Assembly: GCA_016930575.1 (NCBI GenBank)
Contig: JAFGGL010000075.1
Location: 1 to 33,192 of the forward strand
Direction of reading: 5' to 3'
Origin: Clostridiales bacterium
GTDB taxonomy: Bacteria; Bacillota; Clostridia; Christensenellales; Aristaeellaceae
Length of the DNA: 33,192 nt
Shown: in pieces, positions 1-33,192 of the stretch
Layout: the number at the start of each line of letters is the position of its first letter
Numbering within the stretch: the first letter of the stretch is position 1
Notes under the pieces: generated by a model
What the model was told of the DNA's origin: nothing
Database searches by the model: none
Seen by the model: the letters and a program-made list of their open reading frames with translations, nothing else
Made by a program: the position numbers and the translations under genes

Positions 1-1151
1 AAGCGGTACACGTTGCCCTTGAGCGGCGCGTAGAAGCGCCCGTCCGTCACGTGCGGCGACAGGCAGGGCGCGATCACCGCGCGATCGAACAAAATCTCGA
101 TCGCGGTCTCCAGCGCGTCCCAGGCGGGATGGTCCACGCTGCTTTGTGAGGAATGCTCGTTCTCGATCGTCACGGTCAGCTTCCCGTCCTTCCGGCAGGT
201 GTTCTTATATAACCTGGCCTTCCACCAGTTCAGCCGCCGCTTGCCGGGCACGGTGGCCAGCGCGAAGCTCAGCGACGCCGAGTACGGCGGGCGCGAGGGC
301 TCGCCCCTGGTATGGATGGCGGTGACCGTCAGCTCGCTTCTGAAAAACTGTGCCATAATCGCGCGGCGGTGCCAGCGCATCCGCAGCACAGGGAAGAAGA
401 ACCGTGGGTGTCTAAGCAGCAGGCGGAAGCGCGCGGGCGCGGCGTTTGCCAGGGCCTTGAGCATCATCTCGCTGGCCGGGCACAGCTCGTCGCGCGTGTC
501 GTGGCGGGTCAGCCAGCCGCTGTTTTTAAACAGCGCGTTGAGCGCCGAACCCATGCTGTCGCCGCTGATCTCGGTCGCGTCGATGCGCCCTTCCAGCTGT
601 CCCTTTTCGGTTACGCCGATCAGCGCGAGCGGCGCGCCGTCAGGCAGGAAACGGCGGAACGCCGCGTCCGTCACATAGCCGCCGTGGTCCAGCACGAAGC
701 AGGGGGAGATCTTGCGGCGGATCAGATATTCGGCAACGGATTGCGCGCCCGCGCCGCCCGATAGCCCGTCCATGGACAGCGCGAGGATCAGATCCCCGCC
801 CGGGCGGTAGCCCTCGGAGATCAGCGCGTCCAGCGCTTCCAGAAGCGCGATCAGGTGCGCGCGCTGCAGGGGCGCGGTCGGGCTGCCCTTTTGGGAGGTT
901 TTGCAGGACAGGCTGTCCAGATGCGACACGAACAACAGCGGGTCAGTAGCGCTCGCGCCCGGCATCTCCAGCGTGAACGCGCCGTTTGCGAAGGCGCGCT
1001 CCTCCATACGCTCAAACAGCTTCGGATAGCGCGTGCGTAAAAGCTCCTTCACCCGCTCCGCGCCTTTTTTGGAATACGCGGTGAAAAAACCCAACTCCCG
1101 CAGCATGTCCTGCGCGCGGCGTTTGTCCACCGGCACCAGAAATTCGCTCAA
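1..1151 (-). CDS. M20-family peptidase homologue (PM20D1/CPS1-like), partial, probably catalytically inactive
   Basis: The frame runs off the left edge, so the last few dozen residues are missing; 383 codons are visible. The start is taken as TTG at 1151 because GGAGG lies 7 bases before it and the nearest upstream ATG hits a stop after five codons. The fold is recognisable from ordered M20 landmarks: FVSHLDSL (the HxD metal motif), an EALDALISEGYRP helix, a VLDHGG segment, ALIGVTEKG, and a C-terminal VTDGRFYAPLKGNVYR. Active relatives carry GRGALDDK, HDEE, GGHSS and TDSRHY in these places. Here they read TAPLQRAHL, SMDGLSGG, ISGDSMG and TDGRFY, so the bridging Asp, both Glu residues, the dimer-interface His and the final His ligand are gone. 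The frame is otherwise intact. I infer a maintained pseudoenzyme; alignment by eye only. Confidence 0.75.
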   Translation of the reverse strand, partial: MSEFLVPVDKRRAQDMLRELGFFTAYSKKGAERVKELLRTRYPKLFERMEERAFANGAFTLEMPGASATDPLLFVSHLDSLSCKTSQKGSPTAPLQRAHLIALLEALDALISEGYRPGGDLILALSMDGLSGGAGAQSVAEYLIRRKISPCFVLDHGGYVTDAAFRRFLPDGAPLALIGVTEKGQLEGRIDATEISGDSMGSALNALFKNSGWLTRHDTRDELCPASEMMLKALANAAPARFRLLLRHPRFFFPVLRMRWHRRAIMAQFFRSELTVTAIHTRGEPSRPPYSASLSFALATVPGKRRLNWWKARLYKNTCRKDGKLTVTIENEHSSQSSVDHPAWDALETAIEILFDRAVIAPCLSPHVTDGRFYAPLKGNVYR

Positions 1152-1337
1152 TCCTGTTCCTCCATGCCCGCGCCGCGGGCGTCAATCGTTGATGAATAAA
1201 GAGTTTTGCCGTTTAGCGGCGGTAAACTATACCGGTCTCTTTGTTCTAATCATTGTCAGAGTGTAGTTCGGTTTTTGGACAGATAACTCCTGCCAAACGC
1301 CGCCGGAACGGTTTCATTTCCGCATAAATCGTGATAC

Positions 1338-1343
1338 TATAAT
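1338..1343 (+). promoter_or_regulatory. Possible -10 element for ispG-polC
   Basis: TATAAT lies 71 bases before the ispG start. The -35 region 17 bases upstream is poor, so only the -10 is convincing. The 263-bp gap between the divergent peptidase and ispG holds no other gene that I can see. Confidence 0.4.
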
Positions 1344-1414
1344 GGCATCTACCGGGGGCGAGATGCGCGGATAAAAAACCGTGCCGGATTTCCCCGCGCA
1401 AGGAGACGAAATCG

Positions 1415-2458
1415 ATGACCCGTGCCATGAGGATCGGCGGCGTGCCTGTCGGCGGCGGCGCGCCCGTAAGCGTGCAGAGTATGACCAATACCGAAACGCG
1501 CAACAAGGATACGACCCTTACGCAGATTCGCGCGCTTGCTGCCGCTGGGGCGGACATCGTGCGCGTCAGCGTGTATGACGACGGTTGTTTAACCGCGTTT
1601 CAAACGATCTGCGAGGCGTCGCCCGTGCCCATCGTGGCCGATATCCACTACCGTGCTGATCTGGCCGTGGGCGCACTGGAGCGCGGCGCGGCGAAGGTGC
1701 GCATCAACCCGGGCAATATCGGCTCGGAGAGAAAGATCAGGATCGTGGCCGACTGCGCCAAAGCGCACGGCGCGCCCATCCGCGTCGGCGTCAACGCCGG
1801 ATCGCTGGAGAGAGAACTCCTCCATAAATTCGGCGGCGTTACCGCCGAAGGCATGGCGGAAAGCGCGTTGAAACACGCCGCGCTGCTTGAAAAAGCGGGC
1901 TTTGCGGATATCATCCTCAGTCTGAAAGCGTCGGACGTCCGCCTGACCGTGGAGGCGAACAGGCTCGTTTCCAAATCCTGCGATTACCCCCTGCACCTGG
2001 GGGTGACCGAGGCGGGGCTTCCCGGCGACGGGCATGTGAAAAGCGCGGTTGGTATCGGCAGCCTGTTGCTGATGGGCATCGGCGACACCATCCGCGTCTC
2101 CCTGACCGGCGACCCCCTTCCGGAGGTCGCGGCGGGAATCGCCATCCTCAGGGCCTGCAGCCTGCGTAACGAGGGACTGCGGCTCGTGTCCTGCCCCACC
2201 TGCGGGCGTACGGCCATCGACGTGGAAGGCATCGCCTTACGCGTGCGGAAGGAGCTTTCGGACGTTAAATCGCCCCTGACCGTCGCGGTGATGGGATGCG
2301 TGGTCAACGGCCCGGGCGAAGCGAAGGAAGCCGATATCGGGCTGGCGGGCGGCGGAGGCGGCAAGGGCGTCATCTTTCAGAAAGGCAGGCCGCCGGAACC
2401 CGTGGAAGGCGACCTCGCGGCTATCTTGATTCAACGCGTCAGGAGTTTATCAACTTGA
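1415..2458 (+). CDS. ispG: 4-hydroxy-3-methylbut-2-en-1-yl diphosphate synthase, IspG (GcpE)
   Basis: IspG converts 2-C-methyl-D-erythritol 2,4-cyclodiphosphate to HMBPP in the cytosolic MEP route to isoprenoids, using a [4Fe-4S] cluster fed by flavodoxin or ferredoxin. The 347-aa protein has the normal bacterial length. The N-terminal TIM barrel starts with PVSVQSMTNTETRN; the cluster ligands are visible as Cys260 and Cys263 in SCPTCGR and Cys295 in GCVVNGPGEAKEADIG, with the conserved Glu302 just after. AAGGAGACGAAATCG precedes the ATG. Its stop overlaps the polC start. In many Clostridia ispG and polC sit behind dxr and rseP; those two genes are absent immediately upstream, where a divergent peptidase homologue lies instead. 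Confidence 0.96.
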   Translation: MTRAMRIGGVPVGGGAPVSVQSMTNTETRNKDTTLTQIRALAAAGADIVRVSVYDDGCLTAFQTICEASPVPIVADIHYRADLAVGALERGAAKVRINPGNIGSERKIRIVADCAKAHGAPIRVGVNAGSLERELLHKFGGVTAEGMAESALKHAALLEKAGFADIILSLKASDVRLTVEANRLVSKSCDYPLHLGVTEAGLPGDGHVKSAVGIGSLLLMGIGDTIRVSLTGDPLPEVAAGIAILRACSLRNEGLRLVSCPTCGRTAIDVEGIALRVRKELSDVKSPLTVAVMGCVVNGPGEAKEADIGLAGGGGGKGVIFQKGRPPEPVEGDLAAILIQRVRSLST

Positions 2459-5400
2459 ACAAAGCCGAACTGATTAAAACCCTGGAAAACTCGCTGCCCG
2501 AACTTGCGGGCAAGCTGACCATAGAACGCGTGCTCTTCCGCGCGGCGGACAACAAGGCGTACTTCAGCCTTTTATCGGACGTGCTGGTGGACGAACGCGC
2601 GTATCTGAAGCTCGATTCTCGGCTGATCTCGCTGTTTCCGGGCATGCGCATCGCGCTGCGCGTGGCCTCCCCGCAGCTTCAGGACGATTTTCTTGCAGAT
2701 ATCGAAAAATACACGCCCGTGCTCAAGGCGTTTTTGCGCCGGCAGAGCCCGGCCATCAAGACCTGGCTGGACGACGTGGGCTGGAGCATCGCGGACGGGC
2801 AGATCCTGCTGGTCTGCCCGGACGATTTTGCCGTCAACTTTTTCAAGCGCAACAAGCTGGACGAAAAGCTCTCCCAGGCCGTATTTGATATCTTCCGCGT
2901 CCGCCTGTCCGTGCAGCTGGATAAATGCGGCGAGCGCGAGCAGTGGGTGGAGCGCATGCGCGCCGACGCAGACGCGCGCAGGGAGGAGCAGCGCGCGAAA
3001 GACCGCGAGGGCAACCCGCATACCGCTGCGGCGGAGGACGCGCCCGCCGGCGATCCGTTCCCGGATCCCGAGCCGGAAACACCGAAACCGGTTAAAGTAA
3101 AACCCGATCGTAAACGCGGCGGCGCGGCGATCCGCGGTCGTGTTATCGCCGAGAAACCCGTGCCGATCGAAAGCCTGAACGAGGAAAGCGGCGTGGTGGT
3201 CATCGAGGGCACGGTCGCCAACACCCCGTCGTTCCGGGAGCTCAAGGGCGGCGAGACCGCGCTTTTGACCTTCGCTGTGGGCGACGACAGCTCCACGGTG
3301 TTCTGCAAGGCGTTTTTCAACTACAAAGGCCGCCGTTCGGACGAGGCGCCCACCCGCGCCCAGAAGGAAAAGGCGAACAAGCAAGCGGCGCAGGTACAGC
3401 GCGGCGTGCGCTTGCGGCTGCGCGGCGAGTGCAAGATGGACGGCTACCTGGACGAGATCTCCGTTGGCATCCGCGACCTGCAGGTATTGCCCGCGGACGA
3501 GCGGCAGGATACGGCGCCCGAGGGCAAAAAGCGCGTGGAACTGCACCTGCACACCACGATGTCGGCGATGGACGCCACCGGCGACGCTGCCGAACTGGTC
3601 GCGCAAGCCGCTAAGTGGGGGCATCCCGCCGTCGCAGTGACCGACCACGGCGTGACCCAGGCCTACCCCGCGGCGTTCGCCGCCGCGAAAAAACACGGAA
3701 TCAAGCTCATTCCCGGCATGGAGGGGTATCTGTGCGACAGCATGCCGCTGGTAAAGAACGTGGACGCCCGCGCGCTCGGCGAGCCCATCGTCGTGCTGGA
3801 CTTTGAAACCACGGGGCTGTCGCCGGTGGCCGACCGCATCATCGAGATCGGCGCGGTGAAGCTGGCGGGCGGCATCGTGGCCGAGGAGTTTTCTATGCTC
3901 TGCGACCCCGGCGTGCCGCTGCCGGAAAAGATCACCGAATTGACGGGCATCACCGATGCGATGCTCAAAGGCAAGCCGTCCCCCGCCGAGGGTGTGCAAA
4001 AGCTGATGGAATTCATCGGCGGCTGCGCCGTCGCCGCGCACAACGCGTCCTTTGACATTGCTTTCCTAAAAGCCGAGGCGCGGCGCGACAAGCTGACCTT
4101 CTTCGCGCCGGTCATCGACACGCTCTCGCTTTCGCGGCGGCTGTACCCGGGCAGGAGCAGCTACCGCCTGGGCGCGCTGTGCCGCATGCTCAAGGTGCCG
4201 CTCAAGCACGCCCACCGCGCCGTGCACGACGCCGCAGCCACCGCAAAGGTCCTGCAGATCATGCTTTCGGAGATCGAAAAGCGCGGCGGAAAAACGCTGC
4301 AGGATATCGACAAGATCGTCCAGGGCGAAAGCTACGGGGATTCCCGGCACATCATTCTGCTGTGCACATCGCGCGAGGGCATGGAAAACCTGAACCGCAT
4401 CGTCACCGAATCCCACCTGAAATACTTCCGCCGCACGCCCACCATCCCGCGCAAGCTGATCGATAAGTACCGCGGCGGGCTGCTGATCGGCAGCGCGTGC
4501 AACGCGGGCGAGCTGTTCCGCGCCGTGGCGGCGGGGCGCAGCGACGAGACGTTGGAAAGCATCGCGGCGTTTTATGATTATCTGGAGATCCAGCCCGCCC
4601 AAAACAACGAATTTATGATCAAAAACGGCGAGGCGGAGAGCGAGGAGCAGCTTCGCGCGTTCAACCGGCAAATCGTGGAACTCGGCGAGAGGCTGAAAAA
4701 GCCCGTCGTCGCTACCGGCGACGTGCATTTCAAGGAACCGGAGGACAGGATCTACCGCGCTATTTTACAAACGGCCACCAATTTCGAGGACGCCGACGAG
4801 CAGCCGCCCCTGTATTTCAGGACTACGGACGAGATGCTGGAGGAATTCAACTATCTGGGCGAAGCGAAAGCCCACGAGGTCGTCGTGGAAAACCCGCAGA
4901 AAATCGCCGCGCTGGTCGGGGAGCTGACGCTGTTCCCCAAGCACCCGGACGGCGCGGACACCTTCCAGCCAGTGTGGGAGGATGCGGTCGGGCAGGTGGA
5001 AAGCAGCTGCCGCGCGCGCGCCCGCGAGCTTTACGGCGACCCGCTGCCGGAGCTCATTGAGAAACGGCTTTCCAAGGAGCTCAAGTCCATCATCGGCTAC
5101 GGTTTCGCCACGCTGTATTTGATGGCGCAGAAGCTGGTGCAGAAATCGCTGAGCGACGGCTATATCGTCGGCTCGCGCGGCAGCGTGGGAAGCTCTCTTG
5201 TCGCCATGCTCTGCGGCATCACCGAGGTCAATCCCCTGCCGCCGCATTACCGCTGCGAGAAATGCGGCGCTGTCGTATTTACCCCGCCGGAGCTCGCCGC
5301 CGTCGGCCCGGACCTGCCCGACAGCGTCTGCGAAACCTGCGGCGTGCCGATGATCAGGGACGGCTATGACATCCCCTTTGAGGTCTTCCTGGGCTTCAAG

Positions 5401-6846
5401 GGCGACAAGGTGCCCGATATCGACCTGAACTTCTCCAGCGATTACCAGTCCCGCGCCCACGCCTACGTGGAGGAGTTGTTCGGCAAGGGCTTCGTATTCC
5501 GCGCGGGTACCATCAACGCCCTGGCGGAGAAGACCGCCTTCGGATTCGCGGCCAAGTATCTGGAAATGCGCGGCATCCGCGCCGGGAAGGCGCACAAGGA
5601 GCGCCTCGCCGAGGGCTTGAAAGGCGTCAAGCGCACAACCGGCCAGCACCCGGGCGGTATCGTGGTGCTGCCCAAGCAATACCACATCAGCCAGTTCACG
5701 CCCATCCAGCACCCGGCCGACGACGAGGGCGCGGGCGTGCTCACCACGCATTATGATTTCTCCTCCATGCACGACATTTTAGTGAAGCTGGACTGCCTTG
5801 GGCACGTCGACCCCACGATGCTGCACTACCTGGAGGAGATCACCGGCGTCCCCTGCCGTGGGCTGCCGCTTCGCGACCCCGGCGTGATGGGCCTGTTCCT
5901 GGGCACGGAGACGATCGGCGTGAAGGAGGACGAGCTCTTGAGCCCTACCGGCACGCTGGGCGTGCCGGAGTTCGGCACCTCGTTCGTGCAGGGCATGCTG
6001 ACCGATACCAAACCCAAGACCATGGAGGAACTCATCCGCATTTCGGGCCTGAGCCACGGGGAAAACGTGTGGATCGGCAACGCGCGCCAGCTGGTGCTCG
6101 GCGGCACGGCGAAGCTTTCGGAGTGCTTCTGCACCCGCGACGATATCATGAATTTCCTGATCGGCAAGGGAGTCGATTTCAAGGCGAGTTTCGATATCAT
6201 GGAGGCCGTGCGCAAGGGCCGCGGCCTGACGCCGAAGATGGAAAGCGTGATGCGCGAAAGCGGCGTGCCTGCCTGGGCCATCGACAGCTGCCAGAAGATC
6301 AACTATATGTTCCCGCGCAGCCACGCCGTGGCCTACGTCATCATGGCGCTGCGCGTTGCGTGGTACAAGGTGCACGAGCCGCTCAGCTACTACGCGGCGT
6401 ACTTCTCCATCCGCGCCAACGGCTTTGACGCGGCCACCATGCTTTCGCCGACGAAGGCCATACGCGACCGCGTGAAGGGTTTCCTGGCAGGCGACCGCAT
6501 GACGCCTACAGAGGAGCGCGAGAAAAACGCCCTGCACATGATCCTGGAGATGAACCTGCGCGGCTTTCAGCTTTTGCCCGTGCACCTCTACAAAAGCGAC
6601 AAGCGCCGCTTCCTCATCGAGGGCAACAGCCTGCGCTGCCCCTTCCTGTCGCTGAACAACTTCCCCGAAGCCGCCGCCGACGGCATCGCGGCCGCGCGGG
6701 AGAACGGGGAGTTCATCTCCGTGGAAGACCTGAAGCTCCGCGCCCGCCTGGGCGACAGCGCTCTCGACATGCTCAAAAAGCAGGGCGCGCTGGAAGGGCT
6801 GGCGGAGAGCAACCAGCTGGATCTGTTTTCCATTCTTGAGGATTGA
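2455..6846 (+). CDS. polC: DNA polymerase III alpha subunit, Gram-positive type (PolC)
   Basis: Replicative DNA polymerase with built-in 3'-5' proofreading. I place the start at TTG 2455, which overlaps the ispG stop (TTGA) and has AGGAG 9 bases upstream; this gives 1463 aa, close to the usual length of about 1440. The longer in-frame extension back to 2296 lies inside ispG. Domains in order: N-terminal domain; a charged linker (about 160-230); OB fold (around 245-340); PHP domain beginning VELHLHTTMSAMDA (about 361) and interrupted by a DEDDh exonuclease (VLDFETTGLSP, Asp449; HNASFDIAFL; HRAVHDA); then the polymerase core with a CxxC...CxxC zinc module (YRCEKCG / VCETCG) and the catalytic PDIDLNFSSDYQ (Asp988, Asp990). 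GC-rich codon use matches the neighbours. The HAD-kinase gene follows two bases after the stop. Confidence 0.97.
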   Translation: MNKAELIKTLENSLPELAGKLTIERVLFRAADNKAYFSLLSDVLVDERAYLKLDSRLISLFPGMRIALRVASPQLQDDFLADIEKYTPVLKAFLRRQSPAIKTWLDDVGWSIADGQILLVCPDDFAVNFFKRNKLDEKLSQAVFDIFRVRLSVQLDKCGEREQWVERMRADADARREEQRAKDREGNPHTAAAEDAPAGDPFPDPEPETPKPVKVKPDRKRGGAAIRGRVIAEKPVPIESLNEESGVVVIEGTVANTPSFRELKGGETALLTFAVGDDSSTVFCKAFFNYKGRRSDEAPTRAQKEKANKQAAQVQRGVRLRLRGECKMDGYLDEISVGIRDLQVLPADERQDTAPEGKKRVELHLHTTMSAMDATGDAAELVAQAAKWGHPAVAVTDHGVTQAYPAAFAAAKKHGIKLIPGMEGYLCDSMPLVKNVDARALGEPIVVLDFETTGLSPVADRIIEIGAVKLAGGIVAEEFSMLCDPGVPLPEKITELTGITDAMLKGKPSPAEGVQKLMEFIGGCAVAAHNASFDIAFLKAEARRDKLTFFAPVIDTLSLSRRLYPGRSSYRLGALCRMLKVPLKHAHRAVHDAAATAKVLQIMLSEIEKRGGKTLQDIDKIVQGESYGDSRHIILLCTSREGMENLNRIVTESHLKYFRRTPTIPRKLIDKYRGGLLIGSACNAGELFRAVAAGRSDETLESIAAFYDYLEIQPAQNNEFMIKNGEAESEEQLRAFNRQIVELGERLKKPVVATGDVHFKEPEDRIYRAILQTATNFEDADEQPPLYFRTTDEMLEEFNYLGEAKAHEVVVENPQKIAALVGELTLFPKHPDGADTFQPVWEDAVGQVESSCRARARELYGDPLPELIEKRLSKELKSIIGYGFATLYLMAQKLVQKSLSDGYIVGSRGSVGSSLVAMLCGITEVNPLPPHYRCEKCGAVVFTPPELAAVGPDLPDSVCETCGVPMIRDGYDIPFEVFLGFKGDKVPDIDLNFSSDYQSRAHAYVEELFGKGFVFRAGTINALAEKTAFGFAAKYLEMRGIRAGKAHKERLAEGLKGVKRTTGQHPGGIVVLPKQYHISQFTPIQHPADDEGAGVLTTHYDFSSMHDILVKLDCLGHVDPTMLHYLEEITGVPCRGLPLRDPGVMGLFLGTETIGVKEDELLSPTGTLGVPEFGTSFVQGMLTDTKPKTMEELIRISGLSHGENVWIGNARQLVLGGTAKLSECFCTRDDIMNFLIGKGVDFKASFDIMEAVRKGRGLTPKMESVMRESGVPAWAIDSCQKINYMFPRSHAVAYVIMALRVAWYKVHEPLSYYAAYFSIRANGFDAATMLSPTKAIRDRVKGFLAGDRMTPTEEREKNALHMILEMNLRGFQLLPVHLYKSDKRRFLIEGNSLRCPFLSLNNFPEAAADGIAAARENGEFISVEDLKLRARLGDSALDMLKKQGALEGLAESNQLDLFSILED

Positions 6847-6848
6847 CG

Positions 6849-8108
6849 ATGAATGGATTGATCATATTCGACCTGGACGGCACGCTGCTGCGCTCGCATG
6901 AGCACATATGCCCGGCCGCCAGGGATACGCAGTCCGCGCTGGGACTTCCCGTGACCGAGGTGGAGACCATCCGGGCGATGATCGGCGAAACCTCGGCGGG
7001 CTTCTATCGGAAGCTCGCGCCGCAGTATGGGGACATGGACGGGTTCATCTCCCTGTTTCGCGCAAAGGAAAGGGCGGCGCTTGCCCAAAGGGGCAAGCTG
7101 TACGACGGAGTAGCGGAGCTGCTGGCAGCGCTTCACCGCCGGGGCTTTATGCTGGCGGTTTGTTCCAACGCAGGCAAGGAGTATATTGAGCTTGCTCTTG
7201 CGAAAACAGAGATCCGTGGTTTGTTTCAAACAGTCGTTTCCGCAAGGGATTACGCCTCCAAAGCACAGGCGGTGCAAACGCTCGCCGATACCGCGTCGTG
7301 TTCCAACATCATCATGGTCGGCGATACGTCCCACGATTTTATCGCCGCCGCGGATACCCTTATTCCCTTTATTGCCGTGGGATACGGGTACGGCGCGCTT
7401 GACGGGGCGGACGGCGTTCATTTTCACGCGGAAACCGCGGATGATGTTTTGCCGCTGGTCAACCAGATCACCCTGTTCGCCCGGATATCCGCACGGATCA
7501 GGCAGGCGCCGGGCGTGCGCAGTATCGGCGTAGACGGCGTGGATACGTCGGGGAAAAGCACCTTTGCCGATCGCTTTGCCGCCTATCTGCGCAGTACCGG
7601 AGTAGACGCGGCGGTCGTTCATCTGGATGATTTCCATAATCCCAAAGCGCTGCGCCGGCAGGGGCGAAGCGAAATCGAGGCTTACGTCCGAAACGCGTTT
7701 GATCTTGAAACTTTGGCAAACGAGCTTTTGATTCCCCTCCGGCATCACGGCGAAGTGCATAAGACCCTTACGCTTCTGGATTTGGACCGGGATACGCACA
7801 CGCTGAAACGCCGGTACGATATCGGCAGGGATACGCTCGTGATTCTGGAAGGCGTTTTGCTGTACCGCGAACCTATCGCGGACCTGATCGATTATAAGAT
7901 TTATCTGGATATCGGTTTTGACGAAGCGCTCCGACGGGCGTCGGCCAGGGACGTTCCCAAATACGGCGGGCAGATTTTGGATCGGTACAGGCAAAAATAT
8001 ATCCCCGTCCAGCAATTGTACATCGATACGTACAAGCCGAAAGAAAAGTGCGATATAATCGTAGACAATACGGATCCCGGCAATCCTTTTATCAATTCAT
8101 TGGTGTAA
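6849..8108 (+). CDS. HAD-superfamily phosphatase fused to a uridine-kinase-like P-loop kinase
   Basis: A single 419-aa frame with two enzyme domains. Residues 1 to about 210 form a phosphoglycolate-phosphatase-like HAD unit: motif I FDLDGTLL (Asp8, Asp10), motif II VCSNAG, a motif III Lys in ASKAQAV, motif IV MVGDTSHD. From about residue 218 a P-loop kinase begins, with Walker A GVDTSGKST (about 230), HLDDFHNPK resembling the DDF element of uridine kinase and phosphoribulokinase relatives, and VILEGVLLYRE. The reaction of each half is not known; a small phosphorylated metabolite or nucleoside is a guess. ATG 6849 is chosen over TTG 6843 because GAGGA sits 6 bases before it. The gene starts 2 bases after polC and is probably cotranscribed with it. 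An AT-rich stem (8115-8131) with Ts after the stop may be a weak terminator. Confidence 0.85.
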   Translation: MNGLIIFDLDGTLLRSHEHICPAARDTQSALGLPVTEVETIRAMIGETSAGFYRKLAPQYGDMDGFISLFRAKERAALAQRGKLYDGVAELLAALHRRGFMLAVCSNAGKEYIELALAKTEIRGLFQTVVSARDYASKAQAVQTLADTASCSNIIMVGDTSHDFIAAADTLIPFIAVGYGYGALDGADGVHFHAETADDVLPLVNQITLFARISARIRQAPGVRSIGVDGVDTSGKSTFADRFAAYLRSTGVDAAVVHLDDFHNPKALRRQGRSEIEAYVRNAFDLETLANELLIPLRHHGEVHKTLTLLDLDRDTHTLKRRYDIGRDTLVILEGVLLYREPIADLIDYKIYLDIGFDEALRRASARDVPKYGGQILDRYRQKYIPVQQLYIDTYKPKEKCDIIVDNTDPGNPFINSLV

Positions 8109-8148
8109 AGGAACAAAGAATGTACTTTCTTTTTATCGCGGAATCTGG

Positions 8149-8154
8149 TACAAT
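8149..8154 (+). promoter_or_regulatory. Extended -10 promoter of the hydrogenase operon
   Basis: TGGTACAAT forms an extended -10 (TGn plus TACAAT). The -35 zone near 8125-8131 (CTTTCTT) is weak, which fits an extended -10 promoter. The predicted start of transcription falls at about 8160-8162, inside the Rex-like operator. Confidence 0.6.
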
Positions 8155-8159
8155 GTCCA

Positions 8160-8177
8160 TTGTTATTTAATTAACAA
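8160..8177. promoter_or_regulatory. Rex (NADH/NAD+) operator
   Basis: The 18-mer TTGTTATTTAATTAACAA matches 13 of the 14 fixed positions of the clostridial Rex box TTGTTAAnnnnTTAACAA, and extends by one base pair into a 20-bp inverted repeat (8159-8178). It starts 5 bases after the -10 hexamer, so bound Rex would block initiation. Rex releases DNA when NADH is high. This suits an operon whose product disposes of NADH electrons as H2. The match is seen directly; regulation is inferred. Confidence 0.8.
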
Positions 8178-8226
8178 TACACGATGAAATCCATCAAATC
8201 CAACGACCGGATCGGGAGTGAAAGCT

Positions 8227-8751
8227 ATGGACGGAAAAACCGTGACCGCGGCCAAAAACGGCTGCGAGGGATGCAACCAGGAAGCATTCGACGAAATCGG
8301 AAACATCATTGACCTGTACAAAGATAAGGAAGGCAGCCTGATACAGGTGCTGCACCGCGCACAGGGGATTTACGGCTATCTGCCGCTGGAGCTGCAAAGC
8401 TATATCGCCGACGGCCTTGGCCTGTCGCTGAGCGAAGTATCGGGCGTGGTGACGTTTTATCCTTTCTTTAAAACCAAGCCGCAAGGCAAGCACACCATCA
8501 GCATTTGCATGGGAACGGCCTGCTACGTGCGCGGCGGCAAGAAGCTCGTGGAAACCATCCGGGACCTGCTTGGCATTGAAGTCGGCGAGACCACCGAGGA
8601 CGGCATGTTTACCTTCGTGGTGGAGCGCTGCATCGGCGCCTGCGGCCTGGCCCCCGCGGTCATGGTTGACGATACGGTCTACCGCCAGGTGGACGAGGAA
8701 ATGCTCAAGGCGATCATTGAGAAATACCGTAAGGGAGAGGTGAGCGCGTGA
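8227..8751 (+). CDS. NADH-linked [FeFe] hydrogenase, NuoE-like [2Fe-2S] subunit (HydC/HndA)
   Basis: Small thioredoxin-like iron-sulfur subunit that pairs with the NuoF-like flavoprotein. The 174-aa protein has the NuoE layout: an N-terminal helical part (LIQVLHRAQGIYGYLP) and a C-terminal thioredoxin-like fold with four cluster cysteines, CMGTAC and CIGAC. ATG 8227 is preferred to GTG 8218 because GGGAGTG lies in ribosome-site position before it. First gene of the three-gene operon behind the Rex-type operator; its TGA overlaps the ATG of the next gene (TGATG), which points to translational coupling. Confidence 0.93.
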   Translation: MDGKTVTAAKNGCEGCNQEAFDEIGNIIDLYKDKEGSLIQVLHRAQGIYGYLPLELQSYIADGLGLSLSEVSGVVTFYPFFKTKPQGKHTISICMGTACYVRGGKKLVETIRDLLGIEVGETTEDGMFTFVVERCIGACGLAPAVMVDDTVYRQVDEEMLKAIIEKYRKGEVSA

Positions 8752-10478
8752 TGGCGGAGCAGATCAAGACCTTCAAACAGCTTGAGGATATCAAGAAAGC
8801 ATATCTGGCGGCGCAGGAGAAATACGACTACATCGTATACGTCTGCGGCGGCGCGGGCTGTGTGGCCGCCAAGTGCGACGTGATCCGCAAAACCCTGATT
8901 GACGAAACGCAAAAAGCCGGCATCGGCGATACCGTTTCGGTCGTCCAGACCGGGTGCATGGGCACCTGCGCAGTCGGCCCCGTGATGCTGGTTACCCCCG
9001 GCAATATCTTTTACACGGAGCTTACGGCCGATAAAGTCAAAAAGATCGTAACCGGCCATCTGGCGGGCGGCAAGGTCGTGGAGGAATACACCTACTACGA
9101 CGCTGCGCTTGATAAGCACGTGCCCAAGATGGACGATATCGACTTCTTTAAAAAACAGGTCAAGATCGCGCTGCGCAACTGCGGCGCCATGGCCTATAAC
9201 GACATCGCCGCCTACATCGCCCGCGACGGCTACCAGGCGGCCTGCAAGGCGCTCACCGAGCTTTCCCCGCAGAAAGTGGTGGACGAGGTCATGGCCTCCG
9301 GCCTGCGCGGCCGCGGCGGCGCCGGCTTCCCCACCGGCATCAAATGGCAGGCGGCGCACGATTCCAAAGGCGACCGGAAATATATGGTCTGCAACGCCGA
9401 CGAGGGCGACCCCGGTGCGTTCATGGACCGCGCCATCCTGGACGGCGACCCGCACTCCGTGGTCGAGGGCATGCTGCTGGGCGGCTACGCCATCGGCGCG
9501 GACACCGGCTACATCTACATCCGCGCGGAGTACCCCGTGGCGGTGGAGCGCATCGGCGACGCCATCGACCAGGCGCGCGCGCACGGCTTGCTTGGCAAGG
9601 ATATCTTCGGCTCGGGCTTTGATTACGATTTGGAGATCCGCATCGGCGCGGGCGTGTACGTCTGCGGCGAGGAAACGGCGCTAATGGCCTCCATCGAAGG
9701 CAACCGCGGCGAACCCAGGCAAAAGCCGCCCCTGCCTTTCCAGAAAGGCCTGTTCGGCTGCCCCACGAACATCAATAACGTCGAAACCCTTGCAAACATC
9801 CCCGCGATCGTGAAAAACGGCGGCAAGTGGTACGCGCAGTACGGCACCGAGAAGTCCAAGGGCACCAAGGTGTTCGCGCTGGCCGGCGACGTGGTGATGA
9901 CGGGCATCGTGGAAGTGCCAATCGGCACGCCCATGCGCGAGATCATCTTCAATATCTGCGGTGGCGTACCGGACGGCAAGAAGTTCAAGGCCGTGCAGAG
10001 CGGCGGCCCCTCGGGCGGCGTGATCACCGATCTGGACCTCGACGTGCCTACCGATTATCAGTCCCTGCAGCAATTGGGCGCCATCGTGGGCTCGGGCATC
10101 CTGATCGTGATGAACGAGGACACCTGCATGGTGGACAGCGCCCGCTACTTCATGGAGTTCATCCGCGAGGAAAGCTGCGGCAAGTGCAACGCCTGCCGCC
10201 TCGGCACCAAGCGGATGCTGGAGATCCTGGAGCGCATCGTGGACGGCGAAGGCGAAGAAGGCGACGTGGAGCTTCTGGAAGAACTCTGCGAAGTCGTCGC
10301 CGAAACCTCGCTTTGCGGCCTGGGGCAAACCGCGCCCAACGCCGTGATGTCCACCATCCGGTATTTCCGCGACGAATACGACGAGCATATCCGCGACGGC
10401 ATCTGCCGCGCCGGCGTATGCTTCACCCAACGCGACAAGAAGGCATATCCGCAGCGGCTGCGCGGGCGTGTGCTGTAA
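8751..10478 (+). CDS. NADH-linked [FeFe] hydrogenase, NuoF-like flavin subunit (HydB/HndC)
   Basis: FMN- and NAD-binding diaphorase subunit. It has an N-terminal thioredoxin-like [2Fe-2S] module (CGGAGCVAAKC ... GCMGTCAVG), the NuoF core (GLRGRGGAGFPTG and CNADEGDPGAF for FMN/NAD, then GVYVCGEETALMASIEG), and the [4Fe-4S] site ESCGKCNACRLGT plus SLCGLGQTAPN. The protein is 575 aa and ends soon after HIRDGICRAGVC. HydB of Thermotoga-type complexes continues from here into a ferredoxin domain with two [4Fe-4S] clusters; that tail is absent, with no sign of a frameshift remnant in the 15-bp gap before hydA. Start ATG 8751 overlaps the previous stop. It should pass electrons between NAD(P)H and the HydA subunit. 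Confidence 0.94.
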   Translation: MAEQIKTFKQLEDIKKAYLAAQEKYDYIVYVCGGAGCVAAKCDVIRKTLIDETQKAGIGDTVSVVQTGCMGTCAVGPVMLVTPGNIFYTELTADKVKKIVTGHLAGGKVVEEYTYYDAALDKHVPKMDDIDFFKKQVKIALRNCGAMAYNDIAAYIARDGYQAACKALTELSPQKVVDEVMASGLRGRGGAGFPTGIKWQAAHDSKGDRKYMVCNADEGDPGAFMDRAILDGDPHSVVEGMLLGGYAIGADTGYIYIRAEYPVAVERIGDAIDQARAHGLLGKDIFGSGFDYDLEIRIGAGVYVCGEETALMASIEGNRGEPRQKPPLPFQKGLFGCPTNINNVETLANIPAIVKNGGKWYAQYGTEKSKGTKVFALAGDVVMTGIVEVPIGTPMREIIFNICGGVPDGKKFKAVQSGGPSGGVITDLDLDVPTDYQSLQQLGAIVGSGILIVMNEDTCMVDSARYFMEFIREESCGKCNACRLGTKRMLEILERIVDGEGEEGDVELLEELCEVVAETSLCGLGQTAPNAVMSTIRYFRDEYDEHIRDGICRAGVCFTQRDKKAYPQRLRGRVL

Positions 10479-10493
10479 AGGAGAAATAAAAAG

Positions 10494-12305
10494 ATGGCTG
10501 AGATTACGATCAACGGCTTGAAAGCCACCGTACCCGACGACGCCACCATTTTAGAGGCGGCCAAAACCGTCGGCATCCATATTCCCACGCTATGTAACAT
10601 GGCGGACGTGAGCTCGTTCGGCTCCTGCCGCATCTGTGTGGTCGAGGTGGAAGGCGCAAAGACCCTGCAGGTCTCGTGCTTGACGAAAGTGCGCGACGGC
10701 ATGGTGGTGAAAACCAACACCGGCAAGGTGCGCAAGGCCCGCCGTGTGCTCTACGAACTGCTGCTTTCCGACCACGACCAGGAATGCCTCACCTGCTCGC
10801 GCTCCGGCAGCTGCGAGCTGCAGGCGCTGGGCGAGACCCTGGGCGTCAGCGAAACCCGCTTCAAGGGCGAGCACGATTCCCCGCCGGAGGACGTGTCCGT
10901 CGCGATCACGCGCGATATGGGCAAGTGCATCCTCTGCCGCCGCTGCGTGGCCGCCTGCAACGAGATCCAGAACACCGGCGTATTGAACGCGCAGAACCGC
11001 GGTTTCGATACCGTAATCGCGCCTGCGATGGAAGGCAAGCTCGGCGACGCCAGCTGCGTATTCTGCGGCCAGTGCACCGTGGTGTGTCCCACCGGCGCGC
11101 TCAGGGAGACCGACGCGACCAAGAAGGTCTGGGAGATGCTTGATTCCGGCAAGCGCACCGTGGTGCAGGTCGCGCCAGCGATCCGCGTGGCCATCGGCGA
11201 GGAATTCGGCATGGAGCCCGGCTCGCAGGTCACCGGGAAGCTCGCCGCCGCGCTCAAGGCGCTGGGTTTTGACGACGTGTTCGACACCAACTTCGCCGCG
11301 GACCTCACCATCATCGAGGAAGGCACGGAGTTCCTGGGCCGCGTGAAAGCGGCGCTCACCGGCGGCGAGGCTACGCTGCCGATGGTTACCTCCTGCTCGC
11401 CCGGCTGGATCAAGTTCATCGAGCATCACTATCCCGACAGGCTCAAGCATATCTCCACCTGCAAATCCCCGCATATGATGATGGGCGCGCTGGTGAAGAG
11501 TTTCTACGCCGAGAAGATCGGCGTGAAGCCCGAGGATATGCGCGTGGTCTCGGTCATGCCGTGCACCGCCAAGAAGTTTGAGATCAACCGCCACGAGATG
11601 ATGAACAACGGCGTGCCCAACGTGGACGCCGTGCTCACCACCCGCGAGCTGGGCAGGATGATCCGCGAGGCGGGCATCGACTTCTGCGCGCTGCCCGACG
11701 CGGAGTTTGAAAACCCGCTGGGCATGTCCACCGGCGCGGCCGATATTTTCGGCGTCACCGGCGGCGTGATGGAAGCGGCGCTGCGCACGGTGTTCGAGCT
11801 GGTAACCGGCAAGGAGCTGCCTTTTGACAAGCTGCATGTCACCCCGATCGTCGGGTTTGAGCAGGTCAAGGAAGCCGCCATTACGATCGAGGATACTCTG
11901 CCCGCGTACGCGTTCCTCAAGGGCGTCACCGTGAAGGTCGCCGTCACCAGCGGCACCGCAGGCGCGACCATGCTGATGGACCAGCTGGAAAAAGGCGAGA
12001 GCCCCTACCATTTTATCGAGGTCATGGGCTGCCCGGGCGGGTGCATCATGGGCGGCGGCCAGCCGCGCTCCAAGGATCCCGATGTGAAGCAAAAGCGGCT
12101 CAAGGGCCTTTACACCGAAGACGAGGGCAAGGTGCTGCGCAAATCGCACGAGAACCCCTACATCACCAAACTCTACGAGGAATACCTCGGCGAGCCCAAC
12201 GGCCACAAGGCGCACGAGCTGCTCCACACGCACTACACCCCGCGCGGGATGGAGAACAGGCTCGCAGACAAAGAAATGGTACGTAAAGAGGTAAGCCCAG
12301 CCTGA
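10494..12305 (+). CDS. hydA: [FeFe] hydrogenase catalytic subunit
   Basis: Produces or oxidises H2 at the H-cluster in the cytoplasm. Domains over 603 aa: an N-terminal [2Fe-2S] ferredoxin (SSFGSCRICVVEVEG); a His-ligated [4Fe-4S] site (HDQECLTCSRSGSCELQ); a two-cluster ferredoxin (CILCRRCVAAC, CVFCGQCTVVCPTG); the H-cluster domain; and a small-subunit-like C-terminus ending near HTHYTPR. H-cluster motifs are TSCSPGW (L1, Cys301), VMPCTAKKFE (L2, Cys357) and EVMGCPGGC (L3, Cys513 and Cys517). The L1 motif has Ser302 where the standard enzymes have Cys. AAAGGAG precedes the ATG by 10 bases. Last gene of the operon; the maturases HydE, HydF and HydG are not in the window and must lie elsewhere. 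Confidence 0.96.
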   Translation: MAEITINGLKATVPDDATILEAAKTVGIHIPTLCNMADVSSFGSCRICVVEVEGAKTLQVSCLTKVRDGMVVKTNTGKVRKARRVLYELLLSDHDQECLTCSRSGSCELQALGETLGVSETRFKGEHDSPPEDVSVAITRDMGKCILCRRCVAACNEIQNTGVLNAQNRGFDTVIAPAMEGKLGDASCVFCGQCTVVCPTGALRETDATKKVWEMLDSGKRTVVQVAPAIRVAIGEEFGMEPGSQVTGKLAAALKALGFDDVFDTNFAADLTIIEEGTEFLGRVKAALTGGEATLPMVTSCSPGWIKFIEHHYPDRLKHISTCKSPHMMMGALVKSFYAEKIGVKPEDMRVVSVMPCTAKKFEINRHEMMNNGVPNVDAVLTTRELGRMIREAGIDFCALPDAEFENPLGMSTGAADIFGVTGGVMEAALRTVFELVTGKELPFDKLHVTPIVGFEQVKEAAITIEDTLPAYAFLKGVTVKVAVTSGTAGATMLMDQLEKGESPYHFIEVMGCPGGCIMGGGQPRSKDPDVKQKRLKGLYTEDEGKVLRKSHENPYITKLYEEYLGEPNGHKAHELLHTHYTPRGMENRLADKEMVRKEVSPA

Positions 12306-12585
12306 TTATAATACCCAATCAGCTATTGCGGCCCCGCCCTGCACAATGCTTGGGCGGGGCTACACGCTTCATTGCCTGCGGCAATTTCGGGCGCTATTCG
12401 GGCTACGCCCTCCCTTATTGTTGGCTGCGTCGGGCTCGAGCGTCACTTACAAACGAGTAAGCTCAGCTCTCGCCCTCCCTGCCGCTTAGCATCTCGGGCA
12501 TTCTGAACAGGCTGGAAATAGCACCACGTTTCAGAACCAAAACATATTGGCCGCGCTTTACAGCTCGGCCAGTTTTGTTTTCTCT
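12306..12585. other. Gene-free, GC-rich intergenic stretch after hydA
   Basis: No credible coding frame. A GC-rich stem-loop directly follows the operon (GCCCCGCCC at 12331-12339 pairing with GGGCGGGGC at 12352-12360), but no T-run follows it. Further small hairpins occur: ATTGCC-TGC-GGCAAT near 12371 and CTTAC-N6-GTAAG near 12447. The word CGCCCTCCCT occurs twice. It may be the trailer of the hydrogenase mRNA, a structured RNA or a decayed repeat; I cannot tell which. Confidence 0.4.
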
Positions 12586-12623
12586 TACCCTGCTTCTCTT
12601 TTTCCTAAAAGAGAAGCAGGGTA
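12586..12623. repeat. Long perfect hairpin, copy 1 of a dispersed palindromic repeat
   Basis: Two perfectly complementary 17-base arms (12586-12602 and 12607-12623) around a 4-base loop TCCT. The left arm begins TACCCTGCTTCTC. A diverged relative lies at 13773-13798, and the two share the surrounding sequence GTTTTC...CC...CTAAAAGA..AGCAGG. It ends 29 bases before the chosen start of the next gene. Confidence 0.7.
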
Positions 12624-12652
12624 TGATACAATATCCACAGGGGGATATGAGG

Positions 12653-13297
12653 ATGATGTTTAACGGAGTTAAATGGTTGTTTTTTGATATGGGCTCAACG
12701 CTTGTAGACGAAACCGATGCCTACAAGGTTTGGTTCCGGCGGGCGTCGGATGCGGTAGGTGGCGCGATCAGCCCGGAGGAGCTTTGGAAACGGTATCAGG
12801 AAGGCATGGCGCAATATAACGCAACGATTGCCGGGCACCTGAAGCCGTTCGGGTATCAGCATGAACGAACAGGGCATATGTACCCGTCGGAGCTGGACAG
12901 GGCGTACCCGGAGGCGAAGCCGCTGCTTGAAAAGCTTTCCAAAACATATAAGATCGGCGTGATCGCCAACCAATCCCGCGGCGCGGCGGAACGGCTTGAA
13001 AGCTATGGGCTTTTGCCCTACATCGATTTTGTGCTCGGTTCCGCTGAAGCCGGGCTTGTGAAACCCGACCCGCGTATCTTCCGGCTTGCGCTTGAAAAAG
13101 CGGGTTGTCGGCCCCGCGAAGCCGTGATGATCGGCGACCGTCCGGACAACGATATCTACCCCGCCAAACGCCTCGGCCTGCGCACCATCCGCATCCGTCA
13201 GGGCACCTCCTGTACCCAGCTTCCCAAATCACTGGCCTACGAAGCGGACGCGACCGTGCACAGCCTCGACGAACTCTACGAAGTTTTAGTCCGATAG
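12653..13297 (+). CDS. HAD-family hydrolase
   Basis: Predicted cytosolic phosphatase of the haloacid dehalogenase superfamily, 214 aa. Motifs: LFFDMGSTLVDE (motif I, with Gly at the position of the usual second Asp, as in the YihX-type DxG subgroup), GVIANQSRGA (motif II region), GLVKPDPRIF (motif III Lys) and VMIGDRPDNDIYPA (motif IV acidic residues). Substrate unknown. ATG 12653 is chosen because AGGGGG ends 8 bases before it; ATG 12647 is too close to that site, and the longer frame from 12575 would run through the hairpin at 12586-12623. It stands alone, and plus-strand transcription probably ends at the stem at 13516-13540. Confidence 0.85.
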   Translation: MMFNGVKWLFFDMGSTLVDETDAYKVWFRRASDAVGGAISPEELWKRYQEGMAQYNATIAGHLKPFGYQHERTGHMYPSELDRAYPEAKPLLEKLSKTYKIGVIANQSRGAAERLESYGLLPYIDFVLGSAEAGLVKPDPRIFRLALEKAGCRPREAVMIGDRPDNDIYPAKRLGLRTIRIRQGTSCTQLPKSLAYEADATVHSLDELYEVLVR

Positions 13298-13515
13298 GAT
13301 GTGCGGGGGCTGTGCACCCCCGCACCCCGCACCTAAGGACAGTGTCCACTCGGTTTCATTGTCGCGTGTTTCTCTATCGCTCACACGCTCTGTGAAACCT
13401 CCCAACTCCAGTTCGCTAGCTGCTACGCAGCTGCGCCACAAAGGGCACACTCTCACTTTCGTTGCCTTAGGTATCCCGGTATTGGCCGCGCGAAGCGCGG
13501 CCAAAGGCAAACGAA
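13298..13515. other. Intergenic stretch with two GC-rich hairpins
   Basis: GTGCGGGGG at 13301-13309 pairs with CCCCCGCAC at 13317-13325 immediately after the HAD gene, and TTGGCCGCGC at 13482-13491 pairs perfectly across GAA with GCGCGGCCAA at 13495-13504. The word TATTGGCCGCGC also occurs at about 12545. Neither hairpin is followed by Ts. No coding frame looks real here. Confidence 0.4.
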
Positions 13516-13540
13516 AATCCCTGACAGCGTCAGGGATTTT
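13516..13540. terminator. Bidirectional rho-independent terminator
   Basis: AATCCCTGAC pairs with GTCAGGGATT around the loop AGC. It is followed by TTTG on the plus strand, and the minus strand reads into TTTTCG. It sits 2 bases beyond the stop of the minus-strand 49-aa gene and downstream of the plus-strand HAD gene, so it can serve both. Confidence 0.88.
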
Positions 13541-13542
13541 TG

Positions 13543-13692
13543 TTATTTATCTTCTTCGTCCAAGTCTTCCCAGTCCTCATCCGTGAAGACCTCATCGTCC
13601 AAGTCTTCCCAATCCTCCTGCAGGGGGTCCTTGCCGTCGCCGTTGGCCAGCTCGAAAAACGCAAGTTCCTCCCATTGCTCCCTGTCCGTCAT
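13543..13692 (-). CDS. Small acidic protein with a duplicated EDWEDLD motif
   Basis: A 49-residue frame too short for most gene finders. Support: AGGAGG 7 bases before the ATG, and a terminator immediately after the stop. The sequence begins MTDREQWEELAFFELANG, and its second half contains EDWEDLDDE and EDWEDLDEE separated by a few residues, so it is very acidic (roughly 20 Asp/Glu) with no cysteine or membrane segment. I do not recognise a family. The near-identical DNA words that encode the duplication are a coding repeat, not a CRISPR-like array. It may be a small binding partner, but nothing in the sequence fixes a function. Confidence 0.72.
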   Translation of the reverse strand: MTDREQWEELAFFELANGDGKDPLQEDWEDLDDEVFTDEDWEDLDEEDK

Positions 13693-13772
13693 GCACACAC
13701 CTCCTAATGGGTGTTTATTATCCTATCCCTTGCCCGCACACAGCGCGGGCATAGCGGTTTTCGTTTTGCCGA

Positions 13773-13798
13773 CTTTTTCTTTGTTCTAAAAGAAAAAG
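13773..13798. repeat. AT-rich hairpin, copy 2 of the dispersed palindromic repeat
   Basis: CTTTTTCTTT pairs with AAAGAAAAAG around GTTCTA. The flanks and stem align with the 12586-12623 hairpin, and several differences preserve pairing. It lies 22 bases beyond the stop of the minus-strand ZIP transporter gene and may end its transcript, although no T-run follows on that strand. Confidence 0.6.
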
Positions 13799-13819
13799 CA
13801 GGAAACTCCCGTTCGTACC

Positions 13820-14629
13820 CTATTTCAGCAGCAGCAGGCTCAGCGCCATCACGGCCATGCCGGCGACGAGGCCGTAAATGGACAGGTGGTGCTCGCCGTA
13901 CTCGCGGGCGGCGGGCAGGAGTTCGTCAAGGCTGATAAACACCATGATTCCCGCGACGGCGGCGAAGGTGAAGCCGAACACGGCGTCGTTGAAGAACCGG
14001 AACAGTATCAGGTAGCCGATCGCCGCGCCTACGGGCTCGGCCAGCCCGGAGAGGAACGAAAGCCGGAACGCCTTTTTGCGGCTGCCCGTGGCGTAGAAGA
14101 TCGGCACGGCCACGGCGATGCCCTCGGGGATGTTGTGGATGGCGATGGCGACGGCGATCGGGATGCCCAACTGCGGGTCGGCCAGCGCGGCGGTGAAGGT
14201 GGCAAGCCCTTCGGGGAAGTTATGGATGCCGATCGCCAGCGCCGTCAGCACGCCCATGCGCTTGAGGCGGTTTTTATGGTGTTCAGCGTTCCCGTCCATC
14301 TCCTCCACGGTGTGCACCTCGTGCGGGTTCTCCGCCGAGGGGATCAGTTTATCAATGAGCGCGATCAGAAGAACACCGAAGAAAAACCCGCCCGCGGTCA
14401 CCCACGCGCCGGGTTTGTCGCCCAGCGCGGAGGAAAGCGCGGCATTGGCCTTCACCATGATTTCCACGAACGATACATAGATCATCACGCCCGCCGAGAA
14501 GCCCAGCGCGACGGAGAGGAACTTCGTGTTCGTCTTGTTGGTAATCAAGGATAACAGGCTGCCGATGCCGGTGGACAGGCCCGCCAGAAGCGTGAGTGAA
14601 AATGCAAACAGAACGTCATGTGTTGTCAT
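13820..14629 (-). CDS. zupT: ZIP-family zinc/divalent metal transporter, ZupT-like
   Basis: Integral membrane importer of Zn2+ and other divalent metals. At 269 aa it has the usual ZupT length, with about eight hydrophobic segments. The metal-path signatures are both present: [10 protein letters not shown] (His136, Asn137, Glu140) in helix IV and [10 protein letters not shown] (His165, Asn166, Glu169) in helix V. The loop before helix IV is rich in His and acidic residues ([18 protein letters not shown]), typical of a metal-collecting loop. AAGGAG lies 9 bases before the ATG. No zinc-type operator was recognised upstream. It is probably monocistronic: the next gene on this strand begins about 200 bp away and there is no overlap. 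Confidence 0.93.
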
Positions 14630-14647
14630 TGCAGAATACTCCTTATC

Positions 14648-14794
14648 GTGCGGCGAAAGCGTTTATATACAGCGGCGGCGCAGCGGCCGGAGATCATCCG
14701 CGCGCCGTTTGAACAGGTAGGGTATCCGGACAGAATCGGCGAATGCACGGGCCGGATCACCGCGCTGCCGATCAGCGCCGTGCCCTCTGCATAG
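14648..14794 (+). other. Possible gene remnant or very small frame
   Basis: In the gap upstream of zupT a plus-strand frame of 48 codons from GTG 14648 to TAG 14792 has codon choice like local genes and contains RAPFEQVGYPDRIGECTG. No ribosome site precedes it and I recognise no family. It could be the tail of a lost gene or chance; antisense overlap with the zupT leader makes independent expression doubtful. Confidence 0.2.
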
Positions 14795-14829
14795 AAAATA
14801 CCACGATGTATCCCCGCCGTGAAGCCGCG

Positions 14830-15705
14830 TTACTTATATTCTTCGTCATCCGAAAAAGCAACCGCGTTTGCGGGGATGCACCCGCGCACCAGACCGGCAG
14901 GCGTATCGGCTTCCACGTACGCCCAGGAAGTGCTGTTTTGCATCCAGCACAGGAAAGTCACTTCCGCGCCCTTTTGAAGCGTGGCCAACGGCGTATAGGC
15001 GATCAGCGGATCGTCCGTGATCGGGCAATTGTACAGCACGTTGGTAGGTTGGTAACTGAATATCAGATACGGCGCGTTCACGGTATCCTTCATTTGAGAA
15101 CCCGGGATATAGCCCATCCGCCCGCTGCCGCTGTTGAGGCGGTAGAGCGCCAGCAGCCAGCCGCTTTCCCAGCCGTATACGTACACCGCGCCGTTGGTCG
15201 AGGTCATCGCTTTGCCGTTTGCGCCGCGCACGTAGTTGTAGCCCGGCCCGGAGTACACATCCAGCTTCTGCCCGGGCGCGAACGGGTATTCCTCAAATCC
15301 CAGCGGGATATTATACAGCGGCGGTTCCAGCTCCGGCAGCGGTTTTCCGCCGGGATTGGTCGTGTCCAGGTCGCGCATCTCCTGGCGTATTTCCTTAACC
15401 AGCCGCTCGTTGTACCATTCGGTGCTGTTGCACCAATCGTAGGTGAAAGCGGGGTTTTCCGTGTACCAGGACTGGCTGTTGAAATAACTGTAATAGTGTC
15501 CCGTCGGGTTGAAGGGGAAGCCGTAACGCGCGAAAATCTCGTTTAGGATATAGCCCAGCGCGTCGTACTGCCACTCCCACAGCTCCGCTCTGGTCAGGCG
15601 GCGGCTGCCGCTGTCGGGGATGATATAGAAGTTGGACGCGCAGGACACGCCCTGCACCGTGAGCAAAACGAACAGCACGACCAGGATCAGCAGTCTCTTC
15701 TTCAT
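14830..15705 (-). CDS. Secreted YARHG-domain protein with SH3-like C-terminal part
   Basis: The 291-aa protein starts with a signal peptide (MKKRLLILVVLFVLLTVQG, with a possible lipobox-like VSCAS next). Residues about 34-85 match the YARHG extracellular domain: LTRAELWEWQYDALGYILN followed by EIFARYGFPF and a Phe/Trp/Tyr-rich end (YFNSQSWYTEN). The rest contains two bacterial-SH3-like stretches (PGQKLDVYSGPGYNYVRG and LATLQKGAEVTFLCW). It likely acts outside the membrane, perhaps at the cell wall; ligand unknown. ATG 15705 is used because AAAGGAG precedes it; a longer frame from 15756 lacks a site and would bury the signal peptide. It lies 47 bp after the membrane-protein gene and is probably cotranscribed with it. 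Confidence 0.8.
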   Translation of the reverse strand: MKKRLLILVVLFVLLTVQGVSCASNFYIIPDSGSRRLTRAELWEWQYDALGYILNEIFARYGFPFNPTGHYYSYFNSQSWYTENPAFTYDWCNSTEWYNERLVKEIRQEMRDLDTTNPGGKPLPELEPPLYNIPLGFEEYPFAPGQKLDVYSGPGYNYVRGANGKAMTSTNGAVYVYGWESGWLLALYRLNSGSGRMGYIPGSQMKDTVNAPYLIFSYQPTNVLYNCPITDDPLIAYTPLATLQKGAEVTFLCWMQNSTSWAYVEADTPAGLVRGCIPANAVAFSDDEEYK

Positions 15706-15752
15706 TGTTATCTCCTTTCGTTGAAAGCGCCTGCTCAGCGGCTGGGCGCCGG

Positions 15753-17330
15753 TCAATTGCCGGTATTGATGACCATTGTCTCAACCAGCGTCATCTTCGC
15801 CGGACCGTATATCACGATGGTATGCTCTTCGCGCCCCGGCGCGCCGGCCGCGGAACCTTGCGCCTGCGCGGCCAGATAGTTGTACGCGGTAACGCAGTTG
15901 AAGACCAGTAGCAGGCACAGCGCAATACTGAGTATATGCATCCAGATTCTCCGGCGCTTTGCGGGCTGCGCGCCCGCGCTGTTTTTCATGGAGACAAACA
16001 GGCAAAGCAGCGCCGCAAGCGGCAGCCAGAACAGCTGCGGGTAATACCGCGCCGAGAACAGGCCGGGGATAAAGAACACCGGCAGGAACACCGCAAGCAG
16101 CGTAACGAGCAGGAACTTCGCTTCGCGCGCGCGGCGCTTGCCCAGCACGCAGATCGACCGGATGATGATAATCAGCGATACCAGGAAAATGCCGGAGAAC
16201 ATAATGCCCCAGCCGCCCACGCTGGCGCCCGGCGTTTGCAGGTTGAATTCCTGTATGGTGAAGGTAAAGGGAATCTTCGGCGCGATATCGGCAAACGGCC
16301 CGCCGGATATGGGCGAGAACAACGATACGAAGAACTGCGCGAACAGCGGCAGCCTGTGAATCCCAGGCGACGTCACGGGTCCCGGCAGCCTGCCGGCCGG
16401 CGCGCTCCCGAGCATGCCGTGCAGGGGATTGCCGTAACGCACGAAGTTGAGCATGTAGCTGGTTGCGCCAAGCACGCACAGCGCCGCGACGGCCATCGCC
16501 AGGAAATAGAGAAACAACCACCAATACTGCCTTGTGCGCTCCTCATGGGGCGCGCCGGACTGCGCGACGGCGATCACGCGCGCAAGGCAGTAGAACAGGC
16601 AGAGCATTGCGCACAGCGGCACCGCCGCGGCTTTGATGTTCACCGCCAGGCACACCGCGATAAACGCCGCCGCCTTCGCGATGCCCGCATAGCGCCCCTC
16701 CGGCTTGTACGCAAGGTAAGCAAGCGCCGCCGCCGCGACGGCGATCATCTGGAACACGAAGCCGTCGTCGCAGTACGTCAGCGCCTGGCCCAGGGTGATC
16801 GGGTTCACGACGGCGAGCAGCGCGGCGACAAACGCCGCAAAACCGCCGATCTTGAACGCGTCGCGGACCATCGGGCCCAGGATGCATATAGCCGCCGCCA
16901 TGCCTGCGATGTTGAACACCTTGCCGCAGGCGATGTTGCCGGTGAACGCATGGAAGCCCGCGCCGATCATAAGCGACGCCATGGGCCGGCTGCCCGCCTG
17001 ATAACAGAGCCCGCCGGAAAACTGCGAAACGCACAGCGATACCGCGGCCAGGAACGCTGCACCCAGCGCCGTTATCATCAGCGCGTAGGCCGGCGCTTTG
17101 CGCAATAACGCAAGCCCGAGCCACGCAAGCGGCACGGCGCAGAATACCGTGTATTGCTGTATGGGTACGCCGACAGCCAGCATCGCCGTGACCGCGAGGA
17201 CCAGCGCAAAGAAATACAGCAGGATAAACAGCCCGAAATCAAATACGGGGGATTTCCGGTTCGGTTTGGCCGGCTCCTGCCGCAGCTGCTCCAGTTCCCG
17301 CCGAATCCGAGCATAATCCGTTGTTATCAT
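15753..17330 (-). CDS. Large polytopic membrane protein of unknown function (possibly GT-C glycosyltransferase-like)
   Basis: The 525-aa protein has a cytosolic charged N-terminus (about 30 residues, Arg/Glu/Lys-rich) and roughly 11-13 hydrophobic segments, then an Arg-rich turn (PAKRRRIWMHI), a last membrane segment and an extracytoplasmic tail of about 50 residues ending MVINTGN. The overall shape, with a late SARYYPQLFWLPL segment, recalls GT-C or mannosyltransferase-type membrane glycosyltransferases, but I could not find a clear acidic catalytic pair in the first loop, so no function is assigned. The ribosome site before ATG 17330 is poor. Two TATAAT hexamers (complement of 17369-17374 and 17379-17384) are candidate -10 boxes. 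The downstream partner is the secreted YARHG protein. Confidence 0.75.
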   Translation of the reverse strand: MITTDYARIRRELEQLRQEPAKPNRKSPVFDFGLFILLYFFALVLAVTAMLAVGVPIQQYTVFCAVPLAWLGLALLRKAPAYALMITALGAAFLAAVSLCVSQFSGGLCYQAGSRPMASLMIGAGFHAFTGNIACGKVFNIAGMAAAICILGPMVRDAFKIGGFAAFVAALLAVVNPITLGQALTYCDDGFVFQMIAVAAAALAYLAYKPEGRYAGIAKAAAFIAVCLAVNIKAAAVPLCAMLCLFYCLARVIAVAQSGAPHEERTRQYWWLFLYFLAMAVAALCVLGATSYMLNFVRYGNPLHGMLGSAPAGRLPGPVTSPGIHRLPLFAQFFVSLFSPISGGPFADIAPKIPFTFTIQEFNLQTPGASVGGWGIMFSGIFLVSLIIIIRSICVLGKRRAREAKFLLVTLLAVFLPVFFIPGLFSARYYPQLFWLPLAALLCLFVSMKNSAGAQPAKRRRIWMHILSIALCLLLVFNCVTAYNYLAAQAQGSAAGAPGREEHTIVIYGPAKMTLVETMVINTGN

Positions 17331-17424
17331 CCTGTCCGCTCCGTACTATATTGTGTCGGTAAGGAATGATTATAACGAATTATACCATATTGTGTATGAA
17401 ATGAGAACTGTTTTGCGCTATATA

Positions 17425-17452
17425 TTGACATACCGGCGGGTTGGCATATAAT
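17425..17452 (+). promoter_or_regulatory. Consensus sigma-A promoter
   Basis: TTGACA at 17425-17430 and TATAAT at 17447-17452 with a 16-bp spacer: both hexamers are perfect. It drives the small membrane protein and YbjQ genes, and its -10 covers the ATG of the longer reading frame at 17451, which supports the start at 17484. Confidence 0.85.
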
Positions 17453-17483
17453 GACGGTAAACAGGTACGGGGGAGGCGGCGGC

Positions 17484-17714
17484 ATGAAAAAGCATACGGG
17501 GAAACTGATCGCGCCCATCGTTATCACGGCGTTGATCCTGCTGTATTTCGTCGGGCTGATCATCATAGCCCTCACCACGAGCTGGCTGCCGGCGTGGGCG
17601 CTGATCGCCGGCGTCGTGCTCCCGCTGTGCGTCATGGGCGTGATGGTCTATGTGCTGATCGAACGAATCAAAGAGATAAGGAGCGGTGAAGAAGATGATC
17701 TTAGTCAATACTGA
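17484..17714 (+). CDS. Small two-helix membrane protein
   Basis: The 76-aa protein begins MKKHTGKLIAPIVITALILL and has two hydrophobic segments (about residues 8-32 and 35-58), then a charged cytoplasmic tail (IKEIRSGEEDDLSQY). GGGGGAGG precedes the ATG by 7 bases. No family recognised. It overlaps the next gene by 20 bases and shares a perfect promoter with it, so the two products are probably used together; a membrane partner for the YbjQ-like protein is a reasonable inference only. Confidence 0.8.
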   Translation: MKKHTGKLIAPIVITALILLYFVGLIIIALTTSWLPAWALIAGVVLPLCVMGVMVYVLIERIKEIRSGEEDDLSQY

Positions 17715-18006
17715 TTTTATTACCGGCAAGGAACTGGAGACCCTGGGGCTGGTGAAGGGCTCCACCATCCAGTCGCGCAATATCGGCCGCGACATCACCC
17801 AGGGCTTTAAAACCCTGGTCGGCGGCGAGCTGAAAGCCTACACCGAGATGATGAACGACGCCCGCGCCCTTGCCACCAAGCGCATGGTGGCCCAGGCCGA
17901 GGAAATGGGCGCCGACGCGATCGTCAACGTCCGCTACGCGTCCGCCTCCGTGATGTCCAGCGCGGCGGAGGTTATGGCTTACGGGACAGCGGTAAAATTT
18001 AAATAA
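17695..18006 (+). CDS. YbjQ/UPF0145-family protein
   Basis: The 103-aa protein has the typical YbjQ opening MILVNTDFITGKELE and the family pattern GSTIQSRNIGRDITQGFKT, GGELKAYTEMM, and GADAIVNVRYASASV. Members form small pentameric beta-rich assemblies, and their function is poorly known (sometimes described as heavy-metal-binding). ATG 17695 is chosen over GTG 17686, which sits only 2 bases from AAGGAG; the ATG lies 11 bases from it and gives the usual family N-terminus. It overlaps the upstream small membrane protein gene. Confidence 0.9.
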   Translation: MILVNTDFITGKELETLGLVKGSTIQSRNIGRDITQGFKTLVGGELKAYTEMMNDARALATKRMVAQAEEMGADAIVNVRYASASVMSSAAEVMAYGTAVKFK

Positions 18007-18028
18007 ATTTTACTGTCACTTAGTCATT

Positions 18029-18193
18029 CAGGAAAACAATAGCGGAATTCCGCACACGGTGGCGGTCCACTTTCCGTCATCTTACCAATGCGGCATCTTT
18101 GCGGTAGCGCTGCTACAGCTTCGGACGCCGCATCGGCAATCTAACGAAAATTGAACGCGCCACCGTGCGCGTTCTTTCACTATTGTTTCCCTG
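18029..18193. repeat. 165-bp imperfect palindrome (MITE-like or long-hairpin element)
   Basis: The ends are inverted copies, CAGGAAAACAATAG at 18029 and CTATTGTTTCCCTG ending at 18193, differing at one position. Complementarity continues inward: CACGGTGGCG pairs with CGCCACCGTG, ATGCGGC with GCCGCAT, and GTAGC-GCT-GCTAC forms the centre. The whole element can therefore fold into one long stem with internal mismatches. It contains no gene. Size and ends suit a miniature inverted-repeat element or a structured RNA; I saw no clear target-site duplication. It marks the left edge of the AT-rich island. Confidence 0.75.
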
Positions 18194-18389
18194 CTTTTTG
18201 GTTTGTTGGGCGGAGATAATGACTACGGTAGTTTATATGTGCCTATAAATTGTTTATATGGCATTTGTGCGATATATGAATTGGTGGTTGTGAGTGTCTC
18301 AAGTGAACTAACTGGTGCAGTAATTCTGACAACCAAATGCTTCTTGGTAAAATCGATTAATAGTGTCATAAATTAAATTCGTTGAACTC

Positions 18390-18420
18390 TTGATATTATG
18401 ACAATCATAGTATATACTAT
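18390..18420 (+). promoter_or_regulatory. Promoter with palindromic operator before the XRE-ImmA-PIN operon
   Basis: TTGATA at 18390-18395 and TATACT at 18413-18418 are spaced by 17 bp. The -10 lies inside a perfect 14-bp palindrome, ATAGTATATACTAT (18407-18420), a natural site for repression by the XRE protein encoded 19 bases downstream. Promoter and palindrome are visible; autoregulation is inferred. Confidence 0.7.
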
Positions 18421-18438
18421 TAAATAGGGAGGTGTGCC

Positions 18439-18777
18439 ATGAAAACTGCAACTAAAAAACTTGGAGGGAAGATTAAGGAATTACGAGAACAGAGCAGACT
18501 AACGCAAATCAATATTGCCGGTTATCTCAAAGTTGATCAAAGTTTAATATCGAAATTCGAAAGTGGAGAGCGTGCAATATCATCAGACATGCTTGAAAAA
18601 CTTGTTGATCTATTTGGTGTTTCATTGAGTGAGCTTGTAGATAACCAGCCAACACTAAAGCACTTGAAACTTGCATTACGAGCATCAGATGTCACTACAG
18701 ATGACTTGGTAACAATTAGTGTGATTAATCGTATAGCATTGTATAGCAACATGATTTCACAAATGAACGAGGATTGA
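18439..18777 (+). CDS. XRE-family helix-turn-helix regulator
   Basis: The 112-aa protein has a Cro/CI-type HTH at residues about 10-65 (LREQSRLTQINIAGYLKVDQ then SLISKFESGERAISSDMLEK and LVDLFGVSLSELV). The C-terminal 45 residues, which lack an enzymatic motif, probably serve for dimerisation or contact with the peptidase. GGGAGGTG precedes the ATG. The stop TGA at 18775 lies 9 bases before the next gene's ATG. By analogy with ImmR of ICEBs1, it is likely the repressor cleaved by its ImmA neighbour, and it may act as antitoxin. Confidence 0.88.
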   Translation: MKTATKKLGGKIKELREQSRLTQINIAGYLKVDQSLISKFESGERAISSDMLEKLVDLFGVSLSELVDNQPTLKHLKLALRASDVTTDDLVTISVINRIALYSNMISQMNED

Positions 18778-18785
18778 CGATTGAA

Positions 18786-19538
18786 ATGGATAAAATGGAA
18801 CTTTGGAAAAAGGCAATTACTATTAGAAAGAAACTAGGGGAAGATGCAACATCGCCACTAGATATTTTCCCACTAGTATACTCAATTGAAAAACTCACAA
18901 CAGTATTTTATCCAATGGGAGATAGAGTGAGTGGTCTTTGTGTTAAGAGTGCAAAGAATAATCTCATCGCAATTAACTCATCTATGACTCTAGGAAGACA
19001 AAGATTTTCAATGGCTCACGAGTTGTACCATTTGTTTTTTGATAATGATCAAGAAACTACAATCTGTGGCATGAGCATCGGGAAAGGTAATCAAAATGAA
19101 AAGAATGCAGATATGTTTGCTTCATTCTTTTTGATGCCACCCGATGCTCTTTCAAATTTTATTAGACAGATTAAACATGATTCCAAGCAAAGACTAATAA
19201 TAGAAGATATTGTTGCAATAGAACAGTTTTTCGGTGTAAGCAGACTATCACTTCTTATTCGTTTGCTAGCGGACAATGAGATTACTCAAGAAGAGCTAGA
19301 AAATATGCGACAAAACGTGATCATTTCAGCAAGAAGTTGTGGGTATGATGATACACTTTATAGACCGTCACCTAAAGACAAGCAGTATAAAACATTCGGG
19401 TTTTTGATTAAACAAGTTGAACAAGCACTTGAGAACGGTAAAATATCAAGTGGCAAATATGAGGAAATTCTCCTTGCAGCTTTTCGCTCCGATCTTGTTT
19501 ATGGTGACGAAACTGAAGGAGGAGAAAACGTTGACTAA
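18786..19538 (+). CDS. ImmA/IrrE-family zinc metallopeptidase
   Basis: The 250-aa protein has the HExxH zinc motif in FSMAHELYHLFF (His78, Glu79, His82), followed by KNADMFASFFLMP, which supplies the expected third acidic ligand and the typical MP segment of the family. In ICEBs1, ImmA cleaves the XRE repressor ImmR after DNA damage; a matching role here is inferred from adjacency. The C-terminal part (about 150-250) is helical and unassigned. ATG 18786 (12 bases from GAGGA) is preferred to TTG 18774, which abuts the site. The last 8 bases overlap the PIN gene, indicating coupled translation. Confidence 0.87.
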   Translation: MDKMELWKKAITIRKKLGEDATSPLDIFPLVYSIEKLTTVFYPMGDRVSGLCVKSAKNNLIAINSSMTLGRQRFSMAHELYHLFFDNDQETTICGMSIGKGNQNEKNADMFASFFLMPPDALSNFIRQIKHDSKQRLIIEDIVAIEQFFGVSRLSLLIRLLADNEITQEELENMRQNVIISARSCGYDDTLYRPSPKDKQYKTFGFLIKQVEQALENGKISSGKYEEILLAAFRSDLVYGDETEGGENVD

Positions 19539-20070
19539 TCCCCTTTATTTTGATGCTGATTGTATTTCAGCTTTTTTATGGGTTAGACGTGAAAACATAC
19601 TGCCTATACTTTATCCAAATAGAATATTTATACCAAAACCAGTATATGATGAGTTATCTTGTCCAAGTATCCCACATATTAAATCACGGCTAGATGTTCT
19701 GATCTCAAGTGGTCAAGCGAGCATAGCAACAATAATGACGGATTCGGCAGAATATGTTTTATATTATCAGCTAGCTTTTGCTCCTAAAAATGGAGAAACG
19801 ATAATAGGTATAGGTGAAGCAGCATCAATCGCTTTAGCAAAATACTATGATGGTATTGTTGCGAGTAACAACCTTAGCGATGTAAAAAGGTATACTACAG
19901 AATATAGATTAGAACATGTTACTACAGGCGATATTCTCGTTGATGCATTAGATCAGGGCATTATCACAGAGAGTGATGGAAATGCTATATGGATGGATAT
20001 GCTTAAAAAACGAAGGAGAATTGGAGCACCATCTTTTTCGGAATTTATTAGATTTAAATGCAGTAAATAA
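19531..20070 (+). CDS. PIN-domain protein (putative ribonuclease toxin or effector)
   Basis: The start is TTG 19531 with GGAGG 8 bases before it and an 8-base overlap with the peptidase gene; the longer frame from 19417 is inside that gene. The 179-aa protein shows a PIN-like arrangement of acidic residues: FDADCIS (Asp8, Asp10), PKPVYDEL (Glu41), GIGEAASIALA (Glu96) and SNNLSDVKRY (Asp117), followed by a C-terminal helical region (ITESDGNAIWMDML). PIN domains are metal-dependent nucleases, often VapC-like toxins. It lacks a VapB-type partner; the XRE-ImmA pair stands in that position. Assignment rests on motif spacing read by eye. Confidence 0.72.
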   Translation: MTNPLYFDADCISAFLWVRRENILPILYPNRIFIPKPVYDELSCPSIPHIKSRLDVLISSGQASIATIMTDSAEYVLYYQLAFAPKNGETIIGIGEAASIALAKYYDGIVASNNLSDVKRYTTEYRLEHVTTGDILVDALDQGIITESDGNAIWMDMLKKRRRIGAPSFSEFIRFKCSK

Positions 20071-20191
20071 AGATTATACATTTTATAGAGAACATATTTC
20101 AGTATTTAATCTAAACAATAATATAACCAATTATTATATTATAAGTTATTGCATATATACTATATAAACAAAATGGTATTTTTCTCAACAT

Positions 20192-20983
20192 TTATCTCTC
20201 CCCCCACAGCACCCCCGCGGTGCCCAGCATAAACGGCAGTTTGAGGGCGTGGGTAACGTAGGGTTCGGTTGAGGTGATCTCAAAGTGGACTTCCTTTGCG
20301 CCCATGGCTTTCACGGCGGCGGTGAGTTCATCCGGGGTGCCGTAGTAGGTTTTAAGCAGGAAGAGGTCCTGGAATGCGAATTTTCCGCCGGGCTTGAGAA
20401 CGCGGAGGGCTTCCCGGATGAGGTCGGGTTTATGCTTGGTGTCCTTCACCTCGTGGAAGGTCATGTTGGAGACGACCAGGTCGAACGCGCCGTCTTCAAA
20501 GGGGAGTTCGGACGCGGTGCCCTGCACGAAGCCGGTCCTGTCCTTAACGCCCATGATTTCGGCGTTGCGCTCGCACTGCGCCTTGGCATAGCTCCAGTCC
20601 GCGCCCCAGTAGTCAAGGCCGGTGAGCTGCGCCTGCGGGAATTTTTCCGCCAGCTTCATCACCAGCGCGCCGCTGCCGCAGCCGATATCCAGCGCCGCGC
20701 CCACGCCGTCCCATCCGATATGGGCGACCAGCGTATCCAGCACCTTGCTCTGGATATCCCCGCCCTCGGGCGAAAACAGCCGCCGGGCATAGCAGAAATA
20801 AATAAAGCACACGGCAAAAAACAAGGCCGGCACGGCGAGGATGATCCGCAGCGCGGCAAGCTCGTGCGCGAACAGGTCGACGGCGACCTCGGCGGCGATA
20901 AACAGCAGGGCAAGGATGGCGCTCGCCCGTATCAGCCGCGGCGCGACCCAGTTGCCGTACTGCGGTTTCTGTGTCGTTTTCAT
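20192..20983 (-). CDS. Membrane-anchored class I SAM-dependent methyltransferase
   Basis: The 263-aa protein carries two hydrophobic segments (about residues 20-38 and 45-65) before a methyltransferase domain with motif I ALDIGCGSGAL (99-105), a motif II-like TGLDYWGADWSY, motif III-like TASELPFEDGAFDLVVSN and RVLKPGGKFAF. This is a UbiE-like arrangement; the substrate is unknown, and the membrane anchor suggests a lipid or membrane-proximal target. ATG 20983 is used because GGAG precedes it by 7 bases; the frame can be extended to 21043 but without a site. The gene lies at the right edge of the AT-rich island and has host-like composition. Confidence 0.82.
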   Translation of the reverse strand: MKTTQKPQYGNWVAPRLIRASAILALLFIAAEVAVDLFAHELAALRIILAVPALFFAVCFIYFCYARRLFSPEGGDIQSKVLDTLVAHIGWDGVGAALDIGCGSGALVMKLAEKFPQAQLTGLDYWGADWSYAKAQCERNAEIMGVKDRTGFVQGTASELPFEDGAFDLVVSNMTFHEVKDTKHKPDLIREALRVLKPGGKFAFQDLFLLKTYYGTPDELTAAVKAMGAKEVHFEITSTEPYVTHALKLPFMLGTAGVLWGER

Positions 20984-21040
20984 CGTGTTTCTCCGTTCTG
21001 TTGTGTGAGTAAAACTTCTCATTCTATATGGAATGGACAG

Positions 21041-21083
21041 CAATAAAAATAAAATCCCGCCGCCTGATTGTCAAGCGGCGGCG
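21041..21083 (-). terminator. Terminator of the sortase-anchored protein gene
   Basis: On the minus strand CCGCCGC and GCGGCGG (21081-21057) form a stem and are followed by GATTTTATTTTTATT. It lies about 30 bases after the gene's stop. Confidence 0.85.
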
Positions 21084-21111
21084 TACAAATTCCCCGTTTT
21101 GCTGCCTGTGT

Positions 21112-21795
21112 TCAACCTCTGCGCGTTTTTCTCCTGCGCCAAAGCATTGCGGCCGTGCCGCCCGCCAGCGCCGTCAGCGCGGCGGCGAGCCAGAGGAAGG
21201 GAACGGAGGAGTCGCCGGTCTGCGGCGGGGTATAGGTATAATAGATCGTGCCGTTCCAGGTGCGGGGGGCATGGGGATCGGTGAACAGCGGCCAGCTGAG
21301 GCCGGCGGCGGTGGATATGCTGATGCGTGCGTCGGCGTATACGTTTGCGCTGTAGGTATAGACCATTTCACAAACGTCGTGGCTTGCGTTGACCGTGATG
21401 TAAAACCCGTACGTCTTTCCCTTCGTAAGCGTCAGCCCGCTGTCAAGCGGCAGGGGCGTGGGCGTATTGGAGCCGCTTGATGTTACGTCGCTTTCCTGCA
21501 ACAGCGTCCACGCGCTTTCGTTGGTCTCATAGCCCTGATATCCGCCTTCCCGCCAGTACGCGCGAACCGGCACCGGCTGCGCGGAACCGAGGATATTGAT
21601 ATCGAACGCCGTGATCACGATATCGCTGCCCGGCTGTACCGTAACGTCGAACATATTGCCCTGGAACGTAACGTTGCCGCTGAACGACGTCGTCAGCGAT
21701 GCGGAAGCGCCGTTTGCCATTGCGGGAAACAGGCATACGGCCGCGGCGAGCATCAGCACGAAAAGAAACCGGGCGGGACTGCGCGCTTTTTCCAT
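21112..21795 (-). CDS. Secreted, sortase-anchored surface protein
   Basis: The 227-aa protein has an N-terminal signal peptide (about residues 1-30, ARFLFVLMLAAAVCLFPAMA), a beta-rich extracellular body, and a C-terminal cell-wall sorting signal: a PPQTGD motif, a hydrophobic stretch and the basic tail RRRKTRRG. The middle region repeats Thr/Ser/Tyr-rich strands (SFSGNVTFQGNMFDV, YGFYITVNASHDV) but no named domain is recognised. ATG 21795 is chosen because AAGGAG lies 8 bases upstream; a longer start at 21882 would overlap the promoter -10. It is flanked by its own promoter and terminator, hence a single-gene unit. Probable role: surface adhesin or wall-associated binding protein, not provable here. 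Confidence 0.82.
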   Translation of the reverse strand: MEKARSPARFLFVLMLAAAVCLFPAMANGASASLTTSFSGNVTFQGNMFDVTVQPGSDIVITAFDINILGSAQPVPVRAYWREGGYQGYETNESAWTLLQESDVTSSGSNTPTPLPLDSGLTLTKGKTYGFYITVNASHDVCEMVYTYSANVYADARISISTAAGLSWPLFTDPHAPRTWNGTIYYTYTPPQTGDSSVPFLWLAAALTALAGGTAAMLWRRRKTRRG

Positions 21796-21880
21796 GGGAA
21801 AATCTCCTTCAGCGGTTGGGTTTTCATGATTGGGATGCGAAACAGCGGAAATCTCGATGCGATCAATATCGTATAAAGGC

Positions 21881-21910
21881 ATTATAGCAGACGAAACGGA
21901 AAAGCGTCAA
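21881..21910 (-). promoter_or_regulatory. Sigma-A promoter of the surface-protein gene
   Basis: On the minus strand TTGACG (21910-21905), an 18-bp spacer and a perfect TATAAT (21886-21881). Transcription should start about 80 bases before the chosen ATG. Confidence 0.8.
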
Positions 21911-22014
21911 TCCCGGAAAACAGGCGGCCCGCATAGGTTTGCGCCTTTTGGCAGTTCGGCCCGGGCGGCAGGGAATCCGGCGCATGCGGCGCGTTGCTGC
22001 AATGGCTGCCGTTT

Positions 22015-22041
22015 ACCATATGCTTTCGATTGTGATATAAT
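22015..22041 (+). promoter_or_regulatory. Extended -10 promoter of the diguanylate cyclase gene
   Basis: TGATATAAT (22033-22041) is a perfect -10 with an upstream TGn. A weak -35 (about TTTACC) lies 18 bases upstream. The leader to the TTG start is about 105 bases. The rest of the 21911-22128 gap shows no gene. Confidence 0.65.
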
Positions 22042-22151
22042 CAGACATCATATTGCACGCAAAGGTGATTTTAAACGCCGCCGCGCTGTTTTGACGAATC
22101 ATATTTTTTAGCCCTTGTTTTTACGGCCATGCCTGAGGAGATCCAGTAGTT

Positions 22152-23162
22152 TTGAAGAAGACGATCGAAGCGTTTTTGCGCAAAGACGGCTCTTTGCGAA
22201 AGGTTGCGGTTACCGGTGCGGGAAAGCCGGATATCGACCACGCCACGATCGACAGGTGGCAGCGGCTGTTTGCCTTGATCGCAAAGGAAGCACGCGAGCC
22301 CGCCGCATTGATTTTGCGCGTGACGAACGATTCTATACGCGTCCTGTGCCGGAGCGACAACGCGGAGCAGGACAAAACCGAGTATTATTTCGGCAGCGGC
22401 CTGTATTGCCAGTTCATCGCAGGAAGCAGCGGGCTGCTGATCGAAAATACGGTCTCCTTCGAGTATATCAACAGCAAATGCGCGGCCCAACCCTTCGTGT
22501 CCGCGTGCTTCGGGCTGCCGGTATTCTGGCCGGACGGAGAGTTGTTCGGCGTCATTTGCATGATGAGGAACTTGAAAAAGGCGATGACGAAAACCTATAA
22601 AAATCTCGTTTCCGAGCTCAGGGAAACCTTTGAGCAGGAACTCGCATCAGTCTGCCAACAGCAGCAGCTGCTGCAAACCGCGGAAACCGACCCCCTGACG
22701 CTGATCTGCAACAGACGAAAAACAGAAAGCGTTATGAAGGCGGAATTCGACCGGGCAAAACGCTACGGCAAGCCGTTTTCCGTTTCCATCATGGACCTCA
22801 ACGGATTTAAGCGGATCAACGACACCTACGGCCACAACGCCGGCGACGACGTCCTCAGGGCGTTTGCGCAAAGCGTCGGCGCAAGGCTCCGCGAAACAGA
22901 TTGTCTGGGGCGCTGGGGCGGCGACGAGTTCATTCTGGTTTGCCCCAATACGGACGCCGGCGCGGCGCAGCAGCTGATATCCAGAATCCGGCCGGCTGTC
23001 AATCGGGATATGGAAGAAATGCCGGCGTTTGACGGCTTTTGCTACGGCGTTTCGCAGTTTGCGCAGACTGACCAGTCGTATCTGGAGATCGTCAAAAGAG
23101 CCGACGAGATTATGTACAAATACAAAAACAACGGGCAAGCGAGCGCCGGCCACATCGCCTGA
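22152..23162 (+). CDS. Diguanylate cyclase with N-terminal GAF-like sensor
   Basis: Makes cyclic di-GMP from two GTP. At 336 aa, residues about 30-160 form a GAF-like sensor (RWQRLFALIAKEAREPAALI ... ACFGLPVFWPDGELFGVICM), then a helical linker leads into the GGDEF domain (DPLTLICNRRKTE onward). The active loop GRWGGDEF (256-260) is intact, and RETD five residues upstream forms a product-inhibition I-site (Arg247, Asp250). No transmembrane segment, so it is cytosolic. The TTG start at 22152 is the first codon after an in-frame stop and has GAGGAG 11 bases before it, a rather long spacing that suggests modest translation. It stands alone, between its own promoter and a two-way terminator. Confidence 0.88.
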   Translation: MKKTIEAFLRKDGSLRKVAVTGAGKPDIDHATIDRWQRLFALIAKEAREPAALILRVTNDSIRVLCRSDNAEQDKTEYYFGSGLYCQFIAGSSGLLIENTVSFEYINSKCAAQPFVSACFGLPVFWPDGELFGVICMMRNLKKAMTKTYKNLVSELRETFEQELASVCQQQQLLQTAETDPLTLICNRRKTESVMKAEFDRAKRYGKPFSVSIMDLNGFKRINDTYGHNAGDDVLRAFAQSVGARLRETDCLGRWGGDEFILVCPNTDAGAAQQLISRIRPAVNRDMEEMPAFDGFCYGVSQFAQTDQSYLEIVKRADEIMYKYKNNGQASAGHIA

Positions 23163-23191
23163 GGCCGCTATTATTACAGTTTGAGTGAAAA

Positions 23192-23231
23192 AAGCTGCGC
23201 CGCCTTCCGCAATACGGAAGGCGGCGTGCTT
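23192..23231. terminator. Bidirectional terminator
   Basis: CGCCGCCTTCCG (23198-23209) pairs with CGGAAGGCGGCG (23215-23226) around CAATA, extended by AAGC/GCTT. The minus strand continues into a run of Ts (TTTTTTC), the plus strand into TTTTGG. It separates the convergent cyclase and methyltransferase genes. Confidence 0.88.
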
Positions 23232-23235
23232 TTGG

Positions 23236-24063
23236 TTACACTTTTACGGCGATGATCCCAAGCGTGAGGGAATCGCCGGCATAGGCTTTCCCGGTCAGGC
23301 CGGAGAGCGCTTCGTTAACGGCAAAGCCGCAGCGTTCCAGCTCCCTGCCGATGCTGTCCGGAGAGAAGAAGGTCTGCCAGAACCTGTAGGTCGTTACCTT
23401 GTCGTCAAGCACGGAGATTACGTCGCACAGGGCGGGGATGTCCGGGTAGGGGATGGGTTTTTCCAGCACCATGTGTGCGTGCGGGCGGTAGAAGCCCGCC
23501 TCGGCGGCGTACCAGTTGGGCGCGTTTTTCGCCGTCCTTTCGGCAAACGCGCGCAGGCTTGGCACGTCGAGCGCAAAATGCCCGCCGGGTTTGAGCGCAG
23601 CGCGGATATTTTTCAGCAGCGCTTTCCTGTCTTCGGGGCTCAGCACGCCGTAGTCCTGGCTGATCATGACGGCCGCGTCGAACTCTTCTTCACCGAACGG
23701 CTCCAGGTAGCTTTGGCGGACGAACCGCGCCCCCGGCGCGTGTTCCCGTGCGTATTCCAGCGAGCGCTCTGAGCGGTCGACGCCGGTCATGTCAAACCCC
23801 GCCCGTGCTAATGTAGCGCAGTACAGCCCCGGCCCGCAGCCCAGGTCTACGACGGCCGCGCCCGCCTTCAGCCCCATGGCCTTGGGCAGATAGCTGCAGA
23901 TCGCGTCCATGGTTTCGGGCCTGTAGCTTGCCAGGTCGGTATCCGGGTTCAGGTGGAAGGGCAGCAGCCGCCCCGAGATGTAGGGGTCGTTCCAGAACTC
24001 CGCGCCCTTTTCATACGGGGCGGGTTTCCTATCGAGTTTCAGCAAATCATTCAGCGTGAACAT
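23236..24063 (-). CDS. Class I SAM-dependent methyltransferase
   Basis: The 275-aa cytosolic protein has motif I AAVVDLGCGPGLYC (73-79), acidic motif II GVDRSERS, a MISQDYGVLSPEDR region and RAALKPGGHFALD. The N-terminal 60 residues (YEKGAEFWNDPYIS, ASYRPETMDAICSYLP) resemble small-molecule methyltransferases of unknown substrate; the C-terminal part holds beta strands (VTTYRFWQTFFSPDSI) of the same group. AAGGAAG precedes the ATG. It is a one-gene unit ended by the terminator at 23192-23231. The upstream leader contains the alternative hairpins at 24123-24163. Confidence 0.85.
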   Translation of the reverse strand: MFTLNDLLKLDRKPAPYEKGAEFWNDPYISGRLLPFHLNPDTDLASYRPETMDAICSYLPKAMGLKAGAAVVDLGCGPGLYCATLARAGFDMTGVDRSERSLEYAREHAPGARFVRQSYLEPFGEEEFDAAVMISQDYGVLSPEDRKALLKNIRAALKPGGHFALDVPSLRAFAERTAKNAPNWYAAEAGFYRPHAHMVLEKPIPYPDIPALCDVISVLDDKVTTYRFWQTFFSPDSIGRELERCGFAVNEALSGLTGKAYAGDSLTLGIIAVKV

Positions 24064-24122
24064 ACAATTTTCTTCCTTTCAATTTCCAATCGTATATGGT
24101 TTCGGCAGCAAATGAAAACAGG

Positions 24123-24163
24123 GATACCGAAAGGTATCTCTTTACACAACAAAGAGATACCTT
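24123..24163 (-). promoter_or_regulatory. Two mutually exclusive hairpins upstream of the methyltransferase gene
   Basis: AAGGTATCTCTTT (24131-24143) and AAAGAGATACCTT (24151-24163) form a perfect 13-bp stem around ACACAAC. The same GGTATC can instead pair with GATACC at 24123-24128 across GAAA. Only one can form at a time. It lies 60-100 bases upstream of the minus-strand start at 24063. It may be an RNA switch or a palindromic protein site. No U-run follows either stem. The rest of the gap up to 24360 has no gene. Confidence 0.5.
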
Positions 24164-24361
24164 CTTGAAAGACTGAACGAACGCAACAAAACCGCGCCTG
24201 CGTACGCCAGGCGGCCGGCCCATTATTCCGGTTCGTTCCTTCTTTCGCTTCCGGCCGGCGCGTTTCGCGCCCTCCGGACGGTATCCCTCCAAACGATATG
24301 GATCTGTTTACTGCCGGACACAGCATAGTGCACAATCAACGGTTTGTCAACCGGCGATATT

Positions 24362-24416
24362 CCAGCGTCGCTATGTTGGCGCTGGCCTTGTGTGAACAAG
24401 ACAACCGGGCTATAAT
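24362..24416 (+). promoter_or_regulatory. Promoter of the alpha/beta hydrolase gene, with adjacent inverted repeat
   Basis: TTGTGT (24388-24393), a 17-bp spacer and a perfect TATAAT (24411-24416). Just upstream, CCAGCG (24362-24367) and CGCTGG (24380-24385) are inverted around 12 bases and end 2 bases before the -35, a position suited to an activator or repressor. Confidence 0.7.
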
Positions 24417-24442
24417 CAACGCATAGGAAAGGGGTTGGAGGC

Positions 24443-25312
24443 ATGGATAACGGCTATTCGACCGTATACAGATCCGAAAAGTGGGAAGCCGCGCTTCTCA
24501 GGGATTACGACGCCGCTTTGAAAAACTGGCCGGTTCCGTTTGAGGAACTGGAAATCAAAACGCCCGCGGCGAAGACGCATATCCTGCTGTGCGGCAATCC
24601 GGACGGGCCGCCGCTGCTGTTTTTCCACGGTACGGGGAACAACTCCCTGATGTGGCGGTACAACGCGGAAGGCCTCGGCGGGAAATTCCGCCTTTATTTC
24701 ATCGACACGCCCAACGATCCTGGGAAAAGCGCGGCCGGGCCGGCCTTCAAGCCGCCGGAGGGCTATACGCAATGGATGCGCGAGCTGCTGGACGCGCTGA
24801 AGCTTGAGAAGGTTTCGCTTGCCGGTCATTCCAAAGGCGGCTGGCTGGCGCTGAACACGGTCATCCGTATGCCGGAGAAGATCGACAAGGTGGCGCTGCT
24901 TGCGCCCGCCGCCGGGCTGATCTCCAGATTGAATCCTGAATTTATCAAGAAATCAATGAAAGTCGGGCTGTTTCCCAACGAGAAAAACGTTACGGAATTC
25001 TTGCAGTATATGAGCGGCGGCGACAGCGCGGTCAACGCCGGTTACGCAAGCTATATGGTCAGGCTGATCAAGGGCACGAAAGCCAGGCCCGTCAGGCACA
25101 GGGCGTTTACCGACAGCGAACTGCGGGCGATCAAAAAGCCGGTTTTGCTGTTGTTCGGGGAACATGAAAGAAGCCTGGATTTTAGGATGGTGATCGCCCG
25201 CGCCGAAGCCAACGTCAAAAACCTGATGTCGGTCACGGTCAGTGGCGTCGGCCACGCCCTGCAGGGGGAGAAGCCGGACGAGGTCAACCAACTGATCATA
25301 GATTTCGTATAA
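24443..25312 (+). CDS. Alpha/beta-fold hydrolase
   Basis: The 289-aa cytosolic hydrolase has the oxyanion region LLFFHGTGNN, the nucleophile elbow AGHSKGGW (Ser130), a strand with LLFGEHERSLD carrying the likely acid, and the catalytic His271 in SGVGHALQGEKPDEV. The cap region between elbow and acid is helical and Lys-rich. Ester or C-C bond substrate cannot be told. GGAGG lies just before the ATG. The gene is convergent with the MFS gene and only 12 bases separate their stops, with no terminator visible between them. Confidence 0.88.
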   Translation: MDNGYSTVYRSEKWEAALLRDYDAALKNWPVPFEELEIKTPAAKTHILLCGNPDGPPLLFFHGTGNNSLMWRYNAEGLGGKFRLYFIDTPNDPGKSAAGPAFKPPEGYTQWMRELLDALKLEKVSLAGHSKGGWLALNTVIRMPEKIDKVALLAPAAGLISRLNPEFIKKSMKVGLFPNEKNVTEFLQYMSGGDSAVNAGYASYMVRLIKGTKARPVRHRAFTDSELRAIKKPVLLLFGEHERSLDFRMVIARAEANVKNLMSVTVSGVGHALQGEKPDEVNQLIIDFV

Positions 25313-25324
25313 CGCTTTGCCTGA

Positions 25325-26539
25325 TCAGGGAACATCCTGCCCCGGCTGCACCAAGCCTTGCCGGTCTGCGCCGCGCCGCCGCAGCGAAGGCACGGCGAAG
25401 GCGAGGGTTGCGGCGGCAAGCAGGCCTGCCGCGAAAAGCCAGGAATAGCGGTAATCCGTGTTGGAACTGATATAGTAGCAAAGCAAGCTCGCTAACAGCG
25501 ACCCGATACGGAACACAAGCGACAGCAGCGACAAAATGCTGGCACGCTGTGCGGCCGGGGCTTCCCGGTTTAACAGCGTCTGTTCCGCAACGCCGTTGCC
25601 GCCCAGAAATATATACCAAAACACATAGATCAGGATGAACGGGACCTGGGTGTTTGCCGCGATTAAAAGCGCCAGGCAAACGCCCATCAGCGCCTTGGAA
25701 AGCAGAAAAACCGCGACGCCGCTTTGCGGCAGCCGGGTCAGCAGATATTCTGAAAGCTTGCTGCCGGCGACCACCCCGGCAAAGCCGATACAGCCGATCA
25801 ACCCGAACACCAACGTGGAGGACGTGAAGGCCTTCACGGCAGGCTGCCAATAGGTTTCGACCGTCACCATGGCAAAGGCCGTGAGGGAGCACAGCACGAA
25901 CAGCATCCGCGCTGTGCGCGAGCCGCGCACGAAGGAAAAGCTCTTTTGCAGGTGTTCCTTCAGACTCGGCGGATGGCCTTTTTGGGTGTTAATGTGCTCG
26001 GATTCGCGCACGGTAAACAGCGTGAGAAAAAGAATAACGATAAAACCGGCGATATTGAAGATGATGTTTCCCGCGTAATCCCCGCTCAAGCCGGCCAGTA
26101 CGCCGCTGAACAGCGCGCCGAGCGCCAGCCCCGTGCTGTCTAAAATGTTCAGTCTGCTGGTAACCCGCACGAGCTTTGCTTTGTCGCCCGCTTCGTCGAT
26201 GGCCAGAGCCTCGATGCTGCCGGAGGCAAATGCGCGGGAGAGGCCGTAAAGCACCATCACACCGGCCAGCACACAGGCGGAGCGGAACGAAAGAAGCAGA
26301 GAAAACCCGGCCAATTGCAGCAGCAAGGAGAGGATAAACGAAAGCTTCCTGCCAAACAGGTCGGCAAACACGCCGCTTGGAAATTCCGCAAGCAGCGTGA
26401 ACAGCGAGGCCGCGCCAACGAACAGTGACACTGTCTGTACGGTCGCGCCGTGCGACGTAAGCAGGAGGATAAAAACCGGCGCAGACGTTCCGAGCATAAA
26501 CGCCTTCAGGAACAGGATGGCCTGCAGAGATCTACGCAT
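25325..26539 (-). CDS. MFS transporter
   Basis: The 404-aa protein has 12 predicted membrane segments in two halves. The MFS signature is seen in the loop after the second segment (GVFADLFGRKLSF), with basic residues in the central loop (RESEHINTQKGHPPSLKEHL). It looks like a drug or metabolite exporter; the substrate is unknown. The ATG overlaps the end of the preceding winged-helix regulator gene by 8 bases, so translation is probably coupled and the regulator likely controls this transporter. The C-terminal tail is short and Arg-rich (PSLRRRGADRQG). Confidence 0.9.
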   Translation of the reverse strand: MRRSLQAILFLKAFMLGTSAPVFILLLTSHGATVQTVSLFVGAASLFTLLAEFPSGVFADLFGRKLSFILSLLLQLAGFSLLLSFRSACVLAGVMVLYGLSRAFASGSIEALAIDEAGDKAKLVRVTSRLNILDSTGLALGALFSGVLAGLSGDYAGNIIFNIAGFIVILFLTLFTVRESEHINTQKGHPPSLKEHLQKSFSFVRGSRTARMLFVLCSLTAFAMVTVETYWQPAVKAFTSSTLVFGLIGCIGFAGVVAGSKLSEYLLTRLPQSGVAVFLLSKALMGVCLALLIAANTQVPFILIYVFWYIFLGGNGVAEQTLLNREAPAAQRASILSLLSLVFRIGSLLASLLCYYISSNTDYRYSWLFAAGLLAAATLAFAVPSLRRRGADRQGLVQPGQDVP

Positions 26540-27089
26540 TCGCTTTCTCGTCCACAGGGTAAACGATCAGCGCATATTCAAACGGAATGCCCTTCGTGCC
26601 AGGCTTTTCGTGCTCGTGGATAAAGGTCATAATCAGTTGTTTCAGCTGAAGAACTTCTTTTTCTTCCATGTGGAGTATCCCCCAGTTCATATCGCACAGC
26701 GCTTCATCCGGCGGCGCCTGGCAGGCCTGCGCATAGTCGGCAAAGCCGGTGAACGTCGTGGATAAGGCGTTTTGCATGATCGCGATCCGCTGCGCGTTTT
26801 CGGCGCTGTTTGGCGTGCGCCCCATGCTAATGGTGCGGGGCGGCAGCCAGTAAAACCGTGCCGTGATGCCGTTGATCTGCTCGGTGTGGTGCAGCTTCAC
26901 CGCGCCCAGCTCAACCAGTTTTCTGATATGGTACTGCACCGACGAGGCGGAGATCCCCATCCGGCGGCTGAGCTCCTTGGGCGTTACCGGTTGATTGATG
27001 ATCTGCATCAGGCGCAGCAGCTCCTGCCGTCGCGGGTTGACATAGATATCCAGTTCCTTTTTCCCGGCCAGAACGATGGGTTTGTCCAT
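26532..27089 (-). CDS. Winged-helix (ArsR-like) transcription regulator
   Basis: The 185-aa protein has an N-terminal winged helix (residues about 18-75) with the recognition pattern VTPKELSRRMGISASSVQYH and the wing VKLHHTEQINGITARFYWL. The C-terminal 110 residues form an effector or dimer region (MQNALSTTFTGFADYAQAC, then EKEVLQLKQLIMTFIHE). There is no metal-binding Cys pair of the classic ArsR type. A strong ribosome site (GAGGAGG) precedes ATG 27089. It is the first gene of a two-gene operon with the MFS transporter and probably represses its own promoter through the inverted repeat at 27108-27145. Confidence 0.85.
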   Translation of the reverse strand: MDKPIVLAGKKELDIYVNPRRQELLRLMQIINQPVTPKELSRRMGISASSVQYHIRKLVELGAVKLHHTEQINGITARFYWLPPRTISMGRTPNSAENAQRIAIMQNALSTTFTGFADYAQACQAPPDEALCDMNWGILHMEEKEVLQLKQLIMTFIHEHEKPGTKGIPFEYALIVYPVDEKANA

Positions 27090-27107
27090 GATATGCGCCT
27101 CCTCTTA

Positions 27108-27148
27108 ACGGTACACATACTATAACATTACATAATATGTACCGTCAA
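27108..27148 (-). promoter_or_regulatory. Promoter with flanking inverted repeat, regulator-MFS operon
   Basis: On the minus strand TTGACG (27148-27143), an 18-bp spacer and TATAGT (27124-27119). ACGGTACATA and TATGTGTACCGT are inverted at the two ends of the promoter (27145 to 27108), a good candidate operator for the encoded regulator. Confidence 0.72.
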
Positions 27149-27167
27149 GAAGAAATTTCACGCAAAG

Positions 27168-27205
27168 AAAAAGGCTTTCCCCGGAATAACCGGGGAAAGC
27201 CTTTT
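27168..27205 (-). terminator. Strong terminator after the MBL-fold gene
   Basis: A perfect 16-bp stem (AAAAGGCTTTCCCCGG and its complement) with a 5-base loop, starting 9 bases after the stop. The minus strand reads into TTTTTCTTT. Confidence 0.92.
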
Positions 27206-27214
27206 CGGCTGCGG

Positions 27215-28096
27215 TCAATGCATGGCCGTCCAGAGCATTTTGTTGTCTGTGTAGTCTATCGTCAGTCTGCCCGTGTCCCTGAGCCAGGACAGGTACGAGC
27301 GGACGGTGCTGCCCACCAGCACGTACTGCGCGGCGTTCATGGTGAGCTGATGGTGGGCGAAGATGCCTTGCAAGATATCCTCAAACATCATCGGCGTGCG
27401 GCAGAGTTCCAGCAGCCTGTCCGCGATCTCCAGAATCTTCAAGCGGTTGACGCGCACCAGATGTTTCACGTCGGCGGAGGCTTCGGCGTGGGCGGGAACG
27501 AACATAGCGGCTTCCATCTGCTCAACCATATCAAGCGTCTTAAGCTGCGCGCCGACGTCGTAGAGGAAGGTCACGCCGTATTTCTGGATCGTCTCCCTGC
27601 TTGCTATGCAATCCGCCAGAAACACCACGTCGTCCGGCGTGCGGAAGCCCACCATGTCGATGAAATGCCCCGGCAGCGGGATGACCTCGATCTCCTTTGG
27701 AAAGGCTTCGTCGCCGATATCCAGCGCGTCGCTGGGCTTTGCCATGAGGAATTTGCCCCGCAACTCGCGGAAGGGATAGCCGCCGTAGATCAGCGACGGC
27801 TCCAGCAGCGGCCTGCGGGTGAGCGCGGCCTCGGCGCCGCAGGCAAACGCCTTGCAGCCCGTTTTGTCCTGCAGATATCGGTTGCCGCCCACGTGGTCGG
27901 CGTTGGAATGCGTGTTGAGGATGCCTTTGAGCCGCCAGCCCTGTTCGTTCAGGATTTTCAGCACGCTGCGTCCCGCGTCCTTATCGCCGCCCGAATCGAT
28001 CAGGTACACGTCGCGTTCGTTTGCGCGCCATACGCCGATCTTGGCCGGGCACTGGAAATACCAGGTGCTTGCTCCGGCCCGGATGAGTTCATACAT
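27215..28096 (-). CDS. Metallo-beta-lactamase-fold hydrolase
   Basis: The 293-aa cytosolic protein has an MBL-fold domain: VYLIDSGGDKDAGR, the metal motif NTHSNADHVGG (His63, Asn65, Asp67, His68), LPGHFIDMVGF, VVFLADCIAS and MFVPAHAEAS. The second His of the canonical HxHxDH is Asn, so one metal site is altered. The C-terminal 80 residues form a winged-helix-like cap (LTMNAAQYVLVGSTVRSYLS). The substrate is unknown. GGAG precedes the ATG by 6 bases. The gene starts 9 bases after the XRE-cupin regulator gene and shares its transcript. Confidence 0.87.
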   Translation of the reverse strand: MYELIRAGASTWYFQCPAKIGVWRANERDVYLIDSGGDKDAGRSVLKILNEQGWRLKGILNTHSNADHVGGNRYLQDKTGCKAFACGAEAALTRRPLLEPSLIYGGYPFRELRGKFLMAKPSDALDIGDEAFPKEIEVIPLPGHFIDMVGFRTPDDVVFLADCIASRETIQKYGVTFLYDVGAQLKTLDMVEQMEAAMFVPAHAEASADVKHLVRVNRLKILEIADRLLELCRTPMMFEDILQGIFAHHQLTMNAAQYVLVGSTVRSYLSWLRDTGRLTIDYTDNKMLWTAMH

Positions 28097-28105
28097 ACTT
28101 CGCTC

Positions 28106-28663
28106 CTACCGGGCCGGATAGAAGATCAGGTTGTACATGCCGCAGCTTTCGCCGTAGGGGTTGTTGTAGGCGTGGGGCAAATCGGCGCGGAAGCGCACGG
28201 CCTGCTGTTTGTGCAGCGTCAGCTTCTTGCCGCCGACGGTCATATCCAGCTTGCCGTGGAGCACCAGCAGGTATTCCTCCGTGCCTTCCATGTGCTTGTC
28301 GGAGCCGTGGCGGCAGCCCGCGTCCAGTTCCAGGTAGAAGATCTCTACGTTACGTATGGGATCGTAGGGGAACATCGAGCAGGCGCGCATCATGCCGTTT
28401 TCTTCCTCGATCAGGTTGTCGAACTCCACGTTCGCCACGGTGTATTCCGGCGCTTCCTCCTTCAAAAGCGAGGTCAGCGGCACCTTCAGCCCCGTGGAGA
28501 TCTTGGACAGCGTCGTGATCGTCGGGGTCGACTGCCCGCGCTCGATCTGCCCGAGCATCGGCTTGCTCACGCCCGTCATCCTGGCCACGTCCTCAAGCGT
28601 CAGGCCTTTCTGCGCGCGGATGGCCTTGAGCCGGTTGCCGATCATTTCGGTTTGAATGGACAT
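28106..28663 (-). CDS. XRE-cupin transcription regulator
   Basis: The 185-aa protein has an N-terminal Cro/CI-type HTH (residues about 10-64: IRAQKGLTLEDVARMTGVSK, PMLGQIERGQSTPTITTLSK) and a C-terminal cupin barrel (about 105-183: GCRHGSDKHMEGTEEYLLVL, GKLDMTVGGKKLTLHKQQAV, DLPHAYNNPY). The His and Glu pattern of the cupin metal site is present, so it may bind a small ligand through a metal. AAGGAGG lies 8 bases before the ATG. It probably controls its own operon with the downstream MBL-fold hydrolase via the repeats at 28680-28714. Confidence 0.9.
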   Translation of the reverse strand: MSIQTEMIGNRLKAIRAQKGLTLEDVARMTGVSKPMLGQIERGQSTPTITTLSKISTGLKVPLTSLLKEEAPEYTVANVEFDNLIEEENGMMRACSMFPYDPIRNVEIFYLELDAGCRHGSDKHMEGTEEYLLVLHGKLDMTVGGKKLTLHKQQAVRFRADLPHAYNNPYGESCGMYNLIFYPAR

Positions 28664-28679
28664 TTGCGTGTCCTCCTTG

Positions 28680-28714
28680 TATGTTATAGCATGTTTCAGG
28701 CACAGTATAACATA
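28680..28714. promoter_or_regulatory. Inverted TATGTTATA repeat upstream of the XRE-cupin gene
   Basis: TATGTTATA (28680-28688) and TATAACATA (28706-28714) are perfect inverted copies with 17 bases between, placed 17-50 bases upstream of the start. A TATACT hexamer overlaps the distal copy. A likely autoregulatory operator. Confidence 0.6.
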
Positions 28715-28788
28715 TTTTCACGGATGTGCAAGGCGGCCGCCGAACGCTGGTTTCCGCACCGCGTTCTACGAGTCGACAAATACGCCGC

Positions 28789-28809
28789 AACCCTTATAAT
28801 ATAAGGGTT
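28789..28809. promoter_or_regulatory. 21-bp palindrome upstream of the microprotein promoter
   Basis: AACCCTTAT and ATAAGGGTT, perfect 9-base arms around AAT, 31 bases upstream of the -35 at 28841. It could be an operator or a short hairpin; function unknown. Confidence 0.5.
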
Positions 28810-28840
28810 TCAAGACCTCTGAAATATTTTTCAAAATCTA

Positions 28841-28869
28841 TTGACAATCAAAAATCTTAAGCGCATAAT
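28841..28869 (+). promoter_or_regulatory. Promoter of the 23-aa microprotein gene
   Basis: A perfect TTGACA (28841-28846), a 17-bp spacer and CATAAT (28864-28869, 5 of 6). The surrounding sequence is AT-rich. The predicted leader is about 26 bases and includes AGGAGGGG. Confidence 0.88.
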
Positions 28870-28901
28870 GCAATTAATTCCAGGGAGAGGAGGGGATTAT
28901 A

Positions 28902-28973
28902 ATGCCCGCACCTGTAAAGAAACCGGAAGTCAAAAAGCCCGCGCCGAAGGCCGCGCCCAAGAAAGCCAAGTAA
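28902..28973 (+). CDS. 23-aa Lys/Pro/Ala-rich microprotein
   Basis: A complete miniature gene: consensus promoter, AGGAGGGG six bases before the ATG, a 23-codon frame and a textbook terminator 17 bases after the stop. The peptide begins MPAPVKKPEVKK and contains 8 Lys, 6 Pro, 5 Ala, 2 Val and 1 Glu, with no aromatic, Cys or hydrophobic core, so it must be disordered and strongly basic. This composition resembles histone H1-type tails and the Lys/Pro/Ala tails of some bacterial DNA- or ribosome-binding proteins. It is too short for ordinary annotation. A nucleic-acid-binding role is a guess. It is divergent from the XRE-cupin operon. Confidence 0.78.
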   Translation: MPAPVKKPEVKKPAPKAAPKKAK

Positions 28974-28990
28974 TCAAATTGATCATTCCA

Positions 28991-29017
28991 AAGAAGCCGT
29001 CACGCGGCTTCTTTTTT
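28991..29017 (+). terminator. Rho-independent terminator of the microprotein gene
   Basis: AAGAAGCCG pairs with CGGCTTCTT around TCACG and runs into six Ts (29012-29017). Confidence 0.93.
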
Positions 29018-29230
29018 GATGTTCGGGTCATGTTTGCAATAGTATCGCAAACTCCCCGCCCGACCGGCAAAGCCGGTCGATACGAATGCAAGCGGAGAGC
29101 TGCGGCCCTCCGATACCTCCTGTGGATCGGGTTTACGCTTCGCTTATCAGAATACGGCGGCGGATGCAGGATTTTACAGCCCGCCGGATAAACAAAGCAT
29201 ATGCGCGTATGCGCGGCACGGAGGGCAAGC

Positions 29231-30415
29231 ATGAGCGACAGCGCGAAAAAGGGCCTGCGCAACATCATCTTTTTGGGGATGGTGAGCTTTTTTGCGGATA
29301 TTTCCAGTGAAATGGCGTACCCCATCATCCCGCTGTACCTGGTATCGGCGTTCGGCGCCACGCCATTTCTGGTAGGCGTGATTGAAGGCATCGCCGAGAG
29401 CATCGCAAGCCTGCTTCGGGTGTTCAGCGGCTACATCAGCGACAAATACAACCGTAAAAAGCCCCTTGCGTTCTTCGGGTACTTCACGGGGCTTTTATAC
29501 AAGCTGATGCTGATCTTCGCGGGTTCGTGGAGCGGCGTTCTCGGCGCGCGCATTATTGACCGCTTCGGCAAGGGCATCCGCACCGCGCCGCGCGACGTGA
29601 TGGTATCCGACAACGCGGAAGCTTCGCAAATGGGCCGCGCGTTCGGCATCCACAAAGCGCTGGACATGACGGGCTCGGCCATCGGTATCCTGCTTGCTTT
29701 CCTGTTGGTACGCGGCGTCGGCGCGGGAAGCTACAAGGTGGTGTTCGCCTGGTCGATGATCCCCGTGGCGCTTTCGCTTGCGATGTTTGCGTTCATCCGC
29801 GACCGGGGCCGCAAACGGCCGGTGATGAAGCGCGAGCATTTCTGGAAGAATATCAAACAGCTCGACGGCAGCCTGAAGCTGTATCTGGCCATCGCGTTTA
29901 CCTTCACGCTGGGGAATTCGTCCAACGCCTTTTTGCTGCTGCGGGCAAACGCCGTAGGGTTTCTAAACACCGAAGTGATACTGCTTTATTTCATCTATAA
30001 CCTCGTCAGCGCCGCACTGGCGATCCCCTTCGGCAAGCGCTCCGACGCCGTGGGGCGCAAGCGCTTGCTGGTCGCTGGGTACACGGTTTTTTCGCTGGTA
30101 TATCTGGGGTTCGCGTTCGCGTCGTCCAAGGCGCTGATTATCGTGTCGTTCGTGCTTTACGGCTTTTACACATCGCTGATCGCCGGGGTGGAGCGTGCCT
30201 TCATCGCCGAGATCACCCCGCCCGCCGTCAAGGGCACGATGCTTGGATTGCATTCCACGCTGGTGGGCGTCGCGCTGCTTCCGGCAAGCCTGCTGGCGGG
30301 CATGCTGTGGAACGCAATTGGCGCATGGGCGCCGTTTACCTTCGGCGCGCTGATGTCCGCCGCCGCGGCTATTCTGCTGGGCGTTTTCTTCCGCAATAAG
30401 CCCAAAACCGCCTAA
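29231..30415 (+). CDS. MFS transporter
   Basis: The 394-aa polytopic protein has 12 predicted membrane segments. It opens with IFLGMVSFFADISSEMAYPI, typical of a clostridial MFS subgroup, and has the MFS loop signature SGYISDKYNRKKPL after segment two and IDRFGKGIRTAPRD between segments four and five. Substrate unknown. ATG 29231 is used (GGAGG 6 bases upstream) rather than ATG 29201, which has no site. The 213-bp gap before it contains two hairpins (GTTTGC/GCAAAC at 29032-29052 and CGACCGGC/GCCGGTCG at 29061-29079), maybe leader structures. Confidence 0.9.
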   Translation: MSDSAKKGLRNIIFLGMVSFFADISSEMAYPIIPLYLVSAFGATPFLVGVIEGIAESIASLLRVFSGYISDKYNRKKPLAFFGYFTGLLYKLMLIFAGSWSGVLGARIIDRFGKGIRTAPRDVMVSDNAEASQMGRAFGIHKALDMTGSAIGILLAFLLVRGVGAGSYKVVFAWSMIPVALSLAMFAFIRDRGRKRPVMKREHFWKNIKQLDGSLKLYLAIAFTFTLGNSSNAFLLLRANAVGFLNTEVILLYFIYNLVSAALAIPFGKRSDAVGRKRLLVAGYTVFSLVYLGFAFASSKALIIVSFVLYGFYTSLIAGVERAFIAEITPPAVKGTMLGLHSTLVGVALLPASLLAGMLWNAIGAWAPFTFGALMSAAAAILLGVFFRNKPKTA

Positions 30416-30436
30416 GACCTCCGCGTGTCTTTTCCG

Positions 30437-30465
30437 TTGCGCTCCATTACTTCTTGCGATATACT
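30437..30465 (+). promoter_or_regulatory. Putative promoter of the restriction-modification gene
   Basis: TTGCGC (30437-30442), a 17-bp spacer and TATACT (30460-30465). The start codon lies 38 bases after the -10. Confidence 0.6.
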
Positions 30466-30503
30466 TTTGATAGCGTGTGAATAAAGATCGGGGGCATACT
30501 GAC

Positions 30504-33192
30504 ATGACGGACGCGCAAAAGCGGTCTGCCGCGCAGGAGTTTAGCGCGTACTGGAAGGGCAAGGGCTACGAGAAGGGCGAAAGCCAGCCGTTTTGGCTGT
30601 CGCTTTTATCCAACGTCCTCGGTGTGCAAAACCCCGAACAATTCATCGCCTTTGAAGACCAGGTGATGCTGGACCACACCAGCTTTATCGATGGTAATAT
30701 CATAAAAACGCACGTATTGATTGAGCAAAAGGGCATCGACCGCGATCTGCGCAAGCCTATCAGGCAATCCGACGGCACGCTGCTCACCCCGTTTCAGCAG
30801 GCCAAGCGTTACGCGTCGGAATTGCGCTATTCCGACCGCCCGCGCTGGATCGTTGCCTGCAATTTCAAGTCGTTTCTGGTGTACGACATGGAAAATCCGT
30901 CCGGCGAGCCAGAAGAGATTCTATTGGAAAACCTGGATAAGGAATACTACCGTCTGAACTTTCTCGTGGATACCGGCGACGAAAACATCAAAAAGGAAAT
31001 GGAAATCTCCATCCAGGCGGGCCGCCTTGTGGGCGTGCTGTACGAGGAGATTCTCAGGCAATATCACAACCCCAAAAACGAGCATTCGCTCAAAAGCCTG
31101 AACAAGCTGTGCGTCCGGCTGGTGTTCTGCCTCTACGCCGAGGACGCGGGCATCTTCGGCCAGCATCTGATGTTCCATCATTATATCCGGCAATTCCGGC
31201 CCGAGGATGTGCGCCGCGCGCTGATCAACCTGTTCAGGGTATTAAACACCCGGCCGGAGAACAGGGACCCGTACCTGGAAGCGCCCCTGAGCGAGTTTCC
31301 CTTCGTCAACGGCGATCTGTTTGAAGACGACGATATCGAGATTCCGCAGTTCAACCGGCGCATCGTCGATTTGCTGCTGCACAGCGCCAGCGAGGATTTC
31401 GACTGGAGCGATATCAGCCCCACTATTTTCGGCGCGGTGTTCGAGAGCACCCTGAATCCCGAAACCCGCCGCAGCGGCGGCATGCACTATACCTCCATCG
31501 AGAACATCCACAAGGTGATCGATCCGCTGTTTCTGGACGATTTGAAACAGGAGCTGGAGGCTATCCAGGCGGTCGCCGTTTTACGCACGCGCGTGCAGAA
31601 ATTGAACGCCTTTCAGGATAAGCTCGCGGGGCTTGCGTTCCTGGACCCCGCCTGCGGCTCCGGCAACTTCCTGACGGAGACCTACCTTTCGCTGCGGCAG
31701 CTGGAAAACGAGGTCATCCGCGGGCTGATCGACGCCGGAAAGGGCGCGGCCGCCGGGCAGATCATGTTCGGCGACAGCAACATCAATCCGATACGGGTAT
31801 CCATCGGCCAGTTTTACGGCATCGAGATCAACGATTTCGCCGTGGCCGTGGCAAAGACCGCGCTGTGGATCGCCGAATCCCAGATGCTCAAGAAAACGGA
31901 AGACATCGTGCACATGCAGATCGACTTCCTGCCGCTGAAAACCTACCTGAACATCCACGAGGCCAACGCCCTGCGCATCGATTGGGAAACCGTCGTGTCC
32001 AAACACAAGCTGAACTATATCATGGGCAATCCACCGTTTGCCGGGTATTCCTTGCAAAGCAAGGAACAGAAAAAGGATATCCTGTCCGTCTATGTGGATG
32101 AAAAGGGCAAACCATATAAAACAGCAGGGAAAATTGACTATGTGGCAGGGTGGTATTTTAAGGCTGCCCGATTTACGCAGGGAACATCTATCTGCTCTGC
32201 GTTTGTTTCAACAAACTCTATCACACAGGGCGAACAAGTAGCAGGAGTTTGGGAACCGTTGTATGAACGTTTTAAAATTCATATCGACTTTGCTTGGCAA
32301 ACATTTAAATGGAGTAGTCAGTCATCAGATAAAGCAGCAGTTCATTGTGTGATAATAGGGTTTAGTAGTATATCAAATTCTAATGCAAAAGAACTATATT
32401 CAAGTAACGTCATTGTGCATTTTGTTGAGAATATAAATCCTTACTTAGTTGCCTCTACTGATGTGATCATTGGCAGTCGCACAAGGCCAATCTGTACTGT
32501 TCCACAAATGATGGCTGGGGGAAAACCAGTAGAAGGTGGACATTTAATATTCACGGAACAAGAAAAAACAGAATTTGTCAAAGCTGAGCCTTTATCAGAA
32601 AAGTATTTCAGACCTTTTATGGGTTCGGATGATTACATTAACAATAGGCCGCGCTGGTGTTTGTGGTTGCTAAATGTAAATCCAAGTGAATTACGAGGAT
32701 TACATCATGTGATGAGTCGTGTTGAGCTAGTACGAATATATAGGCTATCAAGTATAAAGGCAGCAACGAGGAAGTATGCGGATTATCCAACCCGTTTTAT
32801 GGAGATTAAGCAACCAACGAGCAATTACTTAATGGTTCCAGCGACATCGTCTGAGAATCGGCGCTATATTCCACTAGGTTTTCTTAATAAAAACGTGATA
32901 GCTAGTAACGCAGCATCGTTTATCCCAAGAGCAACGCTTTATCATTTCGGTATTCTTACTTCTAACATACATATGGCATGGATGAGAGCCGTTGCAGGGC
33001 GCTTAAAGAGCGACTATCGTTATTCTGCAAAAATCGTCTACAACAACTTCCCCTGGCCTTCGTCGACAGCCGAACAAAAAGCGAAAATCGAACAAACCGC
33101 GCAGGCGATATTGGACGCGCGGGCGTTGTACCCCGATTCCAGCCTCGCCGATCTGTACGACGAGGTCACCATGCCGCCGGAGCTGCGCAAGG
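30504..33192 (+). CDS. MmeI-like fused restriction endonuclease / adenine-N6 DNA methyltransferase, partial
   Basis: The frame is open to the right edge (896 codons; the C-terminus is missing). The N-terminal domain has a PD-(D/E)XK-type nuclease strand, HVLIEQKG (Glu74, Lys76), with an acidic residue in SFIDG upstream. A helical spacer follows, then a gamma-class N6-adenine methyltransferase: motif I FLDPACGSGNFL (Asp381), FYGIEINDFAV and catalytic motif IV GNPPF (509-512). A target-recognition region and the end-of-domain YNNFPWP follow. This matches Type IIL (MmeI family) enzymes, where one protein cuts and protects. GGGGG lies 9 bases before the ATG. From about 32100 to 33035 base use turns AT-rich within the same unbroken frame, covering the post-motif-IV and recognition region, and then returns to GC-rich. 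Confidence 0.88.
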   Translation, partial: MTDAQKRSAAQEFSAYWKGKGYEKGESQPFWLSLLSNVLGVQNPEQFIAFEDQVMLDHTSFIDGNIIKTHVLIEQKGIDRDLRKPIRQSDGTLLTPFQQAKRYASELRYSDRPRWIVACNFKSFLVYDMENPSGEPEEILLENLDKEYYRLNFLVDTGDENIKKEMEISIQAGRLVGVLYEEILRQYHNPKNEHSLKSLNKLCVRLVFCLYAEDAGIFGQHLMFHHYIRQFRPEDVRRALINLFRVLNTRPENRDPYLEAPLSEFPFVNGDLFEDDDIEIPQFNRRIVDLLLHSASEDFDWSDISPTIFGAVFESTLNPETRRSGGMHYTSIENIHKVIDPLFLDDLKQELEAIQAVAVLRTRVQKLNAFQDKLAGLAFLDPACGSGNFLTETYLSLRQLENEVIRGLIDAGKGAAAGQIMFGDSNINPIRVSIGQFYGIEINDFAVAVAKTALWIAESQMLKKTEDIVHMQIDFLPLKTYLNIHEANALRIDWETVVSKHKLNYIMGNPPFAGYSLQSKEQKKDILSVYVDEKGKPYKTAGKIDYVAGWYFKAARFTQGTSICSAFVSTNSITQGEQVAGVWEPLYERFKIHIDFAWQTFKWSSQSSDKAAVHCVIIGFSSISNSNAKELYSSNVIVHFVENINPYLVASTDVIIGSRTRPICTVPQMMAGGKPVEGGHLIFTEQEKTEFVKAEPLSEKYFRPFMGSDDYINNRPRWCLWLLNVNPSELRGLHHVMSRVELVRIYRLSSIKAATRKYADYPTRFMEIKQPTSNYLMVPATSSENRRYIPLGFLNKNVIASNAASFIPRATLYHFGILTSNIHMAWMRAVAGRLKSDYRYSAKIVYNNFPWPSSTAEQKAKIEQTAQAILDARALYPDSSLADLYDEVTMPPELRK

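Follow-up and report, generated by a model that had tools for sequence, protein, structure and literature searches.

Within the window analyzed here (the whole stretch of 33,192 nucleotides, corresponding to contig C24 in a genome of 2.35 Mb and 78 contigs), the space that separates an MFS transporter gene from a divergently oriented XRE-cupin regulator gene contains a 23-codon frame enclosed by what look like all the signals of a gene of its own. The question raised by this locus is whether these parts form a free-standing gene for a small Lys/Pro/Ala peptide, or whether they represent the leader of the MFS gene, a relic, or a small RNA in which the frame is incidental. The relevant features, in order along the forward strand, are as follows.

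28106..28663, minus strand: divergent XRE-cupin regulator gene (HTH_3 and Cupin_2 domains)
28680-28714: inverted repeat TATGTTATA/TATAACATA ahead of the XRE-cupin gene, seen in the sequence
28773-28800, plus strand: second, putative promoter-like site from the promoter scan, TCGACA-16-TATAAT, with 11 of 12 consensus matches
28789-28809, no strand: 21-bp palindrome AACCCTTATAATATAAGGGTT, 10-bp arms flanking one base, seen in the sequence
28841..28869, plus strand: main promoter, TTGACA (28841-28846), 17-bp spacer and CATAAT (28864-28869), from the promoter scan and pattern statistics
28888-28895, plus strand: Shine-Dalgarno sequence AGGAGGGG, with an ATG 6 bases downstream, seen in the sequence
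28902..28973, plus strand: 23-codon open reading frame MPAPVKKPEVKKPAPKAAPKKAK, from ATG at 28902 to TAA at 28971-28973, supported by its composition and by codon usage in the genomic range
28985..29130, plus strand: copy of a dispersed repeat with four hairpins and a length of roughly 130 bp, the first hairpin being the terminator of the unit
28990-29017, plus strand: intrinsic-terminator-like hairpin AAAGAAGCCG-TCA-CGCGGCTTCTTTTTT, with a 3-base loop and six T, equivalent to hairpin 1 of the repeat
29231..30415, plus strand: downstream MFS transporter gene (MFS_1, E 3e-37)

Between the two flanking genes the order is palindrome, promoter, AGGAGGGG, ATG, 23 codons, TAA, and hairpin with six T, and the unit spans 177 bp from TTGACA to the last base of the T-run. 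All of the parts that a sequence-only reading of this DNA had named, from the palindrome through TTGACA, the 17-bp spacer, CATAAT, the ribosome site and the 23-codon frame to the six-T hairpin, were found in place.

To evaluate these signals against chance, we scanned for the compound pattern TTGACA-N16-18-NATAAT-N10-40-AGGAGG, with dinucleotide shuffles and the reversed pattern as controls. The window contains one match, compared with none in 100 dinucleotide shuffles. Across 36 genomes the pattern was found 156 times (a few sites being doubled by overlapping AGGAGG) versus 0 times for its reversed form, and the genome of this organism has three matches. The sequence-only reading had held that the density of signals made chance unlikely, and this is borne out for the promoter and ribosome site, which exceed chance in the statistical sense. 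A subset of the matches (31 hits in 30 loci, one locus per genome) was checked for frames. A frame of at least 60 codons follows in 26 of the 31 and one of 18–30 codons in three, and the remaining two show a TTG start with 2 or 3 codons. With 26 of 31 hits leading directly into such a long frame, the compound pattern marks gene starts. Within the genus, 12 pattern regions were read, four of which overlap the 30 loci: A YceD-like frame was present in six (one of them checked with Pfam), and a Phe/Tyr-rich short frame in two; of the other four, three had frames of 65, 162 and 10 codons, respectively, and one had no start codon. A look-alike promoter in another genome (G004, contig C135) was considered as a relative of the one studied here and rejected, as it lacks an ATG, GTG or TTG at the proper distance.

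The frame itself is strongly biased, as 19 of the 23 residues of the peptide are Lys, Pro or Ala (a share of 0.83). This value was reached in 0 of 100,000 mono-nucleotide shuffles of the frame (best, 15 of 23) and in 0 of 20,000 dinucleotide shuffles (best, 17 of 23). Among the 191 ATG frames of 15–40 codons in the window, nested starts and the frame itself being counted, the next highest share is 0.50. The codon score of the frame is 0.09, which lies between the limits of 0.002 and 0.348 (5–95%) given by usage in 20 window frames taken as genes and exceeds the 95th percentile for uniform codon choice (0.023); coming from 22 codons, it provides modest backing for coding. Residue make-up and codon usage together support the view that the frame is unlike a non-coding stretch. 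The product had been described as fully charged. It contains 8 Lys and 1 Glu, which gives a net charge of about +7, and charged residues account for just 9 of 23 positions.

The hairpin at the end of the unit belongs to a larger element. A search of the intergenic DNA of the same genome revealed two further copies of positions 29007-29126 with 90% and 88% identity (three copies in total), one located directly past a cluster of five tRNA genes and the other past a long protein frame. In the family, the repeat was matched in 27 of 200 genomes, this one included, at E 1e-8. The 5' edges of twelve further copies were inspected; this genome supplied two of them and three congeners the other ten. 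Nearly all of them open with a hairpin TCAAAAAAGTGG...CCACTTTTTTGA, and in at least four of the twelve cases another terminator-like hairpin precedes the copy (by eye). The first hairpin of the window copy has the shared 3' arm and T-run and a different 5' arm. RNAalifold analysis of the window copy and ten of the twelve others (L191 and L192 were left out) gave four hairpins with 41 pairs and a covariation term of about zero; for 7 of the 41 pairs, one or more copies have both bases altered. Rfam gave no match at the gathering score anywhere in the window, the repeat copy included. Mobile element, bidirectional terminator, and RNA are all candidates for the nature of this repeat, whose copies sit at 28985-29130 of the window and at the loci L063, L064 and L184-L192. 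Because the hairpin is common to a repeat that follows other genes, its presence does not count as separate evidence that a dedicated gene exists here. Thus, the six-T terminator is present as the sequence-only reading described it, but as part of a repeat also found after other genes.

The palindrome upstream of the promoter is also not confined to this locus. Palindromes of the same class (AACCCTTRTNNNAYAAGGGTT) were detected in 10 of 200 family genomes, this one included, compared with none for a reversed control, and their contexts are mixed. Copies were noted at window 28789-28809 and at L112, L119, L114, L121, L111 and L116; in L111 and L116 they lie among TTATCCACA boxes (by eye). One genome (G007) has two copies separated by about 6.5 kb, of which one lies 7 bases past an intact tRNA-Ala gene and the other follows a partial duplicate of the end of that tRNA-Ala. 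A second genome (G181) has two copies about 18 kb apart. The end of a mobile element was considered as an identity for this palindrome. In the window, the -10 element of the upstream promoter-like site falls within it. A role of the palindrome as operator for the XRE-cupin gene was also weighed and dropped, because this gene carries its own inverted repeat, TATGTTATA/TATAACATA. Similar sequences are found ahead of three XRE-cupin homologs (by eye), and the inverted repeat is likely an autoregulatory operator.

A peptide-coding gene might be expected to have relatives, and the sequence-only reading had proposed a search of related genomes for a conserved Lys/Pro/Ala pattern with synonymous changes. 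No such pattern was found, as relatives of the peptide were detected in 0 of 308 family genomes at E values up to 10. An initial set of 60 related genomes gave weak matches only, none of which was accepted; one of these is antisense to a gene whose start we take, by eye, to resemble ATP synthase subunit c. In the search of the 308, 28 other genomes gave matches (best E 0.14). When the matches from all 28 were read, they were chance-like pieces of other frames, and no short frame with its own ribosome site was among them. Weak matches were rejected as homologs, as every one appeared to be part of a longer or antisense frame. Exact back-translated matches to KKPEVKKPAP in named genomes were rejected as well: All six stretches lie within longer frames (155–854 residues from stop to stop), five from Methyloceanibacter, Chitinophagaceae, Rickettsiales, Saccharibacteria and Taibaiella and the sixth from a Clostridia MAG. 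The peptide had no match in the plasmids and phages searched, nor in Pfam or NCBIfam. At the DNA level, the matches listed for the whole unit were short ones alone, none longer than about 70 bases. In the accessible portions of the literature, no direct match was found for Lys/Pro-rich leader peptides, H1-like small proteins or hairpin repeats in Clostridia. The peptide thus shows no conservation across the genomes searched.

At E 1e-20, the XRE gene was not found in any of the other five members of the genus. At E 1e-25, it was found in 13 further genomes of the family; in the four closest of them, which were inspected, no such small unit adjoins the gene. Orthologs of the MFS gene occur in five other genomes of the 308 in the family at E 1e-40, one of them in the genus. 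The 500 bases upstream of these five orthologs contain no same-strand frame of 15–60 codons that has a ribosome-site motif (one ortholog, L109, is preceded by frames of 61 and 97 codons, which were taken as the end of the preceding gene).

These observations bear on the possibility that the unit is a relic or neutral by-product, that is, a once functional or recently arisen frame which is transcribed and whose product is inactive. The lack of peptide relatives in the family genomes, plasmids and phages searched is consistent with such an origin, as are the failure to find the XRE gene in the rest of the genus and a terminator that is common to the repeat. However, the signals are intact and near consensus, and the biased residue make-up is unbroken throughout the frame. 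We consider a relic unlikely, though deserving of weight.

Another explanation is that the frame encodes a leader peptide, or uORF, that attenuates the MFS gene: Ribosomes would stall on the Lys/Pro-rich frame during amino-acid shortage or in the presence of an antibiotic and so alter read-through of the hairpin. A short frame with a ribosome site and a hairpin does precede the MFS gene here, and the same series of promoter, ribosome site, short frame, hairpin, and same-strand gene is also present in the same family before a PALP-family gene and DAHP synthase genes. These units, and a fourth with similar parts, were used as a yardstick.

L142, 1563-1637: Cys-rich 24-codon frame MYGMMCCCQQSSCCGGQLCMAFHA before the PALP-family gene, with hairpin and strong leader fold
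L175, 927-1019: Phe/Tyr-rich 30-codon frame before DAHP synthase in a genus member, with hairpin and strong leader fold
L181, minus strand: Phe/Tyr-rich 30-codon frame before DAHP synthase in a genus member, with hairpin and strong leader fold
L153, 1558-1614: 18-codon frame MVVVFVRKGAICRSREAA with promoter, ribosome site and hairpin, where the contig end hides any downstream gene

The PALP-family gene behind the Cys-rich frame is presumably cysteine synthase-like, a name we gave it from its sequence. By their outward signs, the Cys-rich and Phe/Tyr-rich short frames are likely leader-peptide attenuators. When leader folding was compared with dinucleotide shuffles, the first three leaders gave z values of -2.72, -3.28 and -2.16, and L153 gave -2.75. 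In contrast, the part of the window message that precedes the hairpin has less structure than its shuffles (z +1.76), and its value lies above each of the 14 other stretches tested. A strong leader fold is not specific to attenuators, since good folding (z -1.25 to -3.36) was also seen in the opening 112 nt of the messages of five YceD genes, which are not known to be attenuators; five other ordinary gene starts lack a strong fold (z -0.96 to +0.63). As a separate observation, the folded 5' ends of the YceD-like genes of this genus (L173, L176, L178, L179 and L180) hint at a structured leader. The absence of a strong fold nevertheless separates the window unit from the four short-frame leaders, and the low structure of its message suits translation.

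Other comparisons with these leaders were also made. The 5' arm of the window hairpin has no evident alternative partner (2.5 of 13 bases paired, with 168 of 200 shuffles equal or better), a test which argues against attenuation and was given little weight because just one of three controls stood out. A duplex test was negative for all four leaders tried and was given equally little weight. The stop codon of the frame is 258 bases from the MFS start, versus 115, 127 and 134 bases in the controls (the last start being placed by eye). Unlike the leaders before the cysteine-synthase-like and DAHP synthase genes, with which it shares a promoter, a ribosome site, a short biased frame, a T-run hairpin and a same-strand gene, the window unit has a hairpin borne by a repeat that also occurs after a tRNA cluster and a long protein frame, a Lys/Pro/Ala bias with no clear link to the MFS gene (such a bias would not point to a drug-type transporter), and no counterpart before any of the five MFS orthologs. 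On the other hand, the promoter scan at its threshold found no plus-strand promoter-like site in the stretch from the hairpin to the MFS start. The frame also ends in Lys-Ala-Lys, which fits the Arg/Lys-X-Arg/Lys motif described for macrolide-dependent arrest (PMC13410324). Attenuation of the MFS gene is judged improbable, given that the hairpin is part of a repeat, that 258 bases lie between stop codon and MFS start, and that the orthologs have no such leader, and it keeps some small probability because no other MFS promoter is visible.

A small regulatory RNA carrying the short frame incidentally is very unlikely: The promoter and hairpin would delimit about 142 nt, a usual size for such RNAs, but folding of the transcript does not exceed that of shuffled sequences (z -0.35), Rfam yielded no match at the gathering score, and both the strong ribosome site and the biased frame would be left unexplained.

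Several known systems resemble the predicted peptide in part. Like the KPAA domain of AlgP/PhaF in Pseudomonas and the tails of histone H1, it is dominated by Lys, Pro and Ala and positively charged; disorder is predicted for AlgP and assumed here for the window peptide. Binding of DNA, and perhaps of polyphosphate, has been described or proposed for such tails in AlgP, PhaF and histone H1 (PMC9239181). In AlgP, the tail is 195 residues long and follows a helical domain of 124 residues; a region of 154 residues within the tail contains 25 perfect KPAA repeats (PMC9239181). In contrast to AlgP, the window peptide is 23 residues long, contains KPAP once and no KPAA, and has no other domain and no family match. 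Judging from its sequence, it is not a member of the AlgP/histone H1-like KPAA family, and the likeness to a histone H1 tail that had been suggested for it applies to composition and goes no further. By description, the frame is also similar to the small proteins of the global smORF catalog, in being short, intergenic and equipped with its own ribosome site. That catalog comprises 2.7 billion distinct sequences, 84.7% of which are singletons, and its authors drop singletons that have no homolog since false positives are common (PMC11364881).

Taken as a whole, the reading we favor, at somewhat better than even probability, is that of a free-standing, taxon-restricted gene for a basic microprotein. 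The idea of a complete miniature gene holds as regards its promoter and ribosome-site signals and its coding-like frame; a dedicated terminator and conserved relatives did not emerge. On this reading, the unit would be both transcribed and translated. Its message of about 142 nt would arise from a promoter of the sigma-70 type at 28841, presumably starting near 28876, and the strong, unstructured ribosome site would allow translation of the 23-residue Lys/Pro/Ala peptide with its net charge of about +7. Transcription would end at the hairpin of the common interspersed repeat, a copy of which lies just past the stop codon. The peptide, probably too short and polar to fold, may bind polyanions such as DNA, RNA, polyphosphate or wall polymers by charge. 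As an orphan small gene, the unit is a credible candidate; its kind is ordinary, its composition is unusual, and its terminator is common to a repeat. A more specific version, in which a recently born, species-level gene would encode a bare polycationic "tail" protein that has no folded domain, acts by itself and binds nucleic acid or polyphosphate through its charge, its 3' end closed by the interspersed hairpin repeat, appears rather doubtful at present.

The comparison of its leader fold with those of likely leader peptides of the same family offers a simple, though not fully specific, way of separating microprotein genes from attenuators. The repeat-borne hairpin terminator suggests how units of this kind may be completed from dispersed parts. 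If translated, the frame would be a further case of the 20–30-codon genes that are missed by bacterial annotation, and its product would be an unusual protein, composed of an H1-like tail and nothing else.
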